A program made the translations under genes and the position numbers. This document shows positions 1 through 64,000 of a stretch of 64,000 bases of DNA, one piece after another. The notes beneath the pieces are model-generated. The model worked only from the letters and a program-made list of their open reading frames with translations. It ran no database searches and was not told the DNA's origin. The stretch lies in assembly GCA_008501765.1 (NCBI GenBank), contig QQUE01000004.1, forward strand, positions 124,001 through 188,000, in the 5' to 3' direction. This stretch comes from Calditrichota bacterium. Lineage in GTDB: Bacteria > Zhuqueibacterota > Zhuqueibacteria > Zhuqueibacterales > Geothermadaptataceae. Within the stretch, counting starts at the first letter, position 1. Every line of letters starts with the position of its first letter.

Positions 1-237
1 GGCGAGCTGCAACGTCACTGTTCCGTTCGCAGCGCAAATGTTGTATTTGCTGCCAATATATTTTGCATACGCTTTATTAAATTCTACTTCTTTCGGGCCG
101 TTATAAGACCAGATGCCACTACTCAGAACTTCCATCAGTCCTGCCTCTTCGGCACTATCCCAAACCGGCCATTTCGGCCATGGCTTTTTCTTCGAATCGC
201 GAATCGGAGATCCGCCTGTGATTGCTAATGTATTCAT
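1..237 (-). CDS. DegT/DnrJ/EryC1/StrS-family aminotransferase, N-terminal part
   Basis: The first 79 codons of a gene that leaves the window at the left edge. Translated from the ATG at 237 it starts MNTLAITGG and continues through a proline/tryptophan-rich stretch (KPWPKWPVWD), a GIWSYNG segment and an NGTVTLQLA segment. This is the normal N-terminus of PLP-dependent sugar aminotransferases of the DegT/AHBA-synthase fold; the catalytic lysine would lie beyond the edge. The start overlaps the stop codon of the upstream GH2 gene in an ATGA arrangement, and AAAGGAG lies about 8 bases before the ATG, inside the GH2 reading frame, so the two are probably translationally coupled. Context suggests a role in sugar metabolism, possibly acting on an amino or keto sugar released by the locus; the substrate cannot be told. 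Family assignment is fairly sure although only a fragment is visible. Confidence 0.8.
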   Translation of the reverse strand, partial: MNTLAITGGSPIRDSKKKPWPKWPVWDSAEEAGLMEVLSSGIWSYNGPKEVEFNKAYAKYIGSKYNICAANGTVTLQLA

Positions 238-2834
238 CGTGTGTCTCCTTTAATTAAATCTAAATTCCAGCCTGAAGCACAAACTTCAGGCCGGGCATTT
301 CCCAAAGCGTATTTGGGAAAATCTACTTTTACATTGCGAACTTCTTCAGGTAAAAAGCTCATATAATTATCCTGCCAGTGGATCGGCAAAACGGATTCCT
401 TTGTATCCGAATTTACAACATTGAACTCCACAAAAAAAGCAATCCATTTCGAGGCATTGGTGATTCTCATTTCTATTTCGACATGATCATCTTTTTCCAA
501 AACTTCCTTTTGAATATGAATTTCCGCGCCGGGCAGGTTATTTAATTTTGTAAAATCAGCGAATATTTTTGTTGGGGTGTAAAATGCCCAGTCTTCGAAT
601 TCAGCCTCATAGTCGAGAACATCCTGTTGAGCCGGGAGCCAATAAAAGTTGTGGCTTTGCAGCGAATTGTTTTTGTGCAGCAGTCGCAGATCGAGAAAAG
701 AGAATTGCTGCGCCTCTGCCAGATTCCTTATCCGATGGGCAGGCCCTGTTTGCGGATCAAGGGCAACGCGGTCTTCAAAAATAAGTGTTGATTGCAAATC
801 ATACTGACGGATATGCGCTACCAAATCTTTTCGGTTCTCGGCAAATTCATTGACAAAATAAATGCTTCCATCGCCGTAATTGTACACCAGATGTTGCGGT
901 TCGCACCCTTTTTTCGCCCCAAAGAATGCACCGTTTGGCCGTAAATAATGATCGTATAATTGCCACGATGTTTTCGGCCAGGCCGCGTTGAGCATCCACT
1001 GAATAATTCCGGTAGCACGTGGATGATTCACTTGAAATGCCTCAAACATTGGCCGCATGAGCTCATAATTCAAAACCTGGGCTTTGAATGCAAAATCTTC
1101 AACCGAGTCTGCCGCACCGTATCGTTTCCTGATAGCCTCAACGATGCGATCGAGGGTGGCAAAATCGTTGCGTCCACCGTGAAAACCCCACTCTGCGCCA
1201 ATCGGCCACAGATTACCGTCAGTGAACATTTTTCGTAAACTGTCAATTGGCGGCACATTGGCGCCGGGGCAAGTTTCGGTATTGAAGCCATAGGCTCCCC
1301 CGAGATTTTTGTCTGTGTACCAGTAAATCGGCGGCGTATAAGCGTACGGTCCCAGCATTTTCAGTCCGGAGGAACCGGTGAGATCACTTTCAATCACGGA
1401 ATTGGTTATGATATTTTGATCGCTGCCCACACCGCCTGTTGAATTGAGCTGCGGCCGGGTGGTATCGTATTCCTGTAAAATGTCGATGTAGCGGGCTTCG
1501 AGATCGGGGTGGGGCACCATATCGCTGGCGAGCGACCAGCAAAAAATACTCGGATGGTTGCGCAGCCATAAAACCTGGTCCTGAAACGATTGCGCAACCA
1601 GTTCGATCTCATCCGGTTCGGTGACGCCGCCAAACCGTGCGTCGATGGGTTTGCCCAGGTATTGTTCGTGCTCCCAATGGCAGCTCCAGCCGACCATAAT
1701 CAAAATTCCATTTTGATCGCATAAATCGTATAATTTATGGTCTTTTCCCCAAAATCCTTCAAGGCGAATACAGTTCAAATTCATGTCTTTGACATAACGA
1801 ATTTGTGCTTCCAGTGAGCGATCTGAATCCATCAAAAAGAGATCGTCGGTCCAGCCTGCCCCCTTGATGAGAATTTCTTTTCCATTGATTGCAAAAACGC
1901 GGTTCCCCTCAGAATTCAGCCACGACTGAATGTCCCGCATACCAAATGTCACGATTTCGGTATCCGAAATTTCATCATCCATGCTGACGGATAAATCGAC
2001 TTGATAGAGCTCCGGATTCCCCAAATTGTTCGGCCACCAGATGCGTGGTTTTGCGAAATGCAATTGTGGGAACTCTTTGCTACCCAACGCAATGCGCCGG
2101 CGCTGGCCGGGCTGCAACTCTACCTTTTTTTCAAGGTGCGTATCATCCAGATGGATTTGCAGCAAACACGCTTTTGGCTTGGTGGAAAAGTTGGTTAATT
2201 CTGTTGTGATTAACAAATCGACCGCTGAATAATCTTTATTAAATCTGGTTTGTACAAATGAGTTCGTCAGCGTAACCCCGTGATGTCTGCGCAAATGCAC
2301 CGGGCGAAAAATTCCCATATTTTTATCGGGCGCTGGTGGGTTCCAATCGACAAAACCAATGGAAAAGTCACCCGCTTTTGGTGGGCTGACCTTCACGGCC
2401 AAAATATTTTTCCCGGAAATCAGGCTATCCGTTATGTCAAGCGCGGTTCTGCGAAAGGCGCCGTGAATGGGGACGTCAGCGGTGATATTTTCACCATTCA
2501 ACCAGACTTCTGCGCTGTAATTGACGCCATCAAACTCAAGAGAAACTCTCTGGGATTCATCGACCGTTTGCCATGCAAATTCTTTGCGGAACCACCATGG
2601 TTCAGCAAACATTTTTTCCGGGATTTTTGCCAGATTTTTGCCGCGAAATGGATCGGTGAATATCCCATTTTTCACCAATGTTCCAAGAATTGTCGAAGGA
2701 AGTTCTGCCCTGTGCCAATCGTCGGAATTAAATCCGGAGCCGAAGATTACGGATTCTGGTGATGCAATTTTTGAGGTTGCCTGAATTTGCCAATTTGTGT
2801 GGAGCTGAATTCTATTTTCTGCTTTTGATTTCAA
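234..2834 (-). CDS. Glycoside hydrolase family 2 protein, exo-beta-D-glucosaminidase/mannosidase-like
   Basis: 866 residues with the GH2 order: N-terminal sugar-binding jelly roll (about 10-200), immunoglobulin-like domain (about 205-310), TIM-barrel catalytic domain (about 315-620) and C-terminal beta domains. The barrel shows an N-x-I-R-L-E-G-F-W-G strand, then a WSLASDM segment where most GH2 enzymes have an N-E pair. The putative acid/base is therefore Asp438, as in exo-beta-D-glucosaminidases of the CsxA type. Glu548 in GAEWGFHGG is the likely nucleophile. No signal peptide is visible, so it is probably cytoplasmic or periplasmic by another route. The start is a TTG at 2834 preceded by AAGAGAA; no nearby ATG fits better. 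It lies downstream of the sialidase-like gene on the same strand but is separated from it by the RAYT element, and overlaps the aminotransferase start. GH2 membership is sure; the exact substrate is inference. Confidence 0.88.
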   Translation of the reverse strand: MKSKAENRIQLHTNWQIQATSKIASPESVIFGSGFNSDDWHRAELPSTILGTLVKNGIFTDPFRGKNLAKIPEKMFAEPWWFRKEFAWQTVDESQRVSLEFDGVNYSAEVWLNGENITADVPIHGAFRRTALDITDSLISGKNILAVKVSPPKAGDFSIGFVDWNPPAPDKNMGIFRPVHLRRHHGVTLTNSFVQTRFNKDYSAVDLLITTELTNFSTKPKACLLQIHLDDTHLEKKVELQPGQRRRIALGSKEFPQLHFAKPRIWWPNNLGNPELYQVDLSVSMDDEISDTEIVTFGMRDIQSWLNSEGNRVFAINGKEILIKGAGWTDDLFLMDSDRSLEAQIRYVKDMNLNCIRLEGFWGKDHKLYDLCDQNGILIMVGWSCHWEHEQYLGKPIDARFGGVTEPDEIELVAQSFQDQVLWLRNHPSIFCWSLASDMVPHPDLEARYIDILQEYDTTRPQLNSTGGVGSDQNIITNSVIESDLTGSSGLKMLGPYAYTPPIYWYTDKNLGGAYGFNTETCPGANVPPIDSLRKMFTDGNLWPIGAEWGFHGGRNDFATLDRIVEAIRKRYGAADSVEDFAFKAQVLNYELMRPMFEAFQVNHPRATGIIQWMLNAAWPKTSWQLYDHYLRPNGAFFGAKKGCEPQHLVYNYGDGSIYFVNEFAENRKDLVAHIRQYDLQSTLIFEDRVALDPQTGPAHRIRNLAEAQQFSFLDLRLLHKNNSLQSHNFYWLPAQQDVLDYEAEFEDWAFYTPTKIFADFTKLNNLPGAEIHIQKEVLEKDDHVEIEMRITNASKWIAFFVEFNVVNSDTKESVLPIHWQDNYMSFLPEEVRNVKVDFPKYALGNARPEVCASGWNLDLIKGDTR

Positions 2835-2910
2835 TATTAGTTCTCTTTTAATTATGATAAATTCTATAAAATTAAAAATTTGTCCCTGAGGTTCACTAAT
2901 CCCATAACTA

Positions 2911-2939
2911 TAGAGCGAAAGCGTCCCGCTGAGCGGAAT
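2911..2939 (+). repeat. REP-like palindromic motif, copy 1
   Basis: Matches the motif at 3182-3210 over its full 29 bases (TAGAGCGAAAGCGTCCCGCT then GAGCGGAAT, except the final base). The stem is AGCG/CGCT around a TCC loop. It forms the left end of the internally deleted RAYT derivative that extends to about 3100. Confidence 0.8.
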
Positions 2940-3100
2940 CTTCTAAGGGTGAAAAATGACAACAACTCTCGCAGTTTCAATAATTTCCGCCAGCGAATCC
3001 TGCCAAACCACATGTTCCCGATTCGTTTTAATCCGCTTTGTTGCTTTTTTTGAAAACAATTAGCAGAGTCCGTCGCGCTCGGCGGGACGCCTTCGCGCTA
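2911..3100 (-). pseudogene. Internally deleted, non-autonomous derivative of the RAYT element
   Basis: Starts with the same REP motif as the intact RAYT element. It continues with a near copy of the RAYT 3' end (2940-2975 matches 3209-3236), then jumps to a copy of the RAYT interior (2976-3071 matches about 3391-3489), and finishes with an inverted REP-like hairpin at 3074-3100 (CGCTCGGCGGGACGCCTTCG). The jump lies at a short direct repeat present in the intact gene (AACTCTC-GCAG and AACTCTC-TCAG), so about 150 bases were lost between microhomologies. It has no usable reading frame. It looks like a MITE-type deletion product of the neighbouring gene. Confidence 0.75.
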
Positions 3101-3181
3101 TGAATGAGGGGTGGCATCAACTGCTTAATATTTTCCTATAAAATTAACCCTTTGCGCAAAAACTGATCAACTCGATAACCA

Positions 3182-3210
3182 TAGAGCGAAAGCGTCCCGC
3201 TGAGCGGAAT
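3182..3210 (+). repeat. REP-like palindromic motif, copy 2 (left end of RAYT unit)
   Basis: TAGAGCGAA followed by the AGCG-TCC-CGCT hairpin and GAGCGGAAT. It is inverted relative to the copy at 3812-3839 and in the same orientation as 2911-2939. The stop codon of the transposase gene follows 18 bases further in. Confidence 0.85.
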
Positions 3211-3227
3211 GTTCTAAGGATGAAAAA

Positions 3228-3779
3228 TTACAACAACTCTCGCAGGTCATCAATTTCAATAATTGGTTTCGTGCCGCAATCATAAAAACATGCCGATGAA
3301 TATGCATATTCACTGCGAGATGCCGCCAGTTGCCAATTTTTCGAATTTGGATTATTGTGAATATACTCGGTTTCCTTTAAGAGAACTCTCTCAGTTTCAA
3401 TATTTTTAGCCAGGGAATCTTCCCAAACCACATGTTCCCGATTCGTTTTAATCCGCTTCGCAGCTTTTTTAAAAATATTTAGCGGAGTCCATTGCTTTTC
3501 ACAGGTCAAGTCTTTGATAATTTCGTGTCCGGTATATGAATGAAACTTGCCAATCGAATAATCAATCGGCTGTTCGCTCAATTGTTTAATTATAACATGA
3601 ATAAGGTTGGGCATTAAACAAAATGCGTAAACTTTCCAAATGTTTTGCTTCCGAAACCAGGTCAAGGAGTTTAATGGAATTTGAGCAATCCTGTCATTTG
3701 TAAAAATTGAGGTATGCTCAGAAATAACGGAAGTCACAAAGTAAAGGCTTGTTGAACTTTTTGCTGTTCTGTATTTCAT
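3228..3779 (-). CDS. REP-associated tyrosine transposase (RAYT, IS200-like Y1 family)
   Basis: 183 residues, typical for RAYTs. The N-terminal part shows the conserved fold leading to AFCLMPNLIHVII at 52-64, which aligns to the family motif MPNHIHLI. Here the first histidine of the HUH metal-binding motif is leucine (Leu59-Ile60-His61). The helix with the catalytic tyrosine is present (EYIHNNP, Tyr139), as is the usual VVWEDS region. RAYTs nick and move REP palindromes, and this gene lies between two inverted REPs. Start ATG at 3779 with AAGGAAG upstream. The missing histidine suggests the enzyme is inactive or altered although the frame is intact. Family assignment is confident. Confidence 0.88.
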   Translation of the reverse strand: MKYRTAKSSTSLYFVTSVISEHTSIFTNDRIAQIPLNSLTWFRKQNIWKVYAFCLMPNLIHVIIKQLSEQPIDYSIGKFHSYTGHEIIKDLTCEKQWTPLNIFKKAAKRIKTNREHVVWEDSLAKNIETERVLLKETEYIHNNPNSKNWQLAASRSEYAYSSACFYDCGTKPIIEIDDLRELL

Positions 3780-3811
3780 GATACTGACGATTCTTCCTTT
3801 TCCAAGGTGCG

Positions 3812-3839
3812 TTCTGCTCAGCGGGACGCTTTCGCTCTA
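3812..3839 (-). repeat. REP-like palindromic motif, copy 3 (right end of RAYT unit)
   Basis: Reverse complement of the motif at 3182-3210 with one mismatch (TTCTGCTCAGCGGGACGCTT then TCGCTCTA). It lies about 32 bases upstream of the transposase start. Confidence 0.85.
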
Positions 3840-3987
3840 TATATTTGGGATTGCACCCTATCTTATAATCTTTTAGAAACTTTCTTAAACAACTCAGCAA
3901 AATTGCGCTTGCTGAATTTTTTCTAATTTCTAAACTCATCGAGTCTGTTTATACGATCATCATTTATTTACCCACCTGGTAAAATTA

Positions 3988-5151
3988 TTAACGATTTCTG
4001 AATACCACGTATTTTATACTTTTTTTACCTTTGTGCCAGGAATAGGAAATGTGAATACTGCCATCTTTCGTCTGCAAAACTGCAGGATAGGCGAAACTTC
4101 CTTCGCCGGGGGCAGATTCTTCAATTATTTTATTAACGGGCCACGTCCGCCCTTCATCACCGGAAATCGCCAACGTTAGATTGTGGCGACCATCTTCCAA
4201 ATCGTTATACACCAGGCACCAGTCGCCATTTTTAAGCACAAGTCCAGTAACGCTGGCGCCCGGATTGGGAATTTTCATATCCTCGACGGGCGACCAGGTT
4301 TCACCGCGGTCTTTGGACAGGCTTTTCATTATTCGTGCTGGAGGATTGCCATTGTCACGCATATATGCGACGAGTTCGCCGGATTTTCTCGCCAAAATTA
4401 CGGGCTGAATATTGCCGCGGCCAACGATTGGAGTCGAGGGATTCCAGGTATGTCCATTGTCATCGGAGATGGCGACCAGAGAGAGATTAAAACCGTCTGA
4501 ATAAAGTGGGAGCAGAATGCGTCCATCGGCCAAAATTGTCGGCGCGATACGCGTCATCCAGCCCATTTCCCGCTTCACGGCATCGTTTGCCGCCTCGATT
4601 ATCATCTTTTCGTAGCGCGGTGCATATTCTGCCCAGGTATGGTTGGTTTCGGGTAGTGCCCGGAAACCTGCTGCCAAATCTTGTCTGAATTTATTGGTAT
4701 TTTTAATGAGCACAATATCCTGCCACTGCCATTTTGGTGCCCCATCTTTTTGGAAATCCGTTGAAATGCGATATTTAAGTTCCGCCGCTTCCCAGCGATT
4801 GGCACGCACAACCACCCACATCAAAATCAGGCGTTGATCATTATCGAGATATAAAATGGGATTGCAGTCGGGATAATTGGGCGTATCTGCCATTTCAAAA
4901 ACCGGCCCCCAAGAACTGGCGCCTTTTTTGAGCCTGGCGCCACGAATGCGAACATCATCAGCGTTGCGTTCACCAGAGCCTTCGAACCAGCAGGCGAGTA
5001 AACTGCCGTCGGGACATTCAACCATGCTGCTGCTGTGAACGTGTTTGTCCTGCGGGGGGAAAATAAGTTTGGCATCAATTAATTTCTGAGCCTGCAAAGC
5101 AGCGGCACTAAACAACATTAAAACAAATAAATCAAAAATAGTTTTCATCAT
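3988..5151 (-). CDS. Secreted sialidase-like protein (BNR/Asp-box beta-propeller)
   Basis: 387 residues with a signal peptide (hydrophobic to about 20, then LQAQ). The mature part is a six-bladed propeller of the exo-alpha-sialidase-like superfamily: HSSSMVECPDGSLLACWFEG near residue 40, and three Asp-box motifs, SDDNGHTW (about 229), SKDRGETW (about 280) and SGDEGRTW (about 330). Family members cleave terminal sialic acids, but many BNR propellers in environmental bacteria act on other sugars and no arginine triad was verified. It follows the secreted CTD protein on the same strand after 262 bases and precedes the RAYT unit and GH2 gene, so it likely acts outside the cytoplasm in glycan breakdown. 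Two adjacent ATG codons open the frame; the Shine-Dalgarno sequence is weak. Confidence 0.82.
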   Translation of the reverse strand: MMKTIFDLFVLMLFSAAALQAQKLIDAKLIFPPQDKHVHSSSMVECPDGSLLACWFEGSGERNADDVRIRGARLKKGASSWGPVFEMADTPNYPDCNPILYLDNDQRLILMWVVVRANRWEAAELKYRISTDFQKDGAPKWQWQDIVLIKNTNKFRQDLAAGFRALPETNHTWAEYAPRYEKMIIEAANDAVKREMGWMTRIAPTILADGRILLPLYSDGFNLSLVAISDDNGHTWNPSTPIVGRGNIQPVILARKSGELVAYMRDNGNPPARIMKSLSKDRGETWSPVEDMKIPNPGASVTGLVLKNGDWCLVYNDLEDGRHNLTLAISGDEGRTWPVNKIIEESAPGEGSFAYPAVLQTKDGSIHISYSWHKGKKSIKYVVFRNR

Positions 5152-5269
5152 TTCATCATTGTTGAATGTTAAAAAAATAGGCTAACCCTCCGGAGCACAT
5201 ACCTTAGGGAAAGTTAGTTCCCGGGATTGCTCTGAGGACCAGCCCATCTAATAAAAAGCTACCATGACT

Positions 5270-5301
5270 TTGATTCCATCACTTTGGGGTGATGGAATCA
5301 A
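5270..5301. promoter_or_regulatory. Perfect 13-bp inverted repeat in the sialidase leader
   Basis: TTGATTCCATCAC and GTGATGGAATCAA are exact reverse complements separated by six bases, between the CTD-protein gene and the sialidase gene. No T-run follows on either strand, so it does not look like a simple terminator. It could be a regulator operator, an mRNA processing or stability hairpin, or another small palindromic repeat. Confidence 0.5.
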
Positions 5302-5413
5302 TAGAGTTCGAGCACGCTTTTTTTAAATTGCGACCATCATCGCTGTGAAAATAACGATCGCCTTAGTTTGGAATAGTGATAACATCGCTAAAAGACAGCA
5401 ATCTCATCGCAAA

Positions 5414-6568
5414 TTACTTGAGCAGAACCATTTTTTTAGTGATTTGCTGTGTTGCACTCTGCAATTGATAGAAATAGACGCCTGTGCTCAGGCTACGGCC
5501 ATAGCCATCCAAACCGTTGAAATTAATTTTCCATTCGCCGGCTTCCATGTGCTCATTGACAAGCGTTCTGACGAGCTGACCGGTGGCATTGTAAATGCGC
5601 AATGTCACATTTTCAGCTTTGACGAGTGAGAAATTGATGGTGGTTTCCGGATTGAACGGATTGGGATAATTGTTGCCCAGTGCAAATTCTTCTGGAATAA
5701 CGTCTTCTTCAGCTTTAACAGCTGTCAGAGGAACAAATCCGCTTACGGTGATATCATCTACGCGGAAAATATCTTTTTCATCTTCACTTGCCGGGGGCAG
5801 ACCCATCAATGCAAACATGGTATATTTACCGGTAACACGTGGCTCAGCATCTGTTACTTCTAGCAACCAGTCATCTGGCTCGTCTGTAGCATCGCCTTCC
5901 CATATTTTTGCTTTGAGATCGCCTTCGTTCAGGTAAAACTTAACCCAATAGTAAACATCCAGTTCAAGATCGAGATCATTTCTGCTGGCCAAATCCTGGA
6001 AAGTAGCAGGATTTAACAAGTTGTATTCGGTTGAATCATACTTTGCAATTTGAATAAGATCGGTGACTGGATTCAAGTGCAGGACATAAGCAGCTTCTTC
6101 AGTTGGATCAGAATCCGGCAAACTTTCCGTTGAATCTGTTTGCTCCATGCGTGTCGCAATTATAAACCATGAACTTGCATCCATTTTTGTGAGGTTCACA
6201 CGGCACTGAATCACCTGATTTGGGTGGCTGTAATTATTGGCAACTAATAATGCTTTTGTGGCTGCCTCATCAGCGGTATCCATTTTGGCAAAACCGTTGG
6301 TTTGGATCAGACCTGCGCCAACAAGCCCGCCAAAATTACCCTGTAAAATGTAGGCTTCATCGTTTTCCTGCCGTACTTCCTGACCAACTAAACCATCATT
6401 GGGGCCATAATAGAACCAACCCACATTTTCGAATAATGCCGGATCTGTGGCCGTGTCGTTGAAATTGTCTTCCCAATAAAGATAATCCGCTGTTTGAGCC
6501 GATAATCCGGCTGCAAAGAACAGACACAAGACAAGTGTGATTAAACTCCACTTTGTAACATGTTTCAT
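5414..6568 (-). CDS. Secreted protein with T9SS type A sorting domain
   Basis: 384 residues: signal peptide (1-25, ending LSAQ), a central beta-sandwich-like region of about 270 residues resembling concanavalin-like carbohydrate-binding or hydrolase domains (WEDNFNDTATDPALF near the start, typical of secreted LamG-like proteins), then a C-terminal sorting domain from about 300 (LGNNYPNPFNPETTINFSL, then LRIYNATGQLVRTL, then GVYFYQL and KKMVLLK at the end). The last segment is the Por-secretion CTD that directs export across the outer membrane and surface attachment. A strong AGGAGG precedes the ATG at 6568. It is the fourth gene of the minus-strand locus, 412 bases after the PorV-like gene. 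The central domain's function is unknown; surface glycan binding is a guess from context. Confidence 0.8.
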   Translation of the reverse strand: MKHVTKWSLITLVLCLFFAAGLSAQTADYLYWEDNFNDTATDPALFENVGWFYYGPNDGLVGQEVRQENDEAYILQGNFGGLVGAGLIQTNGFAKMDTADEAATKALLVANNYSHPNQVIQCRVNLTKMDASSWFIIATRMEQTDSTESLPDSDPTEEAAYVLHLNPVTDLIQIAKYDSTEYNLLNPATFQDLASRNDLDLELDVYYWVKFYLNEGDLKAKIWEGDATDEPDDWLLEVTDAEPRVTGKYTMFALMGLPPASEDEKDIFRVDDITVSGFVPLTAVKAEEDVIPEEFALGNNYPNPFNPETTINFSLVKAENVTLRIYNATGQLVRTLVNEHMEAGEWKINFNGLDGYGRSLSTGVYFYQLQSATQQITKKMVLLK

Positions 6569-6980
6569 GTAATCCTCCTGGTGAAAAGGGTTTTGGATAC
6601 ATGTTCAGTTCAGATTGCCGGGCTATTTGACACAGTTTATGTGGAGAGCCGTAACATTAGCAGGACTCACCGGTACGGAACGAACAATCTGCTTGAACAA
6701 GAATTATTTTTAATATTGATCTACCCTGCTTTTTTCACAAACAATACCATACAGTGTTTTATGTACGAAACATCCCTCTAATTTGTACTCTGGACGGGCA
6801 CAAATTGTCTCCTTCAAAGGGAGAATTTTTACAAATCCCCATTTAGAGGAAAGGGGGATGTTTCTCCCGGAATTTGTAGCTCGAACTCGAAAAAGGTATT
6901 TATGAATAAAGCAGGCTACTAAATAACTCAAATCTTTGCTTGATTTCAGGCGTTCAATCCAACGCCCGAAATTCTTCAGG
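6569..6980. other. 412-base intergenic stretch containing a 96-bp dispersed repeat
   Basis: Lies between two genes of the same strand and has no convincing reading frame. The only structure recognised is the imperfect palindromic repeat at 6768-6863, which recurs at 17118-17215. The gap may hold a promoter for the CTD and sialidase genes, but none can be named. Confidence 0.6.
6768..6863 (+). repeat. 96-bp palindromic dispersed repeat, copy 1
   Basis: Begins AAACATCCCTCTAATTTG and ends AAGGGGGATGTTT, so its ends are inverted copies. Inside are CTCTGGACGGGCAC and CTCC-TTCAAAGGGAG. The copy at 17118-17215 shares most positions over the whole length. It is non-coding. Confidence 0.75.
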
Positions 6981-8015
6981 TTAAAATGAAAAACTCAGGC
7001 TGAAACGATTAATATCTTCAAAATATTCAGCCTGGGTAAAGGCATAATCAAAAAATGCTTCCGTGCCCTGGTATTTGAAATTCACGCCAAAGCCAAAGCT
7101 CAGGTTTTCGGTGTCCTGGTTAAATTGATAGCCGGAGCGCACGGCAAACCGGTTTTTGTATACGACTTCGCCACCGAGATTCACCTGCTCGGTATAATCA
7201 ATCGGGTGCATGGCATCGATGGAAGTATTGAGCTTAATGCCGTCAAGCCCCAAGCCGAGCATTTCATTTAAATCTGCAGCGAGTCCCATGCGCAAAACCA
7301 ATGGCATCTGGAATTTTTCCGTCCAATAAACCATGTCGCGGGAAAAATTCTGGAAGGCGACGGCGAAAACCAGGCTTTTATAACCGGTATCGTAATATCC
7401 ACCGAAATCAAAGCCCCATTGGTTCAGTTTCCATTCTTTGCTGCTGTACTCAAATTCGTCATTTTCTTCATCGATCACAGCAACGGTATAGTCTGCATTA
7501 CCCAGAGATTCATGGGCAAATTTCAACTTGGTACCAAAGGAAAATTTATCACTGACAGCGTAGGCGTAAGTGAATCCAATAGCATAATCTTCAACGCCGA
7601 TATCACCCGTTGTAATGTAACCACGGTCATCAACACTTTTGTCGACTCGCTTGGTGCCGATGATTGTGCCATAATCCATGTAAACAACATCAAGTCCGAG
7701 TGTGCCCCACTTGTCGAGTGGTACGACAGCGCCAATGCCGTAGACATGGGTGTCCACAAGCCAGTTCACCTGATTGGTAACAATGCTGTATTTATCCAAT
7801 TGCGTGATTGCAGCCGGATTATAGAAAAGCCCTTGCGCTCCAGAAACCGAAGCCACACTGGCGTTTCCCATTCCGCTCTGGCGCGCACTCAGGCTAATGC
7901 CGAGATAGGTCATCCCGCTTTGGGCAACTTTCTTTTTCTGTGCAGTGGCTGAACCGGCATCAAAAGACAGGACAGCGAAAATCAGCACACAAATCATACT
8001 TATTTTATGTTTCAT
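6981..8015 (-). CDS. PorV/PorQ-family outer-membrane protein
   Basis: 344 residues with a signal peptide (about 1-25, SATAQ). The start of the mature protein (SLSARQSGMGNASVASVSGAQ followed by LFYNPAA) is the hallmark of PorV/PorQ (UPF0164) proteins, FadL-like beta-barrels, and the chain ends in an aromatic strand (FSLSFSF). In Bacteroidetes PorV shuttles type IX cargo from translocon to attachment complex. Here the gene lies among genes for CTD-bearing cargo and a TonB receptor, 21 bases after the large secreted protein, so a locus-specific shuttle or channel role is plausible. GAGGAG precedes the start. The family call is solid; the local role is inference. Confidence 0.87.
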   Translation of the reverse strand: MKHKISMICVLIFAVLSFDAGSATAQKKKVAQSGMTYLGISLSARQSGMGNASVASVSGAQGLFYNPAAITQLDKYSIVTNQVNWLVDTHVYGIGAVVPLDKWGTLGLDVVYMDYGTIIGTKRVDKSVDDRGYITTGDIGVEDYAIGFTYAYAVSDKFSFGTKLKFAHESLGNADYTVAVIDEENDEFEYSSKEWKLNQWGFDFGGYYDTGYKSLVFAVAFQNFSRDMVYWTEKFQMPLVLRMGLAADLNEMLGLGLDGIKLNTSIDAMHPIDYTEQVNLGGEVVYKNRFAVRSGYQFNQDTENLSFGFGVNFKYQGTEAFFDYAFTQAEYFEDINRFSLSFSF

Positions 8016-8036
8016 ATTTTGTCTCCTCTGCCGCGC

Positions 8037-10121
8037 TTAGCGAATTATCACGAATTTGCCGGTGGTTGTTCCCAACGCTTTACCGTCACGGTCCCACCCT
8101 TCTACATAGAAAAAATAAACACCGGATTTAATTGTTTGATAGCTTTCCGATATCTGAAACCAGGCTTCATCGGCTGAATCTGGAATTGAGCGTGGATTAT
8201 CCGGATTCGGGTGGTTGATCGTCTCCACAAGGTTGCCGTGAACAGTAAAAATCCGAATGACGGCTTTGGCCGGCAGGCCAACAAAAGAAAGCTGATCTTC
8301 CGCACGAGGTATTTCTAAATAATCTTCCTGAAAGGTGCCGCCAAACGCGAGGCCTTGCAAGTGAAATGGGTTTGGCACCACGAGCACCGAATCCATATTC
8401 GACGCGGGTGGAACGGCGGCTTTAGCGCCATTTTGGTAATTACGGTTATAATAGGGACTGGATTCCAATGACTGCCCCGGGAAAAGACCGGTTGTATTAT
8501 CAGAGCCGTCATCATAGCTTGTGACATAATAATAGTAGCTCTTGCCACGCTCAACATTGTAATCCCAATATTCGTTGGTTAATTCCACGCCAGTGTTACC
8601 GCCACATTCCCAAATCATTTCGTACAGATTATCGTTCGCACGACTCGATCGGTAGACACGGTAACCCGCAAAATCGTCATCACCAGGATGGGGATCGTCG
8701 GGATTATCGCCGGTCATCCACAGCAATTCGATGCGCCCAGGGCCCGAGTTCATGAAAAAATTGGGTGATGGCGGCGGAGAAGGAATATTCTTCAAGCCGA
8801 TTTCCCAGGCAAATTCCGCGCGGGAAGCAAACTGAAAAAGCGAATCCCGCCCCGTCGCGATAAGGGCATTTTTGGCATCGTCGCCGGTTTTTCCATCGAA
8901 GGAGAGAGTGCCCTCTTTCCACTCCCGTCCTGCCTGGATTGCTAACGATTTATTGATCGCACCAACCGCTTCATAGAGAACGATATTGATGGTCTCACCG
9001 GGAGGAATATCGTAAGGCCCAAATGAGAGCAAAGCCGTAGGAACCCGCACATCAGTATCATAAGGATTCTGCGATAGGCCCACAGTTCCCCGAGACTGAT
9101 TTCCAGAGCTCATCTCGGCGTACATTTCATTCTCGGTGCTACCGCGGGTGTAAGATTTAAATCGGGCATTCGGTTTGATTTCAACTGTGGACGGCTGGCT
9201 GCGATCATCATCGCTGTTATCGAAGCCGGTATCCGCATGCAAAACACCGATGCCGGGATATTGCGGTGATAAAAATTCACCGGTAAATTGATCGGGATCA
9301 CCGATATCATCATGGGTTTTCACCTTCGAATCACCATCATACAAAAAGAGCAGACCACGCAAGGAATCTCCGGGTTGATTACCGTAGTATTCCGCCCAGT
9401 CATCGTGTTCGTCAACTTGCTGATGCCCGCGATCACCACCTGGAATCATATAAAATTGGAATCCTAAATAAACGCCTTTCAAATCCTGGCCGGCAAGTTC
9501 TTTGGTGCCGGTATCGGAATCTGTGTTGCCATCATTTGTAAACTGGTATTCCAGGATGATAGAGCTATTGTGGTTCTGATTGGCAAATGCATAACTGCGT
9601 CGCCGCACAGAAATTCCGGTGTTGGTTGCCCATGTGGTTTCAATTCTCTCATCGGCAATGATGCCGAATAATTTTGAGCTGCCTTCACGGGTATCGAGCA
9701 AGCGAATATCCGCGGTGCTATTTACAAACACATTTGGCAAGCGATTTTTGATTCTCTTTTTATTGGAGATGGGAAAAGCAAATCCATTAGCCTCGTCATT
9801 GGCGTAACCACCTTCAGAAACATAAGTGGTGTGAAAAACACCGGTGTGATCCGTCCAATCGGTAACGCCGATCCAGGTTCCGCGACCGGCAAGATTTTTC
9901 CCTTTTTGCAGCCAAAAATCGCCACCCGGGTAAGTCATGCGGTTATCGATAGGAGAATATCCCGGGATAGATCCTGTTGAATACATGGTTTCCCACAGCC
10001 TGCCAATTTCATGAGATTTGAGATCCTGCCCTGATAAATTTTGGCTGAATATCAGGCAGAAAAGGAATATAAAAATCTTGAATGTATTTTTATATAAAGG
10101 GTAATGCCTTTTCGAAAACAT
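8037..10121 (-). CDS. Large secreted protein with FN3-like and C-terminal sorting domains
   Basis: 694 residues. A signal peptide (FKIFIFLFCLIFSQNLSGQ) is followed by about 430 residues of unrecognised beta-rich sequence rich in Asp, Gly and Tyr. A fibronectin-III-like segment lies at about 460-560 (ELLWMTGDNPDDP, GYRVYRSS, YYYYVTSYDDG). The C-terminal part resembles a sorting domain (VVPNPFHLQ at about 585, AVIRIFTVHGNLVETI, SGVYFFYVEG, TTGKFVIIR at the end). Such proteins commonly neighbour TonB receptors in Calditrichota-like genomes. Here the gap to the receptor is 41 bases, suggesting co-expression and a surface ligand-binding partner, functionally like SusD but unrelated in sequence. 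GGAGGG precedes the ATG. The main domain's function is not recognised. Confidence 0.75.
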   Translation of the reverse strand: MFSKRHYPLYKNTFKIFIFLFCLIFSQNLSGQDLKSHEIGRLWETMYSTGSIPGYSPIDNRMTYPGGDFWLQKGKNLAGRGTWIGVTDWTDHTGVFHTTYVSEGGYANDEANGFAFPISNKKRIKNRLPNVFVNSTADIRLLDTREGSSKLFGIIADERIETTWATNTGISVRRRSYAFANQNHNSSIILEYQFTNDGNTDSDTGTKELAGQDLKGVYLGFQFYMIPGGDRGHQQVDEHDDWAEYYGNQPGDSLRGLLFLYDGDSKVKTHDDIGDPDQFTGEFLSPQYPGIGVLHADTGFDNSDDDRSQPSTVEIKPNARFKSYTRGSTENEMYAEMSSGNQSRGTVGLSQNPYDTDVRVPTALLSFGPYDIPPGETINIVLYEAVGAINKSLAIQAGREWKEGTLSFDGKTGDDAKNALIATGRDSLFQFASRAEFAWEIGLKNIPSPPPSPNFFMNSGPGRIELLWMTGDNPDDPHPGDDDFAGYRVYRSSRANDNLYEMIWECGGNTGVELTNEYWDYNVERGKSYYYYVTSYDDGSDNTTGLFPGQSLESSPYYNRNYQNGAKAAVPPASNMDSVLVVPNPFHLQGLAFGGTFQEDYLEIPRAEDQLSFVGLPAKAVIRIFTVHGNLVETINHPNPDNPRSIPDSADEAWFQISESYQTIKSGVYFFYVEGWDRDGKALGTTTGKFVIIR

Positions 10122-10162
10122 AATCCCTCCGGTTATTCGTTCGTGTGATGAATGCCATCAAA

Positions 10163-13153
10163 TTATTTAGTAAAGCGCATACCGATTATTAAAGAACGAT
10201 ATTCACCAGCGTAATTGACTTCGCGATGGGTGCGCAAAATATCTTTATTAGCTACCTTATCCGTACCCACTTCATCTTTCCTGCCATTTTCATAAAGGTC
10301 GCTATAGTATAACTTTCCGGCTTCTCCACCTGGCGGAAAACGGTATTCAGATACCCATAAATTACTGATATCCATATAAAACCGCAGGCTTGCACCTTTT
10401 TTCAGGTCAAAATCCCGGCCCAGGCGCAAGTTGGTCGAAATTCTTGGCAATGTATGGAATTGCACATTCGGGTGCTGGTTGCGCCATTCTTCATCCGGAT
10501 GCTCTACAAACTGCGGGCCTGTGTAAAATATGGAAAGGCTGGCAGAAGTGCGATGCAACACAGGGTAATTCTGCAGTTTCGGACCCCAGTTGCGCGGTGT
10601 GGCAAAAACGAAATACCCGCGGCCATAAGGCACAATTTCTTCGATTATTGGCCGAGGAACACCCTTTAGTTCACCATTTGTGCCCAGATTAGGATCGTCG
10701 GTAATAATTGGAATCTGGCTGATTCCCGGAACATTTAAATCACTAACACTTTTACTGGTGATATTAAGATTGAAAAAGCCTGTCAAAAAACGACCCGATT
10801 TTTTTCTGAGCTCAATATCAAGGCCGCGCACCTCCCGGTATTCCCTTTGGTCAGCCCATTCGGCGACAAGCGACTGATCGGAGTGGGCGTAAACCATCCC
10901 GCTTTCTACATCGCTGTAATCTTTGTAAAAAGCGCCAACGTGCAACTGAAATTGATCAAAGACATTTTGATCATAGCCCAGTTCAAAATTGTAACTTTTC
11001 TGGTAATCAAGGTAGGGATTTCCCATCCACTGAACGCGGTCTTTTTCTCCGTCCAGAATTGTGGGATATAGGGCTTCATTCTGAGTCATTTGCACAAAAT
11101 GGCCATAATTGAAATAGACTTTGCTGTCCTCTGTTATCGGAAATGAAACGCCAACACGCGGGCTCACATACGATCTCGGCTCTGCTTTCCGGGTAAAAAA
11201 TGTATCTGCCTGGGCTGCATCGTAGGCTTCTTTATTGGTAGCGTATTCCAGGATTCGGTGGACGTCCCAATAGGTGCCGTTGGCATCGTAACGATCATAC
11301 CGTAAGCCAAAATTGGCAACCATGCCGCTGAACTCAACTTTGTCCTGAATATAGGCCGCAAATTCCAGTGGTTTAGCATCAAAATTGGTTTCATACAACT
11401 TGGCGGGATCATCATCATGCCAATGGATTCGATCCTGCACAATTTCATTGGAGGTAAATTCAATTCCTGTTTTCAATTCATGGGCACGATGAAATTGATC
11501 GGTCATCGCCAGCTTTATATTCAGGCGCTTACCGTAAGAATCATCCCAGGAAACACCGCCGCCAAACATGCGGTAACCTGTAGCATCATCCGGTCGCGCC
11601 AAAGGATTGATGACCCAGTCCTGCTGTTCTTCTGACCATATATTTTTAGGAATCCAGCCGGATTGTGGATCGAGATAGAGTCGGCCATGAAAAATCCGCC
11701 CATCGGATTCTTTTGCCTCTTCAGAATGGCGTACATCCCATTGCGAATCGAAATAATTGATGTCCGCTTCGACGATTCGTGTATCCGAGGCGAGAAATTG
11801 GTATTTCAATCCCATCATGGTTGCCCGGCGGTCGTTCAACGGTTTACGGCCGATATAAAACATTTCACTTTCGCCACCGCCATAGGATAGTTCATCGTAA
11901 ACATCCCACCGGCTCGTTGTATAATTCCGAGTCACTGTATTGGTTAAATTGTGGGTACCAAGCAATGTCAATTTATGTTTATTGCCAAAATCGCTGATGA
12001 TTTTATATAAAAGAGTTTTTGATTGATACGCATCGATTGGCTGCGGGTAGGCGTAAGGCAATTTTTCCCAGGACAATGTTGACATCATGCTTAATTTCCA
12101 ATCTGGGGTGACAGAAAAACCGTCGCTCAATGTCAGCGCGATATTATGCCCCGTTTCATCGCTATAGTCAATTGGCCGGTGACGCCATAACCACAATTCC
12201 TGTGCTTCTTCCGGAGTCAAATCGTCATCCGGGTTGGAGTTGTTGAGCAATTCTTCCGAATAAGTATTCCAACCGCGCCACATAACTTCTGTCGTATTAA
12301 GTCCTTCGGTCCGCGTTGTGTAAACGGTATCCATGGCCGCTGCATTGCCCATAAAATCATACTGCCAGAAATTTCTATCGCTGTAGCGGCTGCTGCCGGC
12401 GTGGCGTTGGCGGGCCGGATTCAACTGGTAATCCAGATCCACATGAAAATCATGGGACGGTGTTTTGCTCACAATACTGACAATACCTGAACGTGCTTTG
12501 CCGTATTCTGCATTATATCCGCCACGAATGACGTTAATTTCCTGGACGCTGCTCGGGGAAATGGTAACAATTGAGCGGTTAAAATTGGGATCGACCATCG
12601 AGTAGCCATCGACGAGGATGGCAGCTTCCGATGCATCTCCAGAACGAATTTGCAGTTCACCTTCGATCAGATTTCCCTGAATTCCCGATTGGAAGCTAAT
12701 CGCATCTTCAATTCGATTTGCAAAGGGCACATTTTCCATGTCTTTCTGTGTGACGCGAGTTTCCGAGGCTGATACGTCAAGCTTCACAAGTTCAACCGGG
12801 GCAACGATGACAACTTCTTCACCTTCCAGCACGGATTCCGCCATTGCAAAATCGACGTGTGTACTGCGGTCGGCCTCAACTTTCACATTCTGGTTGACAG
12901 CTGTTTTATAGCCGATCATTGAAGCTTTAACATTGTAAGTTCCAGGTGGGAGATATAGAATTATAAAACTGCCGTCTGCGCTCGCTGCGGCACCGTAGTT
13001 CGTGCCTTCAACGATTACATTGGCTCCCGGAAGGGGCTCTCCGGTTTTCGCGTCTGTGACAACGCCGCGAATCTTCCCGGTAATGCCTCCGAAAGTTTGC
13101 ACCGGCAAATACACCAGCGCTGCGATAATAATAAATAGTATGAAACGTTTCAT
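10163..13153 (-). CDS. TonB-dependent receptor with carboxypeptidase-regulatory-like N-terminal domain
   Basis: 996 residues. A signal peptide (MKRFILFIIIAALVYLPVQT) is followed by a CarboxypepD_reg-like beta-sandwich (about 24-110: GKIRGVVTDAKTGEPLPGANV, then GTYNVKASMIGYK), a plug domain (about 130-230: ETRVTQKDMENVPF, ILVDGYSMVDP, INVIRGGYNAEYGKARSG) and a long 22-strand-type barrel ending SLIIGMRFTK. These receptors take up ligands too large for porins, using TonB energy. It is the promoter-proximal gene of the minus-strand locus. An in-frame TTG two codons upstream is possible, but the ATG at 13153 with GAGG eight bases before it is preferred. The ligand is unknown; downstream glycosidases suggest a glycan. 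Confidence 0.9.
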   Translation of the reverse strand: MKRFILFIIIAALVYLPVQTFGGITGKIRGVVTDAKTGEPLPGANVIVEGTNYGAAASADGSFIILYLPPGTYNVKASMIGYKTAVNQNVKVEADRSTHVDFAMAESVLEGEEVVIVAPVELVKLDVSASETRVTQKDMENVPFANRIEDAISFQSGIQGNLIEGELQIRSGDASEAAILVDGYSMVDPNFNRSIVTISPSSVQEINVIRGGYNAEYGKARSGIVSIVSKTPSHDFHVDLDYQLNPARQRHAGSSRYSDRNFWQYDFMGNAAAMDTVYTTRTEGLNTTEVMWRGWNTYSEELLNNSNPDDDLTPEEAQELWLWRHRPIDYSDETGHNIALTLSDGFSVTPDWKLSMMSTLSWEKLPYAYPQPIDAYQSKTLLYKIISDFGNKHKLTLLGTHNLTNTVTRNYTTSRWDVYDELSYGGGESEMFYIGRKPLNDRRATMMGLKYQFLASDTRIVEADINYFDSQWDVRHSEEAKESDGRIFHGRLYLDPQSGWIPKNIWSEEQQDWVINPLARPDDATGYRMFGGGVSWDDSYGKRLNIKLAMTDQFHRAHELKTGIEFTSNEIVQDRIHWHDDDPAKLYETNFDAKPLEFAAYIQDKVEFSGMVANFGLRYDRYDANGTYWDVHRILEYATNKEAYDAAQADTFFTRKAEPRSYVSPRVGVSFPITEDSKVYFNYGHFVQMTQNEALYPTILDGEKDRVQWMGNPYLDYQKSYNFELGYDQNVFDQFQLHVGAFYKDYSDVESGMVYAHSDQSLVAEWADQREYREVRGLDIELRKKSGRFLTGFFNLNITSKSVSDLNVPGISQIPIITDDPNLGTNGELKGVPRPIIEEIVPYGRGYFVFATPRNWGPKLQNYPVLHRTSASLSIFYTGPQFVEHPDEEWRNQHPNVQFHTLPRISTNLRLGRDFDLKKGASLRFYMDISNLWVSEYRFPPGGEAGKLYYSDLYENGRKDEVGTDKVANKDILRTHREVNYAGEYRSLIIGMRFTK

Positions 13154-13664
13154 GCGCAATCCTCACAGGATTTAGACCATGTTCACTTCACTCTCTCCAT
13201 TTATCTATTCCCCAAAAAATATAGTCTCGGTAGTTAATTCAGTTTAAGGCAATCGTTTGTTCTGTTCGGCAAAACAATTCATTTCAGTCCATTATTGAAT
13301 TGAAATGAAACTATCTATTGCTTAAATTTCACTGGTCATTTCACGCAAAGTTGGTGGGATTTAATCAAAATTTGTTGCTGTTATAGTGTTATAAAAATAT
13401 TAAGGATTAATTAAAATCCAACAAAAATGTTACAGATAACATTTAAAATACATTTTTTTACAAACTCTATGCGGTCTATTTTTGTATTATTATCATGTTA
13501 GCTTCATTTTTTTGTATAATAAATTTGTGATGTTAATAGTAAACTATTTTGTTGTATTAACAATCTAATTGATACAAATCAAAATCCTGCAGTCATTTGA
13601 TAGTAAGAATAAGTTCTTATTTATCCGAATACTTTCTTTATAAAATTTTTCGAAAGGGAGAATT
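13154..13664. other. AT-rich divergent intergenic region
   Basis: About 510 bases between the divergent TonB-receptor and C45-hydrolase genes. It is strongly AT-rich with several runs of T and A and no credible reading frame. It must hold promoters for both directions, but no specific box could be assigned with confidence. Confidence 0.6.
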
Positions 13665-14798
13665 ATGAAGAAATATGGCCTTTTTATTTTTATTGCTTTC
13701 ATTTTCGCATTTTCCTGTGCTAGCGAAAAAAGTAGTGTACCTCAAAACATGGCAACGATTGGAACTGGTGATGATGAAATCCCGGTTGTTGTTGTCCAGG
13801 GAACACCTTATGAAATGGGATTCCAACTGGGTAAGCAACTGGGTGTCAATGTAGAAAAATGTATCGGTGGCTATCTCAAATTTGCCTATAAGTACCCCCA
13901 AGTATTTTCTGAAGAAATTCTCGATGAAGCATGGGCTACGCTCGCCCCGTTCGTCGATGAGCGCATAAAAGAAGAAATGCGAGGACTCGCAGATGGTAGT
14001 GGGTTCGCACTTGAATCTCTGCAAAGAGCGCATGCCATCCCCGGGATTGCCGACTTTGCTTGCAGCGGTGTTGCCGTCTGGGGGAAAGCCACGGCAGACG
14101 GGCATTTGTACCAAATACGCAACCTCGATTTTGTTATGCAGGCACAATTGCAGGATTATCCGGTCATCGTCGTTTATAAACCAAAAGACGGCGTGCCGCA
14201 CACGATGGCCACTTTCGCCGGTTATATCGGCAGCCATTCCGGCATGAACGCCAAAGGCATCGTGCTCGGTGAAAAGGGCCAATCTCCCAACTCAGAAGCG
14301 CCGTTTAATCTAAACGGTGTCCATTTTTCCTTTCTCTTTCGTCAAATGCTCTACGACGCCAACACGCTCGACGAAGCCGTAAAAATGGTCGAAGAAGCCC
14401 CGCTGATCAAGCGATACTTTTTTTATATCGGCGATGGAAAACCGGAAACGATGGGCGCCGTCAAGTTCTACGTTTCAACACCGGATTCGGTTAAACTACA
14501 TAAATGGACCGACAATGCACCCGATGACAGCTCTGTTCCCGGCGTGCTACCCAACTGTATTTATTATACGATGGACAATGATGCAGCCTATAATAATTTG
14601 ACCACAAATAAAGGCACATTCAACGCAGAAAAAATGATCGCACTTTCGCGGGAGGTGGCGGACAAAGGCGGCAACCTGGTCAATATCGTCTATGACGGTA
14701 CCGGGCTTCGCATGTGGATTGCCTATGCCGAAAAAAATCAGGACGCCAGCACGCGCAATTACGTTCCTTTTAACTTCAGTGAATACATTGAAAATTAA
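13665..14798 (+). CDS. C45-family (acyl-CoA:6-APA acyltransferase-like) lipoprotein hydrolase
   Basis: 377 residues. The N-terminus is a lipoprotein signal (FIFAFSC, lipid-modified Cys18), so it is anchored in a membrane outside the cytoplasm. The body follows the Ntn-hydrolase C45 pattern: GTPYEMGFQLGKQLG at 46-60, EEMRGLADGSG at about 103-113, and the nucleophile region ACSGVAVWGKATADGHLYQI beginning at residue 132. Cys133 is the expected autoprocessing and catalytic residue, followed by RNLDF. GYIGSHSGMNAKGI is also conserved. Relatives hydrolyse or transfer acyl groups from amides; substrates are usually unknown. AAAGGGAG precedes the ATG. The neighbour at 15143 is a paralogue with an N-terminal extension. 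The family is sure; lipoprotein export before autoprocessing is noteworthy. Confidence 0.86.
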   Translation: MKKYGLFIFIAFIFAFSCASEKSSVPQNMATIGTGDDEIPVVVVQGTPYEMGFQLGKQLGVNVEKCIGGYLKFAYKYPQVFSEEILDEAWATLAPFVDERIKEEMRGLADGSGFALESLQRAHAIPGIADFACSGVAVWGKATADGHLYQIRNLDFVMQAQLQDYPVIVVYKPKDGVPHTMATFAGYIGSHSGMNAKGIVLGEKGQSPNSEAPFNLNGVHFSFLFRQMLYDANTLDEAVKMVEEAPLIKRYFFYIGDGKPETMGAVKFYVSTPDSVKLHKWTDNAPDDSSVPGVLPNCIYYTMDNDAAYNNLTTNKGTFNAEKMIALSREVADKGGNLVNIVYDGTGLRMWIAYAEKNQDASTRNYVPFNFSEYIEN

Positions 14799-14839
14799 GT
14801 TCTGTTTCTAACCTGAGCTATTCATGAACTGGTAAAAAT

Positions 14840-15096
14840 GTGCCTGGCACTTCTATAAGTTACGAAAACACTTAAAAGCTACTTTGTTTACCGTGAGTTC
14901 GAAATAAGAAGAATTGGGACAAAACGAATTAATTATAGGATATAGTCCGAAGGCGTCCCGCCGAGGATAACACACGAAACGCTCGGCGAGACGCCTTCGC
15001 TCTATTATAATTATGCTTGGTAAAGAATGTTACAGCTTACATCGAACTCACGTTTGTTTAGTTAAATTTATAAAAATCAACTAAGTGCCAGGCACA
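14840..15096. repeat. 13-bp inverted repeat pair surrounding the first 163-bp MITE
   Basis: TGTGCCTGGCACT at 14839-14851 and AGTGCCAGGCACA at 15084-15096 are exact reverse complements, and each half is itself almost palindromic. The 163-bp MITE and its target duplication lie between them. Removing those would leave a palindromic unit of about 88 bases, so the MITE probably inserted into an older REP-like element. Confidence 0.6.
14891..15053 (-). mobile_element. 163-bp MITE, copy A
   Basis: Minus-oriented copy of the family also found at 19143, 33894 and 41404. The ends are inverted copies (ACGTGAGTTCGATGTAAG type, first base changed to C here). It is flanked by a perfect 7-bp target duplication TTGTTTA at 14884-14890 and 15054-15060. 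The centre carries two facing REP-like hairpins. It has no reading frame and must be moved by a transposase encoded elsewhere. Confidence 0.88.
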
Positions 15097-15142
15097 TCCA
15101 CTGCGCTTTATGATTAATTCAGGCTAAATCCAAGGAGGAGAA

Positions 15143-17014
15143 ATGTCCAATAAATTTATGAAAAACGGACTCATTGTCGCCCTGCTACTCATTGTTACGG
15201 GATTCTTGCTTCAGGACAGAATTAGTGGCACATTTGCTGTTTATTCCCATCTTTCAAAGATTTTGCCAGTGCTCAATTCCGGGCAGGATAATTTGTCTTT
15301 CAACGCCTCCATCGTACAAAAAAATGAGAGTAAAATAGAGAATGTGCTGGATTTCGCAGTGCGCTATCAGAAAGACAAATTATTCGCCGGCGATATTCAG
15401 TTCAACACCAAACACTTTCAAATTCGTGCCGATGCGCAGCAGACCTCCGTGCTTCGATCGCAGCCAGCGCTCCGCATCCAGGGCGAAGGTGTTGATTTTA
15501 AGAATTTTGATATAGCAAAGTTTTTCGGTGATGTGTTGAATGAGCATCCAAAAATGAAAGAGATATTGCAGTTGAGCTGGGGCAAAAAAACAGCGGTCAC
15601 GCTTTGGTGTTTTTTTAATTGTTCTTTCGATAACGAAGATATCGATTCCATGCCGTTCAATGTTATCACTTTTCCTGAATCCAAATCCGGGAAGAACCGC
15701 CTCTCAGTCTATTATCAGGCTCAAAAACAATACCGCGTCATATATGATGAAACAGCACAAATCGATTTAATTTTCACAGATCCGGAAGAGGCGTTTAGTC
15801 ATCAGAACACAATTGAAGGCGAAACAATCATAGTTGAGCGGGCTGAATTAAATAAATCAATCTATCAGGGCGCTTTGCGAGCTGCCGGCATTTTACTTGA
15901 AAATCAAATGCCAATTTCTCTCACTGCCGGAACCACAAAATGGGGCACTGGCCAGCTCATTATCCGGGATAATAAACGCATTTTACTCGCCAATGGCAGC
16001 CATCGGGAGATTGGTGAAGCACACGGCGCTCTGCTCAAACCGGAAGTTAAAAAACTCGTTTATGCCACTCTTTATACTATGGGCTGGATTTACACGCTCG
16101 AAAAAGGGGAATGGTTCGTCGATGCAATGCGCGGCGCTTATGCCAGATTGCAACCGTTTATCCCGCAAAAATATCAGAATGAACTGGCCGGATTATCGAA
16201 AACATCGGGTGTTTCACTGCAGGAATTGCAGCTGGCTAACGTCTTCCCTGCCCTGTTCCACTGTTCGGGATATGCCCTATTTAACGGTGCAACGAAGGAC
16301 GGTGTGCTGTATCACGGCCGGATTCTCGATTACATCACTGAGCTCGGATTGCAAAATATGGCCGTCGTCTCTGTTTTCAAACCGGATGGCAGCTATGGAT
16401 TCGCTAATATTGGCTACGCGGGATTTATCGGCTCCGTCTCGGGAATGAATGAAAATCAGGTCGCTTTCGGCGAAATGGGAGGCCGCGGCGTGGGAGATTG
16501 GGATGGCATGCCGATGCCGATTCTCATGCGTGAAGGGCTGGAAACGACCTCAACCTTGAGTCAGGCCGTTGCCCTGTTTCGCGACACACCACGAACGTGC
16601 GAATATTATTATGTCATTACTGACGGCAAAATCCCCGACGCTGTTGGCCTTTCGACCACACCAACGCGATTTATTACCATCAAACCCAATCAGTTTCACC
16701 CACAATTGCAGCACCCGATGGAAGATGCCGTGCTCATGTCAGCCGGCGATCGCTATGAAAAATTGGCCGGGAGAGTTAAAAATCAGTATGGACAGATTGA
16801 CCAGGAAAAGGCCATCCGGTTGATGGATCGTCCGGTGGCGATGAAAAGTGATCTGCACAATGTTTTATTCGCCCCGCAATCGCTGGATTTTTGGGTTGCC
16901 GATGCCGGAATAAACACGCCGGCATGCAATGAGCCGTACGTCCATTTTTCACTGGCAGACCTATTACAGGAATTTGCTGCGAAATCAAGCTCAAAATCAG
17001 ATGCCAGTGAATAA
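15143..17014 (+). CDS. C45-family hydrolase with an extra N-terminal domain
   Basis: 623 residues. An N-terminal membrane anchor or signal (NGLIVALLLIVTGFLL) leads into about 260 residues of uncharacterised beta-rich sequence, then a C45 Ntn-hydrolase domain from about 265 (GTGQLIIRDN, SHREIGEAHGALL, NELAGLSKTSGVSLQELQ). The nucleophile region HCSGYALFNGATKDGVLYHG has Cys374 as the expected catalytic residue, followed by RILDY, and GYAGFIGSVSGMNE is conserved. It is a paralogue of the 377-residue protein upstream; the two share the catalytic core but only this one carries the N-terminal domain. AAGGAGGAG precedes the start. A MITE lies between the genes. Extracytoplasmic amide or acyl hydrolysis is likely; the substrate is unknown. 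Confidence 0.85.
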   Translation: MSNKFMKNGLIVALLLIVTGFLLQDRISGTFAVYSHLSKILPVLNSGQDNLSFNASIVQKNESKIENVLDFAVRYQKDKLFAGDIQFNTKHFQIRADAQQTSVLRSQPALRIQGEGVDFKNFDIAKFFGDVLNEHPKMKEILQLSWGKKTAVTLWCFFNCSFDNEDIDSMPFNVITFPESKSGKNRLSVYYQAQKQYRVIYDETAQIDLIFTDPEEAFSHQNTIEGETIIVERAELNKSIYQGALRAAGILLENQMPISLTAGTTKWGTGQLIIRDNKRILLANGSHREIGEAHGALLKPEVKKLVYATLYTMGWIYTLEKGEWFVDAMRGAYARLQPFIPQKYQNELAGLSKTSGVSLQELQLANVFPALFHCSGYALFNGATKDGVLYHGRILDYITELGLQNMAVVSVFKPDGSYGFANIGYAGFIGSVSGMNENQVAFGEMGGRGVGDWDGMPMPILMREGLETTSTLSQAVALFRDTPRTCEYYYVITDGKIPDAVGLSTTPTRFITIKPNQFHPQLQHPMEDAVLMSAGDRYEKLAGRVKNQYGQIDQEKAIRLMDRPVAMKSDLHNVLFAPQSLDFWVADAGINTPACNEPYVHFSLADLLQEFAAKSSSKSDASE

Positions 17015-17064
17015 ATAGCGAATTAAAATCGATGCATTCGAATTAAATTATCCCGGCATTGGGG

Positions 17065-17278
17065 CATACGCGTCAAGTTAAGAAAACTGAGATTGTGGAT
17101 AACTCTTAGTTCGCTGTAAACATCCATCTGGTTTGTGCTCTGGACGAGCACAAACCTGTCTCCCTTCAAAGGGAGATTTTTAAGTTCCCCTTTGAAGGGG
17201 GATTTAGAGGGATGTCCGTGATTAGCCTCAAAAAAAGCAGTAATCCACATTTTGTATTCCTTAACTTGATGCGTATAG
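17065..17278. mobile_element. Putative 214-bp palindromic element
   Basis: Bounded by ATACGCGTCAAGTTAAG (from 17066) and its inverted near copy CTTAACTTGATGCGTATA (17260-17277), differing at one position over 17 bases. It contains the 98-bp repeat at 17118-17215. The flanks GGCATTGGGG and GGCCTTGAGG are similar but not identical, so a target duplication is only suggested. It is non-coding and lies between convergent genes. Confidence 0.55.
17118..17215 (+). repeat. 98-bp palindromic dispersed repeat, copy 2
   Basis: Starts AAACATCCATCTGGTTTG and ends TTTAGAGGGATGT. It contains CTCTGGACGAGCAC and CTCCCTTCAAAGGGAG and parallels the copy at 6768-6863 along its length. Confidence 0.75.
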
Positions 17279-17356
17279 GCCTTGAGGGGAGCAAAAAAAA
17301 GCTCCCCGGCAATTTCAGCCGTGGGAGCTTGATCGAGGGGAAGGAAGAAACTGATT

Positions 17357-17761
17357 TCAAATCTTTGACTTTTCATAATCTTTGATCATCGCAAATATTT
17401 GCTTTTTAAGGACCATGTTTTTTTCATGGTTGATGTGCAGCTTCAAAAAGCCGATCGCCCAATCATTTTTCATTTTATGGAGTGCGCTAAGCGCCAACTG
17501 CCGGGCGTGCACATTTTTGTCGGTGCGATAAATCCGCATGATATCAAATACCGCTGCGTTCACCTCCAGTTTGTCCGAATAACTGATGATCCGCTGCAAT
17601 GCTGCGTAACGAACTCCCGGATTGCCCTCTTTAATGCATTTTACCAGATTTTTGCTGTACATTTTCCAAAACTCAGGACTGCGTTCAACTTCATCGGCCT
17701 GCACGGTTGTAAAAGAAAACAACAGGGCCAGAACAATAAATAAAGTAGAAATGCGTTTCAT
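17357..17761 (-). CDS. Small secreted HEAT-repeat-like protein
   Basis: 134 residues from the ATG at 17761, which has an ideal TTGGAGG seven bases upstream; the longer frame opening at 17830 lacks this and would bury the signal peptide. Signal peptide about 1-20 (FIVLALLFSFTTVQAD). The mature chain is all-helical with repeated units of about 35 residues containing VRYAALQRII and HARQLALSALHKM, as in HEAT or armadillo repeats, and a basic C-terminus. It probably acts as a periplasmic protein-binding module. No specific family was recognised. Confidence 0.65.
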   Translation of the reverse strand: MKRISTLFIVLALLFSFTTVQADEVERSPEFWKMYSKNLVKCIKEGNPGVRYAALQRIISYSDKLEVNAAVFDIMRIYRTDKNVHARQLALSALHKMKNDWAIGFLKLHINHEKNMVLKKQIFAMIKDYEKSKI

Positions 17762-18121
17762 ATTTGCCTCCAAAATTAACGAAATATGTGGTTTGTCTTT
17801 TTGCTCAATAAGACGATTGCAACTCGACATTGTTTCAATAAAAATAATCAGTTACAAACACACAATTTCATTGAATCAGTTATTGACAAAAGACTTGCAC
17901 CAATTTTTTCAGCACGCGCAATCAAGGAAAAAATTTCTTTACCTGTGGTAAATTCTCCCTTCCAAATCAATCCGGAATTTGAAAATTAAATAAAAATTTA
18001 GAACAAGATAATCAGTCCAAATTTTTGTGCCAAAGATATGTGCATTTTTATATAAATTTAACGGCCTGATTGAAAGGCGTACAACAATTCATCGCTTGTT
18101 GATGAGGGGAAATTGCGGTAA

Positions 18122-18829
18122 TTATTTCTGAGCGTCGCGAATCATCTTTTTCAACCGAAGATGTTTTTTCGCGTCGGGGGTGAGATGAATTTCAAATTCG
18201 TAGGGCGATTTCGTCCTCGGTTTGAAAATGTAGTAAGTTTTCCAGAACTTGATGATCATTACTCGCTCAAATATTTGAAAACCAAGGTGATTTAAAGAGC
18301 GTAACGAATTAAAATTGTTGCTGTCAACATAGGCGACTACGCCTTTATAACCTTTTTTTTGATAATACTTTAAAGCACGGTAAAGATTCAGTCCCTGCAA
18401 ACGTTGGCCCCGAAACGGCACGATTGTGAAGGAGCGGTAGGCATATTTATAATCTGCGCTAAAATGGATTTCCAAATTGGCGCACAGACGCGTTGGCAAA
18501 TCGGAATACCAGCAGTAATTGATCAAGTTTCCATTATCCAGCAGGCCCAGGCATTCATCTTTTTTATTTATTCCATCTTCAGCCACGTAGTCCGGCAAGC
18601 GGGTCGTTTCGATGTGCACATATTTATCAACTTCATCAGATGATAAAAATTTGTCCTGGTATTGCAAATTTAATTCTTTGATTTCGTGGTGCAGAACAGC
18701 TTCCTCGATGGCGAGGCAATGCAGTACTTTGAAATAAGTAAATAAATTGACGAACCGGATTACAAGATCGATCAAAATCCCTTTTAAGCCGACCGAAAAA
18801 AAATCCCTCTTTAGTTGATCCCAACTCAT
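18122..18829 (-). CDS. GNAT-family acetyltransferase-like protein
   Basis: 235 residues, cytoplasmic. The N-terminal half is not recognisable. Residues about 125-200 fit the GNAT core: a beta strand RSFTIVPFRGQRLQGLNLYR containing the acetyl-CoA-binding loop (R-G-Q-R-L-Q-G, close to Q/R-x-x-G-x-G/A), then a helix and YVDSNNFNSLRSLNHLGF, the usual N-x-x-S-x-x-x-x-x-x-x-G-F pattern. AGGGA precedes the start. It stands alone between a small secreted protein and a MITE-containing gap. The substrate is unknown; the glycine-poor loop makes activity slightly uncertain. Confidence 0.72.
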   Translation of the reverse strand: MSWDQLKRDFFSVGLKGILIDLVIRFVNLFTYFKVLHCLAIEEAVLHHEIKELNLQYQDKFLSSDEVDKYVHIETTRLPDYVAEDGINKKDECLGLLDNGNLINYCWYSDLPTRLCANLEIHFSADYKYAYRSFTIVPFRGQRLQGLNLYRALKYYQKKGYKGVVAYVDSNNFNSLRSLNHLGFQIFERVMIIKFWKTYYIFKPRTKSPYEFEIHLTPDAKKHLRLKKMIRDAQK

Positions 18830-19561
18830 TCAAATCCCTGGTGGTGATTAATATAACATAACGAATACCGTCATCCTGACTCATTTTGAACGGACAAGAT
18901 AACCCAAACTATTGTAAATTCAAAGCAAAGATTCATGGTACCGGGCCTTGCTGTAAACAGAAGTAAAATCGCAGAATCCGGATTTACAGCCCGGATTAAC
19001 TTGTAATCCCACTAAGTTTATTTTACTTATAAATTATTCAAGACCATAATTACACTCTTTTGCCGATTTTACGGAGGAATCAAACTGGCAAAGTGGATGC
19101 CTTCCCGATTTTCAGCATCGAATCCGTGAAGATTCATTTATAACGTGAGTTCGATGTAAGCTGTAACATTCTTTACCAAGCAAATTAAAATAGAGCGAAG
19201 GCGTCTCGCCGAGCGTTTCGTGTGTTATCCTCGGCGGGACGCCTTCGGACTATATCCTATAATTAATTCGTTTTGTCCCAATTCTTCTTATATCGAATTC
19301 ACGTTTTATAGATTCCACAAGAGGCGACGATAATTGAGTTTACTCCATGGCGGCGATTTAGCAAGCTTCACTGGATATTTAATGAGAAAAAACCAGAGAT
19401 TCATTGGAGGTAAGTATCAGATATTACAAAGTTCTAACCGATCTAATTTGAACTCGCAATTTCCTTGCATTTCTCGTAAAAATAGAATATTTTAACCGCC
19501 TTAGTTTCTTTGACACTTAAACCAACAACATAGATTTCATAATATGTAAAGAGGTATTCCC
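18830..19561. other. 732-base intergenic stretch with MITE copy B
   Basis: No credible gene was found. It contains the 163-bp MITE at 19143-19304. The last 250 bases lead into the aldolase gene and presumably hold its promoter, but no box could be assigned. Confidence 0.6.
19143..19304 (+). mobile_element. 163-bp-family MITE, copy B (162 bp)
   Basis: Begins ACGTGAGTTCGATGTAAG and ends with its inverted copy, one base changed (GAATTCACGT). The target duplication TTTATA lies at 19137-19142 and 19305-19310. The interior has two facing REP-like hairpins (GGCGTCTCGCC and GGCGGGACGCC). It is nearly identical to copies A, C and D. Confidence 0.88.
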
Positions 19562-20557
19562 ATGGCCACAAATTATAAAGATATCGGATTCGTAAACACA
19601 AAAGAGATGTTCAAAAAAGCTTTCGAAGGAAAATATGCCATCCCCGCCTTTAACTTCAATAATTTGGAGCAAATCCAGGCTGTCATCAATGGATGTGGCG
19701 AATCAAAATCGCCAGTTATTTTGCAGGTTTCCAGCGGTGCGCGGAAATACGCTGATCAAACAATGCTGCGCTACATGGCGGAAGGCGCCATGCAAATGGC
19801 TAAAGAGAAGGGTTACAATATTCCCGTCGCCCTGCATTTGGATCACGGTGACACTTACGAACTTTGCGTTTCCTGCATCGAGAGCGGTTTTTCGAGTGTA
19901 ATGATCGATGGCTCCCATCACCCTTACGAAAAAAATATTGAGTTGACCAGAAAAGTAGTCGAATATGCCCACAAATACGATGTTTCTGTCGAGGGTGAAC
20001 TCGGTGTTTTGGCCGGGATTGAAGACGATGTTGTTGCGGCCAAATCGATTTATACACAGCCGGATGAAGTGGAAGACTTCGTCAGTCGCACCGGCGTAGA
20101 TTCTTTGGCGATATCGATCGGCACTTCGCACGGTGCTTTCAAATTTAAGCCGGAGCAATGCACGAAAAACAAAGATGGCGTGCTTGTGCCTCCGCCATTG
20201 CGATTCGATATTCTCGAAGAAATCGAAAAACGTATCCCGGGATTTCCAATTGTATTGCACGGCGCCAGCTCTGTTTTGCCAGAATATGTTAACTTGATAA
20301 ATAATAACGGTGGTGCGTTGGAAGCCGCCGTTGGTATACCGGCAGAACAATTGCGCAAAGCAGCGAAATCTGCTGTCTGTAAAATCAATATCGATTCGGA
20401 TGGACGGCTTGTCGTCACTGGCATGATCCGCAAGATTTTCGCTGAGAAGCCGGAAGAATTTGACCCACGTAAATACCTCGGCCCTGCGAGAGATGAACTG
20501 ACAAAGATGATCATCGATAAAAATACACACGTACTTGGCAGTGCCGGCCGAGCCTGA
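19562..20557 (+). CDS. fba: Fructose-bisphosphate aldolase class II
   Basis: 331 residues, cytoplasmic zinc-dependent aldolase of glycolysis and gluconeogenesis, joining dihydroxyacetone phosphate and glyceraldehyde 3-phosphate. The barrel shows AIPAFNFNNLEQIQA near 26-40, LHLDHGDT at about 92-99 (zinc ligand and catalytic Asp), SVMIDGSHHPYEKNIE (about 119-134), VEGELGVLAGIEDD (about 147-160), SIGTSHGAFKF and VLHGASSV with the second zinc histidine. AGAGG lies upstream of the ATG. A strong terminator follows within 20 bases, so it is monocistronic. The insert around 155-165 is typical of the short class II type. Confidence 0.95.
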   Translation: MATNYKDIGFVNTKEMFKKAFEGKYAIPAFNFNNLEQIQAVINGCGESKSPVILQVSSGARKYADQTMLRYMAEGAMQMAKEKGYNIPVALHLDHGDTYELCVSCIESGFSSVMIDGSHHPYEKNIELTRKVVEYAHKYDVSVEGELGVLAGIEDDVVAAKSIYTQPDEVEDFVSRTGVDSLAISIGTSHGAFKFKPEQCTKNKDGVLVPPPLRFDILEEIEKRIPGFPIVLHGASSVLPEYVNLINNNGGALEAAVGIPAEQLRKAAKSAVCKINIDSDGRLVVTGMIRKIFAEKPEEFDPRKYLGPARDELTKMIIDKNTHVLGSAGRA

Positions 20558-20576
20558 TAAAATTATCCATTCTTTA

Positions 20577-20609
20577 AAAGCGCTGCAAAATATTGCAGCG
20601 CTTTTTTTT
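20577..20609 (+). terminator. Rho-independent terminator after the aldolase gene
   Basis: AAGCGCTGCAA and TTGCAGCGCTT form an 11-bp stem around a short AT loop, followed by eight T residues. Confidence 0.93.
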
Positions 20610-21139
20610 GTTTCAAAAACTACGCAATAGCCAAAAAGCCACTACACAAATTTCACTTAGGACGATGCAAAAACAACTAAACCACCATACACTGCAAGTG
20701 CATAGGTTTGGCCAGGGCTGAAAGTCCATTATTCAAGCATTAAATTTTCATAATTTGTAAGCCATCTTTTTCAATTGGTCATTAAAATGATCTTTCCCCC
20801 AGCGCCTACGCCAAACAGGAAATGCTTTTATTGGCCACAGATTAACACCGATGAAACACGGATTTATTAAACCCGATAAAATCTGTGTTCAATCAGTGTA
20901 AATCGGTGGCTGAAGTTTCTTCAATTCAATATTTGCATTGCATCTTTATTTTTTATGGCATTAACGGAAAGTCTTGCGCTGGAAGCGCATAGTTTTAAAC
21001 TAGCGCGCAGAAACAATAAAATTCGATGGGGAAATTGGATTGAAAGATGCACAAGAATAATCCATTAAAAAAATGGGATGCCGGGCAGCATCCCGTACGA
21101 GTAAAGTCGAATAAAAACAGATAAGATGTAAATTTAAGC
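20610..21139. other. Intergenic stretch with an imperfect palindromic repeat
   Basis: About 530 bases with no gene. At 20833-20911 GCCACAGATTAACACCGATG and the following bases are mirrored by an inverted imperfect copy ending AAATCGGTGGC. This resembles the cacagatt...aatctgtgg repeats widespread in bacterial genomes. Confidence 0.55.
20833..20911. repeat. Imperfect palindrome of the 'cacagatt/aatctgtgg' type
   Basis: Two arms of about 32 bases, inverted, with several mismatches, separated by a short AT-rich spacer. It is non-coding and no target duplication was identified. Confidence 0.6.
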
Positions 21140-21357
21140 CTTCGGTTATCCAGTTAACTCAGCTTCGCACAAACCCACCCCTGTTCGCTGCTCATCGGCT
21201 TTGCCGTTCGCATCGTTCTGTCCCCTCCAAGGATGGGATTTAGCCTGAGACGGTTTTCAAATCCCATCCCGGGAGGGGACGATATGCGAAAAAGCGTAGC
21301 GTTTTGCAGCATATCAGGGGTGGGTTCGTATTTAGCTGAGTTAACTGGATAACCAGG
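21140..21357. mobile_element. 218-bp palindromic element with 8-bp target duplication
   Basis: A 21-bp perfect terminal inverted repeat starts GGTTATCCAGTTAACTCAGC at 21144 and is mirrored at 21334-21354. Inside, ACCCACCCCTG/CAGGGGTGGGT and GTCCCCTCC/GGAGGGGAC pairs extend the symmetry. ATTTAAGC occurs directly on both sides (21132-21139 and 21358-21365). The right copy contains the stop codon of the Hpt gene, so insertion happened exactly at the gene end without changing the protein. There is no reading frame. Confidence 0.78.
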
Positions 21358-21359
21358 AT

Positions 21360-21755
21360 TTAAGCGAGATTATCGCCGTATTGCTTGATTGTCGAATGCA
21401 AATCAGTCAGGTGCTCGGTCAACTGCTGGTAGCCCGTATCAGCGGCGTCCAGTTCATTTTCCCGCCCCATGAACTCAAGGGATTTAGCTGCATCAAACAC
21501 AGGGCCTGTGGGCACAAAATTGCTGATGGAACCTTTCAATTTATGGGCAGTGCGTTGCAATGCCTCATTGTCGCCGCTGGCGATATTTTCCTTGATTTCC
21601 GAAAGTAAATTCACACTGTCTTCTAAAAAGATATCAAATAGTTCCTGTAAAAACTCGGCATCACCACCCACACGCTCCAATAGTTCATCAAAATCGACAT
21701 TCGATTCGACTTTTGAAACATTATGCCCGCCTGCATTATTGCCTGTTAAATCCAT
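21360..21755 (-). CDS. Histidine phosphotransfer (Hpt) domain protein
   Basis: 131 residues, a stand-alone Hpt four-helix protein. The phosphorylatable site is His71 in RTAHKLKGSISNF, preceded by DFDELLERVGGDAEFLQELF (about 31-50) and followed by AAKSLEFMGRE. Hpt proteins relay phosphate between hybrid histidine kinases and response regulators. No kinase or regulator is adjacent, so the partners are encoded elsewhere. AAGGAG precedes the ATG. A palindromic element abuts the stop codon. Confidence 0.88.
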   Translation of the reverse strand: MDLTGNNAGGHNVSKVESNVDFDELLERVGGDAEFLQELFDIFLEDSVNLLSEIKENIASGDNEALQRTAHKLKGSISNFVPTGPVFDAAKSLEFMGRENELDAADTGYQQLTEHLTDLHSTIKQYGDNLA

Positions 21756-22199
21756 ACTTCACTCCTTAAAATTAAATAGATAAATCATGTCCTTCTGAAA
21801 AAATGCCTTGTGATGCTACCACAACAATCGACCTTTTTTGGCATTTATTAAGAATCATCCCTCTATTTTAACACGTTTTAACAATAACAAATTGGGGCGG
21901 GCTAATGGAAGTGGGCTCACTTAGCGGATATTGTTTATTATGCGATTGTTCGACACATTCAGCTGTTAGAAATCCCAGATTTGACGTCCAGCAAAAATTG
22001 AACTATACGCATCCAAAAATTCGAGCATAAATGCCGGGAGTAATCAAGGAAATTATAATAAAATTGAAAAAATCGGCATCCGCTTTAAAATTCAGAGCGA
22101 TTCTCCCGATAGTTAATTTTGAGATGACTTATGATTTTAATTCTGGAAATATCACACCAGAACGTACGCCAATTACCGAGTCAATGAAAGGAATCAGTT
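21756..22199. other. 444-base divergent intergenic region
   Basis: Lies between the Hpt gene (minus) and PilZ gene (plus). It is AT-rich with no repeat or gene recognised. A plus-strand frame at 22031-22240 overlaps the PilZ start and has no ribosome binding site or similarity, so it was not called. Confidence 0.5.
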
Positions 22200-22568
22200 A
22201 TGCAAGAAACGCGTGCTGCCGAACAAATAGGTTTTGTTGATAAACGCAATTCCCAGCGTTTTGAATGCTGGAGCAGCCTCCAGTTTCACCATAACACCGC
22301 CTGGGAACGCGGTATCGCGACGGACATTAGTGATACTGGAATTCACATTGTTACGTTGCACCCGCTTGAAGAAGGAAGTAAAGTGAAAGTTTGTTTTGAT
22401 GAACCGGGGACATTCGGGAGCCGAACGTTGGTTGGGAAAGTTCGATGGAAAAGTGAACTTTCTCCTTTCGAATCGAAGAATTGGATTGCACCGAGTATGG
22501 GGATTGAATTTACTTCAAAGCTGCCGGTGGACGCCTCCGCTTTTGCTAAACAGAATAAACCCCAATAA
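22200..22568 (+). CDS. PilZ-domain protein (probable c-di-GMP receptor)
   Basis: 122 residues consisting of one PilZ domain. It has the two c-di-GMP-binding elements: R-x3-R in KRNSQRFE (about 16-23) and D-x-S-x-x-G in DISDTGIHI (about 43-51), then beta strands ending MGIEFTSKL. Single-domain PilZ proteins transmit c-di-GMP levels to motility, secretion or polysaccharide machinery. AAAGGA precedes the start. No cyclase or phosphodiesterase is nearby. A shared terminator separates it from convergent glgC. Confidence 0.87.
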   Translation: MQETRAAEQIGFVDKRNSQRFECWSSLQFHHNTAWERGIATDISDTGIHIVTLHPLEEGSKVKVCFDEPGTFGSRTLVGKVRWKSELSPFESKNWIAPSMGIEFTSKLPVDASAFAKQNKPQ

Positions 22569-22577
22569 TTTATATAC

Positions 22578-22617
22578 AAAAAAAGCCCGGCCATAATTCA
22601 GCCGGGCTTTTTTTTTA
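22578..22617. terminator. Bidirectional rho-independent terminator between PilZ gene and glgC
   Basis: AAAGCCCGGC and GCCGGGCTTT form the stem around CATAATTCA, flanked by an A-run on the left and a T-run on the right, so it can serve both convergent genes. Confidence 0.93.
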
Positions 22618-22629
22618 AGAATTCTTTGT

Positions 22630-23937
22630 TCAAGAAATTATTGAATTATCAGGAATAACCGCATTTTTGGGGACGACGAGAATGCCGTCACGAATGGCGT
22701 ATACAGAGTCCTGGTCTGCCCATTCCTGGCAACGGCCTTCAGCCAGCATTTTCACATTTTTACCAATCCGGGCATTTTTGTCGATTATTGCTTTCTCGAT
22801 TTCCGTATTTTCGCCGATGCCAATGGGGGGTATGCCCTGCTCTTTAGATTCGGCAATTTCAGCATCGGTCTCCATATAATCAGCACCCATGAGCACCACA
22901 TCCGTGAGTTTACATTTTTTCTGAATAATGCTGCGAATGCCGACAATACTGCCGCTGATTATGGCATTTTCAATACGTGCGGCATCACAAATGATGGATT
23001 GATTTATTGTACAGCAATTGATGAGCGCACCGGGTACAAATCGCGCGTGTGTGTAAATTGGTCTTTTTTCATCATAAAAGTTAAATTTTGCGTCCGGCTT
23101 GGTCAAATTAATCATTGCGCTATAAAACGATTTTATCGTCCCAATATCCTCCCAATAGTCATCAAAATAGTGGGCGACAACATTGTAGCCGTTAATGGCT
23201 TTGGGAAATATCTCTTTGCCGAAATCACTTTCATCCGTTCCTTCCAACATTTTAAACAAGGCCTCGCGGGAAAAAATATATATTCCCATTGAAGCCAGCA
23301 TGCAATTGTCGGATCCATTGTATCCCCGTTCTTTCACCCACTGCATGTTAGGAGCGTATTCTTGCAATAATTCCGGCGTATCCGGTTTTTCGTAAAAACT
23401 GTTTATTTTGCCTTTATTATCGGTTTTCAGAACACCAAAATGATAGGCCTCTTCCTGTTTAACCGGCAGCACGGATACCGTAACATCTGCATTTTGTTCC
23501 TTATGCGTGGCCAGCATTTCGCGGTAGTCCATCCGATAAAGATGATCTCCCGACAAGATGATAAAATAGTCAAATCCTTTGCCATTTAAATAAGTCAAAT
23601 TTTGCCGAACGGCATCGGCCGTGCCCTGATACCAGTTGGTATTGTCAAGGGTTCGCTGAGCGGCCAGAATTTGAGCAAATCCATTTTGCCAGGGTGCAAA
23701 AGGATAAGTCTGGGTAATATGGCGGTGGAGGGATTCGGCAGCAAATTGTGTTAACACAAACATTTTTCGAATGCCGGAGTGCAGGCAATTGCTCATGGCA
23801 ATATCAATCAGCCGAAATTTTCCCGCAATCGGCATAGCAGGTTTGGAGCGCTTTAGTGTCAGTGGGCTTAATCGTGATCCCTGGCCGCCAGCGAGAACGA
23901 CCGCAATCAAGTTATCAATAATCCGCATCTTATCCAT
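22630..23937 (-). CDS. glgC: Glucose-1-phosphate adenylyltransferase
   Basis: 435 residues, the bacterial ADP-glucose pyrophosphorylase that makes ADP-glucose for glycogen synthesis in the cytoplasm. The nucleotidyltransferase signature VVLAGGQGSRLSPLTLKRSKPAMPI spans about 13-37. Substrate-site segments GTADAVRQNL and ILSGDHLYRMDY (about 125-136) and the glucose-1-phosphate region FYEKP are present. The C-terminal left-handed beta-helix (from about 300) carries hexapeptide-like repeats. A second in-frame ATG three codons later has a slightly better upstream sequence, so the start is uncertain by three residues. No other glycogen gene is adjacent. Confidence 0.94.
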   Translation of the reverse strand: MDKMRIIDNLIAVVLAGGQGSRLSPLTLKRSKPAMPIAGKFRLIDIAMSNCLHSGIRKMFVLTQFAAESLHRHITQTYPFAPWQNGFAQILAAQRTLDNTNWYQGTADAVRQNLTYLNGKGFDYFIILSGDHLYRMDYREMLATHKEQNADVTVSVLPVKQEEAYHFGVLKTDNKGKINSFYEKPDTPELLQEYAPNMQWVKERGYNGSDNCMLASMGIYIFSREALFKMLEGTDESDFGKEIFPKAINGYNVVAHYFDDYWEDIGTIKSFYSAMINLTKPDAKFNFYDEKRPIYTHARFVPGALINCCTINQSIICDAARIENAIISGSIVGIRSIIQKKCKLTDVVLMGADYMETDAEIAESKEQGIPPIGIGENTEIEKAIIDKNARIGKNVKMLAEGRCQEWADQDSVYAIRDGILVVPKNAVIPDNSIIS

Positions 23938-24013
23938 CCCGATTTATTATATTCAAATAAAATCACATGTATCCGAAGTCTGAAATTCCTGAGATGCAAA
24001 AATCGCTAATATA

Positions 24014-24208
24014 ACGTGAGTTCGACATAAGGAAATTGCACTAATTTGTCTTAGCATCCCGGTTTTTGCAGCGCAATATACCGGGATATCAAACGATTAA
24101 CCCGAACAAAGGTTAAAGTGTTTTGCCTGGGAGATCCCGGCATCGCTTTGACACGCGAGCCAGGATGCCTTGTTTGGTATTCATTTTGTGCTTACACCGA
24201 ACTCACGT
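24014..24208. mobile_element. 195-bp element with the 163-bp MITE termini but a different interior
   Basis: Begins ACGTGAGTTCGACATAAG and ends CTTACACCGAACTCACGT, matching the termini of copies A-D at most positions. Between the ends the sequence is unrelated and contains ATCCCGG-type palindromic pieces (GCATCCCGG, CCGGGAT, GATCCCGGC). It has no reading frame. The flanks TAATATA and TAGTAAA match only partly, suggesting an older insertion. It shows that one transposase probably mobilises several unrelated cargoes. Confidence 0.72.
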
Positions 24209-24241
24209 TAGTAAAAATTCAGTCCCATCATTTTTTAAAAA

Positions 24242-24754
24242 TTATCCTTCAAATTCCTTAAGCTCTTTTTCGATTTGGTCTGAATGTTTATCCGAGGCTT
24301 TCGTGGTTTTGGCGGCGGCTTTGACTGTTGCAGGATGGGCTTTGAATAAATAAACCCATACGATATATCCGCCAATGAGAAGCACGACAACAGGCAAAAT
24401 GAAGACAAAATAATTAAAGCCTTCAAGTTTTGGCGTCGCTAAAATGCGCTCTCCATACTGTGCAATCATGGCTGCTTTTATTGATTCTTCAGAGCGACCA
24501 GCTTTCAATCCTTTTAGCACGGCTTCTTGCACCGCCTTGGCAGCCGGGGATTTATGTAGATTTGCTGTCTCGCTCCAGCAACAGGGAGCGATAAGCTGTG
24601 AAGTGATGTGATCTATTTGGTCTTGCGTTATCTCGGCTGGCTTTACTATTTCGGCCTGTGCTATTGTTGAATCAGTGCCTTGCTGCCCGTGTAAAGAAAC
24701 AACCAGGCCAAAAATTAACAATATAATTGACTGCGCAATTTTCATTCTGAACAT
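24242..24754 (-). CDS. CcmH/CycL-type cytochrome c biogenesis protein with a CC motif
   Basis: 170 residues from the ATG at 24754, which has TTGGAGG nine bases upstream; the longer frame beginning at 24817 lacks one. Signal peptide to about residue 24. The CcmH domain (about 40-110) has QLIAPCCWSETANLHKSPAA where classical CcmH has LRCxxC, followed by GRSEESIKAAMIAQYGERILA. A transmembrane helix (about 120-142) and a charged tail follow. Classical CcmH reduces apocytochrome c before haem attachment through its CxxC. The adjacent-cysteine variant occurs in several non-proteobacterial lineages. No other ccm gene is in the window. Confidence 0.8.
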   Translation of the reverse strand: MFRMKIAQSIILLIFGLVVSLHGQQGTDSTIAQAEIVKPAEITQDQIDHITSQLIAPCCWSETANLHKSPAAKAVQEAVLKGLKAGRSEESIKAAMIAQYGERILATPKLEGFNYFVFILPVVVLLIGGYIVWVYLFKAHPATVKAAAKTTKASDKHSDQIEKELKEFEG

Positions 24755-25062
24755 CGATTCAAACCTCCAACGAATCAGGGAATAATTATTATTTATCGAA
24801 AACAACAGGATCTGCAATAAAACCAGGAATTCTCCACGATCCGGTCCAGTTAAAAAACAACCAATTAATACGACTTGCAGAAAACGATGAAATCCCGGTT
24901 AACCCTTTATTAGTATAAAAAAAATTAAGATAAAAAGTATCATTTCTTTTCGTATTCCTAAATATTATGGCCCAAATCTACAACAATATTTTGGCTATCA
25001 CCCGCACCGATATTCTATTCACCTGGCGCTATCTGCAAGAATGCAAAATTTCCGCTACCACT

Positions 25063-28000
25063 TTAAAAGGCACGGCCCACACCGACGACCCAACGAAACT
25101 CGATTTCCTTTTCACCCGAAGGCGGATCACTCAGATAAACCGGAAAATCAAAACGAAACTGTGTCAATTTGCCAAACAGGCTGTTCATGCCATTCCTGAA
25201 TTGCGGTGTCCACAGAATGCCAATCCCGCCGTCATACACCGGCTCGGGCAGGTTAAATTTATCATCATTTTCCAAAAAATTGAGTGCCGCAGCATCGGCA
25301 AATGCATAAAGTTTGAACTGCAGCAATGGATTTATTCCGGGTAACGATTGCAGCGGTTTTTTAAAAGGGTTCCACAGGGCTACTTCCAAATTGCCGCCCG
25401 CCAACCTGTTCCCACCAAATCCGGCAACTGAAGTATATTTTTTCATCGCGATCATCGATTTTTCGTGCAACGCACGCAGGTTGCCACCACCCGCCGGATG
25501 AATTCGCCCGTCGCGCGCCCAGGCGGATGGGAGCGCTCCTTTGGCATTGAGCCAGCCGTTCGATATCCACTCCCCCGGGCTGCCCATACTTGAATAGAAC
25601 AGGGAGTGCGCGGCTGTATTGGCAGTTGCATAGCCCAAAATCGCCCGGGTACGAAGTTTAAATTTAAAGAACTGTAAAGTGTTTTTTGCTTCGATTCTCA
25701 CTTTGCTGTACAGGTGGTCACTTCCCGGCAGGGCATTTGTAAACCGGACTTTAATTTGACCTTTCTGCTTCCATGTTCGGCCAAATGAATAACGCCGATC
25801 AATTGTCGACTGAAAAGTTTTAATTGAATTTGCTGTCCGCAGATCCGTGCTATTTTCCCAAAACCAGGGGCTGTGCAAATAAGTGGCATCATAAATTGAT
25901 CCCCATTTTAATGCCAAATCCACCGATGTAAAATTCTGTTCTTCCCCTTCCAAGTTGTGGCCGGAGAGAATATGCGAAAATGAAATCCCCTGTGCCTGAT
26001 AGCCATGATCTCGCAGGCTGGCAAAAGTAACATGCGCCTCGCGGTTCCAACGTTCCACAGGTTGCGTGTATGAAAAACGGTAGCCAACAGGTGCATTCGG
26101 AATTTTTGCGCCAAGGTTAAGCTGCAGGTCGATTTGATGATCGCCATTACCCATTCCGTTCAAATAGCCGCCATCAAAATGGACACCAGCGCGCAGGCCA
26201 TCGACATTATTGTATCCGACTTTTGGACGCCAGGTGAATTTGTATTTATCAGCTTGCCAGTGAGAAAACCGCCAGGCCGGCTCAAACTGAACACGCGGTA
26301 ATACACTTGCATAGTTATCAAGCTGGTAAATATCGGCCAGACGGTGACTGGGATCAATTTCGAGCGCGACCGGATTGTTTTTCAGTATAATTTCAGCTTC
26401 ATAGGTTTGATTAAATCGACCCCACCCCGTCCATTTGGGCAAAATTATAGCGGCTTTTTCGTTTTTAAATTCATAACCAACCGGAATAATTGCCTTTTGT
26501 GTACTTCCGTCTTTGAACGTAAAAACCAAATCGAGTGGCATAATTGCTGTCCCTTTACGCTTGATTTTTACTTTAGCAATCCAGGCGCCTTGTTGCGGTA
26601 CAGCCTTGAATTTTTCGATGGAATAATCTACAGTGCGTATTTTCTTCGTCCATTGGTCGAAAAACCAGCGCAAATCCCACCCGGTAAATTCGGTTATCGT
26701 CTGATAAAAATCCTCCCGTTGTGGATGGCAAAATTTCCATTTTTCTACGTAATATGCCATGGCTTCACGGTATAGTTCATCACCGAGCACATATTGCAAG
26801 TTGTAAAGCATTACAGCGGTTTTATAGTAAGTCTGCCAGTATTGCAACCGCCCTTTATTTTCAAGATTAATTTTATCGGAATGGGTTTCAAGATGAATGT
26901 CGCGGCCGCTTTTAACTGTATTATAATATTGAATGTAATTCGAATACCGTTCGCGGCTGTCATTGGCATATTCGTAGCTACCCTCGTTTTTCACAGCATC
27001 GGGTGAGCGAACGAGTTTTTCCATCGTCCAGGCCGTGAGAAATTGTGCGAAACCTTCATCCATAAACGGGCTGTAAGTTTCATTGGAACCAACCATACCA
27101 TAAAACCAGTTATGCCCGATTTCGTGGGCCAGCAAATTGTAATAATCGGGGGAAAAGCCACCATCGAAGGTTATCATCGGGTATTCCATCCCGTCATCGA
27201 CATCGGCGACAATCATTTTGTGGTAACCATACTGTCCAAAATCCTGCGACAAAATCCGGATGACATCCGCGGCAAATTGGGCGGCATCTTGCCAGTAAGC
27301 AGCCTTCCATTCACGCACAAATGAATAACAGGTCACATCGTTCCAAACAGCCGTGCCGATCCGGAACGAGGGATCTGCTGTCCAGGCAAAATCATGGACA
27401 TTGACCGCCTTGTAGCGCCATGTTTTTGTTAGTCCAGGCTCGCGTTCAATAATTTCTGTCGTTGGTTTTGTGTGATCGGTTTCGAGAAAATTAACCACAT
27501 CCAGTTTCTGCATAAGCGAATCCGGCAATACTTCATCACGGTTGAGCAGGAAACCGGTAGCGGCAACTATAAAATCATGGGGCAGGGTGAGGTTGACTTC
27601 AAATGTCCCAAAATCACCGTAAAACTCACGCTCAAGATGCTGATCCGCATTCCAGCCGGCGTTGCGATCATAAACGACAATCCGTGGATACCAGTGGGCC
27701 GTATTGAACTGCTCCACCCCTCTGCTGGGATTGTAATTCATTCGTCGAAGATAATTTCCAAAATAGGTTTTAAAATCGATCTGAAAAATGGTGGAATCAT
27801 TCGGCAGCAAAGCTTGATTGAGCTCAACACGCAAAATCGTATTATCGAGTTGCATCGGCAATGCAAGGTTGTCACCATCCGCCATTTTCTCAATTTTTAT
27901 CTCGCCTTTGCGCGTTCCGGTAAGTCGCTTAATAGCGTCTGAGTGGTCTGACTGCAAATATTGATCGAGATAACTTCCGGGTTTAAAGGCATTTTGATAG

Positions 28001-28290
28001 AGGTGAAAATAGACAAATTTCAGCGTGTCTGGAGAATTATTATAATAGGTCAGTTTTTCGCTTCCATAAATTATGCGCGTTTCAATATCGAGCCGGGCAG
28101 CAATTTGGTAGTGCACGTCCTGCTGCCAATAACCAGCGAATGGCGGATTATTTTTCCAATAATAGGGATTTTCACTGCTGCGAAATTCGATACCAAGTGA
28201 TTTGTCCGGATTTCGAGGAACACTATTTGCCGAAACCGGGATCAAATAACTCATAAAAATCGCCGCAAGGAAAATGCTTCTAAAAAACAT
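25063..28290 (-). CDS. Large secreted M1-family metallopeptidase
   Basis: 1075 residues from the ATG at 28290, preceded by CCGGAG; the in-frame ATG six codons upstream has no ribosome binding site. Signal peptide (about 1-22), then the M1 N-terminal beta-saddle (about 45-260). The catalytic domain has HEIGHNW (His389, Glu390, His393) and the third zinc ligand Glu412 in MDEGFAQF, the correct 18-residue spacing. After about 600 comes a long beta-rich C-terminal region ending in IEFRWVVGVGRAF, resembling outer-membrane barrel strands. The usual GxMEN exopeptidase motif is replaced by DDGMEYPMITF. It is probably a cell-surface or periplasmic peptidase. The C-terminal barrel-like extension is unusual for simple aminopeptidases. 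Confidence 0.87.
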   Translation of the reverse strand: MFFRSIFLAAIFMSYLIPVSANSVPRNPDKSLGIEFRSSENPYYWKNNPPFAGYWQQDVHYQIAARLDIETRIIYGSEKLTYYNNSPDTLKFVYFHLYQNAFKPGSYLDQYLQSDHSDAIKRLTGTRKGEIKIEKMADGDNLALPMQLDNTILRVELNQALLPNDSTIFQIDFKTYFGNYLRRMNYNPSRGVEQFNTAHWYPRIVVYDRNAGWNADQHLEREFYGDFGTFEVNLTLPHDFIVAATGFLLNRDEVLPDSLMQKLDVVNFLETDHTKPTTEIIEREPGLTKTWRYKAVNVHDFAWTADPSFRIGTAVWNDVTCYSFVREWKAAYWQDAAQFAADVIRILSQDFGQYGYHKMIVADVDDGMEYPMITFDGGFSPDYYNLLAHEIGHNWFYGMVGSNETYSPFMDEGFAQFLTAWTMEKLVRSPDAVKNEGSYEYANDSRERYSNYIQYYNTVKSGRDIHLETHSDKINLENKGRLQYWQTYYKTAVMLYNLQYVLGDELYREAMAYYVEKWKFCHPQREDFYQTITEFTGWDLRWFFDQWTKKIRTVDYSIEKFKAVPQQGAWIAKVKIKRKGTAIMPLDLVFTFKDGSTQKAIIPVGYEFKNEKAAIILPKWTGWGRFNQTYEAEIILKNNPVALEIDPSHRLADIYQLDNYASVLPRVQFEPAWRFSHWQADKYKFTWRPKVGYNNVDGLRAGVHFDGGYLNGMGNGDHQIDLQLNLGAKIPNAPVGYRFSYTQPVERWNREAHVTFASLRDHGYQAQGISFSHILSGHNLEGEEQNFTSVDLALKWGSIYDATYLHSPWFWENSTDLRTANSIKTFQSTIDRRYSFGRTWKQKGQIKVRFTNALPGSDHLYSKVRIEAKNTLQFFKFKLRTRAILGYATANTAAHSLFYSSMGSPGEWISNGWLNAKGALPSAWARDGRIHPAGGGNLRALHEKSMIAMKKYTSVAGFGGNRLAGGNLEVALWNPFKKPLQSLPGINPLLQFKLYAFADAAALNFLENDDKFNLPEPVYDGGIGILWTPQFRNGMNSLFGKLTQFRFDFPVYLSDPPSGEKEIEFRWVVGVGRAF

Positions 28291-28714
28291 GAAATCTCCG
28301 GAATACATTTTATTTTACAGAAGAAAACAGCACATTCTATCACATAGACGACAGAGGTTCTATAATAACATAAAAGAAGTGAAAATACAATATTTGTAAT
28401 TGAAATTGATTGCTATTTTTAACGGGAATCACGGTAAATTTATTTGCGTTTTCTGCAAGACCAAATTCCATTTGCAGTGTTCAATCAATGTACTTAGATT
28501 CATCTATCTCCTAAAACGAAATTTGAGGCAGCATCTCCGACATATTTTCATTTAGCTCTTTAAACGATTGAACTCAAACTGCAAAATTAATTTCGCTTAA
28601 TCTTTAAGTTGCACAGCTAAAGATAAATACTATAATACCGTTACTTTTATTTGTTCAATAATTGGTGTAATTCTAACAGTTTACTGCTTCAAAAGCAGGT
28701 GTATCGGAGGACAG
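28291..28714. other. Divergent intergenic region upstream of the porin gene
   Basis: 424 bases, AT-rich, with no reading frame or recognised repeat. It must contain the promoter of the porin-PstS-chemoreceptor group and of the peptidase gene. No Pho-box-like direct repeats were recognised. Confidence 0.5.
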
Positions 28715-29722
28715 ATGAATTTTTCAATTACAAAAACAACGCGATACTTATCGCCGAAGTACATCATTTTTGCTACTTGTTTTCTCATCTTAACAACCGG
28801 TGTTTTCGGACAAAAGAAATCCTTTGCAATCAATGGGTTCATCCAGACGACCGCGATTAAAGCAGAGAATAATGACGGATTTCTCTTTGGCTTTGACCGT
28901 GTAAGATTGGCCTCAAAAGGCCAACTCAATCCATTGGTTGGCTTTAAACTGCAGGTGGATTTCGTAAAACAAAATACAGATACCGACAAAGACGGCGACT
29001 CCCCGGGCATTATAAAAGATGCGGAAATTATCTTTAAAGCGAATCCGCAAGTCGCGATTAGCGTCGGAAAATTCAAAACGCCCATCGGCACTGAATTTAA
29101 CTTCTCCGGCTCGAAACTTGATTTTGTAAAACGCGGTTTGGGACAAGCGCTGGTTTTCGAAAGAAATCTTGGTGCCATGGTTCGCGCCAGCAAACTGGGG
29201 GCGATGAATCTGGGATTCGACGTGGGTGTTTTTAATCCCGGGCCCAACAAAGCCAATGATATCGGCAGCGCCAGCGAAGGCCAGGATTACACATTTGCAG
29301 GCCGTGTCCATGCCAGCCCAGTGAAAAATCTGACAGCCGAGGCTTATTTTGGCAACGCGACGACAAGTATTGCCGGGCAGGAAAATGTTGGCATTTTTGG
29401 CGCAGGTGTAAAAACAAAATTCGATAAACTGCGTGTGAATGGAGAATTTATGTCCCGTGATGACGGCAACAGCACGGCGCAAGATGGGACTGATTTTTGG
29501 GTGAGCGCCAGCTATCTGCTGAATGGAAATTTCGAACCGGCGGTCAAATATGAAAAACTGGACGTTACCAAAGATGCCAGTGACCAGGCAATCACAGTTG
29601 TTGGTGTTAACTTTTATTTTAATGCCAAAGATCACCACCAATCTAAAATTCAGGTAAACTATCAAAGCTCTGATATGACGGGCAATGATGCTATCCAGGT
29701 TATGTTTCAGGCTAAATTTTAA
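28715..29722 (+). CDS. OprP/OprO-like phosphate-selective porin
   Basis: 335 residues with a signal peptide (about 1-33, TGVFGQ). The mature chain alternates short beta strands (NGFIQTTAIKAEN, FGFDRVRLASKGQLNPLVGFKLQVDF, ISVGKFKTPIGTEF, VKRGLGQALVFERNLG) and ends in a phenylalanine (VMFQAKF), as expected for an outer-membrane barrel of the phosphate-selective porin O/P family. CGGAGG precedes the ATG. The next gene, 24 bases downstream, encodes a PstS-like binding protein, which supports an anion (phosphate) role. Specificity is inferred from family and neighbour only. Confidence 0.83.
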   Translation: MNFSITKTTRYLSPKYIIFATCFLILTTGVFGQKKSFAINGFIQTTAIKAENNDGFLFGFDRVRLASKGQLNPLVGFKLQVDFVKQNTDTDKDGDSPGIIKDAEIIFKANPQVAISVGKFKTPIGTEFNFSGSKLDFVKRGLGQALVFERNLGAMVRASKLGAMNLGFDVGVFNPGPNKANDIGSASEGQDYTFAGRVHASPVKNLTAEAYFGNATTSIAGQENVGIFGAGVKTKFDKLRVNGEFMSRDDGNSTAQDGTDFWVSASYLLNGNFEPAVKYEKLDVTKDASDQAITVVGVNFYFNAKDHHQSKIQVNYQSSDMTGNDAIQVMFQAKF

Positions 29723-29746
29723 TTTCTAAAATATTTGGAGTATAAA

Positions 29747-30652
29747 ATGAAATTCAAAAGCTGGACGATTGGAACACTGATTTTATTTTTTATTTATTTT
29801 ATCCTGACACCATTGGCTGCTTTTTCTCAAACAAAGACTTTGGACTGGACCGGCTGCGGTATCACTAAAAAAGCATTCATGAGTGAAATGGCAGTGCAAT
29901 ACGAGAAAAAAACCGGGATAGCCATTAAACTAAGCGGTGGTGGTGCTACAAAAGGGATTCGGGCTGCTTCGGCCGGTACATCGGATCTCGGCGGGACCTG
30001 CCGCCATTTATTGATGCAAGATGGTAAATTGCACCCCGAAGAAAACAATGTTAAACTGGTACAAGTCGCCTGGGACGCCCTGGTTGCCATAACAAATAAA
30101 AACAATCCGATAGAAAATATTTCTTCGGTAGATTTGAAAAAAGTTTATGACGGCAGTATAATTTCGTGGAAAGATTTGGGACAACCGGAGGATAAACGTA
30201 TCGTGCTTTGCAGCCGTGAAGGCACTGTTTCTGGCGTTGGCCACATGTTTCGTCTGCTTGCGCTCAATGCACCGGGTGAGGAATTCAAGGCAAAATCATT
30301 AAAATTTAAATCGACCGGTCCGCTGGAAAAGAAAATTAAAAGCACCCCGACTGCCCTGGGACTGACAGGTATCAGCTCTGCAAAAAAAGCCGATGTCAAA
30401 ATATTAGCTATCGATGGCATTAAACCGACGAAAGAAAATATTGCGTCGGGAAAATATCCGCTTTTTCGTCCACTTTACATTACAGTCAACCGCGATCAAA
30501 GCCCTGATGTAAAAGATTTTCTCGCATTTATTATAAGTGATGAGGGGCAGAAAATCATCTCCGAAGAAGGGACGGTCAATTTACAGGAGGGCAAAACTTT
30601 AAACGCTTTCTGGCAAGAACGAAGCACGAAATATGAGTATCACACGGAATAA
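29747..30652 (+). CDS. PstS-like phosphate-binding periplasmic protein
   Basis: 301 residues from the ATG at 29747, which has TTGGAG at good spacing; a frame opening four codons earlier has none. Signal peptide to about 28 (LAAFSQ). The binding-protein fold shows GCGITKKAFMSE, LSGGGATKGIRAASAGTSDLGG (about 65-86, the region that contacts the anion in PstS relatives), LVAITNKNNPIENIS, SWKDLGQP and SREGTVSGVGHMF (about 150-162). No PstC, PstA or PstB gene is adjacent. Instead it is followed by a chemoreceptor and preceded by a phosphate-type porin, so it may serve sensing rather than, or in addition to, transport. Confidence 0.83.
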   Translation: MKFKSWTIGTLILFFIYFILTPLAAFSQTKTLDWTGCGITKKAFMSEMAVQYEKKTGIAIKLSGGGATKGIRAASAGTSDLGGTCRHLLMQDGKLHPEENNVKLVQVAWDALVAITNKNNPIENISSVDLKKVYDGSIISWKDLGQPEDKRIVLCSREGTVSGVGHMFRLLALNAPGEEFKAKSLKFKSTGPLEKKIKSTPTALGLTGISSAKKADVKILAIDGIKPTKENIASGKYPLFRPLYITVNRDQSPDVKDFLAFIISDEGQKIISEEGTVNLQEGKTLNAFWQERSTKYEYHTE

Positions 30653-30773
30653 AATATTTGGAGGGGATAACTCCCCTTCAACTTTTAAAGTTCAAATGGC
30701 GCAATTAAATTGAATAGAGGCCGATTAACTTAGACAAAACTAGTGTTCTATTTAGCATCAGAAAGATAATTCA

Positions 30774-32981
30774 ATGAAGATCGGAAACAAGATTACTTTA
30801 GCCAGCATCACGGTTGTTTTTATAGCTTTGGCAGTGCAAAGTTTCATCAGCCATTCCCTCGTTCAAAATGAGCTAAAAAAACTCATAGCCGACCGATTGC
30901 ACGAGACAGCAGAAGAAAAAAGCAATGCCATCAAAAGTTTAGTGGAGCGCACCGAACAGGATATTGCCGTTATTCGATCTCACAAAGCCTTTGAAGACTA
31001 TTTTCTTTCGAAAGAATTCGAAGATTCCGAAGGCATGACCAATGCCGAAGCAACACTCGAAGCATTTTTATCGCGAATCAACGAGCCCAATCCACAATAC
31101 TCAAAAATGCAATTTGGTTCCGCAAACGGTGAACCCGTTTTGCAATTGCAATCCGGAAAACGTATCGAGCACTATGATACCTATGATTATCAGCGTCAAA
31201 TGGAAATTTTAACTGCCAAACACGATGAAAAAAAGTCGGATATGTCCCCGCAAGCGACCGTATCGCACACCATCATCCAGGATGAAAATGATGGTTGGGT
31301 ATTGCAATCCGGCGGCGCTATTTTCATCGATTCAAACATCGCCGGCATCCTGTGGATTTATCAACCAATCGACAAATTTCTTGCGAAAACTTTCCGTTCG
31401 TTTGAAAAGACGGCTGTAAACTATCTCGTCGCCACGGCAGATGGAGAAATTTTAACCAGCTCGCCCTTTGCCGCCCAACAAAATAAAGAGGCATTTTTGG
31501 ATGCATCCCTCGAAGGTTGGAAACTTGAAAAAGTGATGATTCCCGCCATCGATTTGGAGGTGATTTTAGGTGCGCAAGAGGACGACGTTTTTGCATTGTT
31601 GAACGATCTTTTTTGGATTACACTCCTCATTCTCGCCGGTGCTCTCGGTTTTGCTTTCATTGTTGTTCACATCGTGGCGCGCTTCATCGCCAACCCGATT
31701 CGGGACTTGTTGACAGCTTCAAAACACATAACAAACGGTGATCTCGAATATAAAATCAACGTGACAAGTTCCGATGAAACAGGTCAACTGTGCGATGCCT
31801 TTAACACCATGGTTTCCAGCGTAAAGCAAGCGCTTGGCGAGGCGGAGAACAGCAAGCATGCCGCACAAAATGCCGCTGCCGCCGCTGAGGAAGCACAGCA
31901 AATTGCTACCGAACAGGCACGGTATCTTGATGACAGTGTTGAAAAAATGCTCGATGAAATGGAAAAATTTGCCAATGGCGATCTCACCGTTTCTTTATCC
32001 GCAAAACAGGATGATTCCATCGGAAAATTGTACTGCGGGTTCAATACGGCCGTCAGTCACATCCGGAAGATGTTAATTCAGGTAATCACCAACGCCAATC
32101 GGACTGCTGAAATCGGTTCGACGATAAATGCCAAGAGTGACCTGATTGCAAACAGTTCGGAAGAACAAACTGAACGCACAATGGAAGTCGCTACCGCCAT
32201 GTCAGAAATGACACAGACTATTTCTGAAAATTCCGGTAATCTCGCTCATGCAAATGAAATGGCTGAAGAATCCGGTAAGATTGCTCAGAACGGCAGCACG
32301 GTCGTCGAAGAAGCCGTGAAAGGCTTTACAGATCTTTCGAAAACAGTAAAAGATTCGGCGAATGCTGTGAAGGAATTGAGCCGCAGCAGCGCAAAAATTG
32401 GTGAAATAACTGAAGTCATCAACGAAATTGCAGATCAGACAAACCTGCTCGCTTTAAATGCTGCCATCGAGGCGGCTCGCGCAGGAGAACAGGGCCGTGG
32501 TTTCGCTGTCGTCGCCGATGAAGTCAGGAAACTGGCTGAACGAACGAGTTCATCCATCCGTGAGATTACGAATAACATCAAAGACAATCAGACAGAAACA
32601 AATTACGTTGTTAAATCGATGGAGCAGGTTTCTGCAGATATTATCAAACACGAAAATGCTTTTGCCAGCGCGAGCAAATCGCTGCATGAAATCCGTGTGA
32701 GTTCATCAGAAAGTACGGGTTTATTAATGCAAGTCAACGCTGCGGGCGAAGAGCAAACGGCGGTCAGTAACGAGATTTCACAAAATATTCAGGGTATAAG
32801 TGAATCAACGCAGATACAGTCGTCGGCAATAAGTACAATAGTTGTGGAAGCGAAATCATTGCATGAACTTACAGATTCACTGCTACAATCTCTGAAAAAA
32901 TTTAAATTAAATGCAACCTCTGCTGCAAACGTTCCAGTCGGGAATAATCAGAACGCGCCTTCCGTGATGGTTGTTGAATAA
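30774..32981 (+). CDS. Methyl-accepting chemotaxis protein
   Basis: 735 residues. TM1 about 8-28, a periplasmic sensor region about 30-275 with a helical start ([21 protein letters not shown]) and a PAS-like (Cache-type) core, TM2 about 280-303 ([20 protein letters not shown]), HAMP about 305-355 ([20 protein letters not shown]) and a coiled-coil linker with a second HAMP-like segment about 390-440. The signalling hairpin centres on [20 protein letters not shown] (about 550) and continues [21 protein letters not shown]. No C-terminal NWETF-type pentapeptide. It lies 121 bases after the PstS-like gene, so the ligand could be phosphate delivered by that protein. Signalling would go to CheA/CheW encoded elsewhere. 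Confidence 0.93.
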
Positions 32982-33039
32982 TTGACTTTCTTCCCTGGCA
33001 CTATATTTCACTAAAGCCGCTTTGGCGCCGCACGGGAAA

Positions 33040-33528
33040 TCAACGCGCCAATTGCAGCAAATTTTTTGTGATATAAGCGATCTCATCATCGGCAATATGC
33101 TGATTGTAATCCAATGAAATCAGACTTGGAAAACCAAACCGGGCATCATACTCGACCTGAGAATTATAAACGCTGTCCCCCTCAATCGATTCGATTATCT
33201 CAAAAAGCTCATCGATGGTTTTGTAAAATCCCCACAAGGTGGAATCGATTGGCGATCCGCTTTCAATTTCGATGATTTTACTTATTTTATTGCCCGCAAC
33301 ATAAACCTGAAATTCCCGACCACCAAAAATGCAAAAACAGCTCACTTGTTGTTCAATCACATAATCTTCCAGGCCATAAGCCTGCCATCGCTCCAGCGGA
33401 TCGGCAATAGTGCTGTGATCCTCGGATATCGCAGTAAATTGCGGCCCTGTCGGGTTTTTATCCTCCGGACATCCTGAAATAAGAATAAAGAATACCAAAT
33501 ACATAATCACATTTAAAAACCTGGTCAT
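33040..33528 (-). CDS. DUF6174-like lipoprotein
   Basis: 162 residues. The N-terminus is a lipoprotein signal (FFILISGC, Cys about 19, followed by PEDKNPTGP). The domain shows W-x-x-x-G-L-x-D-Y (WQAYGLEDYVIEQ), a C-x-C segment (SCFCIFGG), VYVAGNKISKIIEIESG and a C-terminal YDARFGFPSLISLDY, matching the uncharacterised DUF6174 pattern. GAGGTG precedes the ATG. Convergent with the chemoreceptor gene. The function is unknown. Confidence 0.75.
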   Translation of the reverse strand: MTRFLNVIMYLVFFILISGCPEDKNPTGPQFTAISEDHSTIADPLERWQAYGLEDYVIEQQVSCFCIFGGREFQVYVAGNKISKIIEIESGSPIDSTLWGFYKTIDELFEIIESIEGDSVYNSQVEYDARFGFPSLISLDYNQHIADDEIAYITKNLLQLAR

Positions 33529-34094
33529 GGCGCACCTCGAATAACAATTCCGTCGATAAATGATTAATTCTTCCCAAATTTGCGGCGAACGATTAAAAAT
33601 AGCAAAAGAATTTAAAATAGTGTTATCAGTTTGATTATTAAATCTCTATGCCTAAGTATCGACACATGTGAATGATTTCCTGTTAAAATTGGCAAAACAA
33701 GTTGCCAATTACCCGTGAAATTGGCTTGCGTTTATAGGCCGGATTGGCTACACTTAAATTGATAGAACTTTTATTTACCACGGTAGTTACAGAACCAGTA
33801 TTGCTCGGAAAATTGAAATGTTTATAGAACGCCTCTGACAATTCCACCCAATTCAATGTTCGAATTTGCAGACCGTGCAAGTACCCTTAATTAACGTGAG
33901 TTCGATGTAAGCTGTAACATTCTTTACCAAGCATAATTATAATAGAGCGAAGGCGTCTCGCCGAGCGTTTCGTGCGTTATCCTCGGCGGGACGCCTTCGG
34001 ACTAGATCCTATAATTAATTCGTTTTGTCCCAATTCTTCTTATATCGAACTCGCGTTTAATTAGTCATATCCATTACATAAGAGAGGATAAATA
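33529..34094. other. Intergenic region with MITE copy C
   Basis: 566 bases. Apart from the MITE at 33894-34056 nothing is recognised. A 65-codon minus-strand frame at 33683-33880 has no ribosome binding site or similarity. Confidence 0.5.
33894..34056 (+). mobile_element. 163-bp MITE, copy C
   Basis: Begins ACGTGAGTTCGATGTAAG and ends with its inverted copy (one change, CTCGCGT). Perfect target duplication TTAATTA at 33887-33893 and 34057-34063. It ends about 38 bases upstream of the zinc-ribbon membrane protein gene, so it may separate that gene from its promoter or supply one. Confidence 0.88.
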
Positions 34095-34517
34095 TTGGAT
34101 ACTGAAACTTCCCGAATTAAAAAATTTCTTTTTAAAAATTCACCTTTTCAAATTGTCATTTTTATTGCTACTATTATATTAATCAGTAATCTAAATGCAA
34201 TCGTTGACAGCTTTTTACATCCTGAAATACCCTATTTTGATAAAGAACATCTCATCGTCGGTGGTGTGACAGGATTGGTCGGCGCTGTTTTGTTTGGATT
34301 TATAATAACGTACACCCGGCATCTGGAATCAGCACTGAGTAAAATAAAAAAACTGGAATCCATATTACCAATCTGCTCAGGTTGCAAAAATATACGGACT
34401 TTGGATGCTGAAAATAATCCAGCGTGGCGGTCCGTCGAATCCTATATTGGTGAGCATACAGAAATAAAGTTCAGCCATAGCATCTGCCCTGAGTGCATGG
34501 AAAAACTTTATCCCTGA
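34095..34517 (+). CDS. Membrane protein with C-terminal zinc-ribbon-like CxxC/CxxC module
   Basis: 140 residues, TTG start preceded by AGAGAGGA. Two transmembrane helices (about 18-38 and 53-72), a short coiled coil (about 75-90), then the cysteine module ILPICSGCKNIR (Cys94, Cys97) and SHSICPECMEKLYP (Cys131, Cys134) with W-x-x-V-E-S-Y-I between. This module is normally the tail of PAS-sensor proteins or response regulators (LPICSxCKKIR, FSHGICPxCxxKLYP). Here it is fused to a membrane anchor with no recognisable sensor domain. The role is unknown; metal binding is expected from the four cysteines. Confidence 0.75.
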   Translation: MDTETSRIKKFLFKNSPFQIVIFIATIILISNLNAIVDSFLHPEIPYFDKEHLIVGGVTGLVGAVLFGFIITYTRHLESALSKIKKLESILPICSGCKNIRTLDAENNPAWRSVESYIGEHTEIKFSHSICPECMEKLYP

Positions 34518-34596
34518 TTTAATCTATGCGCAATGGTATAAAATACGTCTCGTCGTCGAAATCACCGTTATCACAAATCGAAAATACTTTAGGTGA

Positions 34597-35121
34597 ATGA
34601 ACTTGGATAAAATAGATATAGAAAGTGTGGCACATTCCGGGTTGGAGGAACTACATGCGATAGCCAGACAGACATTTTACGAGACCTTCGTAGATGAAAA
34701 CACAGAGGATAATATAAATAGGTACTTAACTCAAAATTTTAGTTTGCAACAACTATCCGATGAATTGAACAACCCTGATTCTGAATTCTACTTTGCTACG
34801 ATAAAAAAGGAAATCATCGGATATCTGAAACTTAATTTTGGCAAAGCGCAATCAGTTGAGAACGACCAAGATGGCCTCGAAATAGAACGAATTTATATTT
34901 TAAAAAAATATCACGGCAAGAAAGTGGGACAATTTCTTTTTGATAAGACTTTAAAAATTGCAAAAGAAAATAATTCTCGCTACCTCTGGTTGGGTGTCTG
35001 GGAAAAAAACCTGCGAGCTATTCGATTTTATGAGAAGAACGGCTTCAGGGAATTTGATAAACACCTTTTTATTTTAGGAAATGATAAACAAACGGATATT
35101 CTGATGAAATTAGAATTGTAA
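34597..35121 (+). CDS. GNAT-family N-acetyltransferase, PaiA-like
   Basis: 174 residues, a complete GNAT domain closely following the PaiA/spermidine-acetyltransferase pattern: TFYETFVDENTEDNINRYL (about 27-45), IGYLKLNFGKAQ, LEIERIYILKKYHGKKVGQF (about 90-109, the acetyl-CoA loop) and LGVWEKNLRAIRFYEKNGF (about 130-148), then LGNDKQTDILM. Such enzymes acetylate polyamines or other amines. The ATG at 34597 is preceded by TTTAGGTGA. Separate from the next operon by about 200 bases with no clear terminator. The substrate is inferred only. Confidence 0.88.
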   Translation: MNLDKIDIESVAHSGLEELHAIARQTFYETFVDENTEDNINRYLTQNFSLQQLSDELNNPDSEFYFATIKKEIIGYLKLNFGKAQSVENDQDGLEIERIYILKKYHGKKVGQFLFDKTLKIAKENNSRYLWLGVWEKNLRAIRFYEKNGFREFDKHLFILGNDKQTDILMKLEL

Positions 35122-35323
35122 GGTCCCAACCAACGATAGCATAAAGTAAAAATTAACCACCGGGTAGCGAATTCCTGCAGTATTACTTTTCGAGCGATTG
35201 ATTCGCTCATCCCAGGAATTCCCCAGCCTGTTGGAATGCATCCTATAATCTTCGATTTGCTGAATTAAAGTCAATCAAAATGCTTCTACTAATCTTGAAA
35301 ATGCCAATTAGACCGGAGTAAAA

Positions 35324-35986
35324 ATGGATCCGATTCTGAAAAATCTAGCGCTGTGTGTTGAACGCGGTAAAGTCGACCGCAATGCTCCTTACCCTCCCGA
35401 CATGCAAGGAAAAGATGGCGCTGACGAACTCACAAAACAGGCGTTGGACGCAAATTTTTCCGCTAACGAAATTCTGCAAAAAGCCCTGATGCCTGGCATG
35501 AATAAAATTGGTGATAAGTTCGGATCCGGTGAAGCCTACATTCCTGACTTGTTAATCGCGGCTAAAGCAATGAATGCAGCGATGGTGCATCTTCAGCCCT
35601 TTTTTGATTCGGGGGAAGCCAAACATCGCGGTGTTGTAATCGTCGGCACTGTCTCCGGCGATCTGCATGACATTGGCAAAAATATCGTCAAAATGGTTTT
35701 GAAAGGCGATGGCTGGAATGTGATCGATTTGGGAGTCAATGTGGATGCGGCGAAATATTTGACAGCCGTCGAAGGCCACCCCGGATGCCATGTGGGAATG
35801 AGTGCGCTCCTGACCACAACGATGGTAAATATGGAATCCATTACCAGCGCGATCAAAGAAAAATATCCAGCCACAAATGTATTCGTCGGCGGGGCGCCAT
35901 TGTCACAAGATTTTTGTGATAAAATTGGCGCCGATGGCTATTTTGCCAATCCGCACAGTTTTACAAAATATTTGCAAAAATTGTGA
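35324..35986 (+). CDS. Corrinoid (B12-binding) methyltransfer protein
   Basis: 220 residues, cytoplasmic. A four-helix cap (about 10-95) precedes a cobalamin-binding Rossmann domain with the D-x-H-x-x-G motif in SGDLHDIGKNIV (His115 is the lower axial cobalt ligand), then GMSALLTTTMVNM (about 165-177) and VGGAPLSQDFCDKIGADGY near the end, as in MtaC/MtbC/MttC-like proteins. ACCGGAG precedes the ATG. Downstream on the same strand are a MetH-activation-domain protein and a UroD-family methyltransferase, giving a complete methyl-transfer cassette. No cobalamin riboswitch was recognised upstream. The methyl donor is unknown. Confidence 0.92.
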   Translation: MDPILKNLALCVERGKVDRNAPYPPDMQGKDGADELTKQALDANFSANEILQKALMPGMNKIGDKFGSGEAYIPDLLIAAKAMNAAMVHLQPFFDSGEAKHRGVVIVGTVSGDLHDIGKNIVKMVLKGDGWNVIDLGVNVDAAKYLTAVEGHPGCHVGMSALLTTTMVNMESITSAIKEKYPATNVFVGGAPLSQDFCDKIGADGYFANPHSFTKYLQKL

Positions 35987-36005
35987 TTTAAACAATTATC
36001 TTTAA

Positions 36006-36197
36006 CTCATTGTGCAATAAGATTTGAAAGCGCCTCAACTCCCCGGTTTTTCTCTTCTCCGAGTGATTTAATCGGGGATGTACAATTCGTACAAGCATGG
36101 GTTCCCGACAGAAACATTCGGAACCGCAGGTCGGCGCCAGCAAAATGACAGATAAGGCACGGAAAAAAGACGAGTGCAATTATTTTGCACAACGGGC
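36006..36197. mobile_element. 192-bp palindromic element inside the corrinoid operon
   Basis: TTGTGCAA near the left end and TTGCACAA near the right end are inverted. The interior shares GTACAAGCA and AAACATTCG with the element at 56948-57119. The flanks TATCTTTAA and TATCATTAT match at 7 of 9 positions, a possible decayed target duplication. It lies between the corrinoid-protein and activation-protein genes and carries no frame. Confidence 0.6.
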
Positions 36198-36224
36198 TAT
36201 CATTATAAATTTAGAAAATCCCGC

Positions 36225-36947
36225 ATGCATGACATTACTGAGTTATTCTCACTCAAAATTTCGGATGTAAAAACCGATCCTATAACGATCAAAAAAGCCA
36301 TGGGCTACCGCGGTGGCAAAGCGCCACAGCCATTTGATGATTTACTTCGTTCATTGATACAGGAGGCGCAAAATTATATCAACCTGCAGGCTGGGTACCG
36401 GATTCTTCCGCGGGGAAGTGCCCATGCCGAAACCGGTTGGGTTCGGTTAAACGAGACCGTTTTCAAGACCGATAAACTCATTTCCAGCCGCTTAAAAAAA
36501 ATGGATGCCGCTGCGATTTTCACCACTTCGGTGGGCCACGAATTTGATACCTGGTCACGCCGTTTTTTTGAGGACGGCGATCCGGTTTCCGGCTACATGG
36601 TTGATCTGATTGGCTCTGAATATGCCGAAGCGGCAGCAGACTGGATCGAATTGCGCATCATCGAAAAAGCCAAACAGCATACTCTCAACTGCAGCAATCG
36701 CTACAGCCCGGGATATTGTGGCTGGAGTGTGGCTGAACAGCATAAATTATTCGGATTCCTTCCGGAAAATTTTTGCGGCATTTCGTTGACAGAGACCGCG
36801 TTGATGCTGCCAATAAAATCGGTGAGTGGAATAATTGGCATCGGCCCGGAAATGATTAAAAAAGATTACCAATGCAAAATCTGTACGCTGGATAATTGTT
36901 ATAAACGCAATACAAAACCTGGAAACAAACAGACAAATGCAGCCTGA
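36225..36947 (+). CDS. Stand-alone B12-dependent methionine synthase activation-domain protein
   Basis: 240 residues from the ATG at 36225; a longer frame opens at 36174 but lies inside the palindromic element. The fold matches the MetH reactivation domain: GYRGGKAPQPFDDLL (about 28-42), ILPRGSAHAETGW, FTTSVGHEFDTWSRRFFEDG (about 104-123) and the S-adenosylmethionine site SNRYSPGYCGWSVAEQHKLF (about 163-182). A cysteine-rich tail CKICTLDNCYKR could bind metal. In MetH this domain reductively re-methylates inactive cob(II)alamin with SAM. Here it would service the corrinoid protein upstream, instead of an ATP-dependent RamA. Its last 11 bases overlap the start of the next gene. Confidence 0.88.
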   Translation: MHDITELFSLKISDVKTDPITIKKAMGYRGGKAPQPFDDLLRSLIQEAQNYINLQAGYRILPRGSAHAETGWVRLNETVFKTDKLISSRLKKMDAAAIFTTSVGHEFDTWSRRFFEDGDPVSGYMVDLIGSEYAEAAADWIELRIIEKAKQHTLNCSNRYSPGYCGWSVAEQHKLFGFLPENFCGISLTETALMLPIKSVSGIIGIGPEMIKKDYQCKICTLDNCYKRNTKPGNKQTNAA

Positions 36948-37971
36948 TATCGAGCAACTGAAGCGCACATTGAAACGCGAAAAAGCAGACTACGTCCCGT
37001 TGGTTGAGCTGGGAATTCATCCTGAAATTAAGGCAAAATTTCTGGGACGGCCAATTCAAACGTTGGATGATGATGTTGAGTTCTGGTTTAAGGCCGGATA
37101 CGATTATATAAAATTGCAACCGCAAGCTGATTTTAATCCCACCAAGGTCGGTCTCGAGGATAAATTGACCTACAACGAAGATGGCACCATTTCGCGGAAA
37201 TGGGCATCGCACGGCGGTGGTGTTATCACAAATTTCGCTGATTTCGAAAAATACCAGTTACCGAAAAGCGCGGACTTCGATTACACAAATTTTGAAAAAG
37301 TGAGAGAATCATTGCCGGAAGGCATGGGTGTGATCGGGCAGTACGGCGATATTTTCACAATGGCCTGGGAACTGATGGGATTTGAAAATTTCTCCCTTGC
37401 CCTGTTTATGAATCCGGAATTAGTCGATGCGCTGATGCAAAAAATCGGCGACCTGGTTTTCAGCATGTTCGAATATTTCGCTCAAAGTGATGCCGTCGAT
37501 ATTCTCTGGTACAGCGACGATATCGCTTTTACCGAAGGGCTGTTGCTTTCTCCTGAAACATTACGTCAGTTTTTCTTTCCCTGGTTGAAAAAAATCGGCG
37601 ATTTGGCAAAAGCCCATAACAAACCTTTCATTTACCACACCGATGGTGTTTTGTGGGAGGTTTTCGACGATATTATCGACTGCGGTGTCGATGCTATTCA
37701 TCCAATTGAGCCAAAAGCGATGGAAATTGCCGAGGTAAAAGCCCGCGTCGGTGACAAGCTTGCCCTGCTCGGTCACGTCGATGTGGATTTGCTTTCGCGC
37801 GGAACTCCGGATGAAGTGCGGCAAAAAGTACTGCAAAATATAAAAGAAGCCGGATACAACGGCGGTTATTGCATTGGCTCAGGCAACAGCGTGCCGGAAT
37901 ATGTTCGGTTCGAAAATTACATGGCGATGCTCGAAACGGCTGCGGAATTACGCCGCTCTTCAGGACACTGA
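36937..37971 (+). CDS. Uroporphyrinogen decarboxylase-family methyltransferase
   Basis: 344 residues, UroD-fold TIM barrel as in MtaA/MtbA/CmuA and O-demethylase methyltransferases. Segments: KREKADYVPLVELGIHPE (about 13-30), GVIGQYGDIFTMAWELMGF (about 131-149), DDIAFTEGLLLSPETLRQFF (about 195-214), PFIYHTDGVLWEVFDDII (about 229-246) and GGYCIGSGNSVPEYV near the C-terminus. The His of YHTDG and Cys of GGYC could be zinc ligands. It starts within the end of the preceding gene. Given the corrinoid partner it should transfer a methyl group to or from the cobamide, not decarboxylate uroporphyrinogen. The substrate is not evident. Confidence 0.9.
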   Translation: MQPDIEQLKRTLKREKADYVPLVELGIHPEIKAKFLGRPIQTLDDDVEFWFKAGYDYIKLQPQADFNPTKVGLEDKLTYNEDGTISRKWASHGGGVITNFADFEKYQLPKSADFDYTNFEKVRESLPEGMGVIGQYGDIFTMAWELMGFENFSLALFMNPELVDALMQKIGDLVFSMFEYFAQSDAVDILWYSDDIAFTEGLLLSPETLRQFFFPWLKKIGDLAKAHNKPFIYHTDGVLWEVFDDIIDCGVDAIHPIEPKAMEIAEVKARVGDKLALLGHVDVDLLSRGTPDEVRQKVLQNIKEAGYNGGYCIGSGNSVPEYVRFENYMAMLETAAELRRSSGH

Positions 37972-38351
37972 ATAAATCTGATCTTATAAAAATAAGTAAT
38001 TTCTTTTCTTAATCTCACTTCCCAATGTAAAATTATTTAGCTAATTTTTCTGTGGTTATGGCCACTATCCTGTATATTTATATGTTCAAATCAACTGACT
38101 ATCGTTTTCAATAATTATTCTCTTCTTATAACAACAATAAATAATATTTATTGTCCCACATCAAACGGAATTGATGTTTACCGAGACGGCCTTCGAAAAA
38201 CAGATTGTAATTGACTGTTTCAACCTCATCGATTGCATCTTTTGATTCACTTTAATGCAATCCATCGAGCAACGAAATTTAAAGTAAAGGGAATCCCTTT
38301 ATTTATAAATCCACAATCATTTACATTTCACACTTATGAAGGAGGCTGAGA
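37972..38351. other. Intergenic region before the secreted protease gene
   Basis: 380 bases, AT-rich. No repeat, frame or terminator was identified with confidence. It should contain the protease promoter. Confidence 0.45.
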
Positions 38352-40379
38352 GTGAACAAACGCACTTTCTACCACGTGTTATTTATCGGATTGCTTCTTT
38401 GTTTTATGCCTGTTCTATTGTTTGCACAGACATCAGAGATGCAGTACCACTTCGAAGATTATTCCTGGAAATCGGGATTATTTGACGGAGCACCAAGCCC
38501 GAACGGTGAGGCGCTTTTTGTCAAAAGCCACACCCTCACTATAGAGCATGCACCCTGGATACGGATTTATTTCGGGGATGTCAATCTGGGTTCGAACAGC
38601 TATGTTTTAGTCACTTCCCTCAAAGATGGTCACTCGCAAAAATTAGACACCAAGGCATTACAGCAGTGGGACTATTCCAGCGCGTATTTTAATGGCAATT
38701 CCCTCGAGCTCAAACTTTATGTCGATGCCGCAGATAAAAATATTTCTGTCGATGTCGAAGAGCTGGCAGTTGGTGATTGGGCTGGCGGCACGCCGCTTCC
38801 CGAGTCAATTTGTGATATCACAGACGACCGGGTATCATCCAACAATCCCGCTTCAGGACGGCTTGTTCCGGTTGGCTGTACTGGCTGGATAATTGACAAT
38901 GGTAACTATATTACAGCAGGCCATTGCCTCAGCGGCGGCAGCGCCACGACTTTTGAATTTAATGTACCGGCTTCACTTCCTGACGGCACATTGCAGCATC
39001 CGGGCCCTGAAGACCAATATACAGTGATTCAGTCCAGCCGTCAGTTCACCGATGGCGGTGTCGGCAATGATTGGGGTGTTTACGAAGTTGAAAATAATTC
39101 CGTGTCCGGACAACAGCCAATTGACGCCATGGGCGCTTCTTTTACTTTGGTGCAAGATTTAGGACCAGCCAATATTCGAATTACAGGCTATGGCGTCGAC
39201 AACGATGACTTGAATTTGACGCAGACGCAGCAAACACATGTTGGCCCGTCAGCAGGCTCATCTGGCACTACGATGCGCTATCGTACCGATACAACCGGCG
39301 GAAATTCAGGTAGCCCGGTAATTGACGAAGCAACCGGAAATGCCGTTGGTGTGCACACACACGGTGGTTGCGGCTCCGGTGGCAGTGGCAACAACAGCGG
39401 TACCAGTACTTTTCATGCTGATTTTTGGGCAGCTGCAGGTGGCAGTATTACCCCAAATGATCCGCCAACTGCCATAATTTTGAATCCCACTGATGGCCAA
39501 AACTTTGCATCCGGTGCGACGGTCAATTTTTCCGGCGATGCAACCGACACGGATGGCACAGTAGCGGTAAGCTCCTACGTTTGGAGCGTCAACGGACCCG
39601 GTGTACCACCAAATTATATTTTTGCGACTGGCGTTGCCAACCCATCCGGTGTTCCACCGGCTGACGGCAGCTACACAGTTACGCTGGAAGTGACGGATGA
39701 TGACGGCGCGACGGCTTCAACCACCGTTGATTTCACAGTTGGAGGTGGTGGTACAAACGATCCGCCAACTGCCACAATCACTTCACCTGCAAATGGTGCG
39801 AGCTATGCAGTTGGCGCTACAGTAAACTATGCAGGAACCGGCACCGACACCGACGGAACGATTTCCAGTTACTCCTGGTCATACAACCGCAATGGCGCTG
39901 GGCCGGTAACATTTTCATCATCTGCATCGGGCTCTGCAGTGGCGACGGCACCAGGTACTTATGTGCTAACGTTGACCGTAACAGACAACGATGGCGCTAC
40001 CGACTCGGATCAAGTTACAATTACTGTTGGTTCAGGCAAAGCATCAGGAAATGGCGGTTTGCTTGATGGAACAACAGCCGATTTCACTGGTGTATTGAGT
40101 GGTTACGAGTTGGGCGAAGCCTATCCAAATCCATTCAATCCGGAAACGAAATTCAATTTTTCCCTCGGAGCCAATGAAAAAGTTACTTTGAAGATTTATA
40201 ATGCTATCGGCCAGGAAATTCGCACACTCATCGATGGTGCCCAATTAAATGCAGGTGTCCATTCGATGAAATGGGATGCACAAAACAACTACGGCCAGAA
40301 TATGCCCAGCGGAATCTATTATCTGCGCATTCAGGCCGGTCAATGGCAGGCTATGAAAAAATTGAGTCTATTGAAGTAG
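38352..40379 (+). CDS. Secreted trypsin-like serine protease with Ig/PKD-like repeats and T9SS sorting domain
   Basis: 675 residues, GTG start preceded by AAGGAGG. Signal peptide about 1-25. An N-terminal beta domain (about 30-140) leads into a chymotrypsin-fold protease (about 150-365): His191 in YITAGHCLSGG, the likely Asp in VGNDWGVYEV (about 238) and Ser319 in GNSGSP. Two PKD-like repeats follow (about 375-465 and 475-565; each begins DPPTA and contains DTDGT and VTDDDGA or VTDNDGA). The chain ends in a T9SS type A domain (LGEAYPNPFNPETKFNFSL from about 590, ending KKLSLLK). The enzyme is exported to the cell surface or released to degrade proteins. A strong terminator follows, so it is monocistronic. 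Confidence 0.92.
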   Translation: MNKRTFYHVLFIGLLLCFMPVLLFAQTSEMQYHFEDYSWKSGLFDGAPSPNGEALFVKSHTLTIEHAPWIRIYFGDVNLGSNSYVLVTSLKDGHSQKLDTKALQQWDYSSAYFNGNSLELKLYVDAADKNISVDVEELAVGDWAGGTPLPESICDITDDRVSSNNPASGRLVPVGCTGWIIDNGNYITAGHCLSGGSATTFEFNVPASLPDGTLQHPGPEDQYTVIQSSRQFTDGGVGNDWGVYEVENNSVSGQQPIDAMGASFTLVQDLGPANIRITGYGVDNDDLNLTQTQQTHVGPSAGSSGTTMRYRTDTTGGNSGSPVIDEATGNAVGVHTHGGCGSGGSGNNSGTSTFHADFWAAAGGSITPNDPPTAIILNPTDGQNFASGATVNFSGDATDTDGTVAVSSYVWSVNGPGVPPNYIFATGVANPSGVPPADGSYTVTLEVTDDDGATASTTVDFTVGGGGTNDPPTATITSPANGASYAVGATVNYAGTGTDTDGTISSYSWSYNRNGAGPVTFSSSASGSAVATAPGTYVLTLTVTDNDGATDSDQVTITVGSGKASGNGGLLDGTTADFTGVLSGYELGEAYPNPFNPETKFNFSLGANEKVTLKIYNAIGQEIRTLIDGAQLNAGVHSMKWDAQNNYGQNMPSGIYYLRIQAGQWQAMKKLSLLK

Positions 40380-40420
40380 TATCTGACCACAAAATTCAAT
40401 ATTTAAGCTTCTTTAAAATT

Positions 40421-40450
40421 AAAGCCCCGGAAAATTTCGGGGCTTTTTTT
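40421..40450 (+). terminator. Rho-independent terminator after the protease gene
   Basis: AAAGCCCCG and CGGGGCTTT pair around GAAAATTT, followed by a T-run. Confidence 0.92.
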
Positions 40451-40786
40451 ATTCGAAAAACCGTTTTTTATATCAGATGAGGCATTTAATTTTTCATCCA
40501 CCGCCTCTACTCTCACTCAACCTCCGACCGGGAAACAACGCAACCGAACATGGAAGTGCTATAAAAAAAGAGCACCCTGCCATATAAAACGCAATGTTTT
40601 CGGCCACATCAATTTTACCACAAAACCAGTATGAGAATTTAAAACCTCACCAGAAAAGCTTTGATATATTTTTTGAAAGCTTATAATTGAGTATTCAAAT
40701 GTACAATATCCATGAAAAAACTGCGGGGTTACAAAAAAAATCAATGTCGGGCACGACAATTCAGAATCAAAAAAAAAGGACGAACC

Positions 40787-41350
40787 ATGCTGCAAAGTCC
40801 ATTTGATTTTATCCCAAAACATAAACAGAAAAATGTATTTTATTATCTTCTCTCCTTGACAATTTTAGTTTTGCTGGGGATGCAAATTTCCGGTGCGCCA
40901 CTAAAAACTGACGCTGCACCATTGGGCATCATCTCATTTGAATTTGCCGGTGATTTGGCAACCTCGCAAACAATACTCACTTCCTGGGGAATTACCGGAC
41001 GATTTTATGCCGCGCTAAACACTGGTCTCGATTTCCTCTTCCTTTTTTCCTATGCTTGCACATTCGCACTGGGCTGCGTACTTGCAGCGCGGTTTTTTGA
41101 AGGGCGCAGTGCGGTTTTGAGTCGTATCGGCGTAGTTATGGCTTGGGGGCAAATTGCAGCCGGGCTTTTTGATGCGATAGAAAACTTTGCACTCATTCAA
41201 ATGCTCATCGGTACACAGAGTGAAATTTGGCCGCAGGTAGCATTTTGGTTTGCTGCAATAAAATTTATCCTGGTGGGAATTGGCATCAGCTATCTTCACT
41301 TCAGCACAGCCTGGTTTCTCGCCTACTTTTTCGCACGAAATCGCGTTTGA
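40787..41350 (+). CDS. Uncharacterised integral membrane protein
   Basis: 187 residues from the ATG at 40787 with AAAGGACG upstream; an earlier in-frame ATG at 40712 gives only a basic, low-complexity extension. Four to five hydrophobic segments: about 19-35, 77-102, 112-135 and 145-180. A loop after the first helix reads PLGIISFEFAGDLATSQTIL, likely conserved. No enzymatic motif is visible. It stands alone between the protease terminator and a MITE. Confidence 0.7.
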   Translation: MLQSPFDFIPKHKQKNVFYYLLSLTILVLLGMQISGAPLKTDAAPLGIISFEFAGDLATSQTILTSWGITGRFYAALNTGLDFLFLFSYACTFALGCVLAARFFEGRSAVLSRIGVVMAWGQIAAGLFDAIENFALIQMLIGTQSEIWPQVAFWFAAIKFILVGIGISYLHFSTAWFLAYFFARNRV

Positions 41351-41370
41351 CTTGAATAATTCTCACGCAA

Positions 41371-41626
41371 AGACGCTAAGTCCGCAAAGAAAATATTTAA
41401 ATAACGTTAGTCCGATGTAAGCTGTAACATTCTTTACCAGGCATAATTCTAATAGAGCTAAGGCGTCTCGCCGAGCGTTTCGTGTGTTATCCTCGGCGGG
41501 ACGCCTTCGGACTATATCCTATAATTAATTCATTTTGTCCCAATTCTTCTTATATCGAACTCACGTTAAATACCTATAAAACTTAATCTTGTGGGCTCTG
41601 TGGCTTTGGGAGAGATAATTTTAGTT
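41371..41626. repeat. Split 'cacgcaaagacgc' palindromic repeat surrounding MITE copy D
   Basis: CTCACGCAAAGACGCTAAGT on the left and GGCTCTGTGGCTTTGGGAGA on the right are imperfect inverted arms of a widespread intergenic repeat. The MITE and its target duplication lie between them. Confidence 0.5.
41404..41566 (+). mobile_element. 163-bp MITE, copy D
   Basis: Begins ACGTTAGTCCGATGTAAG (two changes from the consensus end) and ends CGAACTCACGT. Target duplication TAAATA at 41398-41403 and 41567-41572. The interior is nearly identical to copies A-C, including both REP-like hairpins. Confidence 0.88.
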
Positions 41627-42922
41627 TATAGCACCGCACTGAGTCCCCGTAGTTGAATCGCTTTCGGCAGCCGAAGGACGAAGCAACAGATGTCAATATT
41701 TCTGCAGGAATTTAAACCAGGATTGAAATGGCATTTCGGGCCTGCAATTTCTGTAGCTGAAATAAAGCACGAACTCTCGATGTAGTATTGCCTAATTGTA
41801 ATTAATAGAAATAATAAAATTTCAAATATTTTCTAAGTTAGAATATCTTAGTATACCATAATTATCTGTATATTACAATTCATTGAATAGACAATGCTTA
41901 ATTTTTTAAATTAAATAAAAACAGGCTAAAATAGCAATCTGCTTAAGTTTGTTTCGTAATGAAGACATGTGCATTGTCTTTTTAAATCAGACGTTTTTTA
42001 ATATTAAGACAATTAATAGTTGTGCATTTTCATTAAATTGGTTATTATCAATTATTGATGACTGCAGCACGCAAAACTAATTATCAAATGTGCTTGCGCA
42101 TCATTGCTGCGAAGCAGTGAATATGTGAAAATATTCCAGTATTTTGCAACCTTCTTCGTAGCATATTTTCATTTAAACAAGACCATTCAATCTTGCCAAT
42201 ATCGCAATTGACGCGGCATCATCCGCGCTCTTATACATAAAAAGCCGGGTAAAACGATCCGGCTTGTACAGTTGAATTATTGAAAATCTGGCAGATTTTT
42301 CCTGCCCGGCCCGTGAGTATTAATGAAACGGGTGTTTCAAATGACAATAATTCCTGGTACACCGCAGAACTCACCAGCATAGAAAATCAGGTTTTTCAAA
42401 TAAATTTTAATATACTTTGGCTCTTGGCAGCCAGATATACAACTGATTTTTAAGAAAAAAATGTCATTTAAACCAAGAATGCACCATTCAAAATGATTGC
42501 CTTTTTAAACATGCCCGGCCTTGTTTCCTTACGCCTTTTTAGACTACTGACATCACCTGAAATATTCCACACCAACCTTTTGGTAATATTTGTTATCCCT
42601 GTAATTAAACTGCATGCTGGTTTCCGAATACAACAAATTTTACTGCTCATCGCCAATTTTTCGCTAAAATTAGAGGAGAAACTGTTTTGTGCACCGGTTT
42701 TACTAAACATTACCCGAATCCAGGAACAAAATAAGATTACAAAATAACTTAAATAAATATAAATAATCAAGCTAAGTTAAATATTATTAAAAACAAAGAA
42801 TGGAAATCGAATCAGGCCAAAACCCCTAAAAAACACATCCAAAAATAATGAGTGCGCGAAGTGCTTGGCACTAAAAAAACCGTCGACGGATCACATGTTA
42901 GCATAATTAAAAGGAGAGAATC
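41567..42922. other. 1.36-kb stretch without a convincing gene
   Basis: Very AT-rich between the MITE and the citrate synthase gene. It contains small hairpins (AAGCCGG/CCGGCTT at 42241-42265, TGGCT/AGCCA near 42418-42433) and a GTGCTTGGCAC palindrome near 42860. The frames at 42468-42770 (minus) and 42493-42747 (plus) lie opposite each other and neither has a ribosome binding site or recognisable family. It may hold decayed genes, an undetected RNA or simply a long leader. Confidence 0.55.
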
Positions 42923-44209
42923 ATGAGTAAAAATGTTTTAAAAATCACTGACGAGCGAACAGGCAAACAGTATGAAGTACCCATTGAAAATGGGGCAATA
43001 AACGCGATGACATTGCGGGGGATCAAAGTTAATGATGATGATTTCGGTTTGATGACCTATGATCCGGGATTCAAAAATACAGCATCCACCAAGAGCCGTA
43101 TCACATTTCTTGATGGCGAAAAAGGTATTTTGCAATACAGAGGATACCCCATTGAAGAACTTGCGGAGAATTCAAATTTTCTCGAAACGGCCTACCTCCT
43201 TCTGTTTAATAAACTACCCAATCCCAAAGAAATGAGTGATTTTGAGTATGATGTCAAGCATCATACGATGCTCCATGAAAACAAGAGAAAATTAATGGAA
43301 GGCTTCCGCTATGATGCGCATCCGATGGGAATGCTCGTCAGCACGCTGGCTGCCGCCTCAACATTCTACCCGGATTCAAAAAATATTCACGACGCGGAAT
43401 CGCGAAAACTGCAAATGTTGCGGCTGCTTGGTAAAGTTCCGACGATTGCCGCTTACGCCTACCGGCATTCCCTTGGCATGCCCTACAATTATCCGGACAA
43501 TGATCTCAGCTATACCGGTAATTTCCTGCAAATGATGTTCAGAATGACAGAATCAAAATATGAGGTGAATCCGACTCTCGAGCGGGCGCTCGACGTATTA
43601 TTTATTTTGCATGCCGATCACGAGCAAAATTGCAGCACGACAACTATGCGGGTTGTTGGCAGTTCGCACGCCGATCCATTTGTCGCGGCTGCTTCTGCTT
43701 CATCCGGTTTGTATGGGCCATTGCATGGTGGTGCCAATGAAATGGTGTTACGGATGTTGCGTGAAATCGGTTCGGTTGCAAACATTCCAAACCATATCAA
43801 ACGTGTCAAAGCAGGCGAATTACGCCTCATGGGTTTTGGCCACCGGGTATACAAAAATTATGATCCGCGCGCAAAAATCATCAAAAAGATTGCCGACCAG
43901 GTATTTGAAGTTACCGGCCGAAATCCGTTACTCGATATTGCGATTGAATTGGAACGTATCGCGCTTAGTGATGAGTATTTCATAACCAAGAAACTCTATC
44001 CCAATGTTGATTTCTATTCAGGGATAATTTACGAAGCCCTTAAATTGCCTGTAACTATGTTCCCCGTGCTTTTCGCAATTGGCCGCATGGCTGGTTGGCT
44101 TGCTCAATGGGAAGAAGGCCTGCTGGATAAAGAACAAGCGATCGCCAGGCCACGACAGCTGTATCTCGGGCAAGAAAAGCGGACTTATGTTCCATTAAAC
44201 AAAAGGTAA
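42923..44209 (+). CDS. gltA: Citrate synthase
   Basis: 428 residues, entry enzyme of the citric acid cycle, condensing acetyl-CoA and oxaloacetate. Conserved segments: DGEKGILQYRGYPIEELAE (about 64-82), RHSLGMPYNYP, LHADHEQNCSTTTMRVVGSS (about 231-250, catalytic His), GPLHGGANEMVLRML (about 264-278, catalytic His) and GFGHRVYKNYDPRAKII (about 305-321), with a catalytic Asp in NVDFYSG (about 354). The length matches type II (gram-negative type) enzymes. AAAGGAGAG precedes the ATG. A hairpin follows the stop; no neighbour is obviously co-transcribed. Confidence 0.96.
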   Translation: MSKNVLKITDERTGKQYEVPIENGAINAMTLRGIKVNDDDFGLMTYDPGFKNTASTKSRITFLDGEKGILQYRGYPIEELAENSNFLETAYLLLFNKLPNPKEMSDFEYDVKHHTMLHENKRKLMEGFRYDAHPMGMLVSTLAAASTFYPDSKNIHDAESRKLQMLRLLGKVPTIAAYAYRHSLGMPYNYPDNDLSYTGNFLQMMFRMTESKYEVNPTLERALDVLFILHADHEQNCSTTTMRVVGSSHADPFVAAASASSGLYGPLHGGANEMVLRMLREIGSVANIPNHIKRVKAGELRLMGFGHRVYKNYDPRAKIIKKIADQVFEVTGRNPLLDIAIELERIALSDEYFITKKLYPNVDFYSGIIYEALKLPVTMFPVLFAIGRMAGWLAQWEEGLLDKEQAIARPRQLYLGQEKRTYVPLNKR

Positions 44210-44260
44210 AAGCATTTTATTGGAAAAAATCGAATAATTACTGAATTTTTTCCCTTATAA

Positions 44261-44298
44261 TATTCCAGCCCTGATTATAACATTTCGGGGCTGGAATA
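44261..44298. terminator. Hairpin after citrate synthase, probable terminator
   Basis: TATTCCAGCCC and GGGCTGGAATA form a perfect 11-bp stem with a 16-base loop. An A-run then TTTTAT follows, so it is not an ideal intrinsic terminator. Confidence 0.55.
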
Positions 44299-44468
44299 AA
44301 AAAATTTTATCAAACTTCAACTGCTTGCTTGTATTTTGTCCATTAAATCACTTCTTTTTATATATTGATTCTGGAAGATGCATCCAAAACAATCCTGCTC
44401 AATGCCATTAGTCAGAAACTACTAACTTATAAATTCAATTTTCAAACTCGATTTTGCGGAGGCTTAAT

Positions 44469-45725
44469 ATGTTTGGCAAAAAGAAACCGGAAGTTCTGGT
44501 AGTCGGAGCAGGACCGGTAGGTTTAATGGCTGCCCTTGAATTAACAAAAAAGGGCATTGTCGTTCAAATCATCGATAAAGAATGGCAACGTGCCGGCCAT
44601 AGCTACGCACTTGCATTACATGCGAAAACATTAAAAATATTTGAACATTTAGGCTTGCTCGATAGGATTCTCGAACACAGTCATAAAGTGCGATCCATTG
44701 GTATTTATGATGAAAAAGAACAAAAAGCTAAAATCAATATTGCCGATTTGGAAGAAGATTACTCATTTGTGACTGTTATTCGGCAAAATATACTTGAAAA
44801 AGTTTTGGAAGATGCTCTTTTGGAACTGGGCGTTAAAGTTATGTGGCACCACCGGCTGGCGCACATGACAGCCAGTGAAACCCATGCTGATGTGATAATT
44901 GACAAATTGGAAACAGATACGCTTGGCTACATAATTTCTCGCACTGAGCAAGTAGTAACAAAATCTATTCGTGGTGAAATCCCCTTTGTGATTGGAGCCG
45001 ACGGTCATTATTCCTTTGTGCGGCGCTCTTTGGATATAAACTTCGATACAGTTGGAGAGACACAACATTTCGCTGTATTTGAATTTAAAACGGACGTAGA
45101 TTTACAAAATGAAATGTCTATCGCTTTTGCCAACGGATCAGCAAATGCGCTCTGGCCGCTGCCAAATGGTTTCTGCCGTTGGAGTTTTCAGCTTATGGAC
45201 ACGGAAGCATCACAAGAAAGTCGCATAAAAGAACGCTACGAAGTTCAGATTGGAACCGGAAAATATCCGAAACTCACGGAAGAATTTTTACGTGATATGT
45301 TAGACAGCCGCGCACCGTGGTTTAAAGGAAAAATCGAAGAGATTCGCTGGCGGCATATGGTTCGTTTTGAGCGTCGACTTGCGGATTCCTACGGCAAATA
45401 CACCTGTTGGCTCGCCGGCGACGCGACGCATATGACCAGTCCAGTCGGAATTCAGGGAATGAATGGCGGCTTTTTGGAAGTCCAAGACCTGACAAAAGCT
45501 GCTGCCCAGATTTTAAAAGGGAAAGAATCCGGCACACTATTGGTCGAGTACAATAAAAACTGGCTCGAACAATGGCGGATTTTATTAGGAATTGATGGCA
45601 GGGTGAAAGCGAAAACCGCCGCCGATCCCTGGATTGCCGAACAAGGGAATAATCTGTTGTCGAGTATTCCAGCGCTTACCGAAGACCTTTCTTCACTGAT
45701 GCAGCAAATCGGATTAAAAATCTAA
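44469..45725 (+). CDS. FAD-dependent monooxygenase (PheA/TfdB or UbiH-like)
   Basis: 418 residues from the ATG at 44469, which has GCGGAGG eight bases before it; the upstream ATG at 44454 lies over that site. The N-terminus VLVVGAGPVGLMAALELTKK (about 9-28) is the FAD-binding G-x-G-x-x-G motif. FVIGADGHYSFVRRSL (about 176-191) carries the DG motif, and WLAGDATHMTSPVGIQGMNG (about 317-336) the GD motif for the FAD ribityl chain. The family uses NAD(P)H and oxygen to hydroxylate aromatic or quinone substrates. No aromatic-degradation genes are adjacent, so the substrate is unknown. Confidence 0.88.
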   Translation: MFGKKKPEVLVVGAGPVGLMAALELTKKGIVVQIIDKEWQRAGHSYALALHAKTLKIFEHLGLLDRILEHSHKVRSIGIYDEKEQKAKINIADLEEDYSFVTVIRQNILEKVLEDALLELGVKVMWHHRLAHMTASETHADVIIDKLETDTLGYIISRTEQVVTKSIRGEIPFVIGADGHYSFVRRSLDINFDTVGETQHFAVFEFKTDVDLQNEMSIAFANGSANALWPLPNGFCRWSFQLMDTEASQESRIKERYEVQIGTGKYPKLTEEFLRDMLDSRAPWFKGKIEEIRWRHMVRFERRLADSYGKYTCWLAGDATHMTSPVGIQGMNGGFLEVQDLTKAAAQILKGKESGTLLVEYNKNWLEQWRILLGIDGRVKAKTAADPWIAEQGNNLLSSIPALTEDLSSLMQQIGLKI

Positions 45726-45734
45726 TTAAATTAC

Positions 45735-45760
45735 AAAGCGGAGGGCGTGCCTCCGCTTTA
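45735..45760. terminator. Terminator between convergent monooxygenase and TPR genes
   Basis: AAAGCGGAG and CTCCGCTTT pair around GGCGTGC, followed by ATTTTAA. Confidence 0.85.
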
Positions 45761-45815
45761 TTTTAAACAAATTTTTCCGCCTGCTTGCGTTAAACTAATG
45801 CCACTCTTCAAGAAT

Positions 45816-46931
45816 CTAAATATTCGGCTGGGCTCCCAAATCTTTCAAACGTGTTTCCATTAATTCCTTCAAATTGTTGCGAAAATCCTCGTTGATCGTG
45901 GAATCGGCCGGCAATTTTTCTAAACCGATTCGTGCGTACTCAATCGCTTTTTCATTTCGATTCATATTTACCAGGCATTCAGAAATACTATCGTAGGGAT
46001 TCGCCTGATCCGGATACAATTTTATATTTAACTCAAAAAGCGGCAGCGCTTGATCATATAATTCCCGTCCCATGAAATTGTATGCCATGATATTTAAAAC
46101 ACCGGAATTATTAATTGCATACACCTCCCGCAAACTATCAATGCCAGCTACGAGAAATTCGACACCTTGCTCTTCAACCATTTTGCTGAGGCGGACTTGC
46201 GAATATTGCGTCGCAATAAACCTGTTATCGGGGAAATGCTCTGCAAGCCAGCCCAAATATTTTTCTGCCTGCTGAAAATCGCCTTCCAAATAACGGTACA
46301 TAGTCCCAAGAATAAAATAAGCTTCCAATTTCAGCAGGTCGCCCTGAGTTGCAGCTATTTCGAAGTAGTGCAATCCTTTTTCCCGATCGCCAGACATGCC
46401 GCCGAGCCACGCCAAAAACGCTCTAAAGCCTGTCAATCGTGATGGATAATAATGAATGACCCCCAACCCAATGTATGCATCATAATATTCCGGATTTTCC
46501 TCTATAACCTCTTCCAGCAGGCTGCGACTGTCTATCCCGGCCCAATATCCATCCCAAAGTTCTTGCTGCATGATGTAGGCACGGCTCAATAAGCCGTACG
46601 ATGAACCGAGGATAAACTTGGTTTCTGTTGTCTTTTCAAGTTTTTTACCAAGTTCAACCGCTTTTTCTGCTGCCGAGACAATTACCTGCAAAACTGAATC
46701 CCTGGGTACATTTGTCTGGGAGAAATACCGGCTATAAAAGCTAAAATGGGCTTTGAGAAAATAATATTTGGGGTTATCCGGCTGTGCGGCAATTTGGTGG
46801 TTGATCAGTGAATCAGCTTGGCTCAGTTCGGCATTGAACAGAAGCTGCATTATTTTTTGATCCATCTCGTCAGGAACGGCTTGAACACTGGAACCGAACA
46901 ACAACAAAAGAGCGACTAGTAATTTTTTCAT
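45816..46931 (-). CDS. Secreted TPR-repeat protein
   Basis: 371 residues with a signal peptide (LLVALLLLFGSSVQA). The mature part is helical with tetratricopeptide-like repeats: SLINHQIAAQPDNPKYYFLK (about 41-60), a central ENPEYYDAYIGLGVIHYYPS (about 163-182), FQQAEKYLGWLAEHFPDNRF (about 224-243) and ALPLFELNIKLYPDQANPYD (about 305-324), followed by EKAIEYARIGLEKLP. TPR domains bind partner proteins in the periplasm. CCGGAGG precedes the ATG. The partner is not evident. Confidence 0.83.
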   Translation of the reverse strand: MKKLLVALLLLFGSSVQAVPDEMDQKIMQLLFNAELSQADSLINHQIAAQPDNPKYYFLKAHFSFYSRYFSQTNVPRDSVLQVIVSAAEKAVELGKKLEKTTETKFILGSSYGLLSRAYIMQQELWDGYWAGIDSRSLLEEVIEENPEYYDAYIGLGVIHYYPSRLTGFRAFLAWLGGMSGDREKGLHYFEIAATQGDLLKLEAYFILGTMYRYLEGDFQQAEKYLGWLAEHFPDNRFIATQYSQVRLSKMVEEQGVEFLVAGIDSLREVYAINNSGVLNIMAYNFMGRELYDQALPLFELNIKLYPDQANPYDSISECLVNMNRNEKAIEYARIGLEKLPADSTINEDFRNNLKELMETRLKDLGAQPNI

Positions 46932-47569
46932 TTTGTTCCTCCGGTTGAACTACAAAACTGTGTGATTAACCCGTCGTGTAAAATCAAAAGGGGATTGCAC
47001 ATGTGTGATAATTAATCACCTTCCTGAAACGGAGGAGTAACGCCGGATAAATGGCACATTTCTACTTCATTTTTTTTAATGCGCGTGCGTCGTGGTATTT
47101 CAAAACTACGGCGCCTGTGGCTGATATTCCGGTTTCAGGAATGAATTATAGTTTAAATGACTAAGAGTTCATTAATATGTTTAATACAAAACTGGCGCGA
47201 TTTGTAGAAAACCGGCTGACTGTCGCAGGATGACGATAAAAACATCGAATAATTTGTTATGAGGATGACAATTTGGTTGAATTTTCAAGCAAAATCCTAA
47301 CGATATTCTTGTTTTTTATACGATTTACTCAAAAATATGAAATTAGTAGTTGTTTTTTATTTATCTGGTTTTAACTTATGTTCAATTCATTGTACTTGTT
47401 TTACGCCTTCTTCTATTTACGATTACGGCTTTTTTGATGACCTTCAAAAAAAAGAGACTCGCTAAAACACGCTAAAAAGTACGGTTGTTTTTGCGGTTTT
47501 TTTTTGCCCGGAATAGGCAGAGAACACAGATGTACAGCTTGACAAATTTACAAAGTAAGGATCAATTCG
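46932..47569. other. Divergent gap with the cold-shock gene leader
   Basis: 638 bases. The last 100 or so contain T- and A-rich tracts typical of cold-shock mRNA leaders. A 36-codon frame at 47051-47164 has its GGAGGAG too far upstream and no similarity. No repeat was found. Confidence 0.5.
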
Positions 47570-47770
47570 ATGGAAACTGGAACTGTTAAATGGTTCAACA
47601 GCTCTAAAGGCTATGGTTTTATCACCCGAGAAGAAGGTGATGATGTTTTCGTTCATTTCAAAGCTATCCAAGGTGATGGCTACAAAACACTTGAAGAAGG
47701 TGACAGAGTAGAATTTGAAATAGAAGAAAGCGGCAAAGGCTTGCAAGCCTCTAACGTCACTAAACTATAA
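47570..47770 (+). CDS. Cold-shock protein, CspA family
   Basis: 66 residues, a single OB-fold nucleic-acid chaperone. The RNA-binding motifs are intact: SKGYGFIT (about 12-19) and DVFVHF (about 25-30), after GTVKWFN. TAAGGAT lies ten bases before the ATG. A strong terminator follows within 20 bases. It binds single-stranded RNA and DNA and prevents secondary structure; cold induction is typical but not shown here. Confidence 0.95.
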
Positions 47771-47788
47771 TTTTAGTTTTTATTGCAC

Positions 47789-47819
47789 AAACCCCGGTAA
47801 TTCCAACCGGGGTTTTTTT
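47789..47819 (+). terminator. Rho-independent terminator after the cold-shock gene
   Basis: AAACCCCGG and CCGGGGTTT pair around TAATTCCAA, followed by T residues. Confidence 0.93.
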
Positions 47820-48023
47820 ATTTTACCCACTTTCGACCCGCTGTAAAATTCCCGCTACATAAATAAATCTATGTACCTCATCTCCGCCCAATTCGGCTGC
47901 AATCCATCGCGATCGGCAATTAAAAATTTCATTCAGGTAGAAATCGTTTGGTTTAAGTAGAAATGCTTATTAGATTAATTTGACTTAGATAGTATAACTA
48001 TTTACAAAACCGGAGGAAGTCAA

Positions 48024-48911
48024 GTGGAGAGTTCATTTCTAAGCGCTGTAATTTTACCTTTGGCCCTGGCAACCATCATGATTGGCATCGGGTTGGAGCT
48101 AAAAAAAACGGATTTTCAACTGCTATTTATTAAACCAAAATCCGTAATTGCCGGCCTTATCGCACAAATGTTATTATTACCATTGTTAGGAATCTGGATT
48201 GGATTTTATCTCTTTGAATTTTCATCACCATTAATCGGTGCCGGCTTCGTCATCATCGCACTCAGCCCCGGTGGTGTAACATCGAACCTGTTCACTCTGC
48301 TGGCAAAAGGGGATTTAGCGTTAGCAGTAACGCTCACAGTTATCGTTAGTATCATCACACCATTTTGGTTTCCAGTCGCAGCTGCGCTAATCTTAACGAT
48401 TGAAGGCGCTGATTCAATCAAACTGGACATCATGAAAACGATTATCGAGCTCTTCGCAATTACAATCATTCCAATTTCCATCGGCATGTTTATTAAATAT
48501 AAAAATGATGCTTTGGCAACTCGCATGCAAAAACTGGTAAAAACTCTTTCAACAATTTTTCTGGTTTTGGTAATTGTCGCTCTCGTCATCAAACACCGGG
48601 ATATTCTGATGGATAATTTAATGACCGTGGCCCCGGCATCACTTCTACTCGTCTTTTTAGCTTTTCTAATTGGTTTGGTCGTTGCCAGAGTTTTCTCAAC
48701 AACCCCGGCTCAGATCCGAGCGATTTCGATAAGCGTCGGCATCCAAAATGGGACACTGGCTCTTTATATTGCCGCAACAATTCTCGGCATTCCGGAACTT
48801 ACGCTCGCAGCCATGTTTTACAGCTTGATAATGTTCGCAGTTGGTTTTGCGGGCGTTGCCCTTTTTAATAAATTCCCAGCACTGAGTGCGGAAAAAGCAG
48901 CCACAACATAA
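48024..48911 (+). CDS. Bile acid:sodium symporter (BASS) family transporter
   Basis: 295 residues, integral membrane protein with about nine or ten hydrophobic segments. It starts at a GTG with GGAGGAAG at ideal spacing. Family segments: GIGLELKKTDFQ (about 22-33), FVIIALSPGGVTSNLFTLLAKGD (about 75-97, the substrate and sodium site with the SPGG loop) and VGIQNGTLALYIA (about 238-250, the second half-site). BASS proteins import organic anions with sodium. The transported compound cannot be deduced. A strong hairpin terminator follows. Confidence 0.9.
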   Translation: MESSFLSAVILPLALATIMIGIGLELKKTDFQLLFIKPKSVIAGLIAQMLLLPLLGIWIGFYLFEFSSPLIGAGFVIIALSPGGVTSNLFTLLAKGDLALAVTLTVIVSIITPFWFPVAAALILTIEGADSIKLDIMKTIIELFAITIIPISIGMFIKYKNDALATRMQKLVKTLSTIFLVLVIVALVIKHRDILMDNLMTVAPASLLLVFLAFLIGLVVARVFSTTPAQIRAISISVGIQNGTLALYIAATILGIPELTLAAMFYSLIMFAVGFAGVALFNKFPALSAEKAATT

Positions 48912-48920
48912 GTACTATTG

Positions 48921-48952
48921 AACCTCCCGGAAGTCTTGCCGGGAGGGTTTTC
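48921..48952 (+). terminator. Terminator between BASS transporter and decarboxylase genes
   Basis: AACCTCCCGG and CCGGGAGGGTT pair around AAGTCTTG, then TTCCC. Confidence 0.85.
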
Positions 48953-48970
48953 CCTTGTCCACATCTAATT

Positions 48971-50380
48971 TTACAATTCGCCAGCCACATCCTGAATTAA
49001 TTTCCAGGCATTATTCACATGTTTTTCCATTACGTAGGTTTGCCCGATAACCATGCGAATAACAAATTCCGAGTCTATTTTGGTGTGGGTTAAATAAATG
49101 GAACCACTGGCATTCAGTCCTTGCAGCAGGCGTTCGTTCAATGAATTCACATCATAATCCTGGTCCGTCTCTGGTTTATATCTAAAAAAGAGGGCATTTA
49201 AAACTGTTGGCACCATGAGTTCAAAATCGACATGCTGTTCAATTTTTTTGGAGAGATTTTGGGCTATTTTTATATGAAACCGTACTTTTTCCTGAATTCC
49301 CCGCACACCAAAATTCCGAATCATAAACCACAGTTTTAAAGCGCGGAAACGGCGTCCCAACGCAATGCCCCAGTCGCGGTAATCTTTGACCCGGCCCTGC
49401 ACCTGTGTTTTTAAATATTCGGGTAAAATTGCAAATGTTCGTACTAAAACGTCCTTTTCTTTTACAAAATAAGCCGAACAATCGAAGTTGGTGAACATCC
49501 ATTTGTGGGGATTGACAACAAAACTGTCCGCGTATTCCAGTCCTGCGCTCATCCAGCGAAACTCAGGTAAAACCAGAGCGGTTCCTGCGTAAGCCGCATC
49601 CACATGCAGCCAGATACCATATTTTTGGCATATTTTGGCGATGTCCGCAAGAGGATCAACCGCCGTTGTGCCCGTCGTTCCAAGCGTTGCGACGACGCAC
49701 AGCGGCTTTTTTCCATCGGCGAGATCAGCCCGAATTGCTTTTTCCAATTTATCCGGCTCCATCGCCAATTTTTCATCAACCTCGATTTTAATGAGATTAT
49801 TCTGGCCAATGCCCGAAATCCGCACAGCTTTATCGATTGATGAATGTGTTTGATTTGAGCAATAAACACGAAAATCGTTATGGCTAAATCCATCAAAATT
49901 CACCTTAAATGCAGACTGTTTTTCCCGCGCCGACAGGATTGCGCACAAGGTGGCCGACGACGCTGTATCCTGGATTACACCTTCAAAATGGGATGGCAAT
50001 GCGAGCATTTTTTTCAGCCAGTTCATCACTTGTTCTTCCAACTCCGCAGCAGCCGGCGATGTCTCCCAAATCATACATTGGGCGCCCATCGTTGCAGTCA
50101 GCATTTCGGCTAAAATAGAAGGATAACTGGAGTTGGCCGGGAAATAAGCAAAAAAGTTGGGACTTTGCCAGTGGGTCATACCGGGTAAAATTATCTTCTT
50201 AAAATCATCGACGATGGCTGTCATCAACTCACTGGATTCAGGCGGGAAATCTGGTAATTTTTCATAAATTTCACCCGGCGAAACCGGCGATTTTACCGGA
50301 TATTGTTCAATATTTTCGAGATAATCTGCCATCCAGTCAACGAGAATATGCGCATGCTGCCGAAAATCTGCATTGTTCAT
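48971..50380 (-). CDS. PLP-dependent aromatic L-amino acid decarboxylase-like protein
   Basis: 469 residues, group II decarboxylase. Conserved features: MTHWQSPNFFAYFPANSSYP near 79-98, WETSPAAAELEEQVMNWLKK (about 112-131), QDTASSATLCAILSARE (about 144-160), LHVDAAYAGTAL with the PLP-binding Asp (about 260), and the Schiff-base Lys293 in NPHKWMFTNFDCSAY. The pattern is that of DOPA, tyrosine or tryptophan decarboxylases. No signal peptide, so it is cytoplasmic. It would produce aromatic amines; the exact substrate is unknown. Convergent with the transporter gene at 48024; the next gene upstream encodes a DUF1304 protein 50 bases away. Confidence 0.9.
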   Translation of the reverse strand: MNNADFRQHAHILVDWMADYLENIEQYPVKSPVSPGEIYEKLPDFPPESSELMTAIVDDFKKIILPGMTHWQSPNFFAYFPANSSYPSILAEMLTATMGAQCMIWETSPAAAELEEQVMNWLKKMLALPSHFEGVIQDTASSATLCAILSAREKQSAFKVNFDGFSHNDFRVYCSNQTHSSIDKAVRISGIGQNNLIKIEVDEKLAMEPDKLEKAIRADLADGKKPLCVVATLGTTGTTAVDPLADIAKICQKYGIWLHVDAAYAGTALVLPEFRWMSAGLEYADSFVVNPHKWMFTNFDCSAYFVKEKDVLVRTFAILPEYLKTQVQGRVKDYRDWGIALGRRFRALKLWFMIRNFGVRGIQEKVRFHIKIAQNLSKKIEQHVDFELMVPTVLNALFFRYKPETDQDYDVNSLNERLLQGLNASGSIYLTHTKIDSEFVIRMVIGQTYVMEKHVNNAWKLIQDVAGEL

Positions 50381-50430
50381 TTAAAAGTCCTGATAGATTA
50401 TTGTAATTTTAACATATATTTGTTCGAATT

Positions 50431-50787
50431 TCAAATCAGACCGAGCAAAACCAACGCGGTGATCGCCGGCAAGGCTTGAATAAAAAATATCATTCGGCTG
50501 ACCGTAACTGCCCCGAAAATACCGGCGAACGAAACGCAAACCAGAAAAAAAACTTTCACTGCGAAGCCCGCCGCGCCAAGCCCCAACCCCCAAATCAATC
50601 CCGCTGCAAGAAAACCATTGTAAAGCCCCTGATTCGCCGCGAGAGATTTTGATGCTTCAGCAAAATCTTTTTTCAATCCGAAAATTTTTAAGCCGACAGG
50701 TTTATTCCAGAGAAACATTTCCAGAATAAGGAAAAGAAAATGCATCAACGCAACAAAACCGATGAGAATATTTATGAGTATGTTCAT
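50431..50787 (-). CDS. DUF1304 family membrane protein
   Basis: 118 residues from the ATG at 50787 (TGGAG eight bases upstream; an earlier ATG at 50799 overlaps that site). Four transmembrane helices. Family landmarks HFLFLILEMFLWNKPVG (about 15-31), NQGLYNGFLAAGL (about 51-63) and an alanine- and glycine-rich third helix match DUF1304. The function is unknown. It runs in the same direction as the decarboxylase gene downstream. Confidence 0.85.
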   Translation of the reverse strand: MNILINILIGFVALMHFLFLILEMFLWNKPVGLKIFGLKKDFAEASKSLAANQGLYNGFLAAGLIWGLGLGAAGFAVKVFFLVCVSFAGIFGAVTVSRMIFFIQALPAITALVLLGLI

Positions 50788-51026
50788 GTATAGCTCCACA
50801 GCTTGAGTTAATAATCGATTTTTGTCCCTGCAGCAATAATCAGGGATTAGGGGCCTGGAATAAAGATAAATAAGGAGCGGAATTCCGGTGAGTAATTCAA
50901 GTAAATAGTTTGGAATTCAGATTTTTGGTTTGAGGAACTCTTCTGGGAGCAGCCGGCCTGAGTGGCAAAAATGGACTCAGGCACGGCTAAATTGATGCCT
51001 ATTTTTCAGTTGCAGGGGACACGCAT

Positions 51027-52277
51027 TTATTCGTAACGCAAAGCATCCACAGGTTCGATTCTCGAAGCCTTTCTGGCCGGATAGAGCCCGGCAAACAGGC
51101 CGATGCAAACCAGTGTTCCGATGGTGAACGCCGCAATTCCCGGCGAAAAATTGGGCGTGCCGATCATTTCCAATGCCTGGTTTCCCGCCGTTGGAATGAG
51201 ACTAAATAGTGCAATGATCGACAGGGCAAAAGCCAAACCGAGCACTCCTCCGAGCCCCGTAAGCAACACAGACTCCAAAATGAACTGCGCCACAATGTGT
51301 CGCCGCCGCGCCCCGATCGCCCTTTTGATGCCAATCTCACGGGTGCGCTCCCGCACAACAACATACATAATATTGGCAATGCCCACCCCGGCGATAAAAA
51401 GTGTCATGCCGCCCACCGCCCCGAGAAATATCTGCATTCCATCAAAAATTCTGCGCGTTGTTTTCGCATTTTCAATGCTGTCATTAAAATACAGCGCCCG
51501 GTCGTCTGAGGCAGCAAACCGGTATTTTTTTCCGAGCACTTCCAGCGCCCGTTGACGGACGGACATATTAAGATCGGAAATGCGCGGTCGAACCGCAATA
51601 AACCAGACGCGCCGATGCGGCCAAATCGAGGTAAAAGTCGTGTAAGGAATGACGATCCTGCGGTCATCGGGCCCGTTGCTCATGCTGTTCTGAAATTTCT
51701 CCGCCATGGTCCCAACAACCTTGAAAGTGAAACTTTCAAGCTTAAATTCTTTGCCGATGGGATCTTCATCACCAAAAAGCTGTTTTGCTATTTTAGCGCC
51801 CATGAATGCGACGCGACGCTTGCCGTTTAAATCAAAATCATTCAAAAACCGGCCACCGGCGATTGGATGCATTCGCCGCATTTCTTCAAATGCCGGATTC
51901 ACACCCACAGTGTACCCGGATGTCGTCGTTTTGCCATTATATTCCGCTGCGAGGCGGCGGCCAAAAGCCGGGCTTGCCAAATCGATATCAGGATTGGTTT
52001 CCATCAATAATTGTGCGTCTTCTGCGCGCAAACGAATCGATCGGCCTTTGGGCAATCCTTTAAATTCAACCGAGGAATTGCCGCCATAAATCCGCACGAT
52101 GCTATCGCCATTTGCCAGCATGCCCTTGCGCATTTGCGTTGAAAGCCCTTCGCCGAATGCCAGCAACATGACGACAGAAAAAGTACCCCAGGCAACAGCA
52201 AATGTCGTGAGAAATGCACGTGTTTTCTGATTTTTTAAATCGAAAAGAAATTCCTGTATGAGAAGCCAGGTTTTCAT
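51027..52277 (-). CDS. MacB-type ABC transporter permease (second of two)
   Basis: 416 residues, using the ATG at 52277 (a TTG three codons upstream is the alternative). TM1 about 19-38, a large MacB-like periplasmic core domain (about 45-270) and three C-terminal TM helices of the FtsX type (about 283-305, 330-355, 378-398). The coupling segment VRERTREIGIKRAIGARRRH (about 310-329) is typical. It ends with DALRYE, the common tail of these proteins. It follows the first permease by 39 bases. MacB-like permeases drive mechanotransmission for efflux or lipoprotein export, but the ATPase is encoded elsewhere. Confidence 0.9.
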   Translation of the reverse strand: MKTWLLIQEFLFDLKNQKTRAFLTTFAVAWGTFSVVMLLAFGEGLSTQMRKGMLANGDSIVRIYGGNSSVEFKGLPKGRSIRLRAEDAQLLMETNPDIDLASPAFGRRLAAEYNGKTTTSGYTVGVNPAFEEMRRMHPIAGGRFLNDFDLNGKRRVAFMGAKIAKQLFGDEDPIGKEFKLESFTFKVVGTMAEKFQNSMSNGPDDRRIVIPYTTFTSIWPHRRVWFIAVRPRISDLNMSVRQRALEVLGKKYRFAASDDRALYFNDSIENAKTTRRIFDGMQIFLGAVGGMTLFIAGVGIANIMYVVVRERTREIGIKRAIGARRRHIVAQFILESVLLTGLGGVLGLAFALSIIALFSLIPTAGNQALEMIGTPNFSPGIAAFTIGTLVCIGLFAGLYPARKASRIEPVDALRYE

Positions 52278-52316
52278 AAATTTCAACTTTCTTTTTGACC
52301 GAAGAATTCCAATTTA

Positions 52317-53558
52317 TTAAGTTCGCAATGCATCAACCGGATCAATAACAGAGGCACGTCGTGCCGGAAAATAACCGGCAAACAAAGCAACCAGACCCAA
52401 CAGAATTATACTGATAATGGCAACACTGGTGGAAAGTTGCGGTGTGCCAACCGCCTCCACCATTTCTTCGGGCAGCATCTGCAAAATTTCGACTAATCCG
52501 GCAGCCATGGCAAAACCGATGACCGCCCCAATTGTGACAATTATAAAAGTCTCAAAAATGAACTGAAACAGGATATTCCGCCTCCGTGCGCCAACTGCCC
52601 GTTTTATGCCAATTTCCTTGGTCCGTTCCCGAACCACCACATACATAATATTGGCAACACCAACGCCGCCGACAGTGAGTGTGAACGAGCCAATTATACC
52701 GAGAAATATTTTGAAACCGAGCATAAATGCGACAAATATTTGTTGAAACTCGGCTGTATCCCAAATCCATAATGCATCTTCATCGGCAGGATTGAAAATG
52801 TATTTTTTGCCGAGGGTTTCGTACACCCGGCTTTCAATGGATTCGCTGAACAGCGGGGAAACAGGTTTGTATACAATATTTGCGACATACTTATGGCCAA
52901 ATATCGCATTGAACGTCGTCGCAGGAATAAATACCCGGTTTTCATCGCGGGTATTGTAGTTGGAATTTTGCACTTTTTTCTGGGTTATGCCGACGATGAC
53001 GAACGGAATTTTATTAATTTCAACAGTTTCCCCAACGATATTTTCCGTGGATCCAAAGAGGAATTTACAGATTTTATCACCGATGACCGCTGCCCGCACA
53101 TTGTTTTGCATGTCGTGATCGGTGATAAATCGACCGCCAGCCTGCACAAATATATTGCGAATATCTTCGTACTCAGGAATGATGCCGGTGATATTTGTCT
53201 GATCGACATTTTCCGGGCCGCGAACACGGGCATTGTAGGTGGAATATTCCGGGCTGATTAAACCAATTTCGGGGATTTCGCGGCGCAACAATTGGGCATC
53301 TTCATATTTGAGGCGAATATCGCGCCCTTTATTAAATCCATTGAATGGCATGCCTGTTTTTCCACCCCAAAGAATGACAACGCCATCCCCGATTCCAGCC
53401 ATATTTTTTATATTTTGTTTTTCAACTCCAGTCCCGAAAGCAAGCAATAAAATAACAGACATCGTTCCCCACATAATACCGAAAATCGTCAACAGAGTCC
53501 GCAGTTTTTGTGCCCGGAGATCACTGAAAAGCAATTTAAGATTGGTGGATAAATGCAT
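52317..53558 (-). CDS. MacB-type ABC transporter permease (first of two)
   Basis: 413 residues from the ATG at 53558 (TAGGAG six bases before it; a GTG one codon upstream is possible). The architecture is the same as its neighbour: TM1 about 18-38, periplasmic core about 45-270, FtsX helices near 280-305, 335-360 and 376-396, coupling motif VRERTKEIGIKRAVGARRRN. The two permeases are clearly paralogous and presumably form a heterodimer. It starts nine bases after the adaptor gene ends. Confidence 0.9.
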   Translation of the reverse strand: MHLSTNLKLLFSDLRAQKLRTLLTIFGIMWGTMSVILLLAFGTGVEKQNIKNMAGIGDGVVILWGGKTGMPFNGFNKGRDIRLKYEDAQLLRREIPEIGLISPEYSTYNARVRGPENVDQTNITGIIPEYEDIRNIFVQAGGRFITDHDMQNNVRAAVIGDKICKFLFGSTENIVGETVEINKIPFVIVGITQKKVQNSNYNTRDENRVFIPATTFNAIFGHKYVANIVYKPVSPLFSESIESRVYETLGKKYIFNPADEDALWIWDTAEFQQIFVAFMLGFKIFLGIIGSFTLTVGGVGVANIMYVVVRERTKEIGIKRAVGARRRNILFQFIFETFIIVTIGAVIGFAMAAGLVEILQMLPEEMVEAVGTPQLSTSVAIISIILLGLVALFAGYFPARRASVIDPVDALRT

Positions 53559-53567
53559 CACGGGCTC

Positions 53568-54656
53568 CTAATCGATTGACTTAACAGGTTTTTCCAACAC
53601 CTTCTGCCCTTCTTGCAGCCCCTCTTCGATTTCAATATTTATGGCATCGGAAAGCCCTGTTCGAACAAATACTTCCTCCCCGTCCTCGGATTCTCCACCA
53701 TTTTGAATGCGCACAAAAGCGGAATCATTGCGAAATGTCACCACCCGCTCCGGCAAAGTCAGAACATTTTCTTTACGTTTGATTATGATATTGGCATTGG
53801 CCGAATAGCCTGCCCGTAAAACGATTTTATCCGATGGATTGAGCTTGATTTCAATTGGAAAAACGGTCGCATTGTCTTCTTTTTGTGCTTTGAGTGATAT
53901 TTTTTTTAACACACCCGAAAGATCATTTTGCCCCGGGATTGCACCAACATCAATTTGCGCTTCCATACCCAATTGCAGTTTACCAACATCAATTTCATCC
54001 ACTGAGCCCTTAAAAACCAGCGACGCCATGTCCGCCATAGTAAGTAAAACAGTGCCTTCCTGATAAGATGTTAACGGTACGACGGGATCGCCAATATCAA
54101 TGGATTTTTCAAGAATAAATCCACTGATTGGCGCTTTCACAACGGATTCAATATTTACGCCTCCGATGCTGACCTTTCCCTTCTCCAAAATTGCCAGTTT
54201 TTCTTTGGCCATTTTATGCCGGATATTTGATTCATCGAATAACTTTCTCGCATCTTCATACTCTTTACTGGAAAGAAGTTTTCTATCCCGCAACTCAGTT
54301 ATGCGAATGAGCTCACGCTGAGCGCTCTGTAAAGTTATTTTCGCAATTTCTTGTGAGCGTGTCGCCTCCGCCAGTTCCATCGGTGTTGGATCGGGTTTTA
54401 TTTCCAGCAACAGGTCTCCCGCATTCACGAAATCCCCCGCATCGGCGTAGAGTTTACTTACGACGCCAGACACTTTCGATTTGACCGAAATTTCATTTTC
54501 CGGATCGAGGGTTCCAACAGCAAGCGCTTTATCGGTAATGGTTTGGCGAGTCACTTCCACAGATTTGGGGCCGGTGTCTGCTTCACCGTTTTTTGAACAT
54601 GTCCAGAATGGGATTGAAATGGCGGCGAGAAGAAGAGCAAGAAATAATTTTTGCAT
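53568..54656 (-). CDS. MacA/HlyD-type periplasmic adaptor lipoprotein
   Basis: 362 residues. The N-terminus is a lipoprotein signal (ISIPFWTC, Cys about 20). Next come a barrel-sandwich lipoyl half (ENEISVKSKVSGVVSKLYAD about 54-73), a coiled-coil hairpin (about 95-165, ATRSQEIAKITLQSAQRELI), the second lipoyl half (VVKAPISGFILEKSIDIGDP about 170-190) and beta-barrel and membrane-proximal domains. TTGGAGG precedes the ATG. It is the first gene of a three-gene operon with two permeases. It would bridge the inner-membrane permeases to an outer-membrane duct. Confidence 0.9.
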   Translation of the reverse strand: MQKLFLALLLAAISIPFWTCSKNGEADTGPKSVEVTRQTITDKALAVGTLDPENEISVKSKVSGVVSKLYADAGDFVNAGDLLLEIKPDPTPMELAEATRSQEIAKITLQSAQRELIRITELRDRKLLSSKEYEDARKLFDESNIRHKMAKEKLAILEKGKVSIGGVNIESVVKAPISGFILEKSIDIGDPVVPLTSYQEGTVLLTMADMASLVFKGSVDEIDVGKLQLGMEAQIDVGAIPGQNDLSGVLKKISLKAQKEDNATVFPIEIKLNPSDKIVLRAGYSANANIIIKRKENVLTLPERVVTFRNDSAFVRIQNGGESEDGEEVFVRTGLSDAINIEIEEGLQEGQKVLEKPVKSID

Positions 54657-55181
54657 TTATTCCTCCAAAATCTTTAAAATTGAACCGTGGCGAGTAAAGA
54701 TTAATCTGATCAAAAAAACTTACGCCAGCGCATTCAAATTGTTACAAAATTTGATTTATTAAACCTTATTGCAAGTTGACAATTCAACCAGCAAAATGTT
54801 TGCTGTAATTTCGAACCGTCCTGATAACCGAAATTCGTTTGGCAAATTTTCATATCAATTATTAAAAAAAATCCTTTAAAAATCTGAATTATGACAGCCT
54901 TAAATAATTCGATGAAAGGCGCGTTTCCACCGTCTCCGTCACTGGTTATCAAATTTTTGAGATTTCAATAGAAAACTATTTCATTTAAGGGATGCAACCC
55001 CTATCTTTTTCGTTGGTTAAAACCGATGCAATGCATCTTGTGCGTGCAGCCGAGTAAATCGAATCAGTTCAATTTTGTTTTTATTACCCAATTCAAGAGA
55101 AGCCGATCGAGCAAGTTCAAATGCAGTAAGAATTGAGAAAAGTCCTGTTCGGGGATTTTAATACAAGGAGATTATTTTTTA
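54657..55181. other. 525-base divergent intergenic region
   Basis: AT-rich, between the adaptor gene (minus) and TraB gene (plus). No repeat, frame or recognisable operator was found. Confidence 0.5.
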
Positions 55182-56375
55182 ATGCCAATAACTGAGACCA
55201 CGCAACGAAACTATCCGGAAGATGTGCAAATAGTGAAAATCAGGGGCCGTGAATTTATACTCATCGGTACAGCCCACATCTCACAGGAATCGGCTGATCT
55301 TGTCAGACAGGTGGTCGAAAATGAAAAACCAGACTGTGTCTGCGTTGAGCTCGATGCACAGCGTTATAAAGCACTGTCACAGAAACAGAAATGGGAAGAG
55401 CTCGATTTAAAATCTGTCATCCGGCAAAAACAACTGGCGACACTGCTCATTAATTTACTACTCGGCTCATACCAAAAAAGGCTTGGTGAAAAGTTAGGCG
55501 TCACCCCCGGCCTCGAATTATTAGAGGCGACAAAAGTGGCCGACGAAAATGGGATTCCAATCGCTTTATGCGATCGCGATATCCGTATCACATTGCGGCG
55601 CGCCTGGAACAGCATGTCCTTTTGGAAAAAAATGCAATTCATGTCATCCGGGCTGGTTGGCGTCCTGGAAAACCCGGAAATATCTGAAAAACAACTGAGC
55701 GAAATCAAACAGAAGGACGTGCTCAACGAATTGATGCAGGAACTTGGCGCAGCGATGCCGGTTCTCAAACAAGTTCTCATCGACGAGCGGGATACTTATT
55801 TAACGCAAAAAATGCTGGCTGCCGAGGGCGAAAAAATCGTTGCGGTTGTTGGAGCCGGCCACGTAAGCGGCATCATCCAATCGCTGGAAAATCACCAGCC
55901 CCGGGATTTGGCAGAAATCGAAATTATACCGCCCGTTTCTCCGGCATGGAAATGGGTCGGCTGGGGTATCCCGGTGTTGATCATCGCATCCATCGTATAC
56001 ATCGGTTTTCAAAAAGGCCCGGAGGCGGCCGGCGACAATGCTCTTTACTGGATTATCGCCAACGGTTTGCCAAGCATGATTGGAACTATTATTGCGCTGG
56101 CGCATCCGATTACCATAATTTCAGCGTTCGTCGCTGCGCCATTTACCAGCCTGACTCCGGTAATCGGTGCGGGATATGTCACGGCATTTGTGCAAGCCTA
56201 TTTTAAACCACCGGTTGTGCGGGAATTTCAGAGCGTCAGCAAGGATTTTAGCTCCCCGGCACAATGGTGGCAAAACAAATTATTGCGGATATTCCTGGTG
56301 TTCATTTTATCCGGAATCGGCAGCATGATCGGCACCTGGGTTGGCGCTGTGGAAATTTTTTCCAACTTATTTTAA
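55182..56375 (+). CDS. TraB/PrgY family membrane protein
   Basis: 397 residues. The N-terminal TraB domain (about 15-235) has the motifs ILIGTAHISQESADLV (about 31-46), CVCVELDAQRY (about 56-66), GIPIALCDRDIRITLRRAW (about 124-142), ERDTYL and VAVVGAGHVSGI (about 220-231). Three to four C-terminal membrane helices follow (about 255-275, 290-315, 318-340, 370-392). The GTAH and GAGH histidines and acidic residues form a probable metal-dependent active site shared with Tiki-like peptidases; activity in this type is unproven. TACAAGGAG precedes the ATG. Confidence 0.88.
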   Translation: MPITETTQRNYPEDVQIVKIRGREFILIGTAHISQESADLVRQVVENEKPDCVCVELDAQRYKALSQKQKWEELDLKSVIRQKQLATLLINLLLGSYQKRLGEKLGVTPGLELLEATKVADENGIPIALCDRDIRITLRRAWNSMSFWKKMQFMSSGLVGVLENPEISEKQLSEIKQKDVLNELMQELGAAMPVLKQVLIDERDTYLTQKMLAAEGEKIVAVVGAGHVSGIIQSLENHQPRDLAEIEIIPPVSPAWKWVGWGIPVLIIASIVYIGFQKGPEAAGDNALYWIIANGLPSMIGTIIALAHPITIISAFVAAPFTSLTPVIGAGYVTAFVQAYFKPPVVREFQSVSKDFSSPAQWWQNKLLRIFLVFILSGIGSMIGTWVGAVEIFSNLF

Positions 56376-56401
56376 TTTAAACGGATCGATTTGTTTCTGG
56401 A

Positions 56402-56947
56402 ATGCATTTAAGGATTGATGAAAAATATTATATTCGTCCGGGCACATTTGCAGATGCAGTAGACCTGGCACGCTACGGCAATAACAAGGAAATTGCGAAA
56501 AACCTGCGAGATTCTTTTCCCTATCCTCTCACGGAGCACGATGTGCAACTGTGGCTGGCTGAGTCTATTTCCCAGGTTCTGCCGACAAAATTGGTCATCG
56601 CAAATGCAGAAGAGGCAATCGGCTCGATTGGTCTGAAAGAGCAGGGTGGCATGCAATGCCATGCCGCCGAACTGGGATACTGGCTGGCTCAGCCATTTTG
56701 GAACCGGGGAATTATGAGCAAAGCAATTCCCTTGATGATAAATTATGGCTTTAAAGAAATGCAATTGCAGCGAATTTTCGCGTATGTTTTTGAATGGAAT
56801 CCGGCATCTGCACATATTCTGGAAAAATCCGGATTTAAAAAAGAAGGCACTTTACGAAAAGATATTATCAAAAACGGGCGATTGCTCGATCAATCTGTCT
56901 ACGGCCTGCTCAAAGACGAATGGCCCGGGAAACATCCTGAGCATTAA
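56402..56947 (+). CDS. RimJ/RimL-like GNAT acetyltransferase
   Basis: 181 residues matching the RimJ/RimL/SpeG-like GNAT branch: YYIRPGTFADAVDLARYGNN (about 8-27), GSIGLKEQGG, ELGYWLAQPFWNRGIMSKAI (about 91-110, the acetyl-CoA loop) and AYVFEWNPASAHILEKSGFK (about 128-147). Members acetylate protein N-termini or small molecules; the substrate is unknown. The gene lies 26 bases after the TraB gene, so they may be co-transcribed. A palindromic element begins directly after the stop codon, which is part of its target duplication. Confidence 0.87.
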   Translation: MHLRIDEKYYIRPGTFADAVDLARYGNNKEIAKNLRDSFPYPLTEHDVQLWLAESISQVLPTKLVIANAEEAIGSIGLKEQGGMQCHAAELGYWLAQPFWNRGIMSKAIPLMINYGFKEMQLQRIFAYVFEWNPASAHILEKSGFKKEGTLRKDIIKNGRLLDQSVYGLLKDEWPGKHPEH

Positions 56948-57119
56948 CTCGTTGTGCAAAAAAAATCTTAATTACTGTTTTCGTTTCCTCGACCTGTCAT
57001 TCCCGCAAGCATTTAGCGGGAATCCATATTTGTACAAGCACCGGATCCCCGATAAAAACATTCGAGGATGACAGAATTAGAAAATTTTAAATGGATTTCT
57101 TTAATATTGCACAACCGAT
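56948..57119. mobile_element. 172-bp palindromic element with 10-bp target duplication
   Basis: TTGTGCAA near the left end and TTGCACAA near the right end are inverted. The interior contains TTCCCGCAAGCATTTAGCGG and GTACAAGCACCGGATCCCCG type palindromes also present at 36006-36197. The flanks carry a perfect direct repeat TGAGCATTAA at 56938-56947 and 57120-57129; the left copy contains the final codons and stop of the acetyltransferase gene. There is no reading frame. Confidence 0.8.
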
Positions 57120-57184
57120 TGAGCATTAATATTATTCGTGTTAATAATTAATAATAATACCCACAAAATTCGCGTTGGACTCTC

Positions 57185-58087
57185 ATGTTAGCTTCTTCCT
57201 TTTTTTGGAGCACATTCATCACGCTTTCGACTCTCCTTCTTTTGTACATTCGGATTAGAATGATAAAAACACCTTCCCATTTTTTTACAGATCCCGAAGA
57301 TCCTATGGTTATTGCACACCGTGGGGGGCGTGGTTTATGGCCGGAAAATACGCTTTTTGCCTTCCACAAAGCGAGAGAGCTCAATGTTGACGCCATCGAG
57401 TTTGATACCCAGCGCACAAAAGACGGCATTTTCGTGATCATGCACGACACAACTGTGGACCGCACAACAAATGGCAGCGGCTATGTCCGCGATTTTACCC
57501 TCGCCGAAATTCAGGCGCTTGATGCCGGTTACAGGTGGAGCAATGATCACAAAACTTTCCCTTTTCGCGGACTCGGGATCGTTGTGCCGACGCTTGAAGA
57601 AGTTTTGCAGCAATTCCCCCAGATGAAACTCAACATCGAAATCAAGGAATGCAATCCGGATGCAGCCAATGACTTATTGGCGCTTATTTCGAAGTACAAT
57701 GCAGCAGACCGGATTATGATCGGTTCGTTTTTTACACGTGTTGTCATTCGAACCCGGACTCTGAGCCCGCGAATTGCCACCTCCGCAGGCAGAGCTGAAA
57801 TCGCCAAATTTTTTGCCTTACAACTATTGGGACTTGCACGGTTTTACGCGCTACCCGTCCACGCATTGGAAGTCCCTGAATATGAAGGCGAATTACGCGT
57901 TGTTTCCAAAAGATTCATAAAAGCAGCCCTGCGTAGAAATGCCCTTCCGGTTTATGTTTGGACTGTCAACGAAAAAGAAAAAATGATGGAACTACTGAAT
58001 ATGGGTGTACGCGGCATCATTTCCGACTATCCGGATCGGGCGATACAAGCAGTCAGGGAATTTAAGGAGCAAAATTTCGACTTCTAG
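57185..58087 (+). CDS. Glycerophosphodiester phosphodiesterase family protein
   Basis: 300 residues. A single N-terminal membrane helix (about 2-22) anchors a GDPD TIM barrel. Catalytic elements: VIAHRGGRGLWPENTLFAF (about 42-60, with His45 and Arg46), VDAIEFDTQRTKDG (Glu and Asp metal ligands, about 67-80), VIMHDTTVDRTTNGSG (catalytic His about 86) and LNIEIKE (about 153). The enzyme splits glycerophosphodiesters to glycerol 3-phosphate and an alcohol, at the membrane surface. The ribosome binding site is weak. It stands alone. Confidence 0.92.
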   Translation: MLASSFFWSTFITLSTLLLLYIRIRMIKTPSHFFTDPEDPMVIAHRGGRGLWPENTLFAFHKARELNVDAIEFDTQRTKDGIFVIMHDTTVDRTTNGSGYVRDFTLAEIQALDAGYRWSNDHKTFPFRGLGIVVPTLEEVLQQFPQMKLNIEIKECNPDAANDLLALISKYNAADRIMIGSFFTRVVIRTRTLSPRIATSAGRAEIAKFFALQLLGLARFYALPVHALEVPEYEGELRVVSKRFIKAALRRNALPVYVWTVNEKEKMMELLNMGVRGIISDYPDRAIQAVREFKEQNFDF

Positions 58088-58387
58088 TTTTTCCAATGGC
58101 ATGATCTTCCCAAACAAGTTAATTCTTCCCCAAACATGTCGCCCCATATTTATCTTAATCCTGTAAACATAATCTGCAATTGACCTGATATCTTCAGGTA
58201 ATTTTGGCCGGCTATTTAAATAAATTAACCATCTAAATTTTCTTTTTATTTTTCTCGACTCAGTGGGGTTGATTTATTATATTAGCATCCGAAAATTGAA
58301 CTATTTAAAGCCCCATACGACAATTCATTTGTAGCAGTGGGGGTGCATTTTACGAATACGGAACCACTATATTAAAGGGTCGTTTTT
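58088..58387. other. 300-base intergenic stretch before the lysine degradation genes
   Basis: AT-rich. It contains no recognised repeat or gene and presumably holds the promoter of the saccharopine-pathway genes. Confidence 0.45.
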
Positions 58388-59698
58388 ATGATAGGGATTA
58401 TTGGCATTCGCAGCGAGACAAAAGACACAACCGAAAAACGCGCCGCTCTGACACCTGAGCACGTGCAATCTCTCGTAAAAAACGATGGTATCGAAGTCCA
58501 TGTTCAGCCCTCGGCGTACAGGATTTTTAATCAGGAAGCCTATATTGAGGCTGGCGCCCGGATAACTGAGGACCTTGGTAATTGCAATGTTATATTTGGC
58601 GTGAAGGAAGTCCCGATAAAAGATTTGTATCCCGGAAAACCACATGTCTTTTTTTCGCATACGATAAAGGGCCAGGACTATAACATGCCCCTGCTCAAGG
58701 AAATTCTCAGACAAAAAGTGACGCTCATCGAATATGAATCTATCAAAGATGCCATGGGCCGCCGGCTGATATTTTTTGGTAAATTTGCCGGTTACGCCGG
58801 CATGATCAATTCCTTGTGGACCTTCGGCCAACGCATGCGTGCAGAGAATATCGATTCGCCATTTACCCGTATAAAACAAGCCAACCAATATGACAGTTTA
58901 ATAGAAGCCAGGGAAGCCATAATTGAGGTCGGGCGTGTTTTGAAATCTGCCGAACTTCCCGAAAATCATCCGCCGGTTGTCATCGCTCTTTTGGGAGAGG
59001 GAAATGTCACGCAGGGCGCCGTTGATATTGCAAACCTGTTGCCTGTACAAGATTTTGATCCGGCAGAATTGCTTGAAGAAAAATTCACTGAAAATATTTC
59101 TCGCAACCATGTTCAAAAAGTCGTTTTCAATCTCAAAGACTGGTTGGAGCACAATACCGCGGGCACCCCGTTTGTGGAAAAAGATTACTTTGCCAATCCA
59201 GGGAATTACCACGCCATTTTTGAAAACTACGTCGAACATCTCACGATAATAATTAATGGAAATTTTTGGGCGCCGGGCCTGCCAAAAATTTTAACGAAAT
59301 CATTTATCAAGAAATTATTTTCTCAACCAAAGAAACCGCTGATCCGTGTTGTTGGCGATATTTCCTGCGATATTGAGGGATCGGTGGAATTCAACCTGCA
59401 GGCGACAAAGTCGGACAATCCGGTTTATGTTTATCTGCCGGAAAAAAATAAAATCGAGTTTGGCGTTCACGGCAATGGCCCCATCGTTTTGGCCGTTGAT
59501 AAATTACCGAGCGAAATTCCGCGAGAAGCCGCTTCTGAATTTGGCAACGCTTTGTCGCCCTTCGTCCCGGATATGGCAAACTGCAATTTTGAGGTGACCT
59601 TCGAAAATTTGAATTTACCAATGCCAATTAAAAACGCCATAATTACCCACAGAGGCGAGCTCACACCAAAATATAAATATTTACAGAAATTTTTATAG
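58388..59698 (+). CDS. Lysine-ketoglutarate reductase (saccharopine dehydrogenase, lysine-forming type)
   Basis: 436 residues. The N-terminus IGIIGIRSETKDTTEKRAAL has the alanine-dehydrogenase/transhydrogenase-like fold seen in the LKR half of the eukaryotic bifunctional AASS enzyme. Further landmarks: VQPSAYRIFNQEAYIEAGA (about 39-57), CNVIFGVKEVPIKDL (about 65-79), FFSHTIKGQDYNMPLLKEIL (about 88-107), FFGKFAGYAGMINSLW and VVGDISCDIEGSVEF (about 319-333). It joins lysine and 2-oxoglutarate to saccharopine with NADPH in the degradative direction. The partner dehydrogenase gene follows after 159 bases. The pairing makes the catabolic assignment strong. Confidence 0.88.
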   Translation: MIGIIGIRSETKDTTEKRAALTPEHVQSLVKNDGIEVHVQPSAYRIFNQEAYIEAGARITEDLGNCNVIFGVKEVPIKDLYPGKPHVFFSHTIKGQDYNMPLLKEILRQKVTLIEYESIKDAMGRRLIFFGKFAGYAGMINSLWTFGQRMRAENIDSPFTRIKQANQYDSLIEAREAIIEVGRVLKSAELPENHPPVVIALLGEGNVTQGAVDIANLLPVQDFDPAELLEEKFTENISRNHVQKVVFNLKDWLEHNTAGTPFVEKDYFANPGNYHAIFENYVEHLTIIINGNFWAPGLPKILTKSFIKKLFSQPKKPLIRVVGDISCDIEGSVEFNLQATKSDNPVYVYLPEKNKIEFGVHGNGPIVLAVDKLPSEIPREAASEFGNALSPFVPDMANCNFEVTFENLNLPMPIKNAIITHRGELTPKYKYLQKFL

Positions 59699-59857
59699 GA
59701 TTCCGAAACTGTACACAAACGCAAAGCGGTGAAAAATAAAGATCAGATTATTAACCGCAACCTGTAGTGCAAATTAGCGTGCTCACATTAAATCAGAATT
59801 TTTTTACACGTGGCTGTGTGAAAAAACAAGTTGTTGGTTGGATTGTTGGAGGCAATA

Positions 59858-61183
59858 ATGAAAAAAATTCTTGTTCTCGGCGCTGGTTATGTTGCTCAGC
59901 CGCTCGTTAATTATCTTCTAAAAAATACACAGTTTGAACTTGTTGTTGCAGACGTCCATTTGGAACAGGCCGAGCGCGTGTCCGGGAATCGTGCCCGAAC
60001 ACAGGCTGTTTCACTCGACATCCGCGAAAATGAAAAACTGGAACAACTGATCGAGCAAACTGATCTTGCCATCAGCCTCTTGCCTTATACTTTGCATTTG
60101 CAAATCGCGAAGGCATGCATCAAATTTAGAACGCCACTGATTACGGCTTCCTACGTTACACCGGAAATTCGGAAACTTGATACGGAAGCAAAAGAAGCCG
60201 GCATCGTCATTCTCAAAGAAATGGGACTCGATCCCGGAATTGACCATATGTCCGCAATGCAGGTCATCGATAAAATTAAAGCAGATGGCGGAAAAATAAG
60301 CAGTTTTAAATCCTACTGTGGTGGTTTGGCAGCCCCGGAAGCAAATACGAATCCGTGGCGTTATAAATTTTCATGGAGCCCCAAAGGTGTGTTGCTCGCC
60401 GCTCAAAATGGCGCCAAGTTTTTCGATAAAAATCAAATAGTCGATGTGGAAAATGACCGAATGTGGGAACAAACCTGGCCGTTGCAAGTCGATAAATTTA
60501 ATCTTGAGGCCTATCCCAACCGCGATTCCCTTCCCTATATTTCGCGCTATAAACTTGAAGGAATCGAAACCCTGGTTCGCTGTACACTGCGTTTTCCCGG
60601 GTGGGTAAAAACGATGGCCGCCTTGCGGGAAATTGGTTTTTTTGATAGTGAATCACAAAAGTCTGCTGAAAAATTATCGCGCGATAAATTACTGCGGCAA
60701 CTGCTGCATATTCCCAACGGAACCGGTCTGCGCCAGATTTTTAAAGAAAGGGCTGGGCAATTCTGGACTGAGGAAATCGAAGAGCGCTTCGACTGGCTTG
60801 GTTTGTTTGAAAACACGCCGGAAAACAGGCACAATGAAAATACATCCGCGATCGATTTCCTTGTTTCTCTGATGATCGAAAAAATGTCATTTGCGAAGAA
60901 TGAACGCGATATGGTTGTTTTGCATCATGATTTTATTTATGAGAAAGCAGGAATACGGCATAATTGGCTCAGCTCCTTAATCGAATACGGGCGGCCTGAC
61001 GGGACTTCTGCTATGGCGCGCACCGTTGCTTATCCTGCTGCGATTGCTGCCCGTTTCATTCTCGAAGGCACGATAAATTTGAGTGGAGTTCAGATTCCGG
61101 TTTTGCCGCAAATTTACAATCCGGTTCTGCAAGAATTAACAAATCAGGGTATTCATTTTTCGGATATAAATAAGAAAATTTAA
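59858..61183 (+). CDS. Saccharopine dehydrogenase (glutamate-forming type)
   Basis: 441 residues from the ATG at 59858, which has TTGGAGG seven bases upstream; an ATG nine codons earlier has none. The Rossmann N-terminus ILVLGAGYVAQPLVNYLL (about 4-21) is followed by ISLLPYTLHLQIAKACI (about 77-93), EMGLDPGIDHMSAMQVID (about 126-143, conserved GLDPGIDHM), SYCGGLAAPEANTNPWRYKF and SWSPKGVLLAA. It resembles the SDH half of AASS and fungal Lys9. It oxidises saccharopine to glutamate and 2-aminoadipate semialdehyde. Together with the preceding gene it gives a split version of the animal and plant bifunctional enzyme. Confidence 0.9.
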   Translation: MKKILVLGAGYVAQPLVNYLLKNTQFELVVADVHLEQAERVSGNRARTQAVSLDIRENEKLEQLIEQTDLAISLLPYTLHLQIAKACIKFRTPLITASYVTPEIRKLDTEAKEAGIVILKEMGLDPGIDHMSAMQVIDKIKADGGKISSFKSYCGGLAAPEANTNPWRYKFSWSPKGVLLAAQNGAKFFDKNQIVDVENDRMWEQTWPLQVDKFNLEAYPNRDSLPYISRYKLEGIETLVRCTLRFPGWVKTMAALREIGFFDSESQKSAEKLSRDKLLRQLLHIPNGTGLRQIFKERAGQFWTEEIEERFDWLGLFENTPENRHNENTSAIDFLVSLMIEKMSFAKNERDMVVLHHDFIYEKAGIRHNWLSSLIEYGRPDGTSAMARTVAYPAAIAARFILEGTINLSGVQIPVLPQIYNPVLQELTNQGIHFSDINKKI

Positions 61184-61234
61184 ATTCAGGATTGTTATTC
61201 CGGGATAAAAAAGGTCTGAGTATAATTCAGATTT

Positions 61235-61462
61235 TTAAAGTGATGACAGATAATACATGATAATTATGCCCAGTGCGATGATAATTAATGAAGCGAAAGT
61301 CCAGACCCAATTATTTAAAAAGGAGAAGGTTTTGGGCTTCCGCCGCTCACGTTGGGCTTTTATCAGCCGATGCCAGGTTTCATAGCGAGACTTGGAAAAA
61401 TCGGTGTCTGGCAGCCGGCTTTCACGCAGCTTATCTTCAATTTCCTGCAACTCTTTGTTCAT
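61235..61462 (-). CDS. Small single-pass membrane protein, putative anti-sigma factor
   Basis: 75 residues. A soluble N-terminal part of about 48 residues, charged and helical (EIEDKLRESRLPDTDFSKSR), precedes one transmembrane helix (about 50-71, WVWTFASLIIIALGIIIMYY). Its ATG overlaps the stop codon of the sigma-factor gene (ATGA), a strong sign of coupled expression. Size, topology and position are those of a minimal anti-sigma or accessory factor, although no zinc-binding HxxxCxxC motif is present. The function is inferred from context. Confidence 0.7.
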   Translation of the reverse strand: MNKELQEIEDKLRESRLPDTDFSKSRYETWHRLIKAQRERRKPKTFSFLNNWVWTFASLIIIALGIIIMYYLSSL

Positions 61463-62040
61463 AGAACATCCCTCAATTTCATCAACCCCCGCCGGGTGTG
61501 TGTTTTCACGGTATTAATCGAAATATCCAATATTTCAGCAATTTCTTTCGTCGATTTGCCCTCAAAGTACTTCAAACTCAGGACGCTTTGGTATTTTTTA
61601 TCCAACCGGGATAGGGCCGCATGCATCTTGCGATATTTCACATCGCGCGCCATATTTTCTTCTGCACGCAGTAGCTCTTGATCGGTTGGGATATCACTTC
61701 GCACTTTTCCCGCAACCTCATCGGAAAGCGGGATTGTCCGGTGTTGATTGCGGTAACTTTGATTAATTTCATTGGTTGCAATCCTGTAGAGCCAGGCTGA
61801 GAAAGCGACGCCCTTCCACTGAAACCGGTGCAGATTATCCAGCGCTTTCAGGAATGTATTTGAGGTGATATCCTGCGCTTTAAAAGCATCAAATGTGCGC
61901 CGCAAAACATAGTTAAAAATCATGTCATGGTAATAATTAAACAAATGCCGGAAGTGTTCCGGATCTTTTTGTGCCGCTCGTATTAATTCGCGTTCGTGCT
62001 CTTTCGTGAGCTTTTTTGTTTGTGCATCTGATAAAATCAT
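61459..62040 (-). CDS. ECF-type RNA polymerase sigma factor
   Basis: 193 residues. Region 2 (about 30-95) includes YVLRRTFDAFKAQDITSNTF and the DNA-melting part FSAWLYRIATNEINQSYR. Region 4 (about 135-190) is a helix-turn-helix, VLSLKYFEGKSTKEIAEILD followed by ISINTVKTHTRRGLMKLRDV. The linker between them is acidic and lacks region 3, as in ECF factors. It directs RNA polymerase to a specific promoter class, presumably released by the overlapping membrane protein. The ribosome binding site is weak. The regulon is unknown. Confidence 0.92.
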   Translation of the reverse strand: MILSDAQTKKLTKEHERELIRAAQKDPEHFRHLFNYYHDMIFNYVLRRTFDAFKAQDITSNTFLKALDNLHRFQWKGVAFSAWLYRIATNEINQSYRNQHRTIPLSDEVAGKVRSDIPTDQELLRAEENMARDVKYRKMHAALSRLDKKYQSVLSLKYFEGKSTKEIAEILDISINTVKTHTRRGLMKLRDVL

Positions 62041-62380
62041 GCGTTTTTATACTTTCGCTTGATAATTGCTTCTTTCCTGCTGATAGCATAATACATCATT
62101 CTTTTGCCGGTTTCAATAATTATCAAGGTGCATTATTTAGGAACTGCGATTGTGTGGTATTTTTTTTTCGCAGGTGATAAAATTGAATTAAACGGGGAAG
62201 CACCATTCCTGTCATTTTATGATGAAAACGGCTCAATCAGCAAATAATTAATGAAATAATTTTGAAGATAATATTTTGTTTTTAAATTAATTCCATTAAA
62301 TCGATGAATCTTACTTTTACCGCGCACTCTCTTCACGGCGCTGCTACACATTATCTTAAAAATTGAACGGAGTAAATAAA
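62041..62380. other. Divergent intergenic region between sigma factor and peptidase genes
   Basis: 340 bases, AT-rich. No repeat was recognised. It probably carries the autoregulated sigma-gene promoter, but no motif pair could be compared. Confidence 0.45.
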
Positions 62381-64000
62381 ATGTTCAACCTTCAATCCGT
62401 AAATTCTAAAATTTTCCTGACTCTAATATTTACTTTACTGCTTTTTTCCTGTGCTAAAAACAAAGAATTATCGGATATCCCAAAGGATCCTCACTCCTGG
62501 TCAAATCCACAGGAAGTCATCGTCCAGCATCTGGCGTTGGAGCTGAATGTTGATTTTAATGCAAAACAACTATCCGGTTGTGCGCGGCTGGAGATTCGCA
62601 ACCACACAGGCATGGATACGCTCATTCTGGATACGAGCGATCTAAATATCGAACGCATCACTCTTGGGAAACAAGAAAAAGAGACCCCCTTCCGCCTTGG
62701 AAATCCGGAAAAATACAAAGGCTCCCCGCTTTATATCGCGATAAAAAAATACACCCAGCAGGTCAATGTTTATTACAGCACCAACCCGCAGGCCGGCGCT
62801 GTTCAGTGGTTAGCACCCGGCCAAACGGCCGGCAAAAAACTTCCCTTTTTATTCACACAAAACCAGCCTGTTTTTGCCCGAACCTGGATTCCCTGTCAGG
62901 ATAGCCCGGGTGTGCGAATGACATATTCTGCGGAAATCACGGTTCCAAAGAAATTAATGGCGGTAATGAGCGCTGCAAACGGGACAGAAAAAGTTGAAAA
63001 CGGCGTCTATCATTTCGAGATGCCGCAACCAATTCCCTCCTACCTGATTGCGCTGGCGGTGGGCGATATTTCCTTCCAAGCCATCAGCGAGCGAGCTGGA
63101 GTTTATGCGGAACCATCGGTTTTAGCCAAAGCAGCAGCAGAATTTGAAGATACCGAAAAAATGATCATCGCAGCAGAGAAACTATACGGCCCTTATAGCT
63201 GGGACCGCTATGATATTATCGTCCTGCCTCCCAGTTTTCCATTTGGCGGCATGGAAAATCCACGGCTCACTTTTGCAACTCCGACAATTCTCGCCGGGGA
63301 CAAATCGCTCGTTTCACTCGTCGCCCACGAACTCGCCCATTCCTGGTCCGGCAACTTAGTGACAAACTCAACCTGGAGTGACATTTGGTTAAATGAGGGA
63401 TTTACGACCTATTTTGAGCATCGGATAATGGAAGAGATTTACGGTTTTGAATACAAGGAAATGTTGGCAAAACTCGATTATGATAATATTTTGCAAACAA
63501 TTCAGCAACACGGTGAGGACAATCCGGTAACAGCTCTGCGGCAAAATCTGGCGGCAGATGATCCGGATAATACCCCGACGGCCATTATTTATGACAAAGG
63601 GCACCTGTTTCTGCGAACGATGGAAACGTTAATCGGGCGCGAAGAATGGGACCAGTTTTTAACAAATTATTTTAACAAATTTTCTTTTCAATCCATGGAT
63701 TCAGAAAAATTTGTCGCTTATTTCGAAGACAAATTGATAAAAGAGGATGCGGAGCTTGCGGAGAAATTGCAACTTAAAAAATGGGTCTACGAACCCGGGT
63801 TGCCCGGCAACCATTTTGTAGTGAAATCGCCCGCGCTAAAACAGGTAAAAAATGAAATTACCGCGTTCAACAACGGTACAGCGGCAAGCGATCTCAAAAC
63901 CCAAAACTGGACATCGCACCATTGGCGCTATTTCGTTAAAAATCTACCCGCCGAACTCAGCAACAAGAAATTGTCAGACCTCGAGTCTACTTTTTCCTTT
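62381..64000 (+). CDS. M1 aminopeptidase, leukotriene A4 hydrolase-like, partial
   Basis: 540 codons are visible before the right edge cuts the gene. ATG at 62381 with CGGAG upstream. A lipoprotein signal (LLLFSC, Cys about 24) precedes the M1 saddle domain (about 40-230). The exopeptidase motif GGMEN is at 289-293 and the zinc site HELAH at 316-320 (His316, Glu317, His320) with Glu339 in WLNEGF, spacing 18. The sequence around GNLVTNSTWSDIWLNEGFTT follows LTA4 hydrolases closely, and the start of the helical C-terminal domain is present from about 465. It releases N-terminal amino acids in the periplasm or at the surface. It is unlike the large M1 protein at 25063. Confidence 0.92.
   Translation, partial: MFNLQSVNSKIFLTLIFTLLLFSCAKNKELSDIPKDPHSWSNPQEVIVQHLALELNVDFNAKQLSGCARLEIRNHTGMDTLILDTSDLNIERITLGKQEKETPFRLGNPEKYKGSPLYIAIKKYTQQVNVYYSTNPQAGAVQWLAPGQTAGKKLPFLFTQNQPVFARTWIPCQDSPGVRMTYSAEITVPKKLMAVMSAANGTEKVENGVYHFEMPQPIPSYLIALAVGDISFQAISERAGVYAEPSVLAKAAAEFEDTEKMIIAAEKLYGPYSWDRYDIIVLPPSFPFGGMENPRLTFATPTILAGDKSLVSLVAHELAHSWSGNLVTNSTWSDIWLNEGFTTYFEHRIMEEIYGFEYKEMLAKLDYDNILQTIQQHGEDNPVTALRQNLAADDPDNTPTAIIYDKGHLFLRTMETLIGREEWDQFLTNYFNKFSFQSMDSEKFVAYFEDKLIKEDAELAEKLQLKKWVYEPGLPGNHFVVKSPALKQVKNEITAFNNGTAASDLKTQNWTSHHWRYFVKNLPAELSNKKLSDLESTFSF

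Follow-up and report, generated by a model that had tools for sequence, protein, structure and literature searches.

REPINs, the inverted REP pairs that accompany a RAYT/TnpA-REP transposase (Nunvar 2010, PMC2817692; Bertels and Rainey 2011, PMC3116915; PMC8266576), are the closest described counterpart of the repeat analysed here. Both are made of two inverted REPs, in both an xTAG tag stands beside a stem that is broken by an internal loop containing AA, and in both a single-copy, vertically inherited RAYT gene is flanked by inverted REPs. E. coli group-2 REPs carry an AA–GC bulge needed by TnpA-REP (PMC8266576), and the bulged stem beside TAG in the present repeat resembles them. Unlike in the described REPINs, the conserved TAG is here mostly preceded by A or C rather than G (ATAG or CTAG, not GTAG), most copies lie inside TIR elements with TSDs, and the RAYT protein lacks one HUH histidine. 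The carrier, which we call MITE-A, shares IS982-type TIRs, short length, the lack of a transposase gene and a high copy number with IS982-derived MITEs such as MITECca01 of Cardinium (PMC9769881), but its interior is a REPIN, and the parental IS982 was not found in the genome under study or in two congeners.

The earlier note had taken the combination of a RAYT system with a TIR-type MITE to be undescribed, for which there are precedents. The GTAG-15 dimers of A. variabilis and the CGTC-1 dimers of H. neapolitanus are located inside long palindromes (Di Nocera 2013, PMC3733652), and QMITE2 of Coxiella burnetii is a TIR MITE of 150–190 bp with direct repeats of 7–11 bp that contains a GTAG REP (PMC5896051). 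MITE-A resembles the latter in being a TIR MITE holding a REP and the former in having REP dimers within a palindrome. The paper on QMITE2 mentions no RAYT, and the part considered here has neither a covariation test nor a REPIN common to different TIR types (PMC5896051). The palindromes of Di Nocera 2013, which also describes TIRtrons, are in the part considered neither identified as TIRs of DDE transposons with TSDs nor reported to exchange between TIR types (PMC3733652). New here are a carrier of the IS982 type, the link to RAYT, a REPIN family common to several TIR types, and the covariation.

The outer element and its terminal repeats

The window is the whole stretch of 64,000 nucleotides that was analysed; it belongs to a genome of 5.9 Mb in 21 contigs (G000). 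For comparison we used two congeners (G001 and G002) and two genomes from another family of the same class (G031 and G037). The MITE-A copy under study occupies positions 33893–34057 on the + strand and comprises, over 165 bp, a TIR of 19 bp, a left spacer of 31 bp, the REPIN of 62 bp, a right spacer of 34 bp and a second TIR of 19 bp. Three further copies with a REPIN are present in the window, at 14892–15054 (− strand), 19142–19305 (+) and 41403–41567 (+), and the four window copies are 163–165 bp long. MITE-A has no coding capacity, and its copies are mostly 94–99% identical. An unbiased census found 33 elements in 1.66 Mb of the 5.9 Mb, which scales to approximately 118 genome-wide. In all, G000 holds some 105–118 copies; the IS982-type TIR itself gave 230 matches in this genome.

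The left TIR, AACGTGAGTTCGATGTAAG (33893–33911, +), matches the TIRs around IS982 transposase genes at two loci, L300 and L319; the right TIR (34039–34057, −) reads AACGCGAGTTCGATATAAG on the − strand. The TIR pair of the family as a whole is AACGTGAGTTCGATGTAAG / CTTATATCGAACTCACGTT. Counted from ACGTG, the element is bordered by the TSD TTAATTA at 33887–33893 and 34057–34063. In a control at the level of the family, 48 of the 72 extracted MITE-A copies had TSDs of 6 bp or more, compared with a mean of 5.0 and a maximum of 12 when the right flanks were swapped, and the target bases are 85% A+T. The TIR sequence is widespread across genomes, mostly of Bacteroidota. Short elements with an IS982-type TIR and palindromic interiors were also seen in Mucilaginibacter and Bacteroides MAGs (L342:4240-4451, L285:983-1096 and L285:4425-4490).

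In L300 and L319, the same 18-bp TIR bounds elements of approximately 1.05 kb with a DDE transposase gene. Both proteins match DDE_Tnp_1_3, and that of L300 is an IS982 family transposase according to NCBIfam (E = 5.5e-72, above the cut-off). The common TIRs therefore identify MITE-A as an IS982-type MITE. Neither a protein search nor the PF13612 profile detected an IS982 transposase in G000, G001 or G002, so that the TIRs alone point to the mobiliser. A parental transposase in the same genome, by which such MITEs are also recognised, was thus not detected; as such a copy may disappear at a later time, its presence is not strictly defining. The same TIRs enclose a different double-palindrome interior without a REPIN in MITE-B (24013–24209, −), whose copies are 75–86% identical to one another and which is older than MITE-A.

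The REPIN core and its hairpins

The core of MITE-A is a REPIN of 62 bp bounded by TAG...CTA (33943–34004, +). Its two REPs, each of 25 nt and inverted relative to one another, belong to the family that flanks the RAYT gene of the window, and the two strings described in the earlier note are both there: TAGAGCGAAGGCGTCTCGCCGAGCG begins at 33943 and its inverted partner CCTCGGCGGGACGCCTTCGGACTA ends at 34004. In the left REP (33943–33967, +), the tag TAG is followed by a lower stem (33946–33948/33965–33967), an internal loop GAA/GA, an upper stem (33952–33955/33959–33962) and the loop TCT. The right REP (33980–34004, −), which reads TAGTCCGAAGGCGTCCCGCCGAGGA on the − strand, has the same hairpin. 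When the whole MITE was searched against the congeners and the two genomes of the other family, many matches covered the centre only (approximately positions 49–112 of the query), and the bounds of the REPIN, TAG to CTA, are the bounds of these matches in relatives. An Rfam search of the window gave no match.

For a covariation analysis, 107 distinct 25-mers were collected from five genomes with a search pattern that leaves columns 4, 5, 10, 20, 24 and 25 free. The three column pairs with the highest Watson–Crick excess among all pairs were 5:24 (88 observed versus 40.3 expected; GC 48, CG 31, TA 5, AT 4), 10:20 (86 versus 64.7; GC 72, AT 13) and 4:25 (45 versus 25.7), with 6:23 ranking fifth. 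For each of the three, the observed value exceeded that of all 5000 shuffles. The shuffles make no correction for relatedness, and kinship among the sequences inflates such counts. All three pairs fall into one hairpin and nest within each other, giving the order TAG, stem 4–6/23–25, internal loop GAA/GA, stem 10–13/17–20 and loop TCY. Folding of the single-stranded DNA returned exactly this hairpin for the right REP and the same hairpin minus one pair for the left REP. The REP hairpin is thus supported by covariation, and DNA folding agrees with it.

A stem change with both sides of one base pair altered had been read as a sign of conserved structure, and the shuffles bear this out statistically across REP copies. 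The particular pair singled out in the earlier note, 10:20, does covary, but it is only one of three, and the stronger evidence comes from the lower stem (5:24 and 4:25), which had been missed. The covariation at 10:20 is borne mostly by two haplotypes, and since its AT form is mostly a single haplotype, few independent events stand behind it. The pair 5:24 is the stronger evidence because it occurs in four pair types. In 20 REPINs of G002, an AT-form arm lies opposite a GC- or GT-form arm. Such a combination breaks or weakens the pairing between the two arms and leaves the local hairpins intact, which argues that the constraint is local. These REPINs therefore disfavour long-range pairing between the two REPs as an explanation of the compensatory change. 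The covariation provides a firm hairpin model for the REP class with an ATAG/CTAG tag.

The RAYT gene and its flanking REPs

The RAYT (REP-associated tyrosine transposase) gene is present in single copy at 3228–3779 (−) and encodes 183 amino acids. It is flanked by REPs in inverted orientation at 3182–3206 (+) and 3815–3839 (−), the latter lying approximately 40 bp from the gene on its upstream side. Two more REPs, at 2911–2935 (+) and 3076–3100 (−), belong to a decayed second RAYT unit, an internally deleted partial tandem copy (2904–3071, −) with blocks 85–94% identical to 3175–3490; inverted REPs delimit the deleted unit as a whole (2904–3100), and one of these has the GGCG/CGCC stem. Of the four REPs at this locus, three read AAAGCGTCCCGCTGAG and have the AGCG/CGCT stem that had been ascribed to the REPs around RAYT. 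The fourth (3076–3100, −) reads AAGGCGTCCCGCCGAG with the GGCG/CGCC stem, so that both forms occur at one locus and the ascription applies to three copies only.

The protein matches the NCBIfam model REP_Tyr_transpos with E = 2e-15 and 57 bits, below the cut-off of 80; for its ortholog in G002 the values are 5e-20 and 72 bits against the same cut-off. The two proteins are 66% identical, the gene order BNR – RAYT – GH2 is the same and REPs are located at the same places, although those of G002 carry GGCG/CGCC where G000 has AGCG/CGCT. RAYT is thus vertically inherited. The G000 protein keeps the tyrosine motif EYIHNNP, whereas its HUH motif is MPNLIH instead of MPNHxH, compared with MPNHVH in the ortholog and MPDHYH or MPNHVH in other relatives; the change from His to Leu depends on a single base in a single assembly. 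As the HUH histidines coordinate a metal ion (PMC8266576), the loss of one of them makes the G000 RAYT probably inactive. Judged from its sequence, it is probably an inactivated family member, since the G002 ortholog has the HUH motif. Just upstream of the RAYT gene of G002, approximately nine REP units with the sequence CTAAAGCGAAGGCGTCCCGGCGACCAAAA are repeated in tandem with a period of 29–31 bp (L071:1209-1462).

In G001 and G031, which both carry the REP motif, the searches detected no related RAYT, and the RAYT homologue of G037 (38%) has no such REPs around it. No relative came up when named genomes were scanned with the RAYT protein, or when PDB sequences were searched with the RAYT of G002. 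The expectation that a RAYT copy would track the repeats was not borne out, as the gene looks dead in G000 and none was detected in the motif-bearing G001 and G031.

REPINs as probable cargo of MITEs

Probably, a RAYT-born REPIN became the cargo of IS982-type MITEs, with one non-autonomous mobile element now nested inside another. This reading draws on the nested anatomy, the TSDs at the TIR ends, the covarying REP hairpin, the REP family common to MITE-A and the RAYT locus and the many MITEs compared with few free REPINs. A DDE transposase of the IS982 family, acting in trans, would have brought the outer MITE to its AT-rich sites, and the inner REPIN would represent two REPs once recognised as single-stranded hairpins by the resident RAYT. 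Either insertion or recombination at REPs may have brought this REPIN into the MITE. The IS982 transposase responsible for the spread of MITE-A would now be lost and the G000 RAYT now be inactive, and the hairpins may have persisted because the MITE carried them, together with selection on, or homogenisation of, their sequence. The copy number of MITE-A is explained by TIR transposition. The proposed link between RAYT and the MITE hence holds for the common REP family, but not for the abundance of the MITE, and RAYT looks dead. As anticipated, REP-like motifs also occur outside MITE-A, at the RAYT locus, in other genomes and as free REPINs, which are rare in G000 (L022, L027 and C3:148806-148856). 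Several points count against the cargo reading: a REPIN-less MITE-A, which would bear on the direction of nesting, was not found among the 40 of 135 candidates scored, the spacers of G000 and G002 are dissimilar, and the mobiliser is deduced from the TIRs alone. The single base behind the HUH change and the inflation of the covariation counts by relatedness also weigh against it.

The same composite is present in G002, where the length of the 62-bp core is identical and the spacer lengths are nearly so; the left spacers of the MITEs of G000 and G002 show no detectable homology and the right spacers a marginal one only. In G031/G037, the same REPIN family is found inside TIRs of the types GGGCTGTCCAAAAAG (L221, L222, L223, L237, L273) and GTGATTGACCGAAAA (L226, L231, L396), and weaker outer repeats surround REPINs at three further loci. 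The family thus occurs in at least three TIR types and two bacterial families. MITEs of G031 with GGGCTGTCCAAAAAG TIRs and another inverted palindrome, GCGAGCGAAGCGAAGCAATC...GATTGCTTCGTCGCTTCGCTCCTCGC, were seen at L454:371-499, L450:1070-1196 and L470:215-365, which suggests that palindromic cargo is exchangeable on one TIR scaffold. At L108:4451-5511 (G002:C753), entire REPIN-containing elements, approximately seven units, are repeated in tandem with a period of 176 bp.

How the REPIN came to lie within TIRs can be explained in more than one way. RAYT may preferentially insert REPINs in the middle of palindromes or MITEs, whose loops are exposed on single strands, with the composite being amplified secondarily, a possibility to which we give somewhat less than an even chance. 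It fits the occurrence of one REPIN family inside three TIR types, the REP dimers inside long palindromes of several species in the part of Di Nocera 2013 considered here, and an outer inverted repeat score of at least 20 at 14 of 52 non-redundant REPIN loci compared with 3.0 after swapping of flanks. For the G031/G037 set, 3 of 300 swaps reached the observed count, and the test is weak there because swapped flanks often share the TIR class; moreover, many REPINs have no outer inverted repeat, and no empty palindrome was found for MITE-A among the candidates scored. That the MITE gained its REP arms from free REPINs by homologous recombination or gene conversion, and not by insertion, appears rather doubtful as an origin, even though recombination at REPs is visible. 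In the chimera L028, a left half of MITE-A is followed by the right half of the free REPIN that lies nearby, in L027, and the G002 elements L242, L245 and L255 combine a MITE-type left side with a different right side. L027 and L028 (G000:C8:65273 and 66912) have similar flanks 1.6 kb apart, one with the free REPIN and the other with the chimera. Such exchange covers existing REP pairs but not the first REPIN within TIRs, and the left and right MITE arms remain distinct from each other in the genomes covered.

We consider it unlikely that the hairpins are kept for a host role, whether as a binding site in DNA or as a hairpin in RNA, with the MITE as a mere vehicle. In 28 MITE-A copies found with the core masked, differences from the consensus amount to 2/616 (0.3%) in the REP hairpins compared with 125/2881 (4.3%) in TIRs and spacers (p = 8e-9), so that hairpins are approximately 14-fold less variable. 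With private changes only, the values are 2/616 and 43/2769 (p = 0.011; p = 0.04 for GC sites alone). These private changes are few, and either selection on the hairpins or conversion between copies would give a low hairpin divergence. No predicted ORF contains any of the 28 copies (near the copy at 41403–41567, an ORF ends at 41350). The orientations of their neighbouring genes (18 tandem, 7 divergent, 3 convergent) are like the background, without a bias toward convergent positions, and a role of MITE-A as a terminator was rejected on these grounds. Mobilisation of the entire 165-bp element by RAYT, with incidental TIRs, would account for the REP family common to element and RAYT locus, but it is highly improbable given the TSDs at the TIR ends, the REPIN-less MITE-B with the same TIRs and the broken HUH motif; transposition of the IS200 type makes no TSD. 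A chance likeness of two GC-rich palindromes has nothing in its favour except the shortness of the motif and is practically excluded by 12 matches in the window at up to 3 mismatches, compared with 0.02 expected from shuffles. In G000, the motif has 215–223 matches, and a reversed-pattern control gave 0–1 per genome.

On a wider and tentative view, REPINs recurrently switch vehicles: RAYT-born pairs might enter the centres of unrelated TIR elements and then be amplified by DDE transposases, and the hairpins might outlast RAYT and still be selected inside the MITE. The number of REP copies is usually taken to reflect the activity of RAYT. As most REPs here are cargo of DDE-type MITEs and RAYT looks dead, REP abundance and RAYT activity are uncoupled. 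REPINs carried as MITE cargo offer a concrete answer to a question that Di Nocera et al. did not settle for the CGTC REPs, namely how REP families can spread without an active transposase.
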